From: an uncultured Pelagibacteraceae bacterium
Lineage (GTDB): Bacteria > Pseudomonadota > Alphaproteobacteria > Pelagibacterales > Pelagibacteraceae
Direction: 5' to 3'
NCBI GenBank assembly: GCA_902536385.1
Contig: CACAWY010000001.1
Coordinates: 1 to 64,000, forward strand
Length of the DNA: 64,000 bases
The position numbers were made by a program, and so were the translations under genes. The notes under the pieces were generated by a model, which was not told where the DNA came from, searched no databases, and saw nothing but the letters and a program-made list of their open reading frames with translations. Below, piece by piece: positions 1 to 64,000 of the stretch (positions are counted from its first letter, which is position 1; every line of letters begins with the position of its first letter).

Positions 1-443
1 TGGCAGTTGCGCAAGCTCAACATGCACTAAGAGAGATGGTAGATAAATTAAAAAAGAATGATATTAAAGTAACCTATGCAATTCATCCTGTTGCAGGAAG
101 AATGCCAGGTCATATGAACGTTTTATTAGCTGAAGCAAATGTTCCTTACGACGAAGTTTTTGAATTAGAAGATATTAATAACGATTTTGCAAATTCTGAT
201 GTCGCTTTTGTAATTGGCGCCAATGACGTGACCAACCCTATAGCCAAAACAGATCCAAAAAGTCCAATATTTGGCATGCCAGTTCTTGATGTTGAAAAAT
301 GTAAATCTGTATTATTTGTAAAGAGAAGTTTGTCGCCCGGGTATGCTGGAATAGATAATGAGCTATTCTATAAAGATAATACGCTAATGTTATTTGCAGA
401 TGCAAAGAAAATGACTGAGGACATTGTAAAAAATTTAGACTAA
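1..443 (+). CDS. pntB: NAD(P) transhydrogenase subunit beta, C-terminal part (5' end outside window)
   Basis: Proton-translocating transhydrogenase moves hydride between NADH and NADP+ at the inner membrane, using the proton gradient to make NADPH. The reading frame is open from base 3, well before the first ATG at 36, so only the soluble NADP(H)-binding domain III is present. Family motifs are visible: [22 protein letters not shown] and a [16 protein letters not shown] stretch matching the usual KRS-GYAG-DN-LF signature. The stop overlaps the next gene's ATG by one base (TAATG), suggesting translational coupling. Truncation is by the window edge and not a mutation. Confidence 0.95.
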
Positions 444-1141
444 TGAAAACAAAAATATTTTGTGATATTGCTGATTTTGAAACAATAAAATTTTTTAATA
501 ACAAATCACTCGTTGATGGCTTTACTACTAACCCCAGTTTAATGAGTATAGCTGGTGCAAAAAACTATAAAAATTATTCTCTTAAAATATTGAAAATTTG
601 TAATAAAAAACCAATTTCTTTTGAAGTTTTTGCGGATAATTTTAAAGAAATGTTAACACAGGCGTATGAGATAAATTCTTGGGGTAAAAATGTTTATGTT
701 AAAATTCCAGTTGTGAATTCTAAAGGGAATTTTACTGGACCTGTCATTAAAGAGTTAAGCGATAAAGGTATTAAACTAAATATAACCGCAGTTTATACAT
801 TTGAACAAACTAAAAAAATATATAAAAAATTAAACAAAAAAACTAAATCTATCATTTCAATTTTTGCTGGGAGAATGGCAGATAAAGGAAAGGATCCGCT
901 TCCAATATTTAAAAAAAGTCTTTCTTTGACAAAAAAAAATAAAAAAATTGAAATTCTTTGGGCTAGCACAAGAGAGGCTTATAATTATACTCAAGCTAGA
1001 CAAATAAACTGTAATATAATTACCATGCCACCTAAGATAATAAATCAGATTAAAGGATTTGGAAAAAGTTTTAATACAATGACGCTTGATACGGTAAAAG
1101 GTTTTTTAATAGATAGTAAAAAATCAAGATTTAGTCTCTAA
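443..1141 (+). CDS. tal: Transaldolase (short TalC/MipB-type)
   Basis: Transaldolase of the non-oxidative pentose phosphate pathway, or the closely related fructose-6-phosphate aldolase; sequence alone does not separate them. At 232 residues it belongs to the short TalC-type subfamily. Visible landmarks are Asp8 in the first strand, the GFTTNPSL motif (Asn30), and Lys87 in VYVKIPV, the expected Schiff-base lysine; FAGRMADKGKDP follows later. It is coupled to pntB by a one-base stop/start overlap. Its stop codon overlaps that of the convergent typA. A transketolase lies at 8552-10543, so both transfer enzymes of the pathway are in this window. Confidence 0.88.
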   Translation: MKTKIFCDIADFETIKFFNNKSLVDGFTTNPSLMSIAGAKNYKNYSLKILKICNKKPISFEVFADNFKEMLTQAYEINSWGKNVYVKIPVVNSKGNFTGPVIKELSDKGIKLNITAVYTFEQTKKIYKKLNKKTKSIISIFAGRMADKGKDPLPIFKKSLSLTKKNKKIEILWASTREAYNYTQARQINCNIITMPPKIINQIKGFGKSFNTMTLDTVKGFLIDSKKSRFSL

Positions 1142-2967
1142 GAAGCCTTTGTTTTAGCTCGAGAGAGTCTTTTTCTTTCGTGAGGATCTAAAATTAATTT
1201 TCTTAGCCTGCAGGATTTTGGTGTTATTTCAAGGGCTTCATCCGTATTTAATAAACTTAATTGCTCAGCAATAGCCATTTTTCTAACCGGAGTTAAAACA
1301 ACATTTTCATCAGTATTTTGAGTTCTCATGTTTGTTAATTTTTTTCCTTTTAAAACATTAATTTCAAGATCCCCTGCCTTGGAAGAAATACCAACAATCA
1401 TGCCTTCATAAACTGGGTCGTTATGAGTTACAAGCATCTCCCCTCTAGCTTGTAAATTAAAAATTGCAAAAGCCACTGCTTTACCGGTTTCCATAGAAAC
1501 TAGTGCACCATTTCTTCTCCCTTCCATGTCACCAGTGTAATCTCCAAAAGAATGGAAGATTCTGTTAATTACTCCTGTGCCTTTAGTTAACGTTAAAAAT
1601 CTACTCGTATAACCCATTAAACCTCTTGTCGGTGCATGGAAAATTAATCTTTTTTTATTTTTACCTGTGTCTTTAAGGTCGATAAGTTTACCTTTCCTTC
1701 TATTCATAGAGTCAATTATTCTTGATGAATATTCTTCATCTAGATCCATTGTAACTTCTTCAATCGGTTCAAGTTTTCTCCCATTGCTCTCTTTTTTAAT
1801 TAAAACTTTTGGGGGGCTAATCGTCATCTCAAAACCCTCTCTTCTCATTTGTGTTAAAAGTATTTCCAACATCAATTCTCCCCGTCCGCTAATTATAAAA
1901 GAATCTTTGCTCTCGTTTTCCTCAAAGGTGACTCCAACATTATTTTCCGCTTCTAAAATCAAACGATCACGAATTTGAGTACTTGTTAATTTTTTTCCCT
2001 CAGTTCCAGCTAGAGGTGAACTATTTACAGTGACAGTTATTGACATTGTCGGGGGATCAATAGGAGTTGCGCTAATTGGTTCATTTAATTCTAAATCGCA
2101 AATTGTATCTGCAACATTTGCTTTTTCTAAGCCTGCAATTATTACTATGTCACCCGCCTCCCCTGAAAGAATTGGTACTTTTTTAGTTCCTTCATATCTA
2201 AATATTTTTGTAAGCCTTCCTTCATCAACTTTCTCACCTTTAAGATTTATAGCTTTAATTTGTTGATTCGCTTTAGCAGTTCCTTGAGCTATTTTTCCTA
2301 CTAAACTTCTACCTAAAAAACTATCAGCATAAAGTAAGGTAGAGAGCATGGCGAAAGGTTTAGATTTATCTAATTTAGTTGGTTCAACATGACTCATTAT
2401 TAAATCTAATAATGGATTTAAATTATCCCGTGGGCCGTCAATTTTGTTTGTGGCCCATCCTGATCTTCCACTAGCATATAAAACTGGAAAATCTAATTGT
2501 TCTTCGTTAGCGTCTAAACTTACAAATAGATCAAATGTTTCATCTAAAACTTCATTAGCTCTTTGATCAGTTTTATCTAATTTATTAATAACTACTATTG
2601 GCTTTAAACCTTGTTTCAAAGCTTTAGCTAATACAAACTTTGTTTGAGGCATTACACCTTCTGCTGAATCAATCAGCAATAGGGCACCGTCAGCCATATG
2701 CAAAACCCTTTCAACTTCTGCTGCAAAATCTCTATGGCCTGGAGTGTCAATAATATTTATTCTTGAATTTTTCCAATTTATAGATGTAGGTTTTGCTAAA
2801 ATAGTAATTCCTCTTTCTTTTTCTAACTCACCAGAGTCCATTACCCGTTCCTCTATATTTTCATTTTCTCTAAAAGTACCACTTTGTTTCATCAAACTAT
2901 CAATTAAAGTTGTTTTGCCATGATCTACATGAGCTATAATAGTAATATTTCTAATTTTATTTGTCAT
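1138..2967 (-). CDS. typA: Ribosome-associated GTPase TypA/BipA
   Basis: Translational GTPase of the EF-G-like superfamily that binds the 70S ribosome and helps assembly and growth under stress. At 609 residues it has the full family length. The GTPase motifs are in order: AHVDHGKT (12-19), ERGIT (51-55), DTPGH (74-78) and NKLD (128-131), followed by the EF-Tu domain 2-like and EF-G C-terminal domains (RGRGE-type stretch GRGELMLEILL; TRGLMGY). It lies directly downstream of tRNA-fMet on the same strand with only a few bases between, so co-transcription is possible. Confidence 0.97.
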   Translation of the reverse strand: MTNKIRNITIIAHVDHGKTTLIDSLMKQSGTFRENENIEERVMDSGELEKERGITILAKPTSINWKNSRINIIDTPGHRDFAAEVERVLHMADGALLLIDSAEGVMPQTKFVLAKALKQGLKPIVVINKLDKTDQRANEVLDETFDLFVSLDANEEQLDFPVLYASGRSGWATNKIDGPRDNLNPLLDLIMSHVEPTKLDKSKPFAMLSTLLYADSFLGRSLVGKIAQGTAKANQQIKAINLKGEKVDEGRLTKIFRYEGTKKVPILSGEAGDIVIIAGLEKANVADTICDLELNEPISATPIDPPTMSITVTVNSSPLAGTEGKKLTSTQIRDRLILEAENNVGVTFEENESKDSFIISGRGELMLEILLTQMRREGFEMTISPPKVLIKKESNGRKLEPIEEVTMDLDEEYSSRIIDSMNRRKGKLIDLKDTGKNKKRLIFHAPTRGLMGYTSRFLTLTKGTGVINRIFHSFGDYTGDMEGRRNGALVSMETGKAVAFAIFNLQARGEMLVTHNDPVYEGMIVGISSKAGDLEINVLKGKKLTNMRTQNTDENVVLTPVRKMAIAEQLSLLNTDEALEITPKSCRLRKLILDPHERKRLSRAKTKAS

Positions 2968-2969
2968 TT

Positions 2970-3046
<77 letters not shown>

Positions 3047-3051
3047 ATAAA

Positions 3052-3255
3052 TTATTTTTTTTTAATATTTATTGCTTGTAATTTATCCTTTTCCTCTTTG
3101 ATATCGTAAACGATTTTTTGATCCTCTTTTAAAACTCTCAATTTAGATTGTTCCAAAGCTGATACGTGAAGAAAAATATCTTTTTTTGTTTTGTCGTCTT
3201 TTATAAAGCCATAACCCTTTTTAGAGTTAAACCATTTGATTTTACCTGATGGCAT
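3052..3255 (-). CDS. Cold-shock-domain protein (CspA family)
   Basis: Small single-stranded nucleic-acid-binding protein, a probable RNA chaperone in the cytoplasm. The 67-residue product holds the cold-shock domain with RNP1 (KGYGFI, 13-18) and RNP2 (DIFLHV, 26-31) and an N-terminal GKIKWFN. An ATG five codons upstream (3270) is possible, but a Shine-Dalgarno AGAGGA lies about seven bases before the ATG at 3255 and the family normally begins just before GKIKWF, so 3255 is preferred. It lies 25 bases after rpsU on the same strand. Confidence 0.93.
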   Translation of the reverse strand: MPSGKIKWFNSKKGYGFIKDDKTKKDIFLHVSALEQSKLRVLKEDQKIVYDIKEEKDKLQAINIKKK

Positions 3256-3280
3256 TTTTAATCCTCTCATGTTTTAAAAT

Positions 3281-3475
3281 TTAGTATCTATTTTTAAGTT
3301 TCTGGAGTTTTTTTATTCTCTTAAGATTTTCTGTCTGAACTCTTTTTTTTCTTTCGGAAGGTTTCTCGTAAGTGCTCTTCATTTTCATCACTTTGAAAAA
3401 ACCCTCTTTTTGAAGTTTTCTCTTCAAGACTCTTATAGCCTGTTCTACATTATTATCTTTTACGTCTATTTTAAT
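3281..3475 (-). CDS. rpsU: 30S ribosomal protein S21 (apparent ATT start codon)
   Basis: Small basic protein of the 30S subunit that helps initiation. The frame encodes 64 residues resembling alphaproteobacterial S21: VKDNNVEQAIRVLKRKLQKE, then YEKPSERKK and a Lys/Arg-rich tail. No in-frame ATG, GTG or TTG occurs before the conserved region: an in-frame TAA lies four codons upstream of the proposed start. A strong GGAGG (3481-3485) sits five bases before an ATT codon, which gives the right N-terminal length, so ATT is the best-supported start. ATA two codons later is the only close alternative. Gene finders restricted to ATG/GTG/TTG will miss or truncate it. Confidence 0.88.
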   Translation of the reverse strand: MKIDVKDNNVEQAIRVLKRKLQKEGFFKVMKMKSTYEKPSERKKRVQTENLKRIKKLQKLKNRY

Positions 3476-3480
3476 AAAAA

Positions 3481-3485
3481 CCTCC
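3481..3485 (-). promoter_or_regulatory. Shine-Dalgarno site of rpsU that fixes the non-standard start
   Basis: GGAGG on the minus strand, one of the strongest ribosome-binding sites in this window. The five-base gap to the ATT codon is ideal. No standard start codon lies at suitable spacing downstream in the S21 frame. Confidence 0.8.
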
Positions 3486-3525
3486 GATTAATTTCAAGGT
3501 AGTTACCATCTGTTAGTTAATTTGT

Positions 3526-4110
3526 CTACAGAGAAGCTGCTTGAGCCTTTTTTTCCTCTCTTAATTTAGCTTTTTTCTCTCTTTCAACCCTTCGTTTTGC
3601 TTTTTCTAAACTTTTTTGAAAAGCCTCTTGAGTACAAAGCGCTAAAATAACTGGATCACGAGCTTTTAGATTTGAAAAATTCCAATAACTTCTTTTTCTT
3701 ATTAATGAGACTGTTCCTTTTGTACTACCAACTAATTTTGAAATTTGACCATCAGTCAATTCTGGCGCATTTTTGCATAACCATAATATCGCATCAGGCC
3801 TATCTTGTCTCTTTGATAGAGGAGTATATTTAGGTTTTTTTCTCTCTTTTACCTCAACCTTATCAAGTCTTTTTATTAAGCTTAATTTTTTCGTCGGATC
3901 TTTTGAACAGTTTTCAATTTCTTCTCTAGATAACTGTCCTGCCAATATAGGGTTATATGCTTTAATTCCTTTCGCTACATCTCCATCGGCTATCCCTTTA
4001 ACTTCTAGTTCATGTAAATTACAAAACTCAGCTATCTGTTTAAAAGTTAGTGTAGTATTTTCGACTAGCCAAACAGCAGTGGCTTTTGGCATAAAAGGTG
4101 TTTCGTTCAT
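3526..4110 (-). CDS. trcR: DUF1013 / TrcR-type cell-cycle transcriptional regulator
   Basis: Alphaproteobacteria-restricted DUF1013 protein; the Caulobacter member is named TrcR, a cell-cycle transcription regulator. The 194-residue product starts with a conserved block (MPKATAVWLVENTTLTFKQIAEF), which looks like a helix-turn-helix: KQIAEFCNLHELEVKGIADG. A second HTH-like segment follows (DGQISKLVGSTKGTVSLI, about 120-137), and a highly charged tail rich in Lys, Arg, Glu ends the protein. It lies between rpmE and rpsU, all on the minus strand. DNA binding is inferred from family and HTH appearance. Confidence 0.85.
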   Translation of the reverse strand: MNETPFMPKATAVWLVENTTLTFKQIAEFCNLHELEVKGIADGDVAKGIKAYNPILAGQLSREEIENCSKDPTKKLSLIKRLDKVEVKERKKPKYTPLSKRQDRPDAILWLCKNAPELTDGQISKLVGSTKGTVSLIRKRSYWNFSNLKARDPVILALCTQEAFQKSLEKAKRRVEREKKAKLREEKKAQAASL

Positions 4111-4113
4111 ATT

Positions 4114-4338
4114 TTATTTTTTCGTTCTTAAATTACTGAATCTTTTATTATATTTACTCACTCTACCTTTATCCAAAATTTTTTGATTGCCCCCAGTCCA
4201 TGCATAATGTGATTTTGGATCAATATCTAGTTTAAGGACATCATTTTCTTTTCCCCATGTAGATCTAGTTTCAAATTCTGTGCCATCAGTCATTACAACT
4301 TTAATTTTATGGTAATTAGGATGTATATTTTTTTTCAT
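4114..4338 (-). CDS. rpmE: 50S ribosomal protein L31
   Basis: Large-subunit ribosomal protein L31, 74 residues, beginning [12 protein letters not shown] with the conserved [13 protein letters not shown] and [16 protein letters not shown] blocks. The frame is open 12 codons further upstream, but that would overlap suhB; the ATG at 4338 gives the family N-terminus. No cysteines are present, so this is a zinc-free (C-minus) L31, whereas zinc-binding forms carry a CxxC. It lies four bases before trcR. Confidence 0.94.
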
Positions 4339-4366
4339 GAGGCGTGTTTTATAACAATAACTCTTT

Positions 4367-5167
4367 TTACTCAATAACTTTTTTTGAGATTAAGACTTTT
4401 AATTCATCATGGATACTTGAATTTGTAGCTAATACATTCTTTTTTAAAGGTTGTTTAATGTCATCCTCAAAAAAATCTACAAAACCACCTGACTCTCTCA
4501 CGATAATTATGCCTGCAGCAACATCCCAATAATTAACTTCTCTTTGCCAGTAACCATCAAATCTACCACATGCAACATAAGCCATATCTAAAGCAGCGCT
4601 TCCAAATTTTCTTAGGTTAGAAGATTTATTAGATATTTCAATATATTCTGAAAAAATTTTTCGTTTATTATTACTATTTTGTTTTGGACCACCAGTAACT
4701 AACAAAGAATTTTCCAATTTTTTTTTGTTTGAAACTCTTATTCGAGAATTGTTAAGAAAAGCACCATTTCCTTTTTCAGCACAAAACATTTCATTTGAAA
4801 TAGGATTAAATATAATCCCACATTTTATTTCATTATCTTGTTCGTAAGCAACAGAAATTGCAAAATGTGGTACTCCATTTAAAAAATTTGTTGTTCCATC
4901 AATTGGATCAATAATCCATCTATTTTGAGTATTATTTTTATTTATAATTCCTGACTCTTCCGTGATTATACCATAATTAGGATGAGCCTTTTGCAACTCA
5001 CTAATAATTATTTTTTCTGTTCTTTTATCTGCAGAACTAACAAAATCACCTGGAGCTTTCTTAGAAACCTGTAAATTTTCAATTTCTCCAAAATCCCTTA
5101 TCAAAGATCTTGAAGCCTTCATGCAAGCTTTTGTAATTAAATTAATTTGCGGAGAACTTAACCTCAT
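4367..5167 (-). CDS. suhB: Inositol monophosphatase family protein (SuhB-like)
   Basis: Mg-dependent phosphatase of the inositol monophosphatase superfamily, 266 residues. Metal-site motifs are intact: EE at 70-71, DPIDGTTN (87-94) and WDVAAG near residue 212. In bacteria such proteins act as inositol-1-phosphatase or as SuhB, which joins rRNA antitermination complexes; which role applies is not decided here. Its ATG overlaps the efp stop by one base, so the two are probably translationally coupled. Confidence 0.9.
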
Positions 5168-5730
5168 TAATTTACTCTTTTCACATATTCTAAGGTTCTA
5201 GTATCTAAAATTATCTTTTCTCCGTTTTCAATAAATGGGGGAACATTTATCTTAATTCCACAGTCTAAAATTGCAGGTTTATAGGATGAAGAAGCAGTTT
5301 GATTTTTGATTGCAGCATCAGTGGACTCAATTACACACTCTATATTATTAGGTAGTTCAATTGAAATAGGTTTATCTTCCATAAAAGATATGGTTACCTC
5401 TAAATTTTCTTTAAGCAATTTATATCTTTCACCCGAAATTGATTTAGGTATTTCAACTTGTTCAAATGTTTTATTATCTATAAAATGACAATTATCACCA
5501 TCCATATACAAAAAATTTAACTTCTTATCATCAACTTCAGCTTTTTCTACAGTCTCACTTGACCTAAATCTTTCATTAAGTTTAGTGCCTTTTAAAACAC
5601 TTTTAAGTTCAACTTGATTAAACGCACCCCCTTTACCAGGCTTAACATGCTGAGTCTTTAAAACATTCCAATAATCGTTTTTGTGTTCTATTATCATCCC
5701 AGGTTTTATCTCATTTGCATTAATTTTCAT
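5167..5730 (-). CDS. efp: Elongation factor P
   Basis: Translation factor that relieves ribosome stalling at polyproline stretches. The 187-residue product has the three-domain EF-P layout: KOW-like N-domain, OB domains II and III with the C-terminal signature GEKIILDTRTLEYVKRVN. Lys33 in PGKGGAF sits at the tip that is modified (beta-lysylated) in E. coli-type systems. The 3' end is coupled to suhB and the 5' end overlaps the thiE stop by four bases. Confidence 0.97.
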   Translation of the reverse strand: MKINANEIKPGMIIEHKNDYWNVLKTQHVKPGKGGAFNQVELKSVLKGTKLNERFRSSETVEKAEVDDKKLNFLYMDGDNCHFIDNKTFEQVEIPKSISGERYKLLKENLEVTISFMEDKPISIELPNNIECVIESTDAAIKNQTASSSYKPAILDCGIKINVPPFIENGEKIILDTRTLEYVKRVN

Positions 5731-6329
5731 TTGAACATCCTGATAGCTACTTCTGGTTTTAATTTTGGGTTATCCCAAATAAAACTTGATATTGCAATAT
5801 ATTTTGCGCCAGCTATTATTAATTTTTTATAGTTAAGATTATTAATTCCACCAATTACCACTATAGGTCTTTTAATGTTATTTTTTGACCATTTTAAAAC
5901 GTTAAGATTTGCCCTAGGCGCATTAGGTTTAAGTTTTGATTTAAAAAATGACCCTAGCGCAATATAATCTGTTTTTAATTTAATAGCATTTTTAACGAGC
6001 TTTTTAGAATTATGACAAGTAACACCCAAGATTTTATTCTTAAGTTCTCTTCTTGCAATTTTAATTGATCCATCAAGCTGTCCCATATGACAACCATCAG
6101 CTTTAATCTCATTTACTAAAAAAAAATTGTCATTTAAAATAAACCTTACATTATGTTTTGTTGTAATTTTTCTTATTTTGTAAGAAATTTTTAAAAGATT
6201 ATTTTTTTTAATATTTTTTAATCTTAGTTGAAAGTACTTTACGTTTTTGAAAGATAAAACTCTATCTAAGTCATGATAAAAGTTTTTCTTTATTTTTGAA
6301 GGTGAAATTAAATATACTATTCTTTTCAA
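5727..6329 (-). CDS. thiE: Thiamine-phosphate synthase (ThiE-like)
   Basis: Joins hydroxymethylpyrimidine diphosphate and thiazole phosphate to thiamine phosphate in the cytoplasm. The 200-residue TIM barrel keeps the family marks in order: ILNDNF (64-69), DGCHMGQ (78-84), GVTCHNS (102-108), DYIALGSFF (121-129) and VVIGGI (157-162). It is more divergent and Lys-rich than standard ThiE, so TenI-like function cannot be ruled out. thiD is at 24225. No thiC is in the window, in keeping with the known SAR11 need for an external pyrimidine precursor. Confidence 0.83.
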   Translation of the reverse strand: MKRIVYLISPSKIKKNFYHDLDRVLSFKNVKYFQLRLKNIKKNNLLKISYKIRKITTKHNVRFILNDNFFLVNEIKADGCHMGQLDGSIKIARRELKNKILGVTCHNSKKLVKNAIKLKTDYIALGSFFKSKLKPNAPRANLNVLKWSKNNIKRPIVVIGGINNLNYKKLIIAGAKYIAISSFIWDNPKLKPEVAIRMFK

Positions 6330-6334
6330 TTAGT

Positions 6335-7351
6335 TTAAGCCACAGACTCTTTTTCCAAGTCTTCAGACCACTCTCCTTTTGAAGATAAACCATTCATCTT
6401 TGCTCTATGATTGAAAGCTTTTTGAATTTTTTCAATATTGCTTTGATTTTTTCCAAATTCGCTTAAGGCACTTGCTTGTAATCCCCTTCCATATGAAAAA
6501 GTGATTAAAAAATTGCTGTCATTTATTCTGTTAATTGAATTTAAATTTTTGCTGGACTCTATTTCAGATTGACCACCAGATAAAAAGGCTATTCCCGGTA
6601 CATCGCTAGGTACATTCTTTTTTAAACATTCTAAAGTTTTTTTTGCAATTTCCTCTGAATTTGATTTATCTTTGCAATCTGAGCCAGGAACAATCATATT
6701 GGGTTTGAGCACTGTTCCCTTTAAATCAACTTTATGTATATGAAGCTGGTTATAACATTCATTTAAAACGTCCGTCGTAACTGTATAACATTTATCAATA
6801 TTATGTGAACCGTCCATTAAAACTTCTGGTTCAACTATTGGGACCATGTTGGCTTCTTGCACTAATGCAGCATACCTAGCTAGTGCATGAGCATTAGATA
6901 TAATAGATTGTGAAGAGGGAAATTTTTCTGCAATTTTATATACAGCTCTCCATTTAGTAAATCTTGCACCCAAATTGTAATATTCTTTTAGCCTTTCTCT
7001 CAGACCATCTAAACCCTCCGTAATAGTTTCTTCATTCGATCCAGCTAAAGGCTTTGCTCCTTTATCAACTTTTATTCCTGGAATTGCACCTTGTTTTGAA
7101 ATCAATTCAGGTATAGTTGATCCCAAAGTTGTTTTTTGTTTTATTGTTTCATCAAATAAAATAACGCCTCCTATAAAATCTTTCATGGCGCTAGCATTAA
7201 ATAATGTTTGACGAAAACCTAGTCTATTTTTCTCTAAATTTTCAACATTTATACTTTTAAATCTTTTAGCTATCGTTCCTGTACTTTCGTCTGCCGCTAA
7301 AATACCCTTACCTTTAGCACACATTTTTTTTGCTATTTCATTTAAAGTCAT
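6335..7351 (-). CDS. fba: Fructose-bisphosphate aldolase, class I (eukaryote-like glycolytic family)
   Basis: Reversibly splits fructose 1,6-bisphosphate to dihydroxyacetone phosphate and glyceraldehyde 3-phosphate. The 338-residue product belongs to the classical Schiff-base family (muscle aldolase type), not the zinc class II or DhnA type: LAADESTGTIAKRF near the N-terminus, Lys134 in FTKWRAVY, Glu174 in IVEPEV, Lys216 in VLKPNM (the Schiff-base lysine) and FLSGGQSE. It follows pgk by ten bases, forming a tkt-pgk-fba run. Confidence 0.96.
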   Translation of the reverse strand: MTLNEIAKKMCAKGKGILAADESTGTIAKRFKSINVENLEKNRLGFRQTLFNASAMKDFIGGVILFDETIKQKTTLGSTIPELISKQGAIPGIKVDKGAKPLAGSNEETITEGLDGLRERLKEYYNLGARFTKWRAVYKIAEKFPSSQSIISNAHALARYAALVQEANMVPIVEPEVLMDGSHNIDKCYTVTTDVLNECYNQLHIHKVDLKGTVLKPNMIVPGSDCKDKSNSEEIAKKTLECLKKNVPSDVPGIAFLSGGQSEIESSKNLNSINRINDSNFLITFSYGRGLQASALSEFGKNQSNIEKIQKAFNHRAKMNGLSSKGEWSEDLEKESVA

Positions 7352-7361
7352 AAAAGATTAC

Positions 7362-8552
7362 TTATTTTAAAACACTAATACCAGGCAAGTCTTTTCCTTC
7401 CAAGAACTCTAAAAATGCTCCACCTGCTGTTGATAAGTGAGAAAAAAAAAGTTTATTTCTACTTTTATTTATAGCTGCCAAAGTATCTCCTCCACCAAGA
7501 ACAGAAACCAAAGCCTTTTCTTTGGTTTTTTTAGAAATTATTTCAGCTATAGACAATGTCCCATTAAGAAAATTTTTATTCTCAAAATATCCTGCTGGCC
7601 CATTCCATAATATCGTTTTAGACTGATTAATTATTTGTTTAATTCTTTCCAATGTATTTGGTCCGATATCTAAAATAATATCGCTATCCTCGATTTGTTC
7701 AAAGTTTTTTTCTTTTCCTCTTCCATCAAAGCTACTCCCAACTATACAATCCTCTGGAATTACTATTTCACATTTAGTTTCTTTTGCTTGATCATAAATT
7801 TGTTTTATAATTCCTCGACTATCGCTTTCAATCAAAGATTTTCCAATCTTAATATTTTTATAAGAAAAGAAATTGTTGGCCATAGCACCAACAATGACTA
7901 AGCTATTTATTTTTGCAATCAGACTCTTAATCACACTTATCTTTGTTGAAATTTTTGATCCTCCAATTATACATGTGACTGGTTCTTTCTTATTTTTTAT
8001 TACAAGATTTATTGAGTCAATTTCTTTCTTTAAAAGAGGTCCAGCATAACATTTGTCAATAAATTTAGTTATGTTATGAATCGATGATTGTTTTCTATGA
8101 GAGCACGAGAAAGCATCATTAATATAGATCTCTCCAAGGGAAGCTAATTTTTTGGAGAAATTTTCATCATCTTCAGTTTCCTCTTGAAAATATCTTATAT
8201 TTTCAACTAACATTACATCTCCCGCTTTCAAATGAGAGAATTTTTCTTTTACCTCATCATCAAAATTACCCGTATAGAAATAAACATTAGTTTGAAGATT
8301 TTTTTTAAGATGTTTATAAATTGGTACTAAAGATAAATCAGGATCTTTTATTCCTTTTGGTCGACCAAGATGACTTAAAATTATTATTTTTCCTTTTTTT
8401 TCAATCAATTTTTTTATGAAAGGTAAACTTAATAGTATTCTAGTATCGTCCAAAATAACTTTATCTTTTAGAGGGACATTCAAATCTAACCTTAAAATTA
8501 TTTTTTTATTCTGAATATCCAGATTATTAGGAAAAAAATTTATTTCATCCAT
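7362..8552 (-). CDS. pgk: Phosphoglycerate kinase
   Basis: Transfers phosphate between 1,3-bisphosphoglycerate and ADP in glycolysis, or the reverse in gluconeogenesis. At 396 residues it has standard length with RLDLNVP (21-27), SHLGRP (60-65), the FSCSHR substrate loop and the C-terminal nucleotide-binding GGGDT. The start overlaps the tkt stop by one base. The usual gap gene is not between tkt and pgk. Confidence 0.98.
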   Translation of the reverse strand: MDEINFFPNNLDIQNKKIILRLDLNVPLKDKVILDDTRILLSLPFIKKLIEKKGKIIILSHLGRPKGIKDPDLSLVPIYKHLKKNLQTNVYFYTGNFDDEVKEKFSHLKAGDVMLVENIRYFQEETEDDENFSKKLASLGEIYINDAFSCSHRKQSSIHNITKFIDKCYAGPLLKKEIDSINLVIKNKKEPVTCIIGGSKISTKISVIKSLIAKINSLVIVGAMANNFFSYKNIKIGKSLIESDSRGIIKQIYDQAKETKCEIVIPEDCIVGSSFDGRGKEKNFEQIEDSDIILDIGPNTLERIKQIINQSKTILWNGPAGYFENKNFLNGTLSIAEIISKKTKEKALVSVLGGGDTLAAINKSRNKLFFSHLSTAGGAFLEFLEGKDLPGISVLK

Positions 8553-10543
8553 TAATTAGAATATTCTCTTAATTTCTTTTGAATAAAATTAGTTATTTTA
8601 TCTTCTGTTAAACCAAAATGACTGTAAACATCATTGTATGGTGCACTTTCTCCAAAACTATCAATTCCAATATTCACCCCCTTGTTTTTAATATATTTTT
8701 GCCAAGGCACAACGCTTCCAGCTTCTAATGTAACAATAAATGATTCTTCCTCTAAAATATTTTTACGAAAATCTTCTGATTGGTTATCAAAAAGTTCCAT
8801 ACATGGCATTGAAACTACTTTAGAGTGAATATTATTTTCTTTTAGTTTTGTTTGAACTTTTAAAGCAAGCTCAACCTCAGTACCTGAAGCGACTATTGTC
8901 AAATTGTTTTCATGAGAAGTAACGTTAACAACGTAAGCACCTTTTTCACATTTATTTTCTATTGTATTTTTAGGGTTTATGTAAGGAACCTTTTGCCTTG
9001 ATAAAGCTATAACACTAGGGGTGTCTGAACTTTTCAAAGCTAATTCCCAACACTCTAAAGTTTCATTTATATCCGCAGGTCTAAAAACGTATAAGTTTGG
9101 TATTGCTCGAAGACCAGCAAGTTGTTCAATAGGTTGGTGAGTGGGTCCGTCTTCTCCTAAACCAATGGAGTCGTGAGAAAAAATATATATCACTCTAAGA
9201 CCCATTAAAGCAGATAATCTTATTGAAGGTTTAGAATAGTCAGAAAAAATTAAAAAAGTTCCACCAAAGGGAATCAACCCACCGTAAAGAGCCAAACCAT
9301 TCATAACAGCGGACATACCGTGTTCTCTAACTCCATAATGTATGTAATTACCATCAAAATTTTTGGAATTAATAACCTTAGAGTTGTTGGTTTTTGTATT
9401 ATTAGAGCCGCTTAAGTCAGCAGATCCTCCAATTACTTGTGGAAGCAACTTAGAAATACTTTCAATCGAGGCCATGGAACATTGTCGAGTTGCTAGGTTA
9501 GGTTTTAAGTCAAAATATTTAGTTTTCTCTTTTTCGATTAATTTTTCTAAATCTCTTAAATCAGAATTAATATAATTTTTTTCCAAATCGATTTTCACTT
9601 TAGAGTTTTTTTTGTTGAGTATTTCTTGCCATTTTTTTTCTAAAATTTCACCTTTATTTCCGATTTTTCTCCATTCGCTCAACACTTCCTGTGGAATCTC
9701 AAAAGGTTTATTTTTCCATTTTAGTTTTTTTCTTACCAATATTATTTCTTCATCACCTAGAGGAGAACCGTGTGAAGAAGCTTTTCCAGATTTGTTAGGC
9801 GAGCCAAAGCCAATGACAGTTTTACAAGATACAATAGTAGGTTTGTTTGACTTACATGCCTTTGATATGGCTTTAAATATTTGTTTTTCGTTATGTCCAT
9901 TAATATCTAAAAAGTTCCATCCATATGACTCAAATCTTTTTTTATAATTATCAGAAACACTTAATGAAGTAGAACCGTCTATAGAAATTTTATTATTGTC
10001 AAAAAAAACTATTAAATTTTTAAGTCTTAAATGACCTGCTAAACTCATTGCCTCATGACTTACACCCTCCATTAGATCTCCGTCGCTTGCAATTACGTAA
10101 GTTTTATTATTAATAATATTTGAACCAAATTTTTTTCTATATATTTCTTCTGCTATTGCCATTCCAACAGCATTTCCTAAACCTTGACCTAATGGTCCAG
10201 TAGTTGTTTCTATTCCAGATCCTTTTTTAAACTCAGGATGACCAGCGCAAATCGAGTTTAATTGTCTAAAATTTTTTATGTCTTCAATAGAAACTGAATT
10301 GTAACCCGTTAAGTAAAGTAAAGAATAAAGAAGCATTGACCCATGTCCTGCAGACAAAATAAATCTATCTCGATTAATCCACTCAGGATTTTTTGGATTA
10401 AACCTCAGGTGGTATTTAAACAAAACTGTAGCTACGTCCGCCATGCCCATTGGCATTCCAGGATGGCCAGATTTAGCTTTTTGAACAGCATCGATTGATA
10501 AAAATCTTACTGCATTTGATAATTGATTTAAATTTACGCTCAC
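8552..10543 (-). CDS. tkt: Transketolase
   Basis: Thiamine-diphosphate enzyme that moves two-carbon units between sugar phosphates. The 663 residues carry [10 protein letters not shown] (24-33), the ThDP motif SDGDLMEG (153-160, ending in a conserved Asn-Asn pair DNNKISIDG), [10 protein letters not shown] and [11 protein letters not shown]. It is the first gene of a minus-strand unit tkt-pgk-fba-thiE-efp-suhB and is divergent from the zapA operon; the 57-base gap at 10544-10600 must hold both promoters. Confidence 0.98.
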
Positions 10544-10600
10544 TTTTAATAACCTATATAGACTTAAAGTAAGTATATCAATAATATGATATAATAATTT

Positions 10601-10924
10601 ATGAGCACAATTGAAAAGAAAGAAAAAAATTTAAATCAATTAATAAACAAACTTAATTCTTTAACTCTTAGTTATTCACAACCTACCTACGAAATTGAAA
10701 AAATCAAAACTGAGAAAAATGAAATAATGAGACAAAAAATTGAATTAGAAAATAAAAATCAAGAATTGTTGAGAGAACATAAATATTTGAGAGAAAAAAT
10801 TAAGAATTTACAAAATGAGGTAAAAAAGAGATTAGATTTAGAGGATAATTTTAACCAAGAGATTGACGAACTTAGCAAGGAGACTGAAAATTTAGTAACA
10901 GAGATTGAAAAATGGCAAATGTAA
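10601..10924 (+). CDS. Coiled-coil protein upstream of ZapA (unnamed)
   Basis: A 107-residue acidic/basic, almost entirely helical protein with no Cys or Pro-rich parts; heptad-like Leu/Ile spacing runs from about residue 25 to 104 (for example [20 protein letters not shown]). No catalytic motif is visible. It overlaps zapA by 13 bases and shares its promoter, so a division-related role is likely by context. It resembles the short coiled-coil (DUF4164-like) proteins found before zapA in other alphaproteobacteria, a comparison made from memory. Confidence 0.7.
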
Positions 10925-11358
10925 ACGTCAAATTTAATAATAAAGATTATCTTCTTTCTTGTGACGACGGACAAGAGGAGTCATTAAAAAAATTAACGAA
11001 ATTTTTAGACAAAAAATATTCAGAACTAAAAGATAAACTTGGAAATATTGGAGAAAATAAGCTTTTATTAATTACAACAATTCAACTAATTGATGAGTAT
11101 TTTGATTTAAAGCAAAAAGTTACCCAACAAAAATTAAAATTAGATGAAATATCAAATAAGTTCAAAGAAATAAGATCATTAGCTATTGAATATAAAAAAG
11201 ATAAAGATAATGAAATTCATAAACTTAATAAAGAAATGGAAAATTTTAAAAAGACTATTGAGGAAAACAACGATCTTTACGAGTCATTGCTTGATAAAAC
11301 AACTCAATCCTTGGAAAAGATTATTTCTAACACTGAGTCTCTATCTAAAATACAATAG
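10912..11358 (+). CDS. zapA: Cell division protein ZapA
   Basis: Binds and bundles FtsZ filaments at mid-cell. The 148-residue product has the N-terminal ZapA domain ([20 protein letters not shown], then LTKFLDKKYSEL) and a long C-terminal coiled coil, longer than the ~110-residue E. coli protein. It overlaps the upstream coiled-coil gene and abuts the following cyclo-ligase with no gap, so the 6S RNA gene often found between zapA and the cyclo-ligase gene is absent here. Confidence 0.87.
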   Translation: MANVNVKFNNKDYLLSCDDGQEESLKKLTKFLDKKYSELKDKLGNIGENKLLLITTIQLIDEYFDLKQKVTQQKLKLDEISNKFKEIRSLAIEYKKDKDNEIHKLNKEMENFKKTIEENNDLYESLLDKTTQSLEKIISNTESLSKIQ

Positions 11359-11910
11359 ATGGATAAAAAAAAGCTTATTAGACTTCAGTTCTTAAAAAAA
11401 AGAAAAAAAAACTATTTTGAGATAAACGATAAGTTTTTTTATCCTTTAATTAGATTGATCAAAAAAATTAAAAATAAAAAAAAAAATATTTCATTATATT
11501 ATCCAAGCAACTACGAGGTTAATATTTTAAAAATTCTAAACATAGCTTTCTTTGCAGAATTTACCTTTTCATTACCTGTGATCAAAAAAAACAACCATAT
11601 GGATTTTTTTATATGGAAAAAAAATGATATATTGTATTTAAACAACTACGGTATACTTGAACCAATCTCATCTAAGAAAGTTAATCCATCTATTATTTTA
11701 GTTCCCTTAATTGCCTACGATAGAAACAAGAATAGAATAGGATATGGTAAAGGGTATTATGATAGATACTTAAACAGTTATTTAAATAGACACAAAGAAA
11801 CACTGACAGTCGGTGTTGCCTTTTCTTTTCAGAAACACCATAAACTTCCAGTAGATAAAAATGATTTTAAATTAGATTTTATAATTACAGAAAAAGGTAT
11901 CATAAAATGA
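11359..11910 (+). CDS. fthC: 5-formyltetrahydrofolate cyclo-ligase
   Basis: ATP-dependent conversion of 5-formyl-THF to 5,10-methenyl-THF, returning folate to the one-carbon pool. The 183-residue protein has the substrate/ATP motif GYGKGYYDRY (128-137) preceded by VPLIAYDRNKNR; the Lys/Arg-rich N-terminus stands where the ATP-binding KK..R segment lies. It starts at the base after the zapA stop and overlaps the next gene by four bases. Confidence 0.92.
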   Translation: MDKKKLIRLQFLKKRKKNYFEINDKFFYPLIRLIKKIKNKKKNISLYYPSNYEVNILKILNIAFFAEFTFSLPVIKKNNHMDFFIWKKNDILYLNNYGILEPISSKKVNPSIILVPLIAYDRNKNRIGYGKGYYDRYLNSYLNRHKETLTVGVAFSFQKHHKLPVDKNDFKLDFIITEKGIIK

Positions 11911-12713
11911 GAATTTTAGTTCTTGGAGATGCTATGGGTTTGTCAGGAAGAGAAGCTTTAAAAAAGAATCTTCCCGAGATAATTAAAAATTATAAAATAG
12001 ATTTTTCAGTTATAAATGGCGAAAATGCTGCTGATGATGGAAAAGGTATTACAGAAGAAATAGCTAAGGATTTTTTTTCTTTAGGAATTGATGTTATTAC
12101 CTCAGGAAATCATATTTGGGATAAAGAGGAAACAACAAAATATATAGAGCAAGAAAGTAGACTTCTTAGACCAGCTAATTTAGCAGAGGGCTCTCCAGGG
12201 AAAGGGTTTGGTATTTTTGTTACAAAAGATAAGAAGTATAAAATTGGAGTTATTAATCTTATGGGAAATGTCTTTATGAGAAAAACTGAAGATGTTTTTA
12301 AAAAAGCAAAAGAGATATGTAAAAAAATTGTATTAAAAAAAAATGTTGATTTTTTGGTTGTTGATTTTCACGGTGAGATAACAAGTGAGAAAATGGCCAT
12401 GGGACATTTTTTTGACGGCACCTCTACCTGCTTAGTTGGAACGCATACCCATGTACCAACTGCAGATACAAGAATTTTAGAAAAAGGAACCGCATATCAA
12501 ACTGATATAGGGATGTGTGGCGACTACAATTCTGTTATTGGCATGAACAAAGAAAATTCATTGAAAAAGTTTTTTAAAGATAAGGACGCAACAAAGCATT
12601 TTCCAGCAAATGGAGAAGGCACTATATCAGGTATTATAGTTGAAGCAGACGAAACAACAGGTTTAGCAAAAAATGTTTCAAGATTAATCATTGGCGGAAA
12701 TTTAGTAAAATAG
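11907..12713 (+). CDS. YmdB-family metallophosphoesterase
   Basis: Two-metal phosphoesterase of the YmdB/TIGR00282 family; Bacillus YmdB hydrolyses cyclic nucleotides. Metal-binding motifs are all present: Asp8 in LGDAMG, NGEN (37-40), GNHIWD (67-72), DFHGE (153-157) and GTHTHVPTAD (178-187). The 268-residue length is standard. It sits between the cyclo-ligase and yebC, each junction overlapping or nearly so, showing a tight operon. Substrate in this organism is unknown. Confidence 0.9.
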   Translation: MRILVLGDAMGLSGREALKKNLPEIIKNYKIDFSVINGENAADDGKGITEEIAKDFFSLGIDVITSGNHIWDKEETTKYIEQESRLLRPANLAEGSPGKGFGIFVTKDKKYKIGVINLMGNVFMRKTEDVFKKAKEICKKIVLKKNVDFLVVDFHGEITSEKMAMGHFFDGTSTCLVGTHTHVPTADTRILEKGTAYQTDIGMCGDYNSVIGMNKENSLKKFFKDKDATKHFPANGEGTISGIIVEADETTGLAKNVSRLIIGGNLVK

Positions 12714-12715
12714 AT

Positions 12716-13438
12716 ATGGCAGGACATTCTCATTGGGCTGGTATAAAGCATAAAAAAGGTCGAGCAGATAAAGAAAGATCAAAAATATTTTCAAAAATCT
12801 CAAGGGAGATTACTGTTGCAGCTAAGCTGGGAGATAAAGATCCAAACATGAATCCTAGGTTGCGAACAGCCATTCAAGCAGCAAAACAAGCTAATATGCC
12901 CAAAGACAATATTTCTAGAGCGATTAGTAAATCAGAGTTTTCAGATAATAAAAATTATGAAAATCTTAGATATGAGGGTTTTGGACCATTCAACACTGCT
13001 TTAATAATTGAGACATTAACTGATAATAAAAATAGATCAGCATCTAGTATAAGAACTGTATTACAAAAAAATGGAGGAACACTTGGGGAGTCAGGTTCTA
13101 CATCCCACATGTTCAATAATTGTGGAATTATTCACATCGATAAAAAGAAAATCAGCGAAGAGGAAGCTTTTGAAATAGCTATAGACTTAGGAGCAAAAGA
13201 TTGTGTAAAAAAAGATAGTTATCACGAGATTATCACTGCAAAAGAAGATTTTTATAAAATTAAAACAGAACTAGAGAAGAAAATAGACACTTTCGTCTAC
13301 TCAGCCATCGAATGGCGACCTCTTAATTATCTTAATTTAGATAACGATCAAAGTAAAAAAATGTTAGAAGTCTTAAGCGCATTAGAGGAATTAGATGACG
13401 TTCAAAATATATTTACAAATGCAAGTTTAGAAAATTAA
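12716..13438 (+). CDS. yebC: YebC/PmpR-family protein
   Basis: Widely conserved 240-residue protein, annotated as a transcription regulator and more recently tied to translation of proline-rich stretches. The hallmark N-terminus MAGHSHWAGIKHKKGRADK is intact, followed by the KIFSKISREI and GGTLGESGSTSHMF blocks. It lies just upstream of ruvC, the gene order usual in many proteobacteria. Confidence 0.95.
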   Translation: MAGHSHWAGIKHKKGRADKERSKIFSKISREITVAAKLGDKDPNMNPRLRTAIQAAKQANMPKDNISRAISKSEFSDNKNYENLRYEGFGPFNTALIIETLTDNKNRSASSIRTVLQKNGGTLGESGSTSHMFNNCGIIHIDKKKISEEEAFEIAIDLGAKDCVKKDSYHEIITAKEDFYKIKTELEKKIDTFVYSAIEWRPLNYLNLDNDQSKKMLEVLSALEELDDVQNIFTNASLEN

Positions 13439-13441
13439 AAT

Positions 13442-13933
13442 ATGAAGGTGATTGGCATAGATCCTGGGTTGAGTGGAGCGATAGCAATACTAGAGAATAA
13501 CAAAGTTTTGGGTATATTTGATATGCCTGTAATGTCAGAAGGGAAAAAAAATAAAAGGCAATTAAATAGTGCTCAATTAGTTAATATTATTAAAGAAAAT
13601 ATAATGAAAGATGAGGAAATAGCAGTTGTTGTAGAACAAGTAAATGCAATGCCAGGTCAAGGAGTAACTAGCATGTTCAATTTTGGACAGACTTTTGGAG
13701 CCATTAAAGGTGTTTGTGCCGCTCTTAATCTTCCTATTTTTTTTGTAAGACCTTCTAAATGGAAAAAACATTTTGAGTTGATAAATTCTTCAAAAGACTC
13801 TAGTAGAACAAAAGTCATAGAAATGTACCCGTCTTTATCAAACCAGTTAACTAAAAAAAAAGACGTAAATAAATCAGATGCTATTTTAATAGCTAAATTT
13901 TACATTGATACAAGATTTAAAGATAATAATTAA
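13442..13933 (+). CDS. ruvC: RuvC-like Holliday junction resolvase, phage-type variant
   Basis: RNase H-fold endonuclease expected to cut Holliday junctions. The acidic residues are Asp7 (GIDPGLSGA), Glu65 (VVVEQVNAMPGQG), Asp141 and Asp146 (KKDVNKSDAILIA). Cellular RuvC typically has DAADA near the end; the wider spacing here, the EQV.AMPGQGV..MFNFG block and the 'GLSGAIA' start match the RuvC-like nucleases of phages. It stands right after yebC and before tolQ, the classical ruvC site, but ruvA and ruvB do not follow: only 57 bases separate it from tolQ. Confidence 0.82.
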   Translation: MKVIGIDPGLSGAIAILENNKVLGIFDMPVMSEGKKNKRQLNSAQLVNIIKENIMKDEEIAVVVEQVNAMPGQGVTSMFNFGQTFGAIKGVCAALNLPIFFVRPSKWKKHFELINSSKDSSRTKVIEMYPSLSNQLTKKKDVNKSDAILIAKFYIDTRFKDNN

Positions 13934-13990
13934 TCTTAATTTGATAAAAAACGCCAAATTCATGACACATTCTAAAAGTAATCAACTTTA

Positions 13991-14671
13991 ATGGAACAAG
14001 ATATTGCAGCTCAAGTTGTTGGATTAGGAGGAGCATCAGACTTTACTTTATGGAGTCTTTTTATGAGAGCAGATTTTGTAGTAAAATTTGTGATTATACT
14101 TCTAATAGCTAGCTCAATATTCTCTTGGGCGTTAATTTTTGATAAATTTAAGTTATTTAAGGCTATAAATAAATCTACAACGGACTTTGAAAAAAAATTC
14201 TGGAAGGCTAAATCAGCTGAGAGTTTTAACAGCAATCTTCCTGTTAATTCTAATGATCCAGCAACTTTAATTTTCAAAGCTGCTATGGCAGAACTTTTGA
14301 AAACAAAAAGACAATCTTCCGCAGTTCAGTCAGCTAGAGTAGAAAGAATTTTAGAAATAGCAACAGATAATGAATTAAAAAAAGTAGAGAAGAATTTTAC
14401 TTATTTAGCCACGATAGGTTCAACTGCTCCATTTATTGGCTTATTTGGAACAGTTTGGGGGATTATGAATTCGTTTCAATCTATTGCAATTTCAAGAAAT
14501 ACAAGTCTAGCTATTGTGGCTCCTGGGATAGCAGAGGCTTTATTCGCAACAGCTCTAGGTTTGTTAGCAGCTATACCAGCAGTTGTAGCTTATAATAAAT
14601 TTAATAGCGACTCTAGAAGATACTTTTCTAAAATTGATAGCTTTTCAAAAAGATTTTTATCAATTATTTAA
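13991..14671 (+). CDS. tolQ: Tol-Pal system protein TolQ
   Basis: Inner-membrane stator protein of the Tol-Pal machine, related to ExbB and MotA, which uses the proton gradient to drive envelope constriction at division. The 226 residues hold three hydrophobic segments: about 29-47 (VKFVIILLIASSIFSWALIF), 140-160 (IGSTAPFIGLFGTVWGIM) and 175-200 (IAPGIAEALFATALGLLAAIP region). First gene of tolQRAB-pal-cpoB. Confidence 0.95.
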   Translation: MEQDIAAQVVGLGGASDFTLWSLFMRADFVVKFVIILLIASSIFSWALIFDKFKLFKAINKSTTDFEKKFWKAKSAESFNSNLPVNSNDPATLIFKAAMAELLKTKRQSSAVQSARVERILEIATDNELKKVEKNFTYLATIGSTAPFIGLFGTVWGIMNSFQSIAISRNTSLAIVAPGIAEALFATALGLLAAIPAVVAYNKFNSDSRRYFSKIDSFSKRFLSII

Positions 14672-14673
14672 TA

Positions 14674-15087
14674 ATGGCAATCAAATTTAATCGCTCAAAA
14701 AATGAACCAATGAGTGAAATTAACGTTACTCCATTTGTTGATGTAATGTTAGTGTTGTTGATTATCTTCATGGTGACAGCACCTTTACTTACCGTTGGGG
14801 TGCAAGTAGATTTGCCAGAGTCAGCAGCTGACTCGCTTCCAGACGATCAAGAGCCATTGACAATAAGTATAAATTCTAAAGGGGAGATTTACATTCAAGA
14901 ACATCAAGTCACCTATCAAAAGATGGTACCAAAACTTTTAGCTATCGCTAAAAATCGAACAGATACAAGAATTTATGTAAGAGGTGATAAGAACATTAAT
15001 TATGGAAGAGTTTTAGAAGTAATGGGGACATTATCAGGCGCTGGGTTCTCAAAGGTTGCCTTGATTTCTGAACCATATAAGAATTAG
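14674..15087 (+). CDS. tolR: Tol-Pal system protein TolR
   Basis: ExbD/TolR-family partner of TolQ with one transmembrane helix and a periplasmic domain. The 137 residues start with a short cytoplasmic part, then INVTPFVDVMLVLLIIFMV with Asp23, the conserved proton-path residue, and a periplasmic domain ending in GAGFSKVALISE. It begins two bases after the tolQ stop. Confidence 0.95.
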   Translation: MAIKFNRSKNEPMSEINVTPFVDVMLVLLIIFMVTAPLLTVGVQVDLPESAADSLPDDQEPLTISINSKGEIYIQEHQVTYQKMVPKLLAIAKNRTDTRIYVRGDKNINYGRVLEVMGTLSGAGFSKVALISEPYKN

Positions 15088-15095
15088 GATGGAAT

Positions 15096-15905
15096 ATGAT
15101 AAAAAGTTTATTTTACTCACTCACTTTTCATTCTATAATGATACTCCTTACAGTGTTAAGTTTACCATTTATGCTTAGAGAACCTGTTGATTTACCACCA
15201 ATTGTTTCAGTAGAATTAATTCAAATTTCGGATAGGACAAATATACCTTTTGCACCAAAAGCGAGAAAAATAATCGAAGATTCAAAAAAAAAAGAGGACG
15301 AAAGGGTAGTTTCTGAACAGGCTCCACCAGCAGCAAAAGCTAAAGAAAAACCTGATAGAATTCCTCTACCTAATGAAAAAAAAGAAAAGAAAAAAATTAT
15401 TAAAAAGAAGCAAAATCCTGAAGAGATAGAGCCACAAATAAGACAATCTTCAGAATTTGAAAAAAAAGAAATTATAGATACAAATCAGATCGCAGCTTTG
15501 ATAGACAAAGCTAAGGAAGTAGAAGCTGTAAAACAAAAGAATGATAACAAAATTACTCAAAGTAGCAAAAAAAACTCATTTGCAACTGGACTTAGTTTGT
15601 CTGAAGAAGACGCGCTCAGAGCTCAAATATTTGGCTGCTGGAGTGTTCCTTTAGGATTACCTTACGATCAAGATTTGTTGGTTAGAGTCAAATTACAATT
15701 AAAAAAAGATGGAACTATAATGAAATCAGAAATATTGGATCATGAACGTATGAATAAACCTGGCCAAAAATTTTATAAAGTTTTAGCAGAAAGCGCCCTT
15801 AGAGCGGTAAGATTATGTCAACCTCTTAAAGTTCCTCCTACAGGTTACGATAAGTGGAAAGATATACAACTAAACTTCAATCCAACAGAAATGTTAAAAG
15901 GATAG
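15096..15905 (+). CDS. tolA: TolA-like periplasm-spanning protein
   Basis: Connects TolQR in the inner membrane to TolB/Pal. The 269-residue protein has one N-terminal membrane segment (about 6-27), a Pro-rich then Lys/Glu-rich extended middle (about 50-170) and a C-terminal globular domain with two cysteines (Cys near 183 and 242) that resembles the TonB/TolA C-terminal fold. Length is short for TolA (E. coli about 420) but position between tolR and tolB is decisive. A GGATGGA ribosome-binding site precedes the ATG. Confidence 0.87.
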
Positions 15906-15906
15906 A

Positions 15907-17244
15907 ATGAAAAAATTTATAATAATATTGTTATTTTATTTGTTATTTTTTAATAAACTTAGTGCCTTAATTGAGGTTGATATAACTAGAGGTAATTTAG
16001 ATCCACTTCCAATTGCAGTTTCACCCTTACACGTCGAAATTAACTCTGAAGATTATAAAGATCTAAAAGTCAAAAATTTAGGAAGTGATATATCCGAAAT
16101 AATTGAAAAAAATTTTAAAAATACAGGTTTGTTTAACCCTTTAAAAAAAGATGCTTTCGTTCAAAAACCTGATATTGCTCATTTAAAACCAAGATTTGAG
16201 GATTGGCGCTTAATTAAAGCTCAAGCGTTAGTAACTGGAAAATTACTTATAAAAGGAGAAAAGCTTAAAGTCGAGTTCAGACTGTGGGACTTGACTGCAG
16301 CACAGGAAATGACCGCTTTAGCTTTTACAACAACGCCTTCAAATTGGAGGAGAGTTGCACACATCATCTCTGATAAAATTTATGAGAGGCTTACTGGTGA
16401 AGAAGGTTATTTTGACACTAGAATAATCTATGTTGCAGAAAGTGGACCCAAAAGTCAAAGAGTAAAAAAACTTGCTATAATGGACCAAGATGGTTCTAAC
16501 ACAAAATACCTAACTCTAGGCAACGAACTCGTTTTGACACCTAGATTTAATCCTACAAATCAAATGGTAACTTATATGTCATATTTTAGAAATATGCCAA
16601 GAGTTTACTTATTGGATATTGAAACTGGCAATCAAGAAGTTGTTGGAAATTTTCCTGGAATGACTTTTGCTCCAAGATTCTCGCCTGATGGAAAAAAAAT
16701 TATAATGAGTTTTGCAAAAGATGGAAACTCAGATATTTTTACAATGGATTTAGACTCAAGAGTTGTTGAAAGAATTACCGAACATTCCTCGATTGACACC
16801 TCACCTTCATTTTCACCTGATGGAAAATTTATTGCTTTTAATTCTGATAGAAGTGGATTGCAACAAATTTATGTAATGAGAAGCGATGGAAGCAATGTGA
16901 AAAGAATTACATTTGGAAAGGGAATTTATGGAACCCCTGTTTGGTCTCCGAGAGGAGATTTAATAGCATTTACAAAAATGCATAAGGGAAGATTTTATAT
17001 TGGAGTTATGCGAACCGACGGAACAGGAGAAAGATTGCTTACAGAAAATTATTATCAAGAAGCCCCTTCCTGGTCCCCTAATGGAAGAGTTTTAGTTTTT
17101 TATAGAGAGACTAAAGCTGGAGAAAAGGGAGAGGGTTTTACCGCAAAATTATGGTCTATAGATATTACAGGTTATAATGAAAGAAGACTTTCCACTAAAA
17201 CTGACGCTTCAGACCCATCTTGGTCCTCATTATTATCTAAGTGA
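15907..17244 (+). CDS. tolB: Tol-Pal system beta-propeller protein TolB
   Basis: Periplasmic protein that binds Pal and TolA. The 445 residues start with a signal peptide (about 1-20), an N-terminal domain, then a beta-propeller built of repeats such as [48 protein letters not shown] and [13 protein letters not shown]. It starts one base after the tolA stop. Confidence 0.96.
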
Positions 17245-17319
17245 GGTTGAATTTTATGTAAAATATACTTGAATAACTTGAAATAATTTGAAATAACCAC
17301 AATGAACCTAGGGGTAAAA

Positions 17320-17796
17320 ATGACACTAAAATCGAATTTAAAAAACATATTTGCATTACTAGTTGCTACTTTAATGCTTAGCGCTTGTTCAACTGCAAAA
17401 AAATCTGGCGATATTGACGGAGATGTATATACCGGTAAAGAAACGGTTGAATATTTAGCAGCAGGAGTTCCAGACAGAGTATTTTTTGCTACAAATAAAT
17501 CTTCTTTAACAACTGCTTCAAGAGCAACTTTAAGAAAGCAAGCTACTTTCTTAAGAAAGAATAAAAATTTAAACGTTGTGATAGAAGGTCATGCTGATGA
17601 AAGAGGTACGAGAGAGTACAACTTAGCTTTAGGAGAGAGAAGAGCCAACGCAGCTAGAGACTATTTAATGACTTACGGTATATCAGGTAAAAGAATATCA
17701 GTAATAAGTTATGGTAAAGAGAAACCAGTAAATCCAAAATCTTCACCAATAGCTTGGTCACAAAACAGAAGATCAGTAACAGTTAAAGTAAATTAA
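17320..17796 (+). CDS. pal: Peptidoglycan-associated lipoprotein Pal
   Basis: Outer-membrane lipoprotein that anchors peptidoglycan through an OmpA-like domain and ends the Tol-Pal chain. From the chosen start the product has 158 residues: a lipoprotein signal with lipobox LSAC (Cys23) and the OmpA domain signature GHADERGTREYNLALGERRA. An ATG six codons earlier (17302) is in frame, but AGGGG lies five bases before the ATG at 17320 and nothing comparable precedes 17302. A strong terminator follows. Confidence 0.95.
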   Translation: MTLKSNLKNIFALLVATLMLSACSTAKKSGDIDGDVYTGKETVEYLAAGVPDRVFFATNKSSLTTASRATLRKQATFLRKNKNLNVVIEGHADERGTREYNLALGERRANAARDYLMTYGISGKRISVISYGKEKPVNPKSSPIAWSQNRRSVTVKVN

Positions 17797-17813
17797 AAGT
17801 CTAATTTTTAACT

Positions 17814-17855
17814 AAAAAGACCCTTTAATATAATTAATTAAAGGGTCTTTTTTTT
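17814..17855 (+). terminator. Intrinsic terminator after pal
   Basis: A 13-base-pair or longer stem made of AAAAAGACCCTTT and AAAGGGTCTTTTT arms (the AT-rich inner part can extend pairing) encloses a short AT loop and ends in eight T. It separates tolQRAB-pal from cpoB-tilS. It is one of only two clear intrinsic terminators in the window. Confidence 0.93.
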
Positions 17856-17882
17856 GCCATTTTGTAACAATAGTAATTTAAA

Positions 17883-18842
17883 ATGCATGGTATAAAATTT
17901 TATAAATTTTTTACATTAATTTTAAGTATATTTTTTTTTACAACGTTGAATGCAGAAGAAGAAGAAATTTATCTTAAATCTATCTCTGATCAAATTCAAG
18001 TAATCACTAAAGATCTTAAAACTTTAGAAAAAGCTGTATATCAAAAATCTGACATCTCACAGATTGGAAATTCGAATTCAATCAAATCTGATGGATTAAA
18101 CGAAGACATTCTGACAAAACATCTTTTAAAATTAAATGAAATTGAAGATCAATTTAGAATGCTTACAAATAAGTTCGAAGAGGTAAATTTTAAATTAGAC
18201 AAGTTATCAACTCGAGTAACTAAAATTCAATCTGATACACAATTAAGATTTGCTGATATCGAGGGATCATCTAGCGAAGATATAAAAAAAGAGCAAAATA
18301 TTTTACCTGGATCCTCTAAACCACAAGATTTTGGAGCTACGCCAGCCTACCAGACTTCAAGTTTGCCGAAAGAACAAAAAATTACTTCAGTTGAAAGTGC
18401 TCAAACCGTTATAACCGAAGAACCTGAAAAAAAAGTTTCAGTTCTTCCAAATAAACCTGCGGAAGAGCAATATGAATTTGCTGTAAGCTTTATGAAAGTT
18501 GGAGATTATGAAACGGCTGAATTTGCATTGAGAGAATTTATAGAAAAAAACAAAGATCATGATTTAGCTGGAAGTGCTCAATATTGGTATGGAGAGACTT
18601 TTAGGATAAGGCAACTTTACTCTGATGCAGCTACAGCATATTTAGATGGCTATCAAAATTATCCGAAAAGTAAAAAAGCTCCAGATAATCTCCTTAAATT
18701 AGGTATGACAATGGTACAACTTGGAGAAAAAGATCAAGGATGCAAAATGATTTTGGGGTTGAAAAAAGAATACCCAAAAGCAAGCAAGTCTGTGTTACAA
18801 AAAGCTCAATATGAGCAAAAAAAATTCAAATGCAAATCTTAA
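17883..18842 (+). CDS. cpoB: Cell division coordinator CpoB (YbgF)
   Basis: Periplasmic protein that works with TolA to coordinate peptidoglycan synthesis with outer-membrane constriction. The 319 residues comprise a signal peptide (about 1-24, cleavage near LNAEEEE), an N-terminal coiled coil (about 85-125), a Pro/Gln-rich linker and C-terminal TPR repeats from about 195 (EQYEFAVSFMKVGDYETAE, SAQYWYGETFRIRQLYSDAA, DNLLKLGMTMVQLGEKDQG). Its 3' end overlaps tilS by 32 bases. Confidence 0.92.
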   Translation: MHGIKFYKFFTLILSIFFFTTLNAEEEEIYLKSISDQIQVITKDLKTLEKAVYQKSDISQIGNSNSIKSDGLNEDILTKHLLKLNEIEDQFRMLTNKFEEVNFKLDKLSTRVTKIQSDTQLRFADIEGSSSEDIKKEQNILPGSSKPQDFGATPAYQTSSLPKEQKITSVESAQTVITEEPEKKVSVLPNKPAEEQYEFAVSFMKVGDYETAEFALREFIEKNKDHDLAGSAQYWYGETFRIRQLYSDAATAYLDGYQNYPKSKKAPDNLLKLGMTMVQLGEKDQGCKMILGLKKEYPKASKSVLQKAQYEQKKFKCKS

Positions 18843-19833
18843 AAATATTTTTGAGAACTCAAAAGATTTAATTAATATTTTTTTAAATTTTAAAAAAAAT
18901 CTTTTAGGCCTAAAGAGTAAAAGTTTTGTAGTAGCTGTATCAGGAGGTCCCGACAGTTTAGCTTTAGCGTCCCTAACTAAAGCTTTAAGCATCGATAATA
19001 AATTTTTATTTCACTATGTTTTAATCAATCACAATATTAGAAAAAATTCATTAAAAGAGGCTTTTCAAGTAAAAAAATTACTTAATAAATTTGGTATTAA
19101 GTTAAATGTAATAAATAATAAAAAAAAAATAACTAAAAATGTTCAAGGAGAGGCCAGAAAAGTAAGATATAAAAACTTGATAGATTTTTCAAAAAAAAGC
19201 GGATCTAAGATAATAATTACGGCACATAATTTAGAAGATCAAGTTGAGACTTTTTTAATAAGGCTTTCTAGAGGAAGTGGACTCACTGGTCTATCTTCTA
19301 TGTCAACTTTAACAAAATTAGAAAAAAATTTTTTCTTATATAGACCTTTACTAGATGTCCAAAAAAAATTTTTAATTGAAATATCGAAAAAAACGTTTAA
19401 AAAATATTTTAAAGATCCTTCGAATTCAAATCGAAAATATCTCAGAGCGAAAATTAGAAATCTAAGAATTCCTCTGAAAAAGAGTGGGATCGAATATGAT
19501 CAAATTATTAAATCTATTAAAAATTTAGCATCTAGCAAAGCCACAATTGATAAATATTTTAAAGCCTCATTAAAGGACATTATTAAAAAAAAAACAAAAA
19601 ACGATGTTGAAATTAACTTTAATAAATTCTCAAAAATAAATATTGAATTTAAAATAAGAATTATTAACGAAGCTATAAAGAAATTAAAAGGTAATTATTA
19701 TAATTTGAGGTCAAAAAAAGTCATAAGTTTGATAGATAGAATACAAAGCAAAAAATTTAAAAGAACTACTCTCGGAGGCTGTATATTCTCCAGAAAAAAA
19801 GAATTTTTAAGCTTAAAAATTGAGAAAACTTAG
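18811..19833 (+). CDS. tilS: tRNA(Ile)-lysidine synthase
   Basis: Attaches lysine to C34 of the CAU-anticodon tRNA-Ile so that it reads AUA; AUA is frequent in this AT-rich coding. The PP-loop SGGPDS lies at 44-49, followed by HNLEDQVETFLIRLSRGSG. The 340-residue product is highly Lys-rich with a short C-terminal part. The start at 18811 lies inside cpoB (32-base overlap); a later start would remove little before the PP-loop, so the exact start is uncertain. tilS before ftsH is a conserved order. Confidence 0.9.
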   Translation: MSKKNSNANLKNIFENSKDLINIFLNFKKNLLGLKSKSFVVAVSGGPDSLALASLTKALSIDNKFLFHYVLINHNIRKNSLKEAFQVKKLLNKFGIKLNVINNKKKITKNVQGEARKVRYKNLIDFSKKSGSKIIITAHNLEDQVETFLIRLSRGSGLTGLSSMSTLTKLEKNFFLYRPLLDVQKKFLIEISKKTFKKYFKDPSNSNRKYLRAKIRNLRIPLKKSGIEYDQIIKSIKNLASSKATIDKYFKASLKDIIKKKTKNDVEINFNKFSKINIEFKIRIINEAIKKLKGNYYNLRSKKVISLIDRIQSKKFKRTTLGGCIFSRKKEFLSLKIEKT

Positions 19834-19929
19834 AATTTAGTCAAAATTCGATATATTTTGTCTTATTTACAACTAAATATTAATTAAAATATACTTGTTA
19901 TATTAATTTAAATGCTTATTTAAAAATAT

Positions 19930-21825
19930 ATGAACGTTAAAAATTTAGTGATGTGGGTAATAATTGTCCTTCTCTCTGTAGGGCTTTTTAATATGTTTCA
20001 AGACCCAAATAAAGTAAATTCTAATCAAGACTCTCTTTCTTTTTCCAACTTTTTAAATGAGGTAGAAGCTGGAAGGGTAGTTGAGGTTCAAATACAAGGA
20101 AACAATATTTCAGGTGTGTTATCAGATGGAAAATCATTTAAAACATATTCACCAAATTATCCAGAATTAGTCGATAAACTTTCTTCTAATGGTGTAACAA
20201 TTGTCGCCACTCCTAAAGAAGATAAAATGCCATCATTACTAGGAATACTTTTATCTTGGTTTCCTATGCTTCTATTAATAGGTGTTTGGATATTCTTTAT
20301 GCGTCAGATGCAAGGAGGAAAAGGTGGAGCCATGGGCTTTGGAAGATCTAAAGCAAAATTGTTAAATGAGGCTCAAGGTAAAGTAACTTTTAATGATGTA
20401 GCTGGTGTAGAAGAAGCAAAAGAAGAAGTAGAAGAAATAGTAGAATTTTTGAAAGACCCAAAAAAATTTAGTAGGCTTGGGGGAAAAATACCAAAAGGAG
20501 CACTTCTTATTGGCCCGCCAGGAACTGGTAAAACATTATTAGCTAAAGCAATCGCAGGTGAAGCAAACGTTCCATTTTTTTCAATTTCAGGCTCTGACTT
20601 TGTAGAAATGTTTGTTGGCGTAGGAGCCTCAAGAGTAAGAGACATGTTTGAACAAGGCAAGAAACATTCTCCTTGTATAATTTTTATAGACGAAATAGAT
20701 GCTGTAGGAAGAAGCAGGGGAGCCGGACTTGGCGGTGGTAATGACGAAAGAGAGCAAACATTAAATCAGCTTTTAGTTGAGATGGACGGATTTGATACAA
20801 ATGAAGGAATTATTTTAATTGCTGCAACTAACAGACCAGATGTTTTAGATCCAGCTCTATTACGACCAGGAAGATTTGATAGACAGGTTGTGGTTGCGAA
20901 CCCAGATATAATTGGACGAGAAGCTATTTTAAAAGTACATGTAAAAAAAATTAACACAGGTCCAGATGTAAAATTAAGAACAGTGGCAAGGGGTACTCCA
21001 GGTTTTTCAGGTGCTGATTTAGCAAATCTTATTAATGAGTCTGCTTTACTTGCTGCAAGAAAAAATAAAAGAGTTGTTACTATGTCTGACATAGAAGAAG
21101 CAAAAGATAAAGTGATGATGGGCGCAGAAAGAAGATCTATGGTTATGTCAGAGGATGAAAAAAAACTGACTGCTTATCATGAAGGAGGTCACGCAATCGT
21201 CGCCTTAAACGAAAAAGCATCTGATCCAATTCATAAAGCAACTATTATACCTAGAGGAAGAGCTTTAGGAATGGTTATGCGGCTTCCAGAAAGAGACCAA
21301 TTATCTGTGACGAGAGAAAAAATGCATTCAGATATTGCAGTAGCTATGGGAGGAAGGATCGCTGAAGAAATAATCTTTGGTCATGATAAAGTCACATCAG
21401 GTGCCTCTTCAGATATTGATATGGTTACAAAAATGGCAAAAAACATGGTTACAAAATATGGAATGAGCACTGAGCTAGGGACTATTGCTTACGGTGAGAA
21501 TGAAGAGGAAGTATTTTTAGGAAGGTCTGTAACGAAACAACAAAACATGTCTGAAGAAACTGCAAAAAAAATAGACGCAGAAGTAAAAAAAATTGTCGAT
21601 AAAGGTTATGAAAGAGCCAAGAAGGTGCTAACCGAAAAAATTGATGACTTACATAAAATTGCAAAAGCTTTACTTATTTATGAAACTTTGTCAGGAGATG
21701 AAATAAGAGACCTTATTTTAAAAGATATCAAACCTACAAGATCATTTAAAGAAGATGAAAATGAAGATGGAAAATCTTCATCAGCTTTAGGTTCGCTCGG
21801 ATTAAAACCAAAACCAGCTATTTAG
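19930..21825 (+). CDS. ftsH: ATP-dependent zinc metalloprotease FtsH
   Basis: Membrane-anchored AAA+ protease that degrades misfolded membrane proteins and short-lived regulators such as sigma-32 (rpoH lies at 26326). The 631 residues have two membrane helices (about 5-21 and 103-124), Walker A GPPGTGKT (195-202), Walker B IIFIDEID (250-257), the second region of homology [19 protein letters not shown] and the zinc motif HEGGH (417-421). The 96-base upstream gap contains AT-rich promoter-like sequence but no clear consensus. Confidence 0.98.
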
Positions 21826-21830
21826 AAATA

Positions 21831-22892
21831 ATGATTAAATATTACACTAGAGCGTGTAATTTTTATTATGGCAAAAAAGCTCAAGAATTAATCAATAAAA
21901 AAAAGGCCCTACCATTATGTGGAATAAAAAACTATGCGTTTGATAGATTAGAAATTATTCAAAGAAAAAATAGTAAAATCACAAGCCAGATAATTCATTT
22001 TAAGGATATAAATGATTTAGAAATAAAAAAAAAAAGAAAAATTAAAAAAGACTTAAAAAAGATTACTCTAAAAAGAAAAAATTTTCTCAAATTTGTAAAT
22101 TTTTTAGAACCATCAATAATGGGTATCCTGAATTTAACGCCTGACAGTTTCTCAGATGGTGGAAAATTCAATTCACCAATTAAATCATTTAAACAAATAT
22201 CAAAGATGATAGAAGATGGTGCTTCAATTATTGATATTGGTGGAGAATCAACAAGGCCAGGTTCAAAAAATATTAATGAAAATATTGAATGGAAAAGAAT
22301 ACAAAAAGTCATAAAAAATTTTAAAAAGAAATATAAAAAAACTTGTCTTTCTATTGATACAAGAAAGTCCTCAATTATGTTTAAAAGTTTGAGTTATGGA
22401 GCGGATTTAATTAATGATGTCTCAGGATTTGATTTTGATAAAAATTCGTTGAATAAGATTAGCGATTTTAAAGTTTCAAAAGTTTTACACCATATGCAGG
22501 GCACACCAAATACAATGCAGCTTAAACCAACTTATACAAATGTTTTGTTAGATATTTATGATTTTTTCGAAAAAAATATTAAAGACAAATTTATTGGTAG
22601 GAACATAATACTAGACCCTGGGATTGGCTTCGGTAAAACTTTGAAACATAATTTGACTTTAATTTCTAAAATATCTCTGTTTCATAGTTTAGGTCTACCA
22701 ATTTTAGTAGGCACTTCTAGAAAAAGATTTATAAATCAAATATCTGGAAGATATGATAGTGAGGATAGAATAGGAGGGACACTTGCTTCTGTTCTTTATT
22801 TGTTATCACAAGGAGTTCAAATTTTTAGAGTTCATGATGTAAAAGAGGTAAAACAAGGAATTTTGGTTTTTAGAAAAATATTATTAAGTTAA
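21831..22892 (+). CDS. folP: Dihydropteroate synthase
   Basis: Joins p-aminobenzoate to dihydropterin diphosphate in folate synthesis. The catalytic barrel begins near residue 96 with GILNLTPDSFSDGG (98-111) and DIGGESTRPGS. About 90 residues precede it (YYTRACNFYYGKKA, LPLCGIKNYAFDRLEII); a comparable extension occurs in other alphaproteobacterial FolP, so it is unlikely to be a start error. The stop overlaps the glmM ATG by one base. Confidence 0.94.
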   Translation: MIKYYTRACNFYYGKKAQELINKKKALPLCGIKNYAFDRLEIIQRKNSKITSQIIHFKDINDLEIKKKRKIKKDLKKITLKRKNFLKFVNFLEPSIMGILNLTPDSFSDGGKFNSPIKSFKQISKMIEDGASIIDIGGESTRPGSKNINENIEWKRIQKVIKNFKKKYKKTCLSIDTRKSSIMFKSLSYGADLINDVSGFDFDKNSLNKISDFKVSKVLHHMQGTPNTMQLKPTYTNVLLDIYDFFEKNIKDKFIGRNIILDPGIGFGKTLKHNLTLISKISLFHSLGLPILVGTSRKRFINQISGRYDSEDRIGGTLASVLYLLSQGVQIFRVHDVKEVKQGILVFRKILLS

Positions 22893-24223
22893 TGAAAAAT
22901 AAATACTTCGGAACAGACGGAATTAGAGGAACAGTCAATACAGGCAATATAACAGGAGAAAAATTCTTTAAATTTGGACTTGCTTCTGGAACTTATTTCA
23001 AAAATCAAAAAAAAACCAAACAAGTTGCAATAATTGCTAAGGACACAAGACTTTCGGGTTATACACTAGAGCCGGCACTAGTCTCAGGTTTAGTTTCTGG
23101 TGGTATGCATGTCTTAACACTTGGGCCATTACCAACGAATGGACTTGCAATGTTAACAAAATCCATGAAAGCTAATATGGGAATTATGATTACAGCTTCC
23201 CATAATCCTTTTTTTGATAATGGGCTTAAACTTTTCGGTCCAGACGGTATGAAATTATCCGATAAAATAGAAAAAAAAATTGAAAAACTAATTGATAAAA
23301 ATATTGGAACTCATCTTTCAAATCCAAAATATTTAGGAAGAGTTAAAAGATTAGAAGATGGCAACGAAAGATATATTAAAATACTTAAAAACAACTTTCC
23401 CAAAAATTTTCACTTAAAAGGTATGAAAATCGTTTTAGATTGTGCAAATGGTGCAGGATATAAAGCTGCCCCAAAACTTCTACGGCAATTAGGTGCAAAA
23501 ATAATCTTAATTGGCGATAAACCGAATGGTTTAAATATAAATAAAAATTGTGGCTCAACTCATCCTTCAAGAATTAAATATACAGTTAAAAAAAATAAAG
23601 CCCATGTAGGTATTTCATTTGATGGGGATGCTGATCGAGTAATTATGTGTGATGAAAAAGGCAAAATAATAGATGGGGATCAAATAATTGCAATGTTGGC
23701 TCTAAGATGGAAAATGAAAAAAATTTTAAAAGGGGGAGTTATAGGAACTTTGATGTCTAATTATGGATTAGAAAAGCTTCTAAAAAGACAAAAAATAAAA
23801 TTTTTTAGATCTAAGGTAGGAGACAGGTATGTTAAAGAAAAAATGAAAAAATTAAATTTTAATTTAGGTGGTGAACAATCTGGTCATATTATACTAGGTA
23901 AATTCGCAACCACAGGAGATGGATTATTGGTAGCCTTAGAAGTATTATTTTCACTTAGAAAAAAAAGGAAAGCTAGCAAACTACTAAATGTTTTTCGACC
24001 AATGCCTCAGATTTTGGAAAATATAACAGTTAAAGACAAAGAAGTGATAAGCAAAAGCAAATGTAAAATTGCAATAAAAAAGGCTAACCAAATAATGGGA
24101 AACAAGGGTAGAATTTTGGTGAGAAAATCTGGAACTGAGCCAAAAATAAGAATTATGGCAGAGTCTGATAATAAAAATTTAATTCTAAAATGCATTAAGC
24201 TTATTAAGAAATCGATAAAATAA
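22892..24223 (+). CDS. glmM: Phosphoglucosamine mutase
   Basis: Makes glucosamine 1-phosphate for UDP-GlcNAc and thus cell wall and lipopolysaccharide. The 443-residue protein shows FGTDGIRG (6-13), phosphoserine Ser103 in TASHNPF, the metal loop DGDADR near 244 and RKSGTEPKIRIM near the C-terminus. It is coupled to folP and followed after one base by thiD, preserving the ftsH-folP-glmM order common in proteobacteria. Confidence 0.97.
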   Translation: MKNKYFGTDGIRGTVNTGNITGEKFFKFGLASGTYFKNQKKTKQVAIIAKDTRLSGYTLEPALVSGLVSGGMHVLTLGPLPTNGLAMLTKSMKANMGIMITASHNPFFDNGLKLFGPDGMKLSDKIEKKIEKLIDKNIGTHLSNPKYLGRVKRLEDGNERYIKILKNNFPKNFHLKGMKIVLDCANGAGYKAAPKLLRQLGAKIILIGDKPNGLNINKNCGSTHPSRIKYTVKKNKAHVGISFDGDADRVIMCDEKGKIIDGDQIIAMLALRWKMKKILKGGVIGTLMSNYGLEKLLKRQKIKFFRSKVGDRYVKEKMKKLNFNLGGEQSGHIILGKFATTGDGLLVALEVLFSLRKKRKASKLLNVFRPMPQILENITVKDKEVISKSKCKIAIKKANQIMGNKGRILVRKSGTEPKIRIMAESDNKNLILKCIKLIKKSIK

Positions 24224-24224
24224 A

Positions 24225-25037
24225 TTGAAAACTAGATCAAAAATTTTAATTATAGCAGGATCAGACTCTTCAGGAGGAGCTGGTATTCAAGCTGATATAA
24301 AAACAGTCACTTCATTGGGAAGTTATGCAATGACAGCAATAACAGCTATAACTGCACAAAATACTACTGGGGTAAAATCAATTACAAAAATAAATCCAAA
24401 AAAAATAGAAGAACAAATATTATTTACTTGCAAAGATATTTATCCTGATGCAATTAAAATTGGAATGCTAAGTTCTTCAGAAATAATAAAATCGGTATTA
24501 ACAGTTTTAAAAATAATAAAACTTAAAAAAATTATATTAGACCCGGTCATGGTTGCAAAAGGGGGAGCTAAACTTATAAATGAAAAAGCAATCAATTTAT
24601 TAAAAAATAGATTAATAAAAAAAACTTATTTAATTACACCCAATATACCTGAGGCAGAAGTACTTACTAATATGAAAATCCGAAATCAAAAAGATATGAT
24701 TATTGCAGGAAATATTTTATTGAAATTAGGCGCAAAGAATATTTTGTTAAAAGGAGGTCACTTAAATTCAAAATACGTGAAAGATATCTTATTTATTGGA
24801 AAAAAAATAAAAATATTTAAAAATAAAAAGATAAAAACAAAAAACACTCATGGTACTGGATGTACTTTATCTAGTGCAATTGCAACTTTTTTATCATGTG
24901 GAAAACCAATAAAGAAATCTTGTGAGTTAGGAATTAAATATGTTAACCAAGCTATAAAATCAAACCTAAAATATGGAAAAGGACATGGGCCAGTAAATCA
25001 CTTGAATTCTTTTAAATTAAATAAGAAATTTTTATAA
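24225..25037 (+). CDS. thiD: Hydroxymethylpyrimidine/phosphomethylpyrimidine kinase
   Basis: Phosphorylates the pyrimidine half of thiamine twice; in organisms without ThiC it allows use of salvaged HMP. The 270-residue ribokinase-like fold has [29 protein letters not shown] and the anion-hole motif [11 protein letters not shown]. The start codon is TTG at 24225, directly after the glmM stop; no ATG lies in the first part of the conserved domain. The stop overlaps the purA start by one base. Confidence 0.94.
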
Positions 25038-26329
25038 TGAAAAATGTTGTAGTCGTAGGTTCACAATGGGGAGACGAAGGTAAAGGCAAAATCGTTGATT
25101 GGTTATCTAGTGAAGCTGATGTAGTTGTTCGTTTTCAAGGTGGGCATAATGCAGGACATACATTAGTAATAGATAAAAAAGTATTTAAATTAAGGTTGCT
25201 TCCATCTGGAATAGTGAGAGAAGGAAAGATTTCTATTCTTGGCAATGGAGTGGTGATAGATCCGTGGGCTCTTCTTGAAGAAATTAGTGAGATTAAAAAA
25301 AAAGGAGTAAATGTAACACCAGAAAATTTTATGATTTCTGATACCGCCTCCTTGATTCTTCCGTTTCATAAGGAGATGGATGAAATAAGAGAAGATGCAG
25401 CAGGAAAATCAAAAATTGGCACTACAAGGAGAGGTATAGGTCCGTGTTATGAAGATAAGGTAGGCAGAAGATCTATAAGAGTGATGGATCTTAGATCTGA
25501 AAGTAATTTAGACAATCGTTTAGAAAATGTTTTAATGCATCATAATGCCATTAGAAAAGGTTTAAAAAAGAAAATTTATAAAAAGGAAGATTTAAAAAAA
25601 AAACTGCTAAGCATCGCGCCACAAATTTTAAAATTTGCAAAACCTATTTGGCTAGAATTAGATAAGTTTAAGAATACAAGAAAAAAAATATTGTTTGAAG
25701 GAGCACAGGGCATACTTTTAGATGTTGATCATGGAACTTATCCATACGTTACCTCATCAAATACAGTTCCTGCGATGGCAGCAACTGGCTCTGGTTCAGG
25801 ACCAGATAAAATTGGATACACATTAGGAATTACTAAAGCGTATACAACGCGAGTAGGAAGTGGACCATTTCCAACTGAATTAAAAAATAAGATAGGAAAA
25901 AGTTTAGGAAGTAGAGGAAAGGAATTTGGAACTGTAACAGCAAGAAAAAGAAGATGTGGTTGGTTTGATGGGGTTCTAGTTCGTCAAACAATTAAGATTT
26001 CAGGTATCAATGGTATTGCTCTTACAAAACTAGATGTTTTAGATGAGTTAGATGAAATTAAAATGTGTGTAGAGTACGAACTAAATGGAAAAAAACTTGA
26101 TTACCTACCTGCAGCTTCAGAGGATCAATTTAATATAAAACCAATTTATAAAACATTTCCTGGCTGGAAATCTAATACTCAAGGAATCAGAAATATGAAA
26201 GATTTACCTGAAAATGCAAAAAAATATATTTATGCTTTAGAGGATTTCATTGGAGCTAAAGTCTCTAGTATATCTACTAGTCCTGAAAGAGAAGATACAA
26301 TTTTAATTGAAGACCCTTTTAAAATTTAG
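25037..26329 (+). CDS. purA: Adenylosuccinate synthetase
   Basis: GTP-dependent step from IMP to adenylosuccinate in AMP synthesis. The 430 residues include [11 protein letters not shown] (8-18), [30 protein letters not shown] and [10 protein letters not shown]. It ends the ftsH-folP-glmM-thiD-purA run and meets rpoH tail to tail with overlapping stop codons. Confidence 0.98.
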
Positions 26330-27222
26330 TTAGCAGGTAATAAGTTTTTCGAATTTCTTTGGTTAATCATGATCTTTTGTAATTTTTCAAAAGCTTTAGT
26401 TTCTATTTGTCTTATTCGCTCCCTACTTATATTATATTTTTTACTTAATTCCTCGAGCGTCATTGGATTTTCCGATAGTCTCCTAGCAGTAATTATTTCT
26501 TTTTCTCTGTCGTTTAAACTATTCATTGCGCTTTTTAACAAATCTTTTTTTTCTTCAAATTCTTGTTTTTGAGAAACAGCCAACTCTTGATCTAAACTTT
26601 CATCTGGTAGCCAATCTTGCCACTCATCTGGCTGACCTTGTTTAATTGGGTCATTAAGGGATTTTTCTTGACCCATCATTCTTCTATTCATATTTACAAC
26701 TTCGCTTGAGTCCACATCTAATCTTTTTGAAATTTCTTTAACCTGATCTTCTTTTAGGTCCCCTTCTTGACCAGGTGCTATTTGATTTTTTATTTTTTTC
26801 AAATTAAAAAAAAGTTTTTTCTGCGCAGAGGTTGTGCCCATTTTTACTAAACTCCATGATCTTAAAACATACTCTTGTATCGCTGCTTTTATCCACCACA
26901 TTGCATATGTTGCTAGTCTAAAACCTTTGTCCGGGTCAAATTTTTTAACTGCTTGCATTAAACCTAGATTACCTTCAGATATCAATTCATTTACAGGTAA
27001 ACCATATCCTCGATATCCCATAGCTATTTTAGCGACTAATCTTAAATGACTTGTGACTAGTTTATGTGCCGATTGTAAATTTCCATTTTCTCTCCAATTT
27101 TTTGCTAGCATATATTCTTCTTCTGCATCAAGCATTGGAAATTTTTTAATTTGAGATAAATAAACAGACAAACCCCCAACAGACGGTGTCGGCAGATTGT
27201 TTATTTGATTATTTTTTTCCAT
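26326..27222 (-). CDS. rpoH: RNA polymerase sigma factor RpoH (sigma-32)
   Basis: Directs transcription of heat-shock genes. The 298 residues show region 2 ([58 protein letters not shown]), an RpoH-box-like segment after it ([16 protein letters not shown]), and region 4 helix-turn-helix ([20 protein letters not shown]). The Q..KLFFNL.. box distinguishes RpoH from the housekeeping RpoD. It follows rluD by 30 bases, the conserved alphaproteobacterial order. Confidence 0.95.
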
Positions 27223-27252
27223 AAAAAATAAATATATATTTTATTTTTTTTT

Positions 27253-28233
27253 TCAACTATTAAGATTTTTAAGTAAATTCAACATTTTTTTAAAGTCACT
27301 TGGTAAATCTGATCTGAATTTAGTCCACTTATTTTTTGTTGGGTGTATGAATTCTAAAGTTTGAGCATGCAAAACCTGACCCGTTAATTCATTCAATAAA
27401 GTAGAAAATTTTTTGTTAATTTTTTTAAATTTAGGTATTTTCTTTCCATATTTTTTATCCCCTAAAATTGAGACTCCTTTGTGTTTTAAGTGAACTCTTA
27501 TTTGATGAGTTCTTCCGGTTTCAAGTTCACATTCCACAAGACTAATTTTTGGAATATCTTTACCAAAAAATGTCATGACTGTTTTATAGTTAGTAATAGC
27601 TTTTTTACCAGATATCTCACTTACAGTCATTAGTTGTCTATGTCTCTTATTTCTTGAAATTAAAGTTTCTATTCTTCCTTTTAATGGTCTGACTACGCCC
27701 CACACTAAACACATATACTTTCTTTTAATCGTATGATCACTGAACTGTTTTCCTAGATTAGAATGTGATAAATTATTTTTGGCTATTACTAAAAGACCAC
27801 TTGTATCTTTATCAATTCTATGCACTATTCCTGGTCTCTGACTACCACTGATATTTGATAAGTTATTTTTATATTTGAAAGCTAAAGCATTAGCTAAGGT
27901 ATTCTCTAAATTTCCAGCTCCTGGATGAACCACTAAACCTTTTTGTTTATTTATAACTAAAATATCTTTATCTTCAAAAATAATACTTAGATTAATTTTT
28001 TTCGGAACAAGTTTTTGCTCCTCTTTATAAATTAGTTTAATTGTTACATTATCATTAATTTTTAATCTTGCTGATGGTGACGTAATTACCTTTTTATTTA
28101 TTTTGCAATAACGCCCCTTTATTAATTTTTTTATATATGTACGTGTAAAACTTGTAATTTTTTTTGATAAAAAAACATCAGCTCTATCCCCATCATTATT
28201 TTTATTTACTAATAAATTTATTGTATTTTTCAT
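27253..28233 (-). CDS. rluD: 23S rRNA pseudouridine synthase, RluD/RluC family
   Basis: Converts uridines of 23S rRNA (RluD: helix 69) to pseudouridine. The 326 residues have an N-terminal S4 RNA-binding domain (about 15-75) and the catalytic domain with HRIDKDTSGLL (138-148; Asp141 catalytic) and GRTHQIRVHLKHKG. Position before rpoH fits rluD; exact target sites are inferred from the family. Confidence 0.93.
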   Translation of the reverse strand: MKNTINLLVNKNNDGDRADVFLSKKITSFTRTYIKKLIKGRYCKINKKVITSPSARLKINDNVTIKLIYKEEQKLVPKKINLSIIFEDKDILVINKQKGLVVHPGAGNLENTLANALAFKYKNNLSNISGSQRPGIVHRIDKDTSGLLVIAKNNLSHSNLGKQFSDHTIKRKYMCLVWGVVRPLKGRIETLISRNKRHRQLMTVSEISGKKAITNYKTVMTFFGKDIPKISLVECELETGRTHQIRVHLKHKGVSILGDKKYGKKIPKFKKINKKFSTLLNELTGQVLHAQTLEFIHPTKNKWTKFRSDLPSDFKKMLNLLKNLNS

Positions 28234-28256
28234 AAATTAATTTAAAATTAAATTTT

Positions 28257-28334
28257 GCGCCGGTAGCTTCAACTGGATAGAGCGCCGGATTTCGGCTCCG
28301 GAGGTTATGGGTTCGACTCCTATCCGGCGCACCA
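28257..28334 (+). tRNA. tRNA-Arg (TCG)
   Basis: Full cloverleaf of 78 bases with encoded CCA: acceptor GCGCCGG/CCGGCGC, anticodon stem CCGGA/TCCGG with loop TTTCGGC giving anticodon UCG, and T-arm ATGGG-TTCGACT-CCTAT. The D-stem contains one G-U pair. The stop codon of the minus-strand GT17 gene lies two bases beyond the CCA end. Confidence 0.95.
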
Positions 28335-28336
28335 AT

Positions 28337-29137
28337 TTAGACAATCCATTCTATAAATTTATCTTTATTTTCGAGTATATAAGTAGGGAAAGTTTTATCT
28401 AAATCCACCTTTTTTAATGTTTTTCCTCTGCCAAATATATCCTCATTTTTTTTAATTTTTTCCTCTATTTCTTTTAAGTTTATCTCCTCATTATTATATT
28501 CACCATGCGAGAAAGAGTTAATCTTTTTTAGAATCTGATCCGGCGACTGAAGGAAAGAAAAATGCCACCCACCTTTAATAATTTGCAAATCTTTTTTATC
28601 GAGTCTCCAAAAGGGATAATTTTTAAATTTTAAGTTTCTTAAAGATTGCATTGATTTAATATATTTCTTCTTAGTGATCCTGGTCCCAATCCAATTACTT
28701 TCGTCAATATTTTGAAGGTTTAACTTGTACATAAACATTTTTTGAGAAAATGCTATGAATTTTTTACCTTCTTTAATTTCGCTTAGTTTATTCAAGTCCG
28801 GAATTTCATCAGAGTCAGATAGAATTATTATATCATTTTGATCTGCATTTTTTATTCCATTAATTAGCTCATTTCTTTGATGTTGTTCTATTGGAGACTC
28901 CCCACCTATATGTTTATCAAATTTTATTTCTTTATCATAATTTGCGACCACAAATATTATTTTATCTTTAAATTTAGAAAAATTGTTAATATTAAAATTA
29001 ATTTTTTTATCTTTCCCTTGATGTGTTTTATTTGACTCAGAGATAACAAAATAATCTACAAATTTATCGAGAATGTTCAAACGAAGATCAATTATATGAT
29101 CTTCATTGTAATATTGAAAACAGTCATATATTGCCAT
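28337..29137 (-). CDS. Glycosyltransferase family 17 protein
   Basis: Resembles GT17 (beta-1,4-GlcNAc transferase family, PF04724): MAIYDCFQYYNED at the start, ISESNKTHQGK, and a DSDE motif (108-111) for divalent metal/nucleotide-sugar binding after IILSD. The 266-residue cytosolic protein has no signal or membrane segment. Its start overlaps the FkbM gene stop by one base. Acceptor is unknown; a surface glycan role is inferred from the neighbouring FkbM and ABC-2 transporter genes. Confidence 0.82.
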   Translation of the reverse strand: MAIYDCFQYYNEDHIIDLRLNILDKFVDYFVISESNKTHQGKDKKINFNINNFSKFKDKIIFVVANYDKEIKFDKHIGGESPIEQHQRNELINGIKNADQNDIIILSDSDEIPDLNKLSEIKEGKKFIAFSQKMFMYKLNLQNIDESNWIGTRITKKKYIKSMQSLRNLKFKNYPFWRLDKKDLQIIKGGWHFSFLQSPDQILKKINSFSHGEYNNEEINLKEIEEKIKKNEDIFGRGKTLKKVDLDKTFPTYILENKDKFIEWIV

Positions 29138-30084
29138 TAGTTAAAATATAAATCCTCATATTTGTTGATATCTGTTGAATCTATTTTTAATTTTTTCAAA
29201 ATAAGTTTAAGTGTATTAATCTGACCAAAAATTAATAAAAGTGCTTTAAATTTCTCTAAATTATCTATTATTTTTTTTTTCCCAGTATCATTATAAAAAT
29301 TATTTATAAATAACATATCCATTTCAGCAGGAACTCTAGTCTTATGTTTTCCTATTTGTTTAAAGTCTATAAGTACATAGTTTAAATCATTTAAGCGATC
29401 TACTAATTTTGTCCATGCAGGAGTGTCTTTATACATTGAAAATATGTGGGCCTCAATTTTTATTAATAAAGGACGATATTCACCGATACCTTTTAATATT
29501 TCTAATTCTGCTCCCTGAGTATCAATCTTTAAATAATCTAAATTATTAATATTAAGACTTTTCAAAGAATTTTCTAAAGTATCACATTCAACCTCAACAG
29601 TTTCTGTAACCTTAAATTTTTCAATTTCTTTATCATTTATATCATGTAAATCTAGCTTTTCAGTATCTAGTTTGTACATTGAGGAACTACCAAGTCTGTT
29701 ACCCAATATATAAATTACTTTTTTTCCCTTTGAGCTCCATAAAGCTTTATCAATTATATTATTTTTTCTTTCTAACTTTTCTGCCTCAGACTTTATTGGC
29801 TCAACTAATATACAATTAAAAAATTTATTATATTTTACTGGAAAAAAGTTATCTGAATTAAAACCTCCTTGCGCACCAACGTCTAAAGAAATTAATTTTT
29901 TATCTTTAAGAATAGCGTTTATTAAATTTGAAAAGTTATGAGAATCGTTACTAAAATAGCTTTTTTCATTAAGAAAATTAATTACCCTTCTATTTAATTT
30001 AAGTTTGATTAAAATTTTAAAAAAAAACGGTAGCAATAACTTTATTATACTCCTAAATATTTTTGATATTCTTTTTTTTAACAT
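29137..30084 (-). CDS. FkbM-family methyltransferase
   Basis: S-adenosylmethionine-dependent methyltransferase of the FkbM family (PF05050), often acting on sugars of surface polysaccharides. The 315-residue product has a hydrophobic/basic N-terminus (about 10-30), then DVGAQGG (68-74) as the SAM-binding glycine loop, IDTQGAELEILKG and MDMLFI near the end. It lies between the oxygenase-like gene (12-base gap) and GT17 (one-base overlap). Confidence 0.86.
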   Translation of the reverse strand: MLKKRISKIFRSIIKLLLPFFFKILIKLKLNRRVINFLNEKSYFSNDSHNFSNLINAILKDKKLISLDVGAQGGFNSDNFFPVKYNKFFNCILVEPIKSEAEKLERKNNIIDKALWSSKGKKVIYILGNRLGSSSMYKLDTEKLDLHDINDKEIEKFKVTETVEVECDTLENSLKSLNINNLDYLKIDTQGAELEILKGIGEYRPLLIKIEAHIFSMYKDTPAWTKLVDRLNDLNYVLIDFKQIGKHKTRVPAEMDMLFINNFYNDTGKKKIIDNLEKFKALLLIFGQINTLKLILKKLKIDSTDINKYEDLYFN

Positions 30085-30096
30085 TCAATTGTTAAA

Positions 30097-30804
30097 TTAT
30101 TTTTTAGTGAAAGTAGCTATTCCTATTTTTTTACCTTCAATTATTGATGATGAACAATGTAAATGAGTTCTGTCAAAAATTAGCATTGACCCAATTTCCC
30201 ATTCATAAATCAATTCTACTTCTAATCCCTTTAAATTATTTATATTTTCATGTTGTAGATATTTTTTGTGTATTTTTTCGTCAAAAGGTTTATCCCCGTA
30301 TAATTTAAGATGGGCATTTGATCTTTTGTTTTGACCATATCCTAAATTTTTTTTGCCTAATTCCTCAGGATCCTGAGTAAAATTAGTTGATCCATCGTAA
30401 TATCTATTTTTAAAAATTATAGTACTTCCTACGGAAGATAAAGGTATTAGGGTCTGTTTATAAATTTGATTACTTAAATCAAATCCTGCATCTACATGTA
30501 ATCCTATGGGATTATAACTTTCCTGCATAAGGCCTAAAATGTCTTCTCCTTTTTCATCTTTAAGATTATCCATTTTAAAGCTGCCAATCTCTTTTTCCAA
30601 TCTCTCATAAAATATTTTTTCTAATTTTTCATTATATCCCTTAAGCCATCTTTTTTTAATGACATTTTGTTTTTTGTTATGAACTGTTACTGGTAATTCA
30701 TTATAAAGATTTAAAAATTCTTTAATTTCATATTCATTGAAGATATCTTTAATTATTTTAGGTGATGACTCGAGTTTTTTTATGTTTTCAATTTTTATAT
30801 TCAT
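30097..30804 (-). CDS. Putative 2-oxoglutarate/Fe(II) oxygenase-like protein
   Basis: I do not recognise a named family with certainty. The 235-residue protein has a possible iron-binding triad: His103 and Asp105 in GLHVDAGFD, and His214 or His216 in DRTHLHCSSS, followed by basic residues (Lys225/226) where 2-oxoglutarate could bind. Strand patterns such as TLIPLSSVGSTIIFKN fit a jelly-roll (cupin-like) fold. It lies three bases after the ABC permease and precedes the FkbM gene, so it may hydroxylate a surface-glycan or lipid component. Function is inference. Confidence 0.55.
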   Translation of the reverse strand: MNIKIENIKKLESSPKIIKDIFNEYEIKEFLNLYNELPVTVHNKKQNVIKKRWLKGYNEKLEKIFYERLEKEIGSFKMDNLKDEKGEDILGLMQESYNPIGLHVDAGFDLSNQIYKQTLIPLSSVGSTIIFKNRYYDGSTNFTQDPEELGKKNLGYGQNKRSNAHLKLYGDKPFDEKIHKKYLQHENINNLKGLEVELIYEWEIGSMLIFDRTHLHCSSSIIEGKKIGIATFTKK

Positions 30805-30807
30805 AAC

Positions 30808-31599
30808 TTATTCACCCATATTAATTAAAGTTCCCCTTTTTTTTGCACCAAAATATGAAATATAAAAAACTATAACACCTAATACAAAATATATTCCAGA
30901 TATAGAAATTGATTTTAAAATATTTGCATAATTTACCACGTTGTTCATCAAAATGCTTCTCATTTCCTCAAAAATATGAACCAAAGGTAATCCTTTAGCA
31001 ATAATTTGAAGTGTTTCTGGTAATATTTCAATTGGGTAATAAATGCATCCCAAGGGAGCTAAGAAAAACAAACTAGCCCAAGCAATGTTTTCGAAAGATG
31101 GACCATATCTCAGAAGTCCAGATGTTACTAATAGTCCTAAGGTTATACCAAATAAGTATAAGGCAAGTAATAAAAAAATTAAAGGTATGCCAAGACTAAG
31201 CACCGAAACCCCAAACAAGGGAATTGCAATTAAAACAGCTGGAACCAAACCAATTAAAGTTCTTAAAATAGCTGTTAAAGTTAGTGCAGCAATTATCTCT
31301 CGAATTCTAATTGGCGCAATGAATAAATTTGTAAAGTTTCGGCTCCAAATTTCCTCCAAAAACATCATATTAAAGCTAATACTGGCTCTAAATAAAAAGT
31401 CATATAAAATCGCTGCAGTTAGTATTACACCAACAGTGTTGCTATAATACTCAGAATTTAGCGTAAAAAATTTAGATATAAATCCCCATAAAAAAATTTG
31501 AACAGTAGGCCAATATATTAAATCTAAAACTCGAGGAAAAGAATTCATGATTAAATAAAGGTGCCTCAAACCTAAAGCATAAATTTTTCTAAAATTCAT
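30808..31599 (-). CDS. ABC-2 type transporter permease
   Basis: Inner-membrane exporter subunit of 263 residues with about six hydrophobic helices (for example TVGVILTAAILYDFLFRA, LIFLLLALYLFGITLGLLV, YFVLGVIVFYISYFGA). Its start overlaps the ATPase gene by 11 bases, so they form one transporter. ABC-2 systems export polysaccharides, lipids or drugs; substrate is not shown by sequence. Confidence 0.87.
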   Translation of the reverse strand: MNFRKIYALGLRHLYLIMNSFPRVLDLIYWPTVQIFLWGFISKFFTLNSEYYSNTVGVILTAAILYDFLFRASISFNMMFLEEIWSRNFTNLFIAPIRIREIIAALTLTAILRTLIGLVPAVLIAIPLFGVSVLSLGIPLIFLLLALYLFGITLGLLVTSGLLRYGPSFENIAWASLFFLAPLGCIYYPIEILPETLQIIAKGLPLVHIFEEMRSILMNNVVNYANILKSISISGIYFVLGVIVFYISYFGAKKRGTLINMGE

Positions 31600-32320
31600 C
31601 TTTGCTCCTTACTAATTTTAGAAAAGTTTCTTCTAAATTATTTCTACCATGTTTTTTAATTAAATCTTTACAAGTTCCTTTATCTATTATTTTACCACTA
31701 CGCATCATTATTACACTGTCACAGAGTCTTTCAACTTCACTCATATTGTGAGATGCGAGTAATATCGTTACTTTATTTTTAGATTTATATTCTTGAATAT
31801 AACTTCTAACAAAATCTCCAATGTCAGGATCTAAACTTGCGGTTGGCTCATCTAAAAGCAATATCTCTGGCTGGTTGATTAGTGATTTAGCCAATGAAAC
31901 TCTATTTTTCTGTCCAGAAGAAAGTTCTCCAGTTTTTCTATAAAAGAAATTTTTTATATCCAAATCACTTGAAATATCATTTATTCTTTGATTGAGATTA
32001 TTCAAACCATATAATCTGCCATAAATTTCTAAATTTTGTATTACAGTCAATTTCTTGGGTAATTCAACATATGGAGAAGCAAAATTAAATCTATTTAATA
32101 TTTGATCTCTAGGAAATGAATTTATATTTTTGTTATCTAAAAAAATTTCACCACTTGATGGAGTAACAAGGCCTAAAATCATACCTATCGTTGTTGTTTT
32201 TCCACATCCATTTGGCCCTAAAAGACCTACTGTTTTATTTTTTTCGATCTGAAAATCAATTTTATTAACAGCTAAATATTTGTTGTAAGCTTTAGTTAGT
32301 TGTTTTATTTCGATAAACAT
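31589..32320 (-). CDS. ABC transporter ATP-binding protein
   Basis: ATPase of the ABC-2 exporter, 243 residues. Walker A GPNGCGKTT (35-43), signature LSSGQKNR, Walker B LLLDEPTASLDP and the switch His in ASHNMSE are all present. It shares one base with the tsaC stop upstream and overlaps the permease gene, so all three are probably on one transcript. Confidence 0.95.
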   Translation of the reverse strand: MFIEIKQLTKAYNKYLAVNKIDFQIEKNKTVGLLGPNGCGKTTTIGMILGLVTPSSGEIFLDNKNINSFPRDQILNRFNFASPYVELPKKLTVIQNLEIYGRLYGLNNLNQRINDISSDLDIKNFFYRKTGELSSGQKNRVSLAKSLINQPEILLLDEPTASLDPDIGDFVRSYIQEYKSKNKVTILLASHNMSEVERLCDSVIMMRSGKIIDKGTCKDLIKKHGRNNLEETFLKLVRSKDEF

Positions 32321-33267
32321 TATTTTGATGCCCTGATTAATCGATCATTGATAGCAATTCCTGGGCCTGTATTAGGAATCTTTGAAACAAAAATTTTCTT
32401 AAACCCTTTCTTTTTTATTTTTCTCATAATTTTATATAAATTAGCAGCAGCTTCTTTCAAGTCTGCATTTTTGCTTAAATTAAAGTAATTTTTTTTTACT
32501 TTATACCCTTTACCAAAGACTATGTAAGCATAATTTAAATTTTTTGGTTTTAAACCAATTATCACTGGAATACCTGGAGAGTAATGTTTTTTTAACATAC
32601 CTGGAGACCTAATATCAGATTTTTTTTTTGATAATTTGATTTTTAAAAATTTTTTTATTTGTGCTGAACTAATCACGCCAGGTCGTAATATTTTTGGTTT
32701 ACTAGTTAAATCAATCACAGTTGACTCTATTCCAATTTTTGATTTACCTCCATCTATGATAATAGAAAGTTTTTTTTTAAAATCCTCAAATACATCTCTT
32801 GCATAAACTGGACTTAAATTTGATGAAAGATTTGCGCTAGGCATAGCTAATGGAAATTGTAAATATCTTAAAATTGATCTAGCTATTTTGTGTTTTGGAA
32901 ATCTTACTGCAAGCGTCCCTAGATTTGCAGACGCTATTGAAACAACTTTAGTGTCTATTCTTCTTTTTAGAATAAAAGTGATCGGCCCTGGACAAAATTT
33001 TTTATAAAGTTTAAAGAAATATTCATTTAAAATTACATCTTTCTTAAGGTCTTTGAGCCTATAGTAATGAATAATTAAAGGATTCTTTTTTGGTCTTTTT
33101 TTTAATTTAAAGATTTTACCAACTGCCTTTTTTGAATATGCACTGGCAGCTAAACCATAAACCGTTTCGGTTGGCAAAGACACAATATTTCCAGCTTTAA
33201 GTGAATTAACAGTTTTTTTAAGGATCTTTTTGTTAAAAGAATAAATATTTGAATAGATGTTTTTCAT
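32320..33267 (-). CDS. tsaC: L-threonylcarbamoyladenylate synthase, Sua5 type
   Basis: Makes threonylcarbamoyl-AMP from threonine, bicarbonate and ATP for the t6A37 modification of ANN-reading tRNAs. The 315 residues contain the YrdC domain (SLPTETVYGLAASAYS, KLKKRPKKNPL, MPSANLSSNLSP, STVIDLTSKPKILRPG) and a C-terminal Sua5 domain from about 205, separating it from the shorter E. coli TsaC. It heads the minus-strand run that includes the ABC exporter. Confidence 0.94.
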   Translation of the reverse strand: MKNIYSNIYSFNKKILKKTVNSLKAGNIVSLPTETVYGLAASAYSKKAVGKIFKLKKRPKKNPLIIHYYRLKDLKKDVILNEYFFKLYKKFCPGPITFILKRRIDTKVVSIASANLGTLAVRFPKHKIARSILRYLQFPLAMPSANLSSNLSPVYARDVFEDFKKKLSIIIDGGKSKIGIESTVIDLTSKPKILRPGVISSAQIKKFLKIKLSKKKSDIRSPGMLKKHYSPGIPVIIGLKPKNLNYAYIVFGKGYKVKKNYFNLSKNADLKEAAANLYKIMRKIKKKGFKKIFVSKIPNTGPGIAINDRLIRASK

Positions 33268-33288
33268 AATGTAATTATTATTTAGTTT

Positions 33289-33513
33289 ATGAAAATCGAA
33301 AATATTCCAGCTGATATAAAAAGTAAATCACTAAAAGAGGCTAAAGATGAAATAAATGAAATTCTTACTAAACTGGAGAGTAAAAATGTAGATCTAAGTA
33401 GTGCTGAAAACTCTTTCAAAAGACTTTTAAATCTAAATAAGCATATAGAGAGTCTTTTAAAAAAAAAGTCTAGATCAATAACTAATGAAAAAGTTAAAAA
33501 ACTTAATGATTAA
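33289..33513 (+). CDS. xseB: Exodeoxyribonuclease VII small subunit
   Basis: Small helical subunit of ExoVII, which degrades single-stranded DNA. The 74-residue product has the family pattern: a helical hairpin with LTKLESKNVDLSSAENSFKR and a Lys-rich end. It precedes ispA and dxs, the widespread xseB-ispA-dxs order, which strongly supports the call. The large subunit xseA is not in the window. Confidence 0.88.
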   Translation: MKIENIPADIKSKSLKEAKDEINEILTKLESKNVDLSSAENSFKRLLNLNKHIESLLKKKSRSITNEKVKKLND

Positions 33514-34381
33514 AGAAAAGCTCACTAGGAATGCAAAAATAATTGATAAATTTTTGATCAATTTTCTAAAAAAACAGAAAAATTCCCTTTTGGTTGCACC
33601 TATGAAATATGGAGTTATTTCTGGAGGAAAAAAAATAAGATCCACAATTATATTTGATACCGGAAAATTGCTTAATGTAGATAAAAAAAAACTTATAAAC
33701 ATTTGTGCCGCTGTCGAATGTATCCACTCATATTCTCTAATACATGATGATCTACCTTGTATGGATAATGATTCTTATAGGAGAGGTAAACTTTCCACTC
33801 ATAAAAAATACGGTGAAGCCACTGCAGTACTTGCAGGAAATTCTTTACTTACCTTAGCGTTTGAAATTATTTCAAATCAAAAAAATTTTATTTCTATTAA
33901 ACATAGAGATGAAATTATAAATCTTTTGGCAAATTGTTCAGGTCATACTGGCATAGCTGGCGGTCAAGAATTAGACCTTAAATTTGAGAATAAAAGAAAA
34001 AAAATGACTCAAATTATTGATATGCAAAAAAAAAAAACCGGTAAACTATTTAATTTTTGTTTACAGTCAGTGGCTTTAATCTCAAACAAAAATAAAAAAG
34101 ATAAATTATATTTTGGAAAACTAGGTGAGGAAATAGGTTTGTTATTTCAATTATCAGATGATTTTTTAGATCTAAAAGGTTCCAAGAAATTAGTTGGTAA
34201 ACCAATAAAAAAAGATAGAAAAAAAGGCAAATCAACTTTAATTTACCTTTTGGGCTACAAAAATGCATACAAGTACGCAGATAATTTGAAAAAAAAAATA
34301 TTGCTTAAGTTAAAAAAACATGGAAAAAATGCAAAAGACTTAATAGATACTATTGAATTTATACAAGGAAGAGACTTTTAA
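33485..34381 (+). CDS. ispA: Farnesyl diphosphate synthase (IspA-type)
   Basis: Condenses isopentenyl and dimethylallyl diphosphates to farnesyl diphosphate. The two aspartate-rich motifs are present: [10 protein letters not shown] (87-96) and QLSDDFLD near 225, with GGKKIRS earlier. The listed start overlaps xseB by 29 bases; an ATG at 33506 would reduce this to an 8-base overlap and lose only seven residues. Neither has a clear ribosome-binding site, so the start stays open. The stop overlaps the dxs ATG. Confidence 0.93.
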
Positions 34382-36300
34382 TGGGTAGACTGATAAAACA
34401 AATTAATTTTCCGTCTGATTTACGAAAATTTCCAAAAGAAGATTTAAATCAAATTTCTAATGAATTGAGAGATGAATTAATTGATGTGGTATCAGAAACT
34501 GGAGGTCATTTAGGTGCTGGTTTAGGAGTAGTAGAGTTAACAGTTGCGCTACATTATGTTTTCGATACTCCAAAAGATAAATTAGTCTGGGACGTTAGTC
34601 ATCAATGTTACCCTCATAAAATAATTACTGGCAGGAGAGATCGAATAAAAACTTTGAGAAAAGGTGGTGGTTTATCAGGATTTACAAAAAGAACCGAAAG
34701 TGAATACGATCCTTTTGGAGCAGCACATAGTTCAACCTCAATTTCATCAACATTAGGTATGGCTGTAGCCAAAAAATTATCTAATAATTCTAATAATGTA
34801 ATTGCAGTGATTGGAGATGGAGCAATGAGTGCTGGTATGGCTTATGAGGCAATGAACAATGCCGGTGCACTAAAATCAAATCTGATTGTTGTTTTAAATG
34901 ATAATGATATGTCCATTGCAAGACCTGTAGGAGCGATGAGCAAATACTTAGCTAATCTTCTTTCTGGAAAACTCTATTTTAGTTTAAGAGAGACTCTAAA
35001 AATGATCATTTCCTCATTTTCGAAAAGATTTAGTCAAAAAGCAGGAAAAGCAGAGGATTTATTAAGGAATATTGTAACAGGTGGAACTCTATTTAGTGAA
35101 CTTGGTTTTTATTATGTTGGGCCCATAGATGGGCATGATGTAGAGAATTTAGTTCGTATTTTTGAAAATGTGAAGAATTCTAATCATCAAGGACCAGTTT
35201 TAATACATGTTAGAACTCAGAAAGGCAAAGGTTATAAGCCAGCCGAAAACTCAGGAGATAAGTATCATGGTGTTTCAAAATTTAATATATCTACGGGAGA
35301 ACAATCAAAATCAAAATCTAATTCCCCCTCATATACAAAAGTTTTTGCAGAAACCTTAATTAAACACGCAGAACAAGATACAAAAATTATTGGTATTACT
35401 GGCGCAATGCCATCTGGAACAGGATTAAATTTATTTGAAAAAAAATTTCCCGAAAGAACTTTTGATGTCGGTATCGCTGAACAGCATGCAGTTACTTTTG
35501 CAGCTGGATTAGCTACAGAAGGTTACAAGCCATACGCAGCTATTTATTCAACTTTCTTACAAAGGGCTTATGATCAGATAGTACATGATGTGGCTCTTCA
35601 ATCCCTACCTGTTAGGTTTGCTATAGATCGGGCAGGACTAGTCGGAGCAGATGGACCAACACACGCTGGGTCTTTTGATATTACATATTTGTCTACTTTA
35701 CCTAACTTTGTTGTGATGGCTGCAAGTGATGAGTCCGAACTTGTAAAAATGATTAATACTTCAGTAGAAATTAATGATAGACCGTCAGCATTTAGATACC
35801 CAAGAGGCAATGGCTTGGGTGTTGAATTACCTTCAATCAAAGAGATTTTAGAAATTGGTAAGGCAAGAATAATTAAAGAGGGGAAGAAAGTAGCTTTGTT
35901 AAATTTTGGTACAAGATTAGAAGAATGTAAAAAAGCTTCAGAAAAATTGTCAGCAAAAGGTATTAAGTGCACAATTATTGATGCGAGATTTGCAAAACCC
36001 TTAGATGAAAAATTAATAATGGAAGTTGCAACTAATCATGAAGTTTTGATTACAATCGAAGAAGGCTCAATTGGAGGATTTGGTTCACATGTTATGCAAT
36101 TATTATCTGATAGAGGAGTATTTGACACTGGTTTAAAATTTAGGTCAATGATTTTACCAGATATTTTTATTGATCAAGATACTCCTGAAAAAATGTATGA
36201 AATAGCAGGTTTAGACAACTTGTCTATCGCAAGTAAAGTGGAAGAAACTTTAAATTCAAAAATTATTTTAGCTAAAAATAAAAACAAAATATCTAGTTAG
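34381..36300 (+). CDS. dxs: 1-Deoxy-D-xylulose-5-phosphate synthase
   Basis: First enzyme of the non-mevalonate isoprenoid pathway; its product also feeds thiamine thiazole and pyridoxal synthesis in other bacteria. The 639 residues have the ThDP motif GDGAMSAG (145-152), [10 protein letters not shown], and [17 protein letters not shown]. It is coupled to ispA. Its stop overlaps the stop of the convergent aroC. Confidence 0.98.
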
Positions 36301-37379
36301 CTACATTGAGCTCTGTGTAATAGAAAATGATCTAATAATACACAGTTAATCATTGCTTCACCTATAGGAACCGCTCTTATACCAACACAAGGGTCATGCC
36401 TACCTTTAACAGAAATTTTTGTATTTTTACCTTTTTTGTCTATTGTGTTTCGACTTGTTAGGATAGACGATGTTGGTTTTACTGCAAATGAGGCTAAAAT
36501 ATTTTGTCCAGAAGAAATTCCACCTAAAATTCCGCCTGCTTGATTAGATTTAAATTTTATTTTACCTGTGCCTTTACTCATTTCGTCAGAGTTCTCTTCA
36601 CCACTTAAAAAAGCCGCATTCATACCCGCTCCAATATTTACTCCTTTCACAGCATTAATACTCATAAGTGCTGCTGCTATATCGGTATCTAATTTAGAAT
36701 AAATAGGAGCTCCAAGTCCAACTGGAACTCCAGTTGCTCTTAGTTCTATTATTGCTCCACATGATGAACCAGCCTTTCTAACTGCAAGAAGATATTTCTC
36801 CCAAAGTTTCACAGAATTTTTGTCGGGACAAAAGAAAGGATTCCTTCTTATCTCGCTATCTTTCCAATTTGATTTGTCACAGGACATCAATCCTAACTGG
36901 GTTACTGCACCAACTACATTAAATTTTGATCCAATGATTCTTTTCAAAACAGTCTTTGCAACTGCTCCAGCAGCAACTCTACAGGCAGTTTCTCTTGCAG
37001 ATTGTCTCCCACCTCCTCTGTAATCTCTAATTCCATATTTTTTGAAATAAGTATAATCAGCATGGCCAGGTCTAAATTTGTTTTTTATAGTTTCGTAATC
37101 TCTAGATCTTTTATCTTCGTTATGAATAATAATTGATATCGGCGTTCCTGTTGTTTTCCCCTCAAATAGTCCTGATAAAATAATAGCTTTGTCAGACTCT
37201 TTTCTTTGGGTGGTAAATTTCGATTGTCCAGGCCTTCTCCTGTCCATATCTCTTTGGATATCTTTCTCGGATAAAGGTATATTTGGGGGACAACCGTCAA
37301 TTACGCATCCAATTGCAGGCCCATGAGATTCGCCCCATGTCGTGAACCTAAAAATTTTTCCAAAAGTATTAAAAGACAT
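36297..37379 (-). CDS. aroC: Chorismate synthase
   Basis: Last step of the shikimate pathway, forming chorismate with reduced FMN as cofactor. The 360-residue protein has the signatures [37 protein letters not shown] and [11 protein letters not shown]. It is divergent from pdxH with a 34-base gap, so both promoters must overlap in that small space. Confidence 0.98.
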
Positions 37380-37413
37380 AGATATTTAATGTATAAATTA
37401 TTTTAAAGAAATT

Positions 37414-38046
37414 ATGAATCAAAAAAATGGCAAAAATTCACTTGGCATCGACATTTGCTTTGAAGATTTAGATAATCCTATAGAATTGTTCAAAAAATGG
37501 TTTTCAAAGGCAGAGAAAAGCGAAATTAATGACCCAAATGCAGTGGCTATAGCAACTTCAAATAAAAATAATCAGCCTAATGTTAGGATGGTTCTCCTTA
37601 AAGGTTTGAGTGATAAAGGTTTTGTTTTTTATACCAATTTTACAAGTAAAAAAGGAAAGGAGCTTAAAGAGAACCAAAAAGCTTCAATGTGTTTTCATTG
37701 GAAAAGTTTAAGGCGTCAAGTAAGAGTAATAGGTGAAGTTGAGGAGGTGACAGCTAAAGAGGCTGATGATTATTTTAAAAGTAGACCTTACAAAAATCGA
37801 ATTGGAGCTTGGGCTTCTACACAATCAAAAATTTTAGATCAAAGAGAAACATTTTTAAAAAAAATTGAAGAATTTGAAAAAAAATTTCCTGATCAAAAAA
37901 ATGTTCCTAGACCACCTCATTGGTCAGGTTGGAGACTACTACCCGAAGAGATAGAATTTTGGTTAGATGGTGATGGTAGAATTCACGAAAGATTAAATTA
38001 TAAAAAAAAAAATGGCAAATGGGAAAAAGAACTTCTTTACCCTTAA
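37414..38046 (+). CDS. pdxH: Pyridoxine/pyridoxamine 5'-phosphate oxidase
   Basis: FMN-dependent oxidase forming pyridoxal phosphate. The 210 residues include NQPNVRMVLLKG, FYTNFTSKKGKEL, the CFHWKSLRRQVRV block (FMN and phosphate contacts) and the C-terminal signature PPHWSGWRLLPEEIEFW. Converges on ispB with overlapping stops. Confidence 0.97.
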   Translation: MNQKNGKNSLGIDICFEDLDNPIELFKKWFSKAEKSEINDPNAVAIATSNKNNQPNVRMVLLKGLSDKGFVFYTNFTSKKGKELKENQKASMCFHWKSLRRQVRVIGEVEEVTAKEADDYFKSRPYKNRIGAWASTQSKILDQRETFLKKIEEFEKKFPDQKNVPRPPHWSGWRLLPEEIEFWLDGDGRIHERLNYKKKNGKWEKELLYP

Positions 38047-39056
38047 AAAGATCTATTAAGGCTAAAGCTTGTTAAATTTTGTAGAATTTTTTTATCTTCC
38101 GAGTCAGAAAATATTGCAAGAGCATCAGAAGAAACATTTACAAAATACTCTGCTTTTTTAAACGTTGCTTCAACAGCTTTATATTTGTAAATTAATGCAA
38201 GTGTTTCACTAAAATCTTCCTCCGATCTTTTCTCTTTTTTCATAATTTCATAAAGGAAACTTTTTTCTTCATTATTTCCTTTTTGAAAGATAGTTATTAA
38301 TGGAAGAGTAACTTTACCTTCAAAAAAGTCTTTACCGATTTCTTTACCGAATAATTTTTCTTTAGCATAATAATCAAGAGCATCATCAGCAATTTGAAAG
38401 GCTAATCCCAAATTTCTTCCATATGACTCTAATGCTTTTTTTTCTTTTTCATTTCTATTTGATAAACAAGCTCCCGTTTTTGTTGCAGCAGAGAAAAGTG
38501 AGGCAGTTTTTAAATTAATTATATCTATGTAAGTTTCTTCTAATAGGTCAGCCTCTCCTTTATGCTGGAGCTGTAATACTTCGCCCTGAGCAATCTTAGT
38601 AGAAGTAGACGACAGTAGTTTTAAAACTTCTAAATCTCCGTCTTCTACCATCATTTCAAAGCATCTGCTTAACAAATAATCACCGACTAAAATTGATGAT
38701 TGATTCCCCCAAATGGAATTTGTTGTTTTTACACCTCTTCTTAGTTCACTTTCATCTATCACATCATCGTGTAACAAGGTTGCCGAATGAATCAACTCAA
38801 CACAAGCGGCTAAATTAATATCTCTATCGTCTCCTTTGTAGCCAGTAAGCTTAGCAGACTCTAGCGTAAGCAAGGCTCTTAATCTTTTTCCTCCTGAGTT
38901 CAAATGATGATCACTCATCTTCTCGATTAGAGTGACATCACTTTTTAACTTCTGTTTGATAAGGTTTTCAACTTTTTCAAGTTTTTCACTTAAAAGGTTT
39001 TTTAGTTCCAAGTACGCAGAATTTGCTGATTTTTTTAGTGGTACAACTGATCCCAT
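38043..39056 (-). CDS. ispB: Long-chain polyprenyl diphosphate synthase (octa-/decaprenyl type)
   Basis: All-trans prenyl chain elongation for the ubiquinone side chain. The 337-residue protein has GGKRLR, DDVIDESELRRG (97-108; first Asp-rich motif) and QIADDALDY (second). The residues before the first motif (HSATLLHDD) lack the bulky aromatic pair of short-chain enzymes, so a long product is likely; the length is not fixed by sequence alone. It is divergent from the S49 peptidase gene. Confidence 0.93.
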   Translation of the reverse strand: MGSVVPLKKSANSAYLELKNLLSEKLEKVENLIKQKLKSDVTLIEKMSDHHLNSGGKRLRALLTLESAKLTGYKGDDRDINLAACVELIHSATLLHDDVIDESELRRGVKTTNSIWGNQSSILVGDYLLSRCFEMMVEDGDLEVLKLLSSTSTKIAQGEVLQLQHKGEADLLEETYIDIINLKTASLFSAATKTGACLSNRNEKEKKALESYGRNLGLAFQIADDALDYYAKEKLFGKEIGKDFFEGKVTLPLITIFQKGNNEEKSFLYEIMKKEKRSEEDFSETLALIYKYKAVEATFKKAEYFVNVSSDALAIFSDSEDKKILQNLTSFSLNRSF

Positions 39057-39201
39057 AAATTATCATTATATTTGTTTTATATAATAATAAATTTTTAAAT
39101 GGTAACTTGGTGACGCACCTACAATTCAACTATAAGTAGCGTAATTATTAATTAAATTTTAAATTATTACTGCTATAAGAATAATAATCATCGTAAAAAA
39201 T

Positions 39202-40014
39202 ATGTTTTCAATTTTTAAAAAAAAAAAGATAGTTCCACATGTCAGGCTCACCGGCATAATAGGTTCCGCTGGCAAGTTCAAACAAGGCATGGAACTAGCT
39301 AACCAAAGGGATATTTTAAAGAAAGCTTTTTCTGTTAAAAAAATTACTCATGTTGCTATTTCAATAAATTCACCAGGAGGATCGCCTGTTCAATCACATT
39401 TAATTTACAGTTATATAAGGCAGCTTGCTGAAAAAAATAAAGTGAAAGTTATAATTTTTGCAGAAGACGTTGCTGCATCTGGTGGATATTTTATTGCATG
39501 CGCAGGAGATGAAATTTATGCTAACTCTAGTTCAATTATTGGTTCTATAGGAGTGATATCAGCTTCTTTTGGTTTCAAAGACTTAATTCAAAAAATTGGA
39601 GTTGAAAGAAGAGTTTATACTGCTGGAAAAAACAAAAGTACTTTGGATCCTTTTAAAGAGGAAAAAGAGGAGGATATAAAAAGATTAAAGACTATTCAAT
39701 TAGAGCTTCATGAAGATTTTATTAAAATTGTAGAAAAAAGCAGAGGATCTAAGCTGAAAGACCCTGAAAAAAATAATATTTTCACTGGAGAATTTTGGAC
39801 AGGCAAAACATCGCTCACACTTGGATTAATTGATGGTATTGGTAATGCTGATCAAGTTTTAAAAGAAAAATTTGGAGACAAGGTGATAATAAAAACTTTT
39901 GAAAAACCAAAAGGTTTCATTGCAAGAAAACTTTCTTCATCAACTCAAGATCCTATTGAAAAATTAGTAAATATTATTGAAGAAAAATCGATGTGGCAAA
40001 AATTTGGTTTATAA
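39202..40014 (+). CDS. S49-family serine peptidase (SppA/SohB-like)
   Basis: Signal-peptide-peptidase-like serine protease, 270 residues. Visible are SINSPGGSPVQS (oxyanion region), the nucleophile Ser93 in DVAASGGYFIA, and a Lys candidate at 143/145 in YTAGKNKSTLDP. The N-terminus has no clear membrane segment, so the protein may be soluble or peripherally bound, unlike SppA. The stop is followed directly by glyQ. Confidence 0.9.
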   Translation: MFSIFKKKKIVPHVRLTGIIGSAGKFKQGMELANQRDILKKAFSVKKITHVAISINSPGGSPVQSHLIYSYIRQLAEKNKVKVIIFAEDVAASGGYFIACAGDEIYANSSSIIGSIGVISASFGFKDLIQKIGVERRVYTAGKNKSTLDPFKEEKEEDIKRLKTIQLELHEDFIKIVEKSRGSKLKDPEKNNIFTGEFWTGKTSLTLGLIDGIGNADQVLKEKFGDKVIIKTFEKPKGFIARKLSSSTQDPIEKLVNIIEEKSMWQKFGL

Positions 40015-40899
40015 ATGCCAGCTAAAAAAAAAGTTAAACAAAAACTAAATTTTCTATCTTTTCAAGAAATAATTATGAACCTTCAAAAATTTTGGGGAAA
40101 AAACGGATGTGTAATTTTACAACCCTATGATATGGAAGTTGGTGCAGGCACTTTTCACCCAGCGACAACTCTAAGATCACTTGGCCCTAAACCTTGGAAG
40201 GCTGCTTACGTACAGCCATCCAGAAGACCTACAGATGGCAGGTATGGTGAAAATCCAAATCGACTACAACATTATTATCAATATCAAGTAATTATAAAAC
40301 CCTCTCCAAAAAATATTAAACAACTTTATTTAAAAAGTTTAGAAGCTATAGGTATTGATGTAAAAAATCATGATATTCGTTTTGTTGAAGATGATTGGGA
40401 AAGTCCAACCTTAGGAGCAGCAGGATTAGGATGGGAAGTTTGGTGTGATGGAATGGAGATAACTCAATTTACTTACTTTCAACAAATGACAGGTATAGAG
40501 TGTAAACCTGTTCCAGTTGAAATTACCTATGGTCTAGAGAGACTATGTATGTTTGTTCAAGAAAAAAATAATGTTTTTGATCTGGACTGGAATAATGATG
40601 GCGTGAAATATAAAGAAGTTTTTTTTCAAGCCGAAAAAGAATTTTCTGCTTATAATTTTGAGTTTGCTAACACAGATACTTTACTAAAAAGTTTTGAAAA
40701 TATTGAAAATGAGTGTAAATCCTTACTCGAAAAGAAACTCTCATTACCAGCATATGATCAATGTCTAAAAGCTAGTCATATTTTTAATTTACTAGACGCT
40801 CGTGGAGTAATTGGTGTAGCAGAAAGAACTGGCTATATCACCAGGATAAGGGAGCTCGCAAAAGGTTGTGGTGCCCTATGGTTAAGCTCACAAACTTAA
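40015..40899 (+). CDS. glyQ: Glycyl-tRNA synthetase alpha subunit
   Basis: Catalytic half of the bacterial alpha2beta2 glycyl-tRNA synthetase. The 294 residues contain [36 protein letters not shown] and [19 protein letters not shown], all strongly conserved. It begins on the base after the S49 peptidase stop; glyS follows after three bases. Confidence 0.98.
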
Positions 40900-40902
40900 A
40901 TT

Positions 40903-42957
40903 ATGGCAGAACTTTTATTGGAATTGTATAGTGAGGAAATTCCACCTCAATTACAAATAGCAGCTAGGTCTCAGATAAAACAATTTATTGAAAATTTTTT
41001 TAAAGAGAACAATATAAAATTTAATGAATTATCTGTTTACTCTTCACCAACAAGACTAACAATATTTACAAAAGATCTTGCTGAAAAAATTAAAATAGAG
41101 GCTAAACAAATCAAAGGACCGAAGGTAGGCTCTCCAGATAAAGTATTACAAGGCTTTATAAGATCTAAAAACTTAAATGAGAAAGACTTAATTAAAAAAG
41201 ACACTGACAAAGGAGAATTTTATTTTATTAAAACTCAATCTCAATCAATCTTAGTTGCAGATCTATTAATTAAATTTATTCCAAAAGCAATAGGATCAAT
41301 TAATTGGAAAAAATCAATGAAATGGTCAGATCATAATTTGATATGGGGTAGGCCGCTCAGGTCAATTTTTGCAAAGTTTAACAATAAAAAATTAACTTTT
41401 GAATTCGAACATTTTGATACTACCGATGAGGTAATTATTGAACAAGATTTGATTACCAAAACTAAAAAAATAAAAGATTTTAAAGATTACCTAAATTTTT
41501 TAAAAAGTAACAGAATAATTGTAGATCACAAGGAAAGAGAAAAGATCATTCTTAAAAAAATCAGTTCGTTTTCTAAATCTAAACAGTATAAAGAGAATTT
41601 AAATCCAAAGCTTTTGGAGGAAGTGGTTAATATTGTAGAGGATCCGAATTTGCTCCATATCAGTTTTAGTAAAGATTTTCTAGAAATACCAAAAGAAATT
41701 ATAATCTCTACTTTAGAGAAACATCAGAGATATTTCCCGATATTTGATAGTCGAGATCGATTAACTAATCATTTTTTTGTTGTAGCGAACAAAAAAGACG
41801 AAAAAAAATTAATTACGCAAGGAAATAAAAGAGTTGTAGAAGCCAGACTAGCAGATGCTAAATTTTTCTGGGACAAAGATATATCTAAAAATTTGATAAA
41901 ACAAATAGCCAATTTAAAATCAGTAACTTTCTATGAAAAACTTGGAACTATTTACGATAAAACACAAAGATTAAGACAGCTGGCTGGCTTATTATCTGAT
42001 GATTTAAATATCAACAAAGAAAAAGTTCAAGTTGCAGCCTCCATTTCTAAATCAGATTTATGTTCCGACCTAGTTCGAGAATATCCAGAGCTTCAAGGCG
42101 TAATGGGAAAATATTTTGCAATAGCTCAAGGTTTTGATCAAGATGTAGCAAATTCAGTAAGCGATCATTATTTGCCAACAGGTCTTTCTTCACTTATTCC
42201 GAAAAAACCTTTTAGCTACTCTATCTCAATTGTAGATAGGATAGACACTTTAGTTGGTTTTTTTGTCATCAATGAAAAACCCACGAGTTCAAAAGACCCT
42301 TTTGCTTTGAGACGAGCTGCAATAGGATTACTAAGAATAATTATTGAAAATAAATTATCATTTAAACTAAGAGATCTAATTAGCTATGCTGTAAGACTTT
42401 ATCAAGAACAAGGTGTTGAAATTAATAACGATAAAACTGAAAAAGAAGTTCTAGAATTTATAAAAGAAAGAATGCGAAACGTTTTAAAATTGAAAAATAT
42501 TAAAACTGATATTATTGAGGCGTCAGTTAGTTCTCATGCGGGAGATAATTTTTTAGATCTTTATGCAAAAACTATTTTAATTCATAAATATAAAAATAAA
42601 GGAATTGGTCTTAATGCAATTAATTCTTATAAACGAGCATCAAACATTTTGGATAAAGCTGGAAAAGGAATCACAGGAAGACCAGATGCTGTTTTATTTA
42701 GAAAGGAAGAAGAAAAAGTTCTTCATGAAAAAATTAATGAAATTAGAAAAGCTTTTACTGTTAAAGATGACAATAAAGACTACGAAAGTTTGTTAATAAA
42801 GTTATCTAACACCAAAGAATCTACAGATAATTTTTTTGATAATGTGGTAGTAAATGATGAAAATCATGATATTAAAAATAATCGATTAGAGCTATTAAAA
42901 ATGTTTTGTAACACTTTTGATAATTTTATCGATTTTTCAAAATTAGAAGGTTTGTAA
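40903..42957 (+). CDS. glyS: Glycyl-tRNA synthetase beta subunit
   Basis: tRNA-binding partner of GlyQ. The 684 residues begin MAELLLELYSEEIPPQ and include KGPKVGSP, HQRYFPIFD, VVEARLADAKFFWDKD, the HD-like domain around SKSDLCSDLVREYPELQGVMG and a C-terminal anticodon-binding region. The stop overlaps the ppdK start by one base. Confidence 0.97.
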   Translation: MAELLLELYSEEIPPQLQIAARSQIKQFIENFFKENNIKFNELSVYSSPTRLTIFTKDLAEKIKIEAKQIKGPKVGSPDKVLQGFIRSKNLNEKDLIKKDTDKGEFYFIKTQSQSILVADLLIKFIPKAIGSINWKKSMKWSDHNLIWGRPLRSIFAKFNNKKLTFEFEHFDTTDEVIIEQDLITKTKKIKDFKDYLNFLKSNRIIVDHKEREKIILKKISSFSKSKQYKENLNPKLLEEVVNIVEDPNLLHISFSKDFLEIPKEIIISTLEKHQRYFPIFDSRDRLTNHFFVVANKKDEKKLITQGNKRVVEARLADAKFFWDKDISKNLIKQIANLKSVTFYEKLGTIYDKTQRLRQLAGLLSDDLNINKEKVQVAASISKSDLCSDLVREYPELQGVMGKYFAIAQGFDQDVANSVSDHYLPTGLSSLIPKKPFSYSISIVDRIDTLVGFFVINEKPTSSKDPFALRRAAIGLLRIIIENKLSFKLRDLISYAVRLYQEQGVEINNDKTEKEVLEFIKERMRNVLKLKNIKTDIIEASVSSHAGDNFLDLYAKTILIHKYKNKGIGLNAINSYKRASNILDKAGKGITGRPDAVLFRKEEEKVLHEKINEIRKAFTVKDDNKDYESLLIKLSNTKESTDNFFDNVVVNDENHDIKNNRLELLKMFCNTFDNFIDFSKLEGL

Positions 42958-45620
42958 TGGCAAAAGTTGTGTTTAGTTTTGATGATAAATCTGCAAAGAA
43001 ATTAAAGAATAAAAAAAATATTTTAGGTGGTAAGGGAGCCAATCTTGGAGAGATGGGAAGATTAGGTTTACCCGTTCCTCCTGGATTCACAATTACAACA
43101 GATGTTTGTGATCTTTTTTATAAAAACAAAAAAAAACTTCCTAAAAGTGTTATTAAAAATATCGAAGCAGAGCTAAAAAATATTGAAAAGAAAACTAAAA
43201 AGAAGTTTGGTGATCTTACAAATCCATTATTAGTTTCAGTCAGATCAGGTGCTAGAATTTCTATGCCTGGTATGATGGATACGATTTTAAATCTCGGTCT
43301 AAATGATAAAACAGTAGAGTCATTGAAAAAAACTTCAAACGGTAGATTTGCTAAAGATAGCTATAGAAGATTTATACAAATGTATAGCAATGTAGTTTTG
43401 GGGGTAGAAGGACATTTGTTTGAGGAACTAATTGATAATTACAAATTAACTAAAGGAGTTTTATTAGACACAGACTTAGACGAGAGCGATTGGGATGGCT
43501 TGATTATTAATTTTAAAAAGTTAGTAAAAAAAGAAAAAAAAATTAATTTTCCTCAAGACGTCAAAGAACAATTATTAGGAGCAATAAATGCAGTATTTTT
43601 ATCTTGGGACAGCCAAAGAGCAAAAACTTATAGAAAATTAAATCAAATTCCAGATCATTGGGGAACTGCAGTAAACGTTCAAGCAATGGTTTTCGGAAAC
43701 ATGGGTAACAATAGTTCAACAGGTGTTGCTTTTACTAGAAATCCATCAACTGGCGATAAATCTTTTTTTGGTGAATTTTTAATTAATGCCCAAGGTGAAG
43801 ATGTTGTAGCAGGAACGCGAACGCCTCAATATATAACAAAGAAAGCTAAACAAGAGTCTGGTTCAAAAGATCCATCAATGGAAGAGGCGATGCCTAAAGT
43901 TTATAAAGAGCTGGCAAAAGTATTCCTAAAATTAGAAAAACATTACAAAGATATGCAGGACATCGAGTTTACAGTTGAAAATAATAAGCTATGGATGTTG
44001 CAAACTAGATCAGGAAAAAGAACAGCGAAAGCTGCAATTAAAATTGCAGTGGATATGGTTAAAGAAAAATTGATTTCAAAAAAAGAAGCAATCAAAAGAA
44101 TTGATCCAAATACTTTAGATACTTTACTACATCCTACTTTAGACGAAAAAGTTGAGAAAGAGGTAATTGCTTCGGGATTACCGGCATCTCCAGGCGCTGC
44201 AAGTGGTAAAGTTGTTTTCACTGCTGATGAAGCAGAGAAATTAAACGGGATGATGCAAGATACAATATTAGTGAGGTTAGAAACTTCACCAGAGGATATA
44301 CATGGAATGCATGCAGCTAAAGGAATACTTACTGCAAGAGGTGGCATGACTAGTCACGCTGCGGTTGTAGCACGAGGAATGGGTAGACCATGTGTTTCGG
44401 GTTCAAGTGAAATTACGATAGATTATGAATTGAAACAACTTAAAGCTGGTGATGTGATAATTAAAGAGGGAGATATTATTACTATAGACGGTGGAAGCGG
44501 AAAAGTAATGAAAGGCTTAGTGCCTACTGTTCAACCTGAAATTTCTGGTTATTTCTCTACAATAATGAAATGGGCTGATGAATTTAGAAAATTAAAAGTT
44601 AGAACGAATGCTGAAACAGAAGCAGACAGTAAAACAGCGAGAGAATTCGGTGCTGAGGGGATTGGTTTATGTAGAACAGAGCATATGTTCTTTGATGAAG
44701 AAAGAATTTTATCAGTAAGACAAATGATTTTATCTAAATCGAGAGAAGATAGAAATAGTGCTTTAGATAAACTCCAACCTTATCAAAAAGAAGACTTTAA
44801 AAAAATATTTAAAATTATGTCGGGTTTACCTGTTACAGTAAGATTATTAGATCCACCGCTTCATGAGTTTCTGCCAAAAGCTGATAAAGACATAGAGGAA
44901 GTCGCAAGATTATTAAATTTATCAGCGAAAGAAGTCAAAGATAGAATAGCAGAACTCCATGAAGAAAATCCTATGCTTGGACATAGAGGATGTAGGCTTG
45001 GTATTTCTTTTCCAGAAATTTATGAAATGCAATGTAGAGCAATATTTGAAGCTATAGTCGAATTAAAAAAACAAAAAGTAAAAGCAGCTTTTGTAGAAAT
45101 AATGATACCGTTGGTTTCAACTGAGTCTGAGTTAAAAATTTTAAGAGCTTTAGTAAATAAAATTGCTAAAGAAATAGAAAAAGAAAGTAAATTAAAACTT
45201 GAATATATGGTCGGCACAATGATTGAATTACCACGTGCTGCCTTACAAGCAAAGTCTATCTCAAAACATGCTGATTTTTTTAGCTTTGGAACTAATGATT
45301 TAACTCAAACAACATTTGGAATAAGCAGAGATGACTCAGGTAAATTCTTAAACGATTATATTGATAATAAAATATTTGATGTAGATCCATTTGTAAGTAT
45401 TGATCAAAATGGAGTAGGTGAGCTAGTAGAAATTGCATCTTTAAGAGGCAGAAAAACTAATAAAAATATTAAGTTAGGAATTTGCGGTGAGCATGGTGGC
45501 GATCCAAAGAGTATTGAATTTTGCTCTAGAACAGGACTAAACTATGTTTCCTGCTCTCCATTTAGAGTCCCAGTTGCAAGATTAGCTGCGGCTCAAGCTG
45601 AGCTTTCAAAATATTCATAA
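42957..45620 (+). CDS. ppdK: Pyruvate, phosphate dikinase
   Basis: Reversibly converts pyruvate, ATP and phosphate to PEP, AMP and diphosphate; can serve in place of pyruvate kinase or PEP synthase. The 887 residues contain GGKGANLGEMGRLGLPVPPG (ATP-grasp), the swivelling phosphohistidine domain GGMTSHAAVVARGMGRP (His467), and the PEP-binding barrel with HRGCRLGI, GTNDLTQTTFG and CGEHGGDP. It ends the sppA-glyQ-glyS-ppdK run. Confidence 0.98.
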   Translation: MAKVVFSFDDKSAKKLKNKKNILGGKGANLGEMGRLGLPVPPGFTITTDVCDLFYKNKKKLPKSVIKNIEAELKNIEKKTKKKFGDLTNPLLVSVRSGARISMPGMMDTILNLGLNDKTVESLKKTSNGRFAKDSYRRFIQMYSNVVLGVEGHLFEELIDNYKLTKGVLLDTDLDESDWDGLIINFKKLVKKEKKINFPQDVKEQLLGAINAVFLSWDSQRAKTYRKLNQIPDHWGTAVNVQAMVFGNMGNNSSTGVAFTRNPSTGDKSFFGEFLINAQGEDVVAGTRTPQYITKKAKQESGSKDPSMEEAMPKVYKELAKVFLKLEKHYKDMQDIEFTVENNKLWMLQTRSGKRTAKAAIKIAVDMVKEKLISKKEAIKRIDPNTLDTLLHPTLDEKVEKEVIASGLPASPGAASGKVVFTADEAEKLNGMMQDTILVRLETSPEDIHGMHAAKGILTARGGMTSHAAVVARGMGRPCVSGSSEITIDYELKQLKAGDVIIKEGDIITIDGGSGKVMKGLVPTVQPEISGYFSTIMKWADEFRKLKVRTNAETEADSKTAREFGAEGIGLCRTEHMFFDEERILSVRQMILSKSREDRNSALDKLQPYQKEDFKKIFKIMSGLPVTVRLLDPPLHEFLPKADKDIEEVARLLNLSAKEVKDRIAELHEENPMLGHRGCRLGISFPEIYEMQCRAIFEAIVELKKQKVKAAFVEIMIPLVSTESELKILRALVNKIAKEIEKESKLKLEYMVGTMIELPRAALQAKSISKHADFFSFGTNDLTQTTFGISRDDSGKFLNDYIDNKIFDVDPFVSIDQNGVGELVEIASLRGRKTNKNIKLGICGEHGGDPKSIEFCSRTGLNYVSCSPFRVPVARLAAAQAELSKYS

Positions 45621-45782
45621 ATTATAATCAATTCGCATATTCCAAAAAGACATAATTTTTTTAAAGCTAATGTTGATTTTCGTCTCTACTCAAAGTTGTA
45701 TCAAAAATTTATAATTGATTTGAGTTTTACATAAATTTTTTTTTGACCTAATATGAACTCAAGTCTTAAGGAACAAAAAAAT

Positions 45783-48122
45783 ATGATAGTGAAAAAAATT
45801 TTAACTTTTTGGGTCTTGATGTGTTTTGTTTTTCAGCAAAAAAATGTTTTTGCTGGAACAAATAATGGAACAATTGGAGTTTATGGTTCTACTGATGGAA
45901 ATGCAGGTGCCGTGGTTAGACCAAGTAATGATGAGACATACACAAACAATGGTACCATTCAAGGCTGGAGAGGTTTAATAAATATTAGAAGTAGATCAGG
46001 CACAACAACAATTAATAGTGAAGGGGCAGTAATAAAGTTTAGTGGAACTGGCGGATGGATGCCAGGTGGTACTAATGCTGAAACAAATACATCAACATTA
46101 AATAATACTTTAGAAAATTATGGTACTTTAGGACAAACTTCTGCTGGTAACCGACCAGTACACACTGAAAGCACAGGAAACAATACAGTAACTAATTATA
46201 GCACGGGATCGATTTTATCAAATAATATTGCTGTAAGTTTTTGGTCTAATAGGGGAGAGAATGAATTTACTAATAGCGGGACAGTTACTGGTGGAAATTA
46301 TGGTTTTGAAGCCTCATATAAAAGTAGAAGTCAAACAGGAACTCTCGCAACTTTATCTCTAGAATTTACAAATAATAGTGGTGGAACAATTACAGGCACT
46401 AGTAAGAATGGTGCACATATAGCTGCACCCGCCGTTCCAACACTCTCTAATGCAGGAACTATCACTGGCGGTGAAGATGGAGTTTGGCTGCATTCTGGAA
46501 CAACTGTAACTTCTTTTACAAATACCGGTACAATTACCGGAGGAACAATTGATATCGACAATGATGGTACAATTACCACAATGAACAATGACCAAGGTGG
46601 AAGTGATACACTTACATTTGATGGAGAAGTTCCAACTAACTATAATGTTGTTTTAAACTCTACTTCTGATTTTGGTAAAATAGATTTTTCAAATGAGAGC
46701 GGATCTTTATCTTTTGGAATAGACTCTTCATCTACTCTTGCAGCAAATACTTACTCTTCAGTTCTACAAAATATTGAGGAAGACAACATTGGTAATGAAG
46801 CAACATGGATAAATTATAACAGTACATTTAAATGGAGGCTAGTCGCAAATGGAAATGATTGGGATCTAGAAATAGCTAACAGAAGAACAGGTTATAAAGT
46901 TAGGATACCAAAAACAAGATTTTCAGCAATAGCCTCAGTTTTAGAAAACATTAATACTAATGGAACCATGTCTACTCTTACGAGCAATCTTGACTCTTTG
47001 TCTGACACAGCTTTGGAAAAAGCAATGAGACAAATCAAAGGAATGACTATTCAAAAATCAATTGGTCAAAGTGTGAAAAGCAATAATAGCTTTAAAAGAG
47101 CTATGACAAGTGCAGTTAAAGGACCAAGCTTTGGTCAATTAGTTCAAAATAATTTCGCTAGTTTAAGTTTTGATGATGTCCAAAATTACTATAACCCTAG
47201 AGTAGAAAAAATAAATTTAACAAAAGATTTTACAATTAGTGATATTGCTAATATTTATTCAAAAAGAAACTTATTACAAATAGGTGCACCAGATAATTCA
47301 TTTTATCTAAGAACTTTTGGTGGTGTCACAGATCAGGAAAAAGTTGGAGATGATATTGGTTATGAGTCAACCACAGCAGGTTTTGTTTTTGGAAATCAAA
47401 CTATTATCGATAATTTACAAGCAGGATGGGGACTAGGATTTTCAACAACAGGATTAGATTATGACGAGGGTTATGGTTTAAATAATACTCACAGTTTACA
47501 TGCCAGCTTTTTTGCAAATAAAGAGTACGGAATGTTAGATACATCTTTGAATTTAGGTTCATTTGTTTCTAAAAATAATTCAACAAGGAACGTTACTGAA
47601 GGAAGTACACAAACATTAAAGTCCGATAGGTATGAATTAGGCTTTGATTTAACTGGAGGAATTTCAAAAAAGATAAATTTAGGTGGTTGGATTTTTAATC
47701 CAACAGCTACAGTTAATACTGCCTATGTTTTACAAGATGATATTGATGAAAGTGGGGGAGATTTAGCTCTTAAAATTAAAACTGATAATTTATTGCAAAT
47801 CAAACCGGAATTAGGTTTCAATTTAGATAGAGAGTTCTCAAATGATGGCTTCATATCCAAAGGATTTAATCTTTCTCTATTTGGTAGCGAGGAGAATAAA
47901 TTGGATGGGGCTGACTCAACTGCTACAATAAAAGATACTGGTGATGGTTATTCTTTAACAGAAAATAAGAAAAGAGATCAATTTGTTACTTTAGGATTAG
48001 GATATTCCTCTATTAATGAAAAAAATAAAAGTCAATTTTTAATAAATGCTTTCGGTACACAAAATACAAGTAATGATATGAACTCCTCTTTAATTTCATT
48101 CACTTACAATAAAAAGTTTTAA
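45783..48122 (+). CDS. Autotransporter (type Va secretion) outer-membrane protein
   Basis: A surface or secreted passenger joined to its own outer-membrane pore. The 779-residue product has a signal peptide (FWVLMCFVFQQKNVFA), a passenger of beta-helix-like repeats (NSGTVTGG, GGTITG, NAGTITGG, NTGTITGG between about 46265 and 46580), a linker/helical part, and a C-terminal beta-barrel of about 285 residues ending in NKKF with terminal Phe as needed for BAM recognition. An ATG ten codons upstream (45753) is possible, but AAGGA lies before 45783 and signal peptide form favours it. Passenger function is unknown; adhesion is a common role. Confidence 0.88.
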   Translation: MIVKKILTFWVLMCFVFQQKNVFAGTNNGTIGVYGSTDGNAGAVVRPSNDETYTNNGTIQGWRGLINIRSRSGTTTINSEGAVIKFSGTGGWMPGGTNAETNTSTLNNTLENYGTLGQTSAGNRPVHTESTGNNTVTNYSTGSILSNNIAVSFWSNRGENEFTNSGTVTGGNYGFEASYKSRSQTGTLATLSLEFTNNSGGTITGTSKNGAHIAAPAVPTLSNAGTITGGEDGVWLHSGTTVTSFTNTGTITGGTIDIDNDGTITTMNNDQGGSDTLTFDGEVPTNYNVVLNSTSDFGKIDFSNESGSLSFGIDSSSTLAANTYSSVLQNIEEDNIGNEATWINYNSTFKWRLVANGNDWDLEIANRRTGYKVRIPKTRFSAIASVLENINTNGTMSTLTSNLDSLSDTALEKAMRQIKGMTIQKSIGQSVKSNNSFKRAMTSAVKGPSFGQLVQNNFASLSFDDVQNYYNPRVEKINLTKDFTISDIANIYSKRNLLQIGAPDNSFYLRTFGGVTDQEKVGDDIGYESTTAGFVFGNQTIIDNLQAGWGLGFSTTGLDYDEGYGLNNTHSLHASFFANKEYGMLDTSLNLGSFVSKNNSTRNVTEGSTQTLKSDRYELGFDLTGGISKKINLGGWIFNPTATVNTAYVLQDDIDESGGDLALKIKTDNLLQIKPELGFNLDREFSNDGFISKGFNLSLFGSEENKLDGADSTATIKDTGDGYSLTENKKRDQFVTLGLGYSSINEKNKSQFLINAFGTQNTSNDMNSSLISFTYNKKF

Positions 48123-48949
48123 AGTATTAATAAGCTACTATCAAAAGATTTAGCGCTATGGGTAATAGCCCCAGCTGAAATTCTATCTACCCCAGTTTTA
48201 GAAATTCGTTTAATATTTTTTAAGGTAGCATTACCTGAATACTCGGTTTGATATTTATTTTTACAAAGTTTTAAACATTTTTTTAATTGAGAAGAGTTCA
48301 TATTATCAAAAAGTATTCTTTTAAATTTTAAACCCGTAACCTGCTTTAGTTGATTGATGTTTTCTATTTCGACAGTAATAATTTTTTTTGTTTTTATCGC
48401 TTTTTTAACTAAGTCTCTTAGACTATTTGATGCTCTTATATGATTATCCTTAATAAGAATTTCATCACTTAAATTGTATCTATGATTATGCCCACCGCCT
48501 TTTTTGACAGCATATTTTTCAAGTGTTCTCAAATTAGGTGTAGTTTTCCTTGTACAACAGATCTTAGTTTTTTTACTAATTTTTTTTACCAATTGATTAG
48601 TGATTGTTGCGATACCTGAGGCATGATTAAGAAAGTTTAAACCAGTTCTCTCAGCGGTTAAGATTGTTTTTGTTTTAGCTTTTATATTAGCAATTACTTT
48701 ATTTTTTTTTATTTTTTTCCCATCAGAGACTTTCTTTGTAAAAATGGTTTCTCTTCCAATTAATTTAAATGCTGTTTTACAAAACTCTAAACCAGCTATC
48801 ACACCATCTTGTTTAGCTATTATCCTAGCTTTAATAATTTTATTTTTTGAACTAATAATGTTTGTAGTGATATCACCTCTAGGCTTCAGGTCTTCCTTTA
48901 GAGCCTTTCTTACAACTGATTTAATATAAAATTGATTTAATACTTGCAC
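48119..48949 (-). CDS. nadC: Quinolinate phosphoribosyltransferase
   Basis: Converts quinolinate and PRPP to nicotinate mononucleotide in NAD synthesis. The 276 residues include EDLKPRGDITT, LTAERTGLNFLNHASGIAT, TRKTTPNLRTLEKYAVKKGG and GHNHRYNLSDEILIKDNH. It follows nadA by four bases on the minus strand. Confidence 0.97.
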   Translation of the reverse strand: MQVLNQFYIKSVVRKALKEDLKPRGDITTNIISSKNKIIKARIIAKQDGVIAGLEFCKTAFKLIGRETIFTKKVSDGKKIKKNKVIANIKAKTKTILTAERTGLNFLNHASGIATITNQLVKKISKKTKICCTRKTTPNLRTLEKYAVKKGGGHNHRYNLSDEILIKDNHIRASNSLRDLVKKAIKTKKIITVEIENINQLKQVTGLKFKRILFDNMNSSQLKKCLKLCKNKYQTEYSGNATLKNIKRISKTGVDRISAGAITHSAKSFDSSLLIL

Positions 48950-48953
48950 TGAA

Positions 48954-49943
48954 CTAACGACCGATCTCGGTCATTCTAATTACAGACTTTCTCGCGGCCT
49001 CTATAGTTTTACTATCTAAAACAATTTCGTTAGTTTCATTTTCTAAACAATTTAAAATTTTTACTAAATCAATTTTTTTCATATAAGGACAAAGATTACA
49101 TGGTTTTATAAAAGATACATTAGGATTATCAGCCTCAACGTTATCACTCATTGAACATTCAGTAACCAACATTACTTTTTTTGGTTGATTATCTTTTACA
49201 TATTTTACCATACCAGAAGTTGAACCAGCGAAATCTGATGCTTTAATTACATCGGGTGGACATTCTGGATGGGCAATAACTTTTATACCTGGATTTTGAT
49301 TTTTAATTTCCTCAATCTCTTTACCTGTAAATTGTTCGTGGACGATACAAGTTCCTTTCCAAGAAATGATTTTTACTTTAGTATTTTTAGCAACGTAGTC
49401 TGCTAAATATTGATCTGGGAGAAAAATAACTTTATCCACGTTTAAGGACTCAACTACTTTCACTGCATTAGCAGAAGTACAACAAACATCAGTTTCTGCT
49501 TTAACGTCTGCAGAAGTATTTACGTATGATACTACTGGAACACCTGGATATTTTTGTTTTAATAATTTTACATCTTTTCCTGTAATAGAGCTAGCAAGTG
49601 AACAGCCCGCTTGCATATCAGGTAAAAAAACTTTTTTTGAAGGATTCATTAATTTCGCAGTTTCAGCCATAAAGTGGACTCCGCACATTATAATTTTACT
49701 TGCAGAAGTTTTTGCTGCCTCAACTGCTAATGCTAAAGAGTCTGCTGCTATATCAGCTACACCATGGTAAATTTCAGGTGTCTGATAGTTGTGTGCAAGA
49801 ATTATTGCATCTTTTTCTTTTTTTAGCTTATTAATTTTTTCTATAAGAGGCGCATGAATTTTCCATTCAGCTTCTGGCACAAATTTTGAGATTTTTTTGT
49901 AAATCTCTTGCGAACTACTTAAATTTCGTTGTTGTACAGACAT
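48954..49943 (-). CDS. nadA: Quinolinate synthase
   Basis: Iron-sulfur enzyme that joins iminoaspartate and dihydroxyacetone phosphate to quinolinate. The 329 residues have AHNYQTPEIYH..ADIAADSLAL and the expected three cluster cysteines: Cys87 (MCGVHFMAETAKLM), the Cys of AHPECPPDV and a Cys of KPCNLCPYM. nadC is next; nadB is absent from the window, so the source of iminoaspartate must be elsewhere. Confidence 0.97.
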   Translation of the reverse strand: MSVQQRNLSSSQEIYKKISKFVPEAEWKIHAPLIEKINKLKKEKDAIILAHNYQTPEIYHGVADIAADSLALAVEAAKTSASKIIMCGVHFMAETAKLMNPSKKVFLPDMQAGCSLASSITGKDVKLLKQKYPGVPVVSYVNTSADVKAETDVCCTSANAVKVVESLNVDKVIFLPDQYLADYVAKNTKVKIISWKGTCIVHEQFTGKEIEEIKNQNPGIKVIAHPECPPDVIKASDFAGSTSGMVKYVKDNQPKKVMLVTECSMSDNVEADNPNVSFIKPCNLCPYMKKIDLVKILNCLENETNEIVLDSKTIEAARKSVIRMTEIGR

Positions 49944-50004
49944 ACTAGTTCCAATTTACCAACTTGAGATTAAATTGTCATTCATTTATTGTCGCATTAT
50001 TAAA

Positions 50005-50088
50005 GCGGTCGTGCTGAAATTGGTAGACAGGCACGCTTGAGGGGCGTGTGGGTTTCCCGTGAGAGTTCGAGTCTCTCCGACCGCACCA
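50005..50088 (+). tRNA. tRNA-Leu (GAG)
   Basis: Class II tRNA of 84 bases with CCA: acceptor GCGGTCG/CGACCGC, anticodon stem CACGC/GCGTG with loop TTGAGGG (anticodon GAG, reading CUC/CUU), long variable arm TGGGTTTCCCGT and T-arm GAGAG-TTCGAGT-CTCTC. It stands alone between nadA and ygfZ. Confidence 0.96.
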
Positions 50089-50099
50089 TAGATGGAATT

Positions 50100-50219
50100 A
50101 TGATTGAATATTTGAGAAAACACAAAAGAATTGTTCTTATAATTTTAGTAATAGCTTTCATTGAATTGAGCGGTTATGGAATACTAGCTTCATTATCTAG
50201 GTTACTAAGCGCTCTATAA
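50100..50219 (+). CDS. Possible 39-residue single-pass membrane protein
   Basis: A short ORF starting 12 bases after the tRNA-Leu CCA end. The product has a basic N-terminus (MIEYLRKHKR), a hydrophobic helix (about 11-30, IVLIILVIAFIELSGYGILA) and a short tail. Upstream GATGGA gives only a weak ribosome site. Its stop lies within the last codons of ygfZ on the other strand (6-base overlap). No family is recognised. The clean membrane-helix pattern favours a real gene, but size makes it uncertain. Confidence 0.45.
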   Translation: MIEYLRKHKRIVLIILVIAFIELSGYGILASLSRLLSAL

Positions 50220-51086
50220 AATTTTACATTCTTTATTATTTGCAAGCAATTTTTTATTTTTAAACTCTTCAAGATCAGGGTCTATTATTTTAATTAATCC
50301 AAAAGGGTAAGGATTATCTATAAGTATTTTTCCTATTTTAATATCATTATAAGTAACTTGATCACCTACAGTTAGTTTTTCGTTTGATGACATAGGCAGC
50401 AATCTTCTTCTTAACTTATTTTTTAATTTCATTCTTGCAGTGTTCTCTTGCCCTATGAAACATCCTTTTTTAAAATCAATAGCTTGAAATTTTTCAAAGT
50501 TCGCTTCTAAACCAAATAATTGATCTTTTAAGTTTTTCAGACCTTTTTCAGGCACACCCAATTTATGAGCAAGAGAATAGTATTCTGTAATATCTACAAT
50601 TTTAAGGTTTAATTTTTTTATTGTTAAATAAAGTTTTTCTAAATTTGAAAATATTCTAGCTCCTAATTTTTTATTTCTCGGATCAGAAAAGATAGGAGTA
50701 TCCCTATAATAAATAGTATTAAAATCTGATTTAACTTCTTTTTGTAATTCTATAAACTTTTCAGGGTTAACAACTCCAACTACAAACTCTGAAGAAAGGT
50801 CTTCAATTTTAATATCTGATCTTAATTTATATTTAGATAAATTATTTATAAGCTCTTCAGTAGAATTTTCATTACAATCTAACAAATACCCCTTACAATT
50901 TTTTACAATAAAAAAATCGTTTAAATATTTTCCTTGAGGTGTTAGCAAAGCTGCAAAAATAGAATTTTCATTTGAAACTTTTTTTATGTCGTTTGTTATA
51001 ATATTTTGAAGAAAATCACCAGCGTCGTTACCACTTATTAAGATCGCTCCTCTTTTTTCTAAAATAACTACTTGATCTTTTTTCAT
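50214..51086 (-). CDS. ygfZ: Folate-binding YgfZ/GcvT-domain protein
   Basis: Tetrahydrofolate-dependent helper in iron-sulfur cluster assembly or repair (E. coli YgfZ; mitochondrial IBA57). The 290 residues show the GcvT-like fold and the hallmark KGCFIGQE motif (usual form KGC[FY]xGQE). It is divergent from pyrC. A start at the given ATG fits the N-terminal ISGNDAGDFLQNIITNDI block of the family. Confidence 0.92.
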   Translation of the reverse strand: MKKDQVVILEKRGAILISGNDAGDFLQNIITNDIKKVSNENSIFAALLTPQGKYLNDFFIVKNCKGYLLDCNENSTEELINNLSKYKLRSDIKIEDLSSEFVVGVVNPEKFIELQKEVKSDFNTIYYRDTPIFSDPRNKKLGARIFSNLEKLYLTIKKLNLKIVDITEYYSLAHKLGVPEKGLKNLKDQLFGLEANFEKFQAIDFKKGCFIGQENTARMKLKNKLRRRLLPMSSNEKLTVGDQVTYNDIKIGKILIDNPYPFGLIKIIDPDLEEFKNKKLLANNKECKIL

Positions 51087-51122
51087 AATTGTTACTTATA
51101 CATTATAATAGGAATAAAAAAT

Positions 51123-52436
51123 ATGTCTGATAATTATAGTCTCATTATTAAAAATGGTTCTTGTTATGTTAATGGAAAATTAACAAAAACAGACATCGGT
51201 TTACTTGGAAATAAAATAAAAAAAGTAGGTAATATCGAGCTCAATAGTTCTAAAGTTTACGATGCTACTAATAAAGTAGTATTACCAGGTTTAATTGACA
51301 CACAAGTACATTTTAGAGAACCAGGATCTACTGATGCAGAAGACCTTGAAAGTGGTAGCAGAGCGGCAGTGCTAGGTGGTGTAACTTCTTTATTTGAAAT
51401 GCCAAATACAAATCCACCAACAGCTAATTTGGTTGAATTTGAAAAAAAATTACAAGCAGCTAAAAATAGGATGCATAGCAATTATGCATTTTATTTTGGA
51501 GCCACCCCTAATAATACTGACCAATTAGCTAAATTAAAAAATGTTGAGGGTTGTTGTGGTGTAAAACTTTTTGCAGGCTCTTCAACTGGAAATTTATTAG
51601 TTGATAAAGAGTCTGACATTGAGAAAGTAATTTCCAGTAGTGATAGAATTGTTTCAATTCACTCTGAAGATGAATACATAATTAAATTAAGGAAAAAATT
51701 TATTAAAAAAGGAGATGTTCACTCACATCCAGAATGGAGAAATGTTGAATGCGCTATGTCCTCAACACGAAGAGTAGTAAAAATTGCAGAAAGATATAAC
51801 AAAAAAATTCATGTATTGCATGTTACCACTAAAGATGAGGTAGACTTTTTGGCGATGCATAAAAAAAATGTAACTTTTGAAACGACTCCTCAACACTTAA
51901 CGTTATACGCGCCTGATTGTTACGATAAATTAGGAACATATGCTCAAATGAATCCTCCCTTAAGATCTAAAGAGCATTACGATCGTTTATGGGTAGCAAT
52001 AAAAAATAATATTGTTGATGTTCTTGGATCAGACCATGCCCCACATTTAAAGGTAAATAAAGATAAAACGTACCCAGAAACTCCCTCTGGTATGCCTGGT
52101 GTTCAAACAATATTTCCAGTTATGATAGATCATGTGAACAATGGAAAACTAACTCTAAATCAACTAATTAATTTAATGTGTGAAAATCCCTGCAGAATTT
52201 TCGGTATTAAAAATAAAGGCTTTATAAAAGAGGGTTTTGATGCAGATTTGACAATAGTTGATATGAATAAAGAGGTCGTTATTAAAAACGAAATGATTGC
52301 TAGTAAATGTGGCTGGACACCTTTTCATAACTACAAGGTAAAGGGATTTCCAGTAGGAACAATTGTTAATGGAATTTTAGTAATGTCTAACGGGAAAATC
52401 CTTATTGAGTCTAAAGGAAAACCTTTAGAGTTTTAA
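51123..52436 (+). CDS. pyrC: Dihydroorotase, class I (alphaproteobacterial form)
   Basis: Cyclises carbamoyl-aspartate to dihydroorotate in pyrimidine synthesis. From the chosen start the product has 437 residues. Motifs are DTQVHFREPGSTDAEDLESG, EMPNTNPP, GVKLFAGSSTGNLLVD, SIHSEDE, VLHVTTKDE and GSDHAPH. In the usual HxH metal motif the first His is Gln62 here, leaving His64. Upstream codons to 51072 would run into the divergent ygfZ gene and show no homology, so ATG 51123 is chosen. Confidence 0.92.
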   Translation: MSDNYSLIIKNGSCYVNGKLTKTDIGLLGNKIKKVGNIELNSSKVYDATNKVVLPGLIDTQVHFREPGSTDAEDLESGSRAAVLGGVTSLFEMPNTNPPTANLVEFEKKLQAAKNRMHSNYAFYFGATPNNTDQLAKLKNVEGCCGVKLFAGSSTGNLLVDKESDIEKVISSSDRIVSIHSEDEYIIKLRKKFIKKGDVHSHPEWRNVECAMSSTRRVVKIAERYNKKIHVLHVTTKDEVDFLAMHKKNVTFETTPQHLTLYAPDCYDKLGTYAQMNPPLRSKEHYDRLWVAIKNNIVDVLGSDHAPHLKVNKDKTYPETPSGMPGVQTIFPVMIDHVNNGKLTLNQLINLMCENPCRIFGIKNKGFIKEGFDADLTIVDMNKEVVIKNEMIASKCGWTPFHNYKVKGFPVGTIVNGILVMSNGKILIESKGKPLEF

Positions 52437-54329
52437 TATTTTACTCTCAATTAGATCTGATTTAATTTCGTCTAAAATAGCTGGATCATCTATCGTTGCA
52501 GGCATCTTGTAAGGTTCGTTATCAGCAATTTTTCTTACAGTTCCTCTTAATACTTTTCCAGATCGAGTTTTAGGTAATCGTTTTACAACAATCGCGATTT
52601 TGAATGCTGCAACTGGACCAACTTTTTCTCTCACCATTTTAATACATTCATCAATAATTTCTTTTTTATCTTTTGTTACACCTGCTTTAAGAGCAAGTAA
52701 TCCAATCGGCAATTGACCCTTCAGCTTATCTGCAATTCCGATAACCGCACACTCAGCCACATTAGGATGTTCTGCTAAAACCTCTTCAATTGCACCAGTG
52801 GACAGTCTATGTCCAGCAACATTAATAATGTCGTCAGTCCTAGACATTATCCAAACATATCCATCTTCATCAATATGTCCTGCATCATAGGTTTGATAGT
52901 ACCCTGGATAAGTAGACATATAATTTTCTTTATATCTTTTATCTGCACCCCATAAGGTTGGGAATGTTCCTGGAGGTAACGGAAGTTTTACCACTATGTC
53001 TCCCATTTTTCCTGCACCTACCTCTTTTCCGTCAGAATTCAAAACTTTCAAATCATAACCTGGCACAGGTTTAAATGCAGATCCATATTTTACAGGGAAC
53101 GACTCTATCCCGGTACAATCAGATGTAATTGCCCAACTAGTTTCGGTTTGCCACCAATGATCAATCACAGGAGAGTCTGAGAGTTTTTCAAACCACTTTA
53201 TAGTATCAGGATCAGCTCTTTCACCTGCAAGAAAAAGCTTATCGAATTTACTTAAATCATATTTTTTAAAAAATTCACCATTTGGATCCTCTTTTTTTAT
53301 AGCTCTAATTGCAGTAGGAGCTGTAAATAGAGATTTAACTTTGTGTTCAGATATTACTCTCCAAAAAACGCCTGCATCTGGAGTTCCAACAGGTTTGCCC
53401 TCAAATAAAACAGTAGTACATCCATAAAATAGTGGTGCGTAGACAATATATGAATGACCAACAATCCAGCCTATATCACTTGCTGACCACCAGACATCAT
53501 CTGGTTCAATATTGTAAATATTTTTCATTGTCCATTTTAATGCAACAATATGGCCTCCGATGTCTCTTACAATTCCTTTAGGTAAACCCGTAGTCCCTGA
53601 TGTGTAAAGTATGTAAGCATAGTCGTTAGCATTCATTTTTTCACATTCAGTCGCTTTCGCATCTTTATGTGCTTCTTCCCAAGAAATATCTATTTTAGAA
53701 TTTAATTCTGCTTTGTCTTTTTCTCTCTGAAAAATAATACATTTCTCAGGCTTATGACTCGCTAGTTCCAAAGCTTTATTCACGAGAGGTTTGTAATGAA
53801 CTGTTCTCCCAGGTTCATAACCACAAGATGCAGTTACTAAAATTTTTGCTTTAGAATCATCAATTCTACTTGCCAGTTCATTCGCAGCAAAGCCACCGAA
53901 AACAACAGAGTGCACCGCACCAATTCTCCCACATGCTAACATTGCTATAACAGCTTCAGGAATCATCGGCATATAAATTATAACCCTATCGCCTTTATTA
54001 ACTCCTTGGTTTTTTAAGGCACCAGCAAATAAAGATACTTTTTCTCTTAATTGATTGTAAGTAATATTTTTTTTTGTTCCTGTTATTGGACTATCGTAGA
54101 TGATGGCAAGTTTCTCACCTTTACCATTGTCAATATGAAGGTCTAAAGCGTTGTAACAAGTGTTAGTGATCCCGTCTTCAAACCATTTATAGAATGGGGG
54201 ATTATCAGAATTTAAAATTTTTGTCGGTTTTTTGTACCAAAAAATATTTTCTGATACATCCTTCCAAAAACCTTCCTTGTTTTTGATAGATTTTTCGTAA
54301 ATTTCTTTATATTTTCGACTCAACTCCAT
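52425..54329 (-). CDS. prpE: Propionyl-CoA synthetase (PrpE-like acyl-CoA ligase)
   Basis: AMP-forming ligase activating propionate, possibly also acetate. The 634-residue product has YTSGTTGLPKG (P-loop), WWQTETSWAITSDC, RTDDIINVAGHRLSTGAIEE (adenylation/linker region, PrpE-like) and KTRSGKVLRG (regulatory lysine). The frame is open from a TTG at 54377, but MELSRKYKEIYEKS at 54329 gives the family start and an ATG. Its 3' end overlaps pyrC by 12 bases, tail to tail. Confidence 0.9.
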   Translation of the reverse strand: MELSRKYKEIYEKSIKNKEGFWKDVSENIFWYKKPTKILNSDNPPFYKWFEDGITNTCYNALDLHIDNGKGEKLAIIYDSPITGTKKNITYNQLREKVSLFAGALKNQGVNKGDRVIIYMPMIPEAVIAMLACGRIGAVHSVVFGGFAANELASRIDDSKAKILVTASCGYEPGRTVHYKPLVNKALELASHKPEKCIIFQREKDKAELNSKIDISWEEAHKDAKATECEKMNANDYAYILYTSGTTGLPKGIVRDIGGHIVALKWTMKNIYNIEPDDVWWSASDIGWIVGHSYIVYAPLFYGCTTVLFEGKPVGTPDAGVFWRVISEHKVKSLFTAPTAIRAIKKEDPNGEFFKKYDLSKFDKLFLAGERADPDTIKWFEKLSDSPVIDHWWQTETSWAITSDCTGIESFPVKYGSAFKPVPGYDLKVLNSDGKEVGAGKMGDIVVKLPLPPGTFPTLWGADKRYKENYMSTYPGYYQTYDAGHIDEDGYVWIMSRTDDIINVAGHRLSTGAIEEVLAEHPNVAECAVIGIADKLKGQLPIGLLALKAGVTKDKKEIIDECIKMVREKVGPVAAFKIAIVVKRLPKTRSGKVLRGTVRKIADNEPYKMPATIDDPAILDEIKSDLIESKILKL

Positions 54330-54551
54330 ACCCTCAAAATTCCTTAATTTTAGAGAGTATTTCACAAATATCCCCAAAAAAAAATAAAAAAACCTTTAAA
54401 AATGGGCTTTTTTGATGAAAAAAAGACTTCACTGTAACTTTTTTTTTTACTATGGTTCCCGTCAAGTTATTCGGTAGTGGGTAAGATTTCCATTTGTCCG
54501 AGTAGTTTATATATAAACTAAACGAAAACTAAACAAACGAGGGAGGTTTTC
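54330..54551 (+). promoter_or_regulatory. Divergent prpE / proteorhodopsin upstream region
   Basis: About 220 bases without a convincing gene. Bases near 54450-54485 are less AT-rich than the surroundings (TTCCCGTCAAG and GGTAGTGGG pieces could pair partly). A palindrome-like TTTATATATAAA lies at 54506-54517, a possible -10 area, with TTGTCC 10 bases before it, too close for a standard promoter. GGGAGG at 54541-54546 is the PR ribosome-binding site, five bases before the ATG. Exact promoter positions are not resolved. Confidence 0.5.
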
Positions 54552-55322
54552 ATGAGAAAATTGGGTCTTTTTGCTTTAGCGGCTGTTGCCTTTTTAGGTA
54601 TTACAAGCTCAGCTAACGCAGCGACTGCCATGTTACAAACAAATGATTTCGTAGGAATATCATTCTGGCTTGTATCAATGGGGATGATCGCAACAACTGT
54701 ATTTTTCTTTGCAGAAAGAGGAACTGTTGCTGCATCATGGAGAACATCTTTAACTGTAGCTGGACTTGTAACTGGTGTTGCATTTGTTCACTACATGTAT
54801 ATGAGAGAAGTTTGGGTGACTACAGGTGACTCACCAACGGTATACAGATATATCGATTGGTTAATCACTGTGCCACTTCAAATGATCGAATTCTATCTAA
54901 TCTTGGCAGCTGTTAGAAAGGTGCCAACTTCTATATTCTGGAAGCTATTAATTGGTTCATTAGTAATGTTAATCGGTGGATACTTAGGTGAAGCTGGTTA
55001 TATTCAACCATTTGTAGGTTTCGTAATTGGAATGGCTGGATGGATTTATATCTTGTTTGAAATATTCTCAGGTGAAGCTGGAACAATGGCGGCAAAAGCT
55101 GGTAACAAAGCAATGTCTACAGCATTCAGCGCTATGAGAATAATCGTAACTATTGGTTGGGCGATTTATCCTTTAGGGTATATTTTCGGATACCTAACTG
55201 GTGGTGTTGATGCAAATGCTTTAAACGTTATTTACAACTTAGCTGACTTTGTTAACAAGATCGCTTTTGGTCTTGTGATATGGGCAGCAGCAATGCAAAA
55301 CACAAGATTATCATCTAGATAG
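54552..55322 (+). CDS. Proteorhodopsin, blue-absorbing type
   Basis: Light-driven proton pump of the inner membrane with retinal bound to a lysine. The 256 residues have a signal peptide (about 1-23, cleavage after SANAA) and seven helices. Function residues by alignment with green proteorhodopsin: His80, proton acceptor Asp102 (RYIDWL), tuning residue Gln110 (TVPLQM; Leu in green forms, Gln in blue), proton donor Glu113, and retinal Lys236 (ADFVNKIAFG). A pump rather than sensor is implied by the Asp/Glu pair. A strong terminator follows. No retinal synthesis genes lie nearby. Confidence 0.98.
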   Translation: MRKLGLFALAAVAFLGITSSANAATAMLQTNDFVGISFWLVSMGMIATTVFFFAERGTVAASWRTSLTVAGLVTGVAFVHYMYMREVWVTTGDSPTVYRYIDWLITVPLQMIEFYLILAAVRKVPTSIFWKLLIGSLVMLIGGYLGEAGYIQPFVGFVIGMAGWIYILFEIFSGEAGTMAAKAGNKAMSTAFSAMRIIVTIGWAIYPLGYIFGYLTGGVDANALNVIYNLADFVNKIAFGLVIWAAAMQNTRLSSR

Positions 55323-55334
55323 TAGATAATTTAC

Positions 55335-55378
55335 TTAAAAAAGGGCGAGTACATTTTGTGTACTTGCCCTTTTTTTTT
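55335..55378 (+). terminator. Intrinsic terminator after proteorhodopsin
   Basis: Arms AAAGGGCGAGTACA and TGTACTTGCCCTTT pair over 14 positions with one G-U, loop TTTTG, then nine T. The highest-GC hairpin in the region; it makes the PR message monocistronic or lowers downstream transcription. Confidence 0.95.
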
Positions 55379-55392
55379 AGATACTTATATTG

Positions 55393-55533
55393 ATGTCTAT
55401 GGAACTTTCTAAACCATATAAAGGTAGAGCAAAGAGAAAAATAAAAAAAATGCCGTTTACCGTAAAAGGGTATATTTTGTATTATGCTTTCTTCTGGGTA
55501 GTCATCATATCAATTTATTTAGCTTATTATTAG
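55393..55533 (+). CDS. Possible 46-residue basic membrane protein between PR and ferredoxin
   Basis: Short ORF with a Lys/Arg-rich first half (SKPYKGRAKRKIKKMPFTVK) and a hydrophobic end (about 26-46, YYAFFWVVIISIYLAYY), the pattern of a single-pass protein with basic cytoplasmic side. Two start codons (ATG 55393 or 55399) are possible; neither has a strong ribosome site. Its stop TAGGGA merges with the likely ribosome site of ferredoxin 13 bases later. No family is recognised. Charge pattern and fit in the gap support it. Confidence 0.6.
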   Translation: MSMELSKPYKGRAKRKIKKMPFTVKGYILYYAFFWVVIISIYLAYY

Positions 55534-55546
55534 GGAAATTTTTTAA

Positions 55547-55867
55547 GTGGCAAAAATTACTTACATTGATAATGAAGGTACGTCTAGAACAATAGAAGTT
55601 GATAATGGACTTTCAGTCATGGAAGGAGCCATACAGAAAGATATACCTGGAATTGATGCAGATTGTGGAGGCTCTATGGCTTGTGCTACCTGCCATGTTT
55701 ATGTCGAAGAAAACTGGTTAGATAAATTACCAAAGGCACAAGATGCAGAGGTAGACATGATTGATATGGCATATGAACCAAAAAAAAATAGCAGACTTAG
55801 TTGTCAGTTAATAGTTTCCGATGATTTAGATGGGCTTACTGTAATGACACCTGCTAAACAAACTTAA
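55547..55867 (+). CDS. fdx: 2Fe-2S ferredoxin (adrenodoxin type)
   Basis: Electron carrier with cluster cysteines Cys40, Cys46, Cys49 and Cys86 (CxxxxxCxxC...C), the vertebrate/ISC ferredoxin-type spacing. The 106-residue product starts with GTG (AAGTGGC). The stop abuts the next gene's ATG by one-base overlap. Position after proteorhodopsin, followed by a ferredoxin reductase, is a known arrangement in SAR11. Confidence 0.95.
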   Translation: MAKITYIDNEGTSRTIEVDNGLSVMEGAIQKDIPGIDADCGGSMACATCHVYVEENWLDKLPKAQDAEVDMIDMAYEPKKNSRLSCQLIVSDDLDGLTVMTPAKQT

Positions 55868-56880
55868 TGTTAAAGACTGATACAATTATAATTGGTGCAG
55901 GCCCCGTTGGACTGTTTGCCGTTCATCAACTGGGTATTAAAGGTCTCAAATCAATTGTTGTAGATAATTTGGATAAGATAGGTGGTCAATGTATTGAACT
56001 TTATCCTGATAAGCCTATTTACGATATTCCTGCAATTCCTGAATGCACAGGTGAAGAACTAACTAAAAAATTGTTGGAACAGATTAAACCGTTTAAAACA
56101 AAATTTTTTTTGAATGAAAGAGTCGATGAAGTAAAACAAGATAAAGATGCTTGGATAGTTAAGACTAACAAAAAAAACGAATTTTCAGCGCCTAATATAA
56201 TTATCGCCGGGGGCGTAGGTTCTTTTGAGCCTAGAAAATTATCTATTAAAGAAGCAGAAAAATTTGAGGAAAAATCTTTATTTTATTCTATAAAGGATAA
56301 GGAAAATCTTAAAAATAAAAATATCTCAATATTTGGAGGAGGGGACTCCGCACTTGATTGGGCTTTAGAATTGTCGAAATTTTCAAAGATAAATTTAATA
56401 CATAGACGCGAAGAATTTAGAGGAGCACCGCATACTTTATCTGAGATAAAAAAACTTGAAATCGAGGGAAAAGTTAAAATTAAAACACCTTGTCAACTTG
56501 AGTCAATCGAAGGAGATGAAAAGATATCTTCGATAACAATAAAATTTGACAACGGTTCAACAGAAAAAATTAAAACTGATGTTGTACTTGGTTTTTTTGG
56601 ATTAGTTATGAAACTTGGGCCTATTGCAGAATGGGGTCTTAATATGAAAAAAAAAACAATTGAAGTAAATTCAAAAAATTTTGAGACTAATAAAAAAGGA
56701 ATATTTGCAGTAGGTGACATTTGCTCTTATCCAGGTAAGCTTAAATTGATTCTTTCAGGTTTTCATGAAGCAGCACTAGCATCAGTAGAATGTTTTACTA
56801 GAGCTAGACCTAATGAAAAATACAGATTCGAGTTTACAACATCCTCAAAAACTATCCAAAATAGATTAGGTAAAAAATGA
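55867..56880 (+). CDS. Ferredoxin-NADP+ reductase, thioredoxin-reductase-like
   Basis: FAD flavoprotein of 337 residues: IIGAGPVGLFAV (FAD glycine loop near 7), GGQCIELYPDKPIYDIPA, GGGDSALDWALEL (NADPH loop near 158) and GIFAVGDIC. The CxxC redox pair of thioredoxin reductases is missing, as in type 2 ferredoxin reductases (YumC-like). Adjacent to ferredoxin, so partner and direction (NADPH to ferredoxin) are likely. Confidence 0.92.
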   Translation: MLKTDTIIIGAGPVGLFAVHQLGIKGLKSIVVDNLDKIGGQCIELYPDKPIYDIPAIPECTGEELTKKLLEQIKPFKTKFFLNERVDEVKQDKDAWIVKTNKKNEFSAPNIIIAGGVGSFEPRKLSIKEAEKFEEKSLFYSIKDKENLKNKNISIFGGGDSALDWALELSKFSKINLIHRREEFRGAPHTLSEIKKLEIEGKVKIKTPCQLESIEGDEKISSITIKFDNGSTEKIKTDVVLGFFGLVMKLGPIAEWGLNMKKKTIEVNSKNFETNKKGIFAVGDICSYPGKLKLILSGFHEAALASVECFTRARPNEKYRFEFTTSSKTIQNRLGKK

Positions 56881-57503
56881 TTGAATTACTTACCGCGAAT
56901 ACTCCAAACGGTAAGAAAATTTCTATTATGTTAGAAGAAATAAAATTTGATTATAAAATTACAAAAATCAATATAAATAAAGACGAACAATTTAAGCCTC
57001 ACTTTAAAAAAATAAGTCCTTTTAGGAAAACTCCTGTAATTATTGACCATGAATCTAAACAGACTCTTTTTGAGTCAGGTGCAATTTTAATTTATTTAGG
57101 TGAGAAAAGTGGAAAGTTTTATGAAAAAAAAAATAGGACAATTATTAATCAATGGCTTATGGGACAAATGGCATATGTTGGGCCAATGTTAGGACAACAT
57201 CATCAGTTTCATCATTATAATCAAGGAAAAAGCAAGTTCGGAGAAGATAGATACTTTAAAATTTCAGAGAGAATTTATTATGAGTTGGATGAAAGGCTAT
57301 CAAATTCAAAGTTTTTAGCCACTGATAATTATTCTATAGCAGATATTGCAACTTTTCCATGGATAGCTAGGCACGACTGGCATGACATAGGTTTGAAAAG
57401 ATTTAAAAGTTTAACTAGATGGTATGAGGAAATATCTAAACGTAAAGCTGTAATTCGTGGATTTGATCTACTAAATAGAGGAGAAAAAATACCTTTACCT
57501 TAG
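56877..57503 (+). CDS. Glutathione S-transferase family protein (YfcG/YghU-like)
   Basis: Thiol transferase or disulfide reductase of 208 residues. The N-terminal thioredoxin fold shows NTPNGKKISIMLEEI, PFRKTPVII (cis-Pro) and FESGAILIYLGEK; the C-terminal helical domain has QMAYVGPMLGQHHQFHHY and SIADIATFPW. The NTPNG start resembles the Nu-class GSTs. It overlaps the reductase gene by four bases. Confidence 0.9.
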   Translation: MIELLTANTPNGKKISIMLEEIKFDYKITKININKDEQFKPHFKKISPFRKTPVIIDHESKQTLFESGAILIYLGEKSGKFYEKKNRTIINQWLMGQMAYVGPMLGQHHQFHHYNQGKSKFGEDRYFKISERIYYELDERLSNSKFLATDNYSIADIATFPWIARHDWHDIGLKRFKSLTRWYEEISKRKAVIRGFDLLNRGEKIPLP

Positions 57504-57925
57504 TCGTCAATAAAAATTTTTTCGTCTCTCTCGTGTCTTTCTTGGGCTTCAATAGATAGAGTTGCAACAGGTCTTGCCATTAATCTTTTAAGACCTATTG
57601 GTTCACCAGTTTCTTCGCAAAAACCATAAGTGCCATCTTTTATTCGTTGAAGTGCAGAATTTATTTTAGAAATTAATTTTCTACTTCTATTTAAAGACTT
57701 CATTTCAACAGATTTGTCCGTATAAGATGAAGCTTGATCAATTACATCAGCTGAAGATACGTTATCGTCAGAAGAGTTTAAAATATTTCCTAAATTATTA
57801 GATTTAATAATATCATTTTTCCATTTTAACAATTCTTCGGTAAAAAATTTTTTATGTCTAGCACACATGTACTTTTCTTTAGTTGTTGGGGTATATTTTT
57901 TTTTTGTGATAGTTTTTTTTGGCAT
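57500..57925 (-). CDS. dksA: DksA-family transcription factor without zinc-binding cysteines
   Basis: Binds the RNA polymerase secondary channel and works with ppGpp. The 141 residues have an N-terminal coiled-coil region and the C-terminal TYGFCEETGEPIGLKRLMARP segment. Only one of the four zinc-ligand positions is Cys (Cys103); the others are Thr106, Ser124 and Ala127, the same pattern as other alphaproteobacterial DksA proteins as far as I recall. It is divergent from GT39 and convergent with GST. Confidence 0.93.
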   Translation of the reverse strand: MPKKTITKKKYTPTTKEKYMCARHKKFFTEELLKWKNDIIKSNNLGNILNSSDDNVSSADVIDQASSYTDKSVEMKSLNRSRKLISKINSALQRIKDGTYGFCEETGEPIGLKRLMARPVATLSIEAQERHERDEKIFIDD

Positions 57926-57946
57926 TTTTTGAATTTGGAGGAGTAT

Positions 57947-57979
57947 ATGTTTGATTTTAGTCGTGTCAATAGCTTATAA
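57947..57979 (+). CDS. Possible 10-codon leader peptide upstream of GT39 gene
   Basis: ATG at 57947 lies five bases after GGAGG (within GGAGGAG 57937-57943), the best ribosome site of this part, and opens a ten-codon frame (MFDFSRVNSL) ended by TAA. It ends 18 bases before the GT39 ATG, which has no ribosome site of its own. May be a leader peptide or chance; no attenuator hairpin is evident. Confidence 0.3.
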   Translation: MFDFSRVNSL

Positions 57980-57997
57980 ACTGTAATAATTAAATAA

Positions 57998-59371
57998 ATG
58001 ACTAATAAAAAAAATATTACGAAAATTTTCTTTTTGTTCCTTATAATACATTTGATTATTTGGACTTTAATTCCATCTTTTTCAAACATTAATTTACCCC
58101 TCGACACAATTGAAGCTTTAGCTTGGGGTAGTAATTTAGATTGGGGATTTAGCAAACATCCCCCTTTAAGTGCCTTTGCCGTAGAGTTTTTCTTCTCTTT
58201 TTTTGGATCTAATGATTGGGCATACTATTTATTAAGCCAGATCTTTATAATCGTATCCTTTACTTATGTATGGAAACTTTCAAATTTAATTTTTAAAAAC
58301 CCTATTTTTTCCTTTCTTTCTGTTTTAATTTTAGAGGGAATATTCTTCTTTAATTTTACTTCGCCTGAATTTAACGTGAATATAAGTCAAATACCATTTT
58401 TTGCTTTAATTACCTATTATCTCTGGAAAGGTATTAACTCACAAAAAATTTCAGACTGGATTTTATTTGGTATTTTCTCCTCTTTAGGATTTTTATCAAA
58501 ATACTTATTTATATATTTTCTTGTTTCAATTTTCTTATTCTTAATATTTATTTATAAAGATCATAAAAAAATTTTATTCAATTATTGTCTATCTCTTTTA
58601 GTTTCACTAATTATTTTGACTCCCCATTTAATTTGGCTATTTGACAATGAATTTGTTACTATTTTTTATGGATTAAATAGATCAGGAGTTTCTGATTATG
58701 AAATATATAATCACCTTAAAAATCCTTTCATTTTCTTTTTAAAGCAACTTATCGTTTTATTGCCATTTTTTTTAATGTTTTTAGTTTTATTAAAAAATTT
58801 TAGATTTCATATAAACTTTAAAAGTAAAAAAAATTTATTTTTAATTACAATTACAGTTTTGCCAATCTTTTTAGTTTTAATTACTTCGCTAATTACAGGT
58901 GCAAAAATTAGGACAATGTGGATGACGCCTTTCTATTTGTTTTTTGGTACACTATTTTTTAAAGTTTTTAAAAATTATGTAGATTTAAAAAATATTAAAA
59001 AGTTTTATTTAATCTTTTTAACATTTTTCATTATTTCACCTAGCTTGTATCTGGCAATATCTTTGCTTGATGAAACAAAAAGGACTGATTATCCAGGAAA
59101 GGAAATTTCTAGGCTTGTACAAAATAAATGGGATGATAATTTTTCTAACGAAATTAAAATTGTAGTTGGAGACGAGTGGTATGCTGGTAATTTATCTTAT
59201 CATTTGCCCTCAAGACCTATTTGGATAAATGATTTAAAAAACAAAGCTAAAGATTTAAAGGTAGATCAAGGCGTAATATATACAGGAAATCCTAAAGTAC
59301 TAAAAAAAATATGCCCAGGAGTTTTCGGTACCATTAAACCAGTAGGTTATTGCATGATTGGAAAAAGATGA
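57998..59371 (+). CDS. Membrane glycosyltransferase, GT39/ArnT-like (GT-C fold)
   Basis: Polytopic enzyme of 457 residues with about ten or more hydrophobic helices. N-terminal LPLDTIEALAWG and SKHPPLSAFAVEF match the dolichyl/undecaprenyl-phosphate-sugar-dependent family (PMT/ArnT type), where the acidic residue in the first outer loop is catalytic. The donor is probably a polyprenyl-phosphate sugar made by the following GT2. A glycan or lipid A acceptor is inferred. The stop overlaps the next gene's ATG. Confidence 0.83.
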   Translation: MTNKKNITKIFFLFLIIHLIIWTLIPSFSNINLPLDTIEALAWGSNLDWGFSKHPPLSAFAVEFFFSFFGSNDWAYYLLSQIFIIVSFTYVWKLSNLIFKNPIFSFLSVLILEGIFFFNFTSPEFNVNISQIPFFALITYYLWKGINSQKISDWILFGIFSSLGFLSKYLFIYFLVSIFLFLIFIYKDHKKILFNYCLSLLVSLIILTPHLIWLFDNEFVTIFYGLNRSGVSDYEIYNHLKNPFIFFLKQLIVLLPFFLMFLVLLKNFRFHINFKSKKNLFLITITVLPIFLVLITSLITGAKIRTMWMTPFYLFFGTLFFKVFKNYVDLKNIKKFYLIFLTFFIISPSLYLAISLLDETKRTDYPGKEISRLVQNKWDDNFSNEIKIVVGDEWYAGNLSYHLPSRPIWINDLKNKAKDLKVDQGVIYTGNPKVLKKICPGVFGTIKPVGYCMIGKR

Positions 59372-60255
59372 AAAAAATTATTATTCTAATTCCTGTTTTT
59401 AATGATTGGGAATCTTTAAGAAAACTACTTGAAGAAATCGACATAAATATTAAAGGAATAAAAGATTTTTTATTTGAATGTTATGTAATAAATGATGCAT
59501 CTACAATAGATCAACCAAAAATAAATAAACCAGAAAACATTAACTCACTGAAAATCTTAAACATGAGAATAAACAAAGGTCATGCAAGGTGCAACGCATT
59601 TGGAATTAGATATTTAACAAAAAATGAAAGGTTTGATTATTTAATTTTAATGGATGGAGATGGAGAAGATAGGCCAGTAGAATTAAAAAGCCTAATAAAT
59701 AAAATCGGTTTGTTTCCAGATAAATCAGTAGTCGCGAAAAGAATTAAAAGATCTGAGGGATATTTTTTCAAATTTTTATATGTAATGCATAAAGCACTAA
59801 CCTATCTTTTTACTGGCAAGAATATAAATTTTGGGAATTATAGTTGTCTAATAAAAGAAGATGCTGATAAAATATCCTCCCTACCTAGTCTTTGGAGTAG
59901 CTATTCTGGAACAATAAAAAAAAATTTTAAAAATTTAAATGAAATAAATTCAATTAGGGGCCTTAGATACTTTGGGCCTTCAAAAATGTCTTTGTTCAAA
60001 TTATTAATACATTCTTTCTCAATTATTGCAGTATTTAAATATCATGTTGTTTTGAGATCAATTTTTTTATTAATATTATTGTCTCTCTTTGAAATTTATC
60101 TAGGACAAATATCTTTTTTTGCTCAAATTTTGATTGTTATTTTTAACATAATTATTTTTTTGGTTTCCTTAAGAGAAAAAAAAGACGATTTATTAACTAG
60201 TCATGAAAACCTAAAAGATATAGAGGAAATAACACATGAAAAAGTTGAAAATTGA
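59368..60255 (+). CDS. Glycosyltransferase family 2 (polyprenyl-phosphate sugar synthase-like)
   Basis: Cytosolic GT-A transferase with C-terminal membrane helices; 295 residues from the chosen start. LIPVFNDWESL opens the domain, NDAST and MDGDGEDRP (DxD) bind the nucleotide sugar, and two hydrophobic helices near the end (from about 222) anchor it, as in dolichol-phosphate mannose synthase-like proteins. An ATG six codons upstream is possible, but the ATG at 59368 overlaps the GT39 stop (ATGA) and has GGAAAAAG ahead. Confidence 0.85.
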   Translation: MKKIIILIPVFNDWESLRKLLEEIDINIKGIKDFLFECYVINDASTIDQPKINKPENINSLKILNMRINKGHARCNAFGIRYLTKNERFDYLILMDGDGEDRPVELKSLINKIGLFPDKSVVAKRIKRSEGYFFKFLYVMHKALTYLFTGKNINFGNYSCLIKEDADKISSLPSLWSSYSGTIKKNFKNLNEINSIRGLRYFGPSKMSLFKLLIHSFSIIAVFKYHVVLRSIFLLILLSLFEIYLGQISFFAQILIVIFNIIIFLVSLREKKDDLLTSHENLKDIEEITHEKVEN

Positions 60256-60372
60256 GTCTCAATTAGAATCAAACAGGAATCAAAAGGTGAACATTTCTAT
60301 GAGATTTTGAAGCCTTGTGGATATAGATAAACATGCGTAAGGTAATTTGAATTAATTAAATTTAGTAAAATT

Positions 60373-60975
60373 ATGAAAGTAGACTATTATTTCAGTATAG
60401 CATCACCTTTCTCATATTTGGCAGTCGAGAGATTTTCATCTCTAATAAAAAAATATAACCTACAAGTGGACGAGAAACCCTTTGATTTAGTAGGCACAGT
60501 TTTTTCAAATACTGGCGGTTTGCCAGTACCAAAAAGGCATCCTTCAAGACAAAAGTATAGACTGATAGAAATAGATAGAATTGCTAAAAAATTTAATGTT
60601 CCAATAAACAGACAGCCGAAATTTTTTCCTCCATCAGACCCACATTTGCCGGCGAAATTTGTTATAGCAGCATGTAATCAAGGAGATAAACTTAACTTTA
60701 GTAGTACTTGTTTGGAGTATCTTTGGTCTCTTGAAAAAGATATTTCTGATATTAAAGTTCTCGAAGAAATTTGTGAAAAACTAAATTTTAAATTTGAAGA
60801 AATCAAAAATTCAGCATTATCTGAAGAAATTGATGAAAAGTATAAAAAGAATTCAAAAGATGCAATTGATCAAAATGTATTTGGGGCACCAACTTATGTT
60901 TTTAAAAATGAAATATTTTGGGGTCAAGATAGGCTTGACTATTTAGAAGAAGCTATAAAAAATGCTTCTAGCTAA
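60373..60975 (+). CDS. DsbA-fold 2-hydroxychromene-2-carboxylate isomerase family protein
   Basis: Kappa-class GST/DsbA-like fold, 200 residues. Start block DYYFSIASPFSYLA with Ser11 at the catalytic position of HCCA isomerase, LPAKFVIAACNQGD in the helical insertion and FGAPTYVFKNEIFWGQDRLD (cis-Pro and C-terminal). True substrate in a marine oligotroph is uncertain; the named reaction in naphthalene breakdown need not apply. Confidence 0.85.
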   Translation: MKVDYYFSIASPFSYLAVERFSSLIKKYNLQVDEKPFDLVGTVFSNTGGLPVPKRHPSRQKYRLIEIDRIAKKFNVPINRQPKFFPPSDPHLPAKFVIAACNQGDKLNFSSTCLEYLWSLEKDISDIKVLEEICEKLNFKFEEIKNSALSEEIDEKYKKNSKDAIDQNVFGAPTYVFKNEIFWGQDRLDYLEEAIKNASS

Positions 60976-60990
60976 TTTAGAATAAACGAT

Positions 60991-61908
60991 ATGCAATTTG
61001 GCAATTTGAATTATCAGAAAATCAAAAAAAAATATTTAAAATTTCTTAAATCACAAGAAATAATGTCTGAACCATTTAGAAATAAACTAGGTCAATTACA
61101 AAAGTTTTATTTACCAATTAGTAAAATGATTAATGAAGAATACTTAAAGAGTAAAAGAGTAAAAGTTATAGGTCTTACAGGAGGACAAGGATCAGGGAAA
61201 TCGACAATTTCGAATATAATTAAAATTATATTAAAGGAAGGTTTTAATTTAGAAACAGTAATATTTTCAATTGATGATTTCTACAAAACTCGTAAAGAGC
61301 GAAAATTAATGGCTAAAAATATAAGCCCTTTGTTTTTAATTCGAGGAGTTCCTGGCACTCATGATACTAGAATGTTACATAGTTGTATCAAAAATTTAAA
61401 AAAAAAAAAATTTAATAAAATCATGATACCAAAATTTGACAAATCAATTGATGACAGGAGTTCAAAAAATAAATGGATTAAGGTCAATAAAAAACCAAAT
61501 GTTGTTATTTTTGAAGGGTGGTGTGTGGGTGTTACACCACAGAAAAAAAAAGATTTAATTGTTCCTATAAATAAACTAGAAAAAGAGAAAGATAAAAAAA
61601 GAATTTGGAGATCAAGAGTAAATAAAGAATTAATAGAAAAATATCAAAAAATATTTAATTTAATTGATAAACTTATTTTTTTAAAAGTACCTAGTTTTAA
61701 ATACGTATTTAAATGGAGATTGCTTCAAGAAAAAAAGTTAAGAATTACCTCAAAAGGAAAAAAAACTATGTCAGACGAAGAAGTTAAAAATTTTATTATG
61801 TTTTATGAAAGACTTACAAAACATATGCTTAATAATTTATTTCGGAAGGCTGATACTATTATAAATATTGATAAAAAACACAGATTAAAGTCTATTAAAT
61901 TTAACTAA
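60991..61908 (+). CDS. P-loop kinase, glycerate-kinase (GLYK)-like
   Basis: 305-residue P-loop protein resembling plant/yeast-type D-glycerate 3-kinase. Walker A GGQGSGKST lies at 64-72, then FSIDDFYKTRKER (substrate region), RGVPGTHDT, and VVIFEGWCVGV. In SAR11 it would take glycerate to 3-phosphoglycerate. PRK/uridine kinase relationship is the alternative. It is followed directly by the TolC-family gene. Confidence 0.82.
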   Translation: MQFGNLNYQKIKKKYLKFLKSQEIMSEPFRNKLGQLQKFYLPISKMINEEYLKSKRVKVIGLTGGQGSGKSTISNIIKIILKEGFNLETVIFSIDDFYKTRKERKLMAKNISPLFLIRGVPGTHDTRMLHSCIKNLKKKKFNKIMIPKFDKSIDDRSSKNKWIKVNKKPNVVIFEGWCVGVTPQKKKDLIVPINKLEKEKDKKRIWRSRVNKELIEKYQKIFNLIDKLIFLKVPSFKYVFKWRLLQEKKLRITSKGKKTMSDEEVKNFIMFYERLTKHMLNNLFRKADTIINIDKKHRLKSIKFN

Positions 61909-63198
61909 ATGAAAAAATACTTAATAATAATATTTTTATTTTTCTCTATCTCGCATCTTCAAGCAAGAGATAACTTGATATTTTATATTGAGAAGGCATT
62001 AGAAAATAATTTGCAATTAAACGCTGAAAGAAAAAACTTTGAGTCAGCTAAACAAGATAAAAACATTTCTAGAAGTGAATTCTTGCCAAGTATTACTTTC
62101 TCAGGGGACCAGACAAGTACTACATCCACCAACAGAACAAATCAAAGTGGATCGAGCCTAGCAGATTCTAATTCTGATACAGAAAGTAAAAAAATATCTA
62201 TTGATCAAAAACTTTTCTCTGGTTTTAAGGGGTTAAATACTTTTAAAAAGACTGAGCTTGAAACTCAGAAGGCTAATTTATCTCTTAAAAAAGTTGAGCA
62301 ACAAACAATTTTGGATACAACTTCTTCATACTTTGACCTAATATTTAAATCTAAAAACCAAAAATTTAATTTATCAAATGTAAATTTATTCCAAAGACAA
62401 GTTGACTCTGACAGTGCTAGATTGCAAAAAGGAGAAATTACTTTAACTGACTTGGCGCAATCTGAGTCGTCACTAGCTGGGGCAAAAGCAAATTTAATTA
62501 AAGCAAAGACTGAATTACTATCCTCAAAAAAAATTTTTGAGAGAGTCACGAGAGAAAAAACGCCCGCTTTAGAAAATTTAAGTGATAAGGTCTTTTTAAT
62601 TTTGCCAAATTCATTCGAAGAGTCTCTAGAAATAGCTAATTCTAATAATGTTGATCTTTTAATTTCTAATTTAGATTATGAAATATCTGTAAAAGAATTA
62701 AATATAGAAAGAGCAAGACTTTCTCCATCTGCTTCTTTAAACTACTCAAAATCTGAAAATAATGATTTTAGTTCAACTATTGATGATACCGATCAAGAAA
62801 CGGTTAAAGCAACAATTACTTGGCCAATTATTAAAGGTGGTGAAAATATCTCCTCTATAAAGAAATCTTCTTATAATAAACAAAGATATCAACTAATACT
62901 TGAGGATACGAAAAACAAAATAAATACAGAAATCTCCAATGCATGGTCAAAATACCAATCTTCTAAAAGCGTTCTCGAAGCCACAAAAGCCCAGCTCAAA
63001 GCAGCTGAAATTGCTAACGAAGGTATTACCTTAGAATATGACTCAGGCAACACTAGGACGACGCTGGAGTTAATACAATCTAGAAGCCTTCTTTTGGATG
63101 CAAGAATCGCTTTCGCGAAATCTGAGAGAGATTTCGTTGTATCTCAATTTGAGCTTGCTAAACAACTTGGGTCTTTATCAATTAAATCAATTAAATAA
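61909..63198 (+). CDS. tolC: TolC-family outer membrane channel protein
   Basis: Outer-membrane efflux/export duct, 429 residues. Signal peptide (about 1-21, FFSISHLQA), then two OEP repeats each with long helices and QLNAERKNFESAK-type and IAFAKSERDFVVSQFELAKQ stretches typical of TolC. No membrane-fusion or inner-membrane pump gene adjoins it, so its partner is elsewhere. Confidence 0.9.
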   Translation: MKKYLIIIFLFFSISHLQARDNLIFYIEKALENNLQLNAERKNFESAKQDKNISRSEFLPSITFSGDQTSTTSTNRTNQSGSSLADSNSDTESKKISIDQKLFSGFKGLNTFKKTELETQKANLSLKKVEQQTILDTTSSYFDLIFKSKNQKFNLSNVNLFQRQVDSDSARLQKGEITLTDLAQSESSLAGAKANLIKAKTELLSSKKIFERVTREKTPALENLSDKVFLILPNSFEESLEIANSNNVDLLISNLDYEISVKELNIERARLSPSASLNYSKSENNDFSSTIDDTDQETVKATITWPIIKGGENISSIKKSSYNKQRYQLILEDTKNKINTEISNAWSKYQSSKSVLEATKAQLKAAEIANEGITLEYDSGNTRTTLELIQSRSLLLDARIAFAKSERDFVVSQFELAKQLGSLSIKSIK

Positions 63199-63288
63199 GC
63201 CATTTTCGGCATATTTTTAACTTCTTGATAAAAAGAACAAAATGTGTACATTTAGATTAACGATTCGAACAATAAAAAAGGATAAAAA

Positions 63289-64000
63289 ATGACAAAAAAT
63301 AACTTAAAAGTCGTAAAAACAGACGATAAAAAAGATAAAGAATTAAAAGAAAAAAATAAGTCTCTTGAGGCTGCAATTAGCCAAATAGATCAAAACTTCG
63401 GTAAAGGCTCTGTAATGAGACTAGGTCAAGAACAAGCTTTAGATGTTGAAGCTATTTCAACTGGTTCATTAAGTTTGGACTTGGCATTAGGTATAGGAGG
63501 TTTACCAAAAGGAAGAATAATTGAAATATATGGCCCTGAGTCTTCAGGAAAAACCACTTTAGCTTTACAAGTAGTAGCGGAAGCTCAAAAAGCTGGTGGT
63601 ATTTGTGCGTTTGTAGATGCTGAGCATGCCATGGACCCAGTTTACGCAAAAAAACTCGGTGTAAAAACAGAAGAACTTTTAATTTCACAACCAGATACTG
63701 GTGAGCAAGCATTAGAAATAACTGATACTTTAATTAAATCGGGTTCTATCTCAGTCTTAGTTGTAGACTCTGTAGCAGCATTAACTCCAAAAGCTGAACT
63801 AGAAGGCGAAATGGGCGATCACCATGTAGGTCTACAATCTAGACTTATGAGCCAGGCTTTAAGGAAATTAACTGGATCAGTTTCTAAATCAAATACAATG
63901 GTAATTTTCATTAACCAAATTAGAATGAAAATTGGTGTAATGTTTGGAAATCCAGAAACAACATCTGGAGGAAACGCACTAAAATTTTATTCATCAGTAA
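63289..64000 (+). CDS. recA: Recombinase RecA (3' end outside window)
   Basis: ATP-dependent strand-exchange protein and SOS coprotease. The first ~237 codons are present: [12 protein letters not shown] (Walker A), [24 protein letters not shown] (Walker B) and a DNA-binding loop region ending at the window edge (NPETTSGG). AAGGA lies ahead of the ATG at 63289. The first ~35 residues are a Lys-rich extension before the core. Confidence 0.98.

Follow-up and report, generated by a model that had tools for sequence, protein, structure and literature searches.

The AUU start of rpsU, the gene for ribosomal protein bS21, is strongly supported by sequence comparison across the order Pelagibacterales (SAR11), and it is paired with a very strong Shine-Dalgarno (SD) sequence. 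We suggest that the weak start and the strong SD together make S21 output conditional, most likely through negative feedback by S21-deficient ribosomes, a reading to which we assign a probability of about one half. The order, some of whose members rank among the ocean's most abundant cells, has preserved this start, and the ribosomal protein that the gene encodes is located next to the anti-SD. Both the ribosome and initiation factor IF3 discriminate against AUU; IF3 rejects AUU, AUA, and AUC. Gene finders miss AUU starts, and to our knowledge very few natural ones have been documented.

A non-AUG start on rpsU

In the window (the whole 64,000-nucleotide stretch of DNA analysed here), rpsU occupies positions 3281..3475 of the minus strand and runs from an ATT start (3473..3475) to a TAA stop (3283-3281), encoding a 64 amino acid product that matches the Pfam domain Ribosomal_S21 (PF01165) at 53.1 bits. 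The SD, GGAGG (3481..3485, minus strand), pairs with the anti-SD at -10.7 kcal/mol. An in-frame TAA (3488..3490, minus strand) closes the frame, with only TCG GAG GTT TTT between it and the ATT. The AUU start, the GGAGG five bases before it, and the TAA four codons upstream had all been described in a first-pass annotation of this DNA, and all are borne out by the letters of the window and by the relatives; the gene end given there, 3487, takes in the SD, and the coding part ends at 3475.

The order of genes along the direction of transcription is L31, trcR, rpsU, a cold-shock gene, tRNA-Met(CAU), and typA. The upstream gene, trcR (PF06242; 3526..4110, minus strand), has its TAG stop 50 bases before the rpsU start. 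Downstream of rpsU are the cold-shock domain gene (3052..3255, minus strand) and the tRNA-Met(CAU) (2970..3046, minus strand), which resembles an initiator tRNA-fMet and follows rpsU in 124 of 167 loci. The anticodon stem of this tRNA reads TCAGG/CCTGA (A-U, G-C, G-C), and the same stem is present in 123 of the 124 tRNA-bearing loci; the E. coli initiator tRNA has three G-C pairs at the corresponding place.

A search of the genus with the S21 family gave matches in 134 of 169 genomes. The start codon in 88 aligned loci is ATT (85), ATA (2), or ATC (1). Among 124 distinct sequences of the genus, unevenly sampled from genomes that are mostly single-cell or metagenome assemblies and that include named single-cell genomes, it is ATT in 119, ATA in 3, and ATC in 2, and never ATG, GTG, or TTG. 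The non-AUG start is thus conserved (124/124 in the genus) in the alignment of upstream rpsU DNA across SAR11 that the first-pass annotation had proposed, and a read error at the ATT is ruled out by the recurrence of the codon in many independent genomes. Other genera of the family have ATT in 30 of 30 loci, while the sister family has ATA in 30 of 30 loci, after AAGGAGG, and in 5 further ones (35 in total). Seven relatives, all in genus g4, carry ATG at exactly the position of the ATT, which pins that position as the start. Apart from these seven, no canonical codon is found at the homologous N-terminus, and this is kept among relatives. Isoleucine codons just inside the same rpsU genes are mostly ATA (194, against 45 ATT and 8 ATC), so that ATT at the start is kept for a reason other than coding isoleucine. 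This codon usage and the upstream stop together rule out the ATT as an ordinary isoleucine codon of a longer frame.

Are AUU starts generally tolerated in SAR11? The starts of 16 neighbouring gene families in 80 named loci are ATG (914), TTG (70), and GTG (54), and the few per cent left over include rows that are misaligned, typA accounting for most of these. When 227 orthologues are compared between two contigs of the genus (300-390 kb), 9 have none of the canonical starts close to the conserved N-terminus, and rpsU is the sole real protein-coding case among them; the rest are a prfB frameshift site, 23S rRNA, antisense, and alignment overrun. These two comparisons rule out a general tolerance. 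Weak starts are the rule for rpsU in the wider class Alphaproteobacteria: 70 loci have GTG (38), TTG (12), ATG (14), or none of these three (6), and a stricter choice of start gives ATC in 5, ATA in 2, and CTG in 1. A phylum sample consisting mostly of other Pseudomonadota has ATG at rpsU in 22 of 26 cases, and the control gene rpsR in Alphaproteobacteria has ATG at 22 of 24 readable starts. The rpsU start is also relevant to the question of why pelagiphages have an S21 of their own; the two phage genes checked are free of AUU, with ATG in HTVC008M and TTG in Mosig. A scan of viral_contigs with the S21 of the window found no relative.

Downstream of the trcR stop and upstream of the rpsU SD lies a conserved element, TGGTAACTACC (3498..3508, minus strand; family form TGNTAACTANC), which is seen in the leaders of relatives. 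A weaker form occurs in other genera and in the sister family (TGGTAAAAACC), and one further exact copy of TGNTAACTANC is all that 390 kb of a relative contain. Neither an upstream frame nor a -10 promoter agrees well with the pattern of conserved and variable positions in the element. RNAalifold finds no conserved fold in 67 diverse rpsU leaders (0.0 kcal/mol), which rules out an SD hidden by conserved RNA structure.

The start codon and the SD change together

The 3' end of the 16S rRNA in SAR11 carries an intact anti-SD, GGATTACCTCCTT. On one 390-kb contig of a relative, from which our SD ranks are taken, the pairing of rpsU with the anti-SD (-11.5 kcal/mol) is the second strongest of 219 genes, the median being -0.9; GGAGG is present in 0.9% of these genes and GGAG or GAGG in 5.9%. 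One of the strongest SDs in an SD-poor genome therefore belongs to a gene whose start is of the rejected class.

We examined 55 further loci, mostly from genus g4, with three from other genera. The 48 non-AUG starts (ATT 46, ATC 1, ACG 1) all have an SD of -9.3 to -13.1 kcal/mol, while the SD energy is above 0 in every one of the 7 loci that start with ATG, the strong SD being lost. In the first-pass annotation, ATG in relatives was to be the mark of a read error; such relatives do occur, but all seven are also without an SD and the ATT is not a read error. In a tree of the flanking DNA (built without leader and start, on a small sample and with moderate support) the 7 ATG loci fall in one group (95/90), which also holds the locus L527. 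L527 combines an ACG start with a strong SD and is nested among the AUG relatives that are without an SD, so that at least two joint changes of start and SD are needed. We infer that both features were lost in g4 and then either regained with ACG or lost a second time. The weak start and the strong SD of SAR11 rpsU thus appear, from these loci, to behave as one unit. Across Alphaproteobacteria as a whole the linkage is absent: SDs are common there, and they are no stronger with weaker starts.

Feedback, fixed output, or sensing of IF3

How might such a unit work? A very strong SD would hold the rpsU mRNA on the 30S subunit and make the weak start usable, and this start (AUU in most cases, otherwise AUA, AUC, or ACG) would work only with the strong SD. 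In 30S subunits without S21, the anti-SD region would be less encumbered and the subunit less dependent on IF3. Subunits of this kind would initiate best on rpsU mRNA, so that S21 is replenished, and S21-replete ribosomes would do so poorly. Dependence of the start codon on the SD would sharpen sensing of the Flavobacterium type. In F. johnsoniae, rpsU mRNA with its strong SD is translated better by ribosomes without S21, and the formation of 30S complexes without the C-terminus of S21 does not depend on IF3 (PMC9976891). It is tempting to go further and see in SAR11 rpsU a two-part switch, in which a rejected start and a near-unique strong SD are read by S21-deficient 30S subunits; such a switch would be a ribosome-sensing feedback with a non-AUG start, evolved outside Bacteroidota and acquired or lost as a whole, a proposal that we put forward tentatively. 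Counting against feedback are the clade with AUG and no SD, which lives without the device, the finding that SDs across other Alphaproteobacteria are no stronger with weaker starts, and the apparent absence from SAR11 of a tyrosine (Tyr54) that matters in Flavobacterium S21. If the feedback is true, the same clade is a natural control, and SAR11 would belong to a second phylum where S21-less ribosomes are a regulatory signal.

The start and SD could instead be a fixed setting, in which AUU and a strong SD fix S21 output relative to the surrounding genes with no feedback. An AUU start limits the expression of E. coli pcnB (PMC9410913), and in Staphylococcus aureus the non-canonical starts of cvfC1 (AUU) and ccpN (AUA) lower yield and carry extended SD motifs (PMC13009471). 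The 7 AUG loci without an SD could attain a similar output by another route. However, AUG with a weaker SD would be a simpler path to low output, and low output alone does not readily account for a rejected start combined with one of the top SDs. We regard a purely fixed setting as unlikely.

The first-pass annotation had linked the start to IF3, whose level would control S21 synthesis by rejecting AUU and so tie S21 supply to initiation fidelity. The model for such a link is infC, which starts with AUU in E. coli, where IF3 regulates its own synthesis, and with AUA or AUC in other bacteria. Part of this proposal stands: all 124 starts in the genus (AUU, AUA, AUC) are of the class that IF3 rejects, and IF3 is encoded in these SAR11 genomes. 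IF3 also acts as a repressor of non-canonical starts in infC and in sigR, the latter being a GTC start in Streptomyces (PMC5472188). However, infC has a GTG start directly after the thrS stop both in the window's genus and in g4 (e.g., L289, L495), which places the AUU-type start on rpsU and not on infC; the infC loop, to judge from these starts, is absent from the two SAR11 genera checked, and the link has no matching IF3 loop there. The sister family, whose infC has an ATA start, may have retained the loop; most other Alphaproteobacteria sampled have ATA or ATC. The ACG and AUG loci mean that the codon class of rpsU is not fixed, and rejection by IF3 may be only the means and not the signal. 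That so strong an SD stands in an SD-poor genome speaks for S21 feedback no less than for IF3 sensing, and on our analysis S21 feedback as in Flavobacterium seems to fit better; IF3 sensing strikes us as rather improbable. Feedback, fixed output, and IF3 sensing are nevertheless compatible with one another.

It is very improbable that translation begins elsewhere, be it at an ATG further downstream, at the ATA that forms the third codon, or by re-initiation following a short upstream frame, which in some relatives reaches or crosses the start region. Most loci retain the in-frame stop upstream, the first internal ATG would cost half of the S21 domain, GGAGG lies 5 bases from the ATT versus 11 from codon 3, and ATG replaces exactly the ATT codon in the 7 relatives.

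Comparison with known systems

The conditional output that we propose for SAR11 rpsU has counterparts of several kinds. Like the infC/IF3 system, it places a rejected class of start codon on a gene of the translation machinery. In contrast to that system, where IF3 controls its own synthesis, the gene here is rpsU, SAR11 infC has GTG in the genera checked, and the SAR11 loop is putative. The sigR gene (PMC5472188) and the pair cvfC1/ccpN (PMC13009471) share with SAR11 rpsU a conserved non-canonical start and, for the S. aureus pair, an extended SD as well. They are other genes in other phyla, and their starts were tested experimentally, whereas the SAR11 start is known from sequence. E. coli pcnB likewise has an AUU start on a chromosomal gene other than infC, but it is not a ribosomal protein gene, and the start of SAR11 rpsU, by contrast, is conserved through an order.

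The closest parallel for feedback by S21-deficient ribosomes is the autoregulation of rpsU in Bacteroidota (F. johnsoniae and others, PMC9976891). As in that system, the rpsU SD of SAR11 is among the strongest in a genome with few SDs and an intact anti-SD, on the evidence of the one 390-kb contig. SAR11 differs in belonging to Alphaproteobacteria and in adding a non-AUG start. It also appears to be without Tyr54, a residue of Flavobacterium bS21 that helps to hold the 16S tail and that Chlorobia are without as well (PMC9976891); the position corresponds to Arg/Ile in SAR11 by its offset to 7jil_z, in a weak alignment (E 0.005). No earlier report of a link between SAR11 rpsU and AUU was found in the open-access literature searched. 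Non-canonical starts and rpsU feedback are each of a known kind; what would be new is to have both on one gene, order-wide and lost as a unit.
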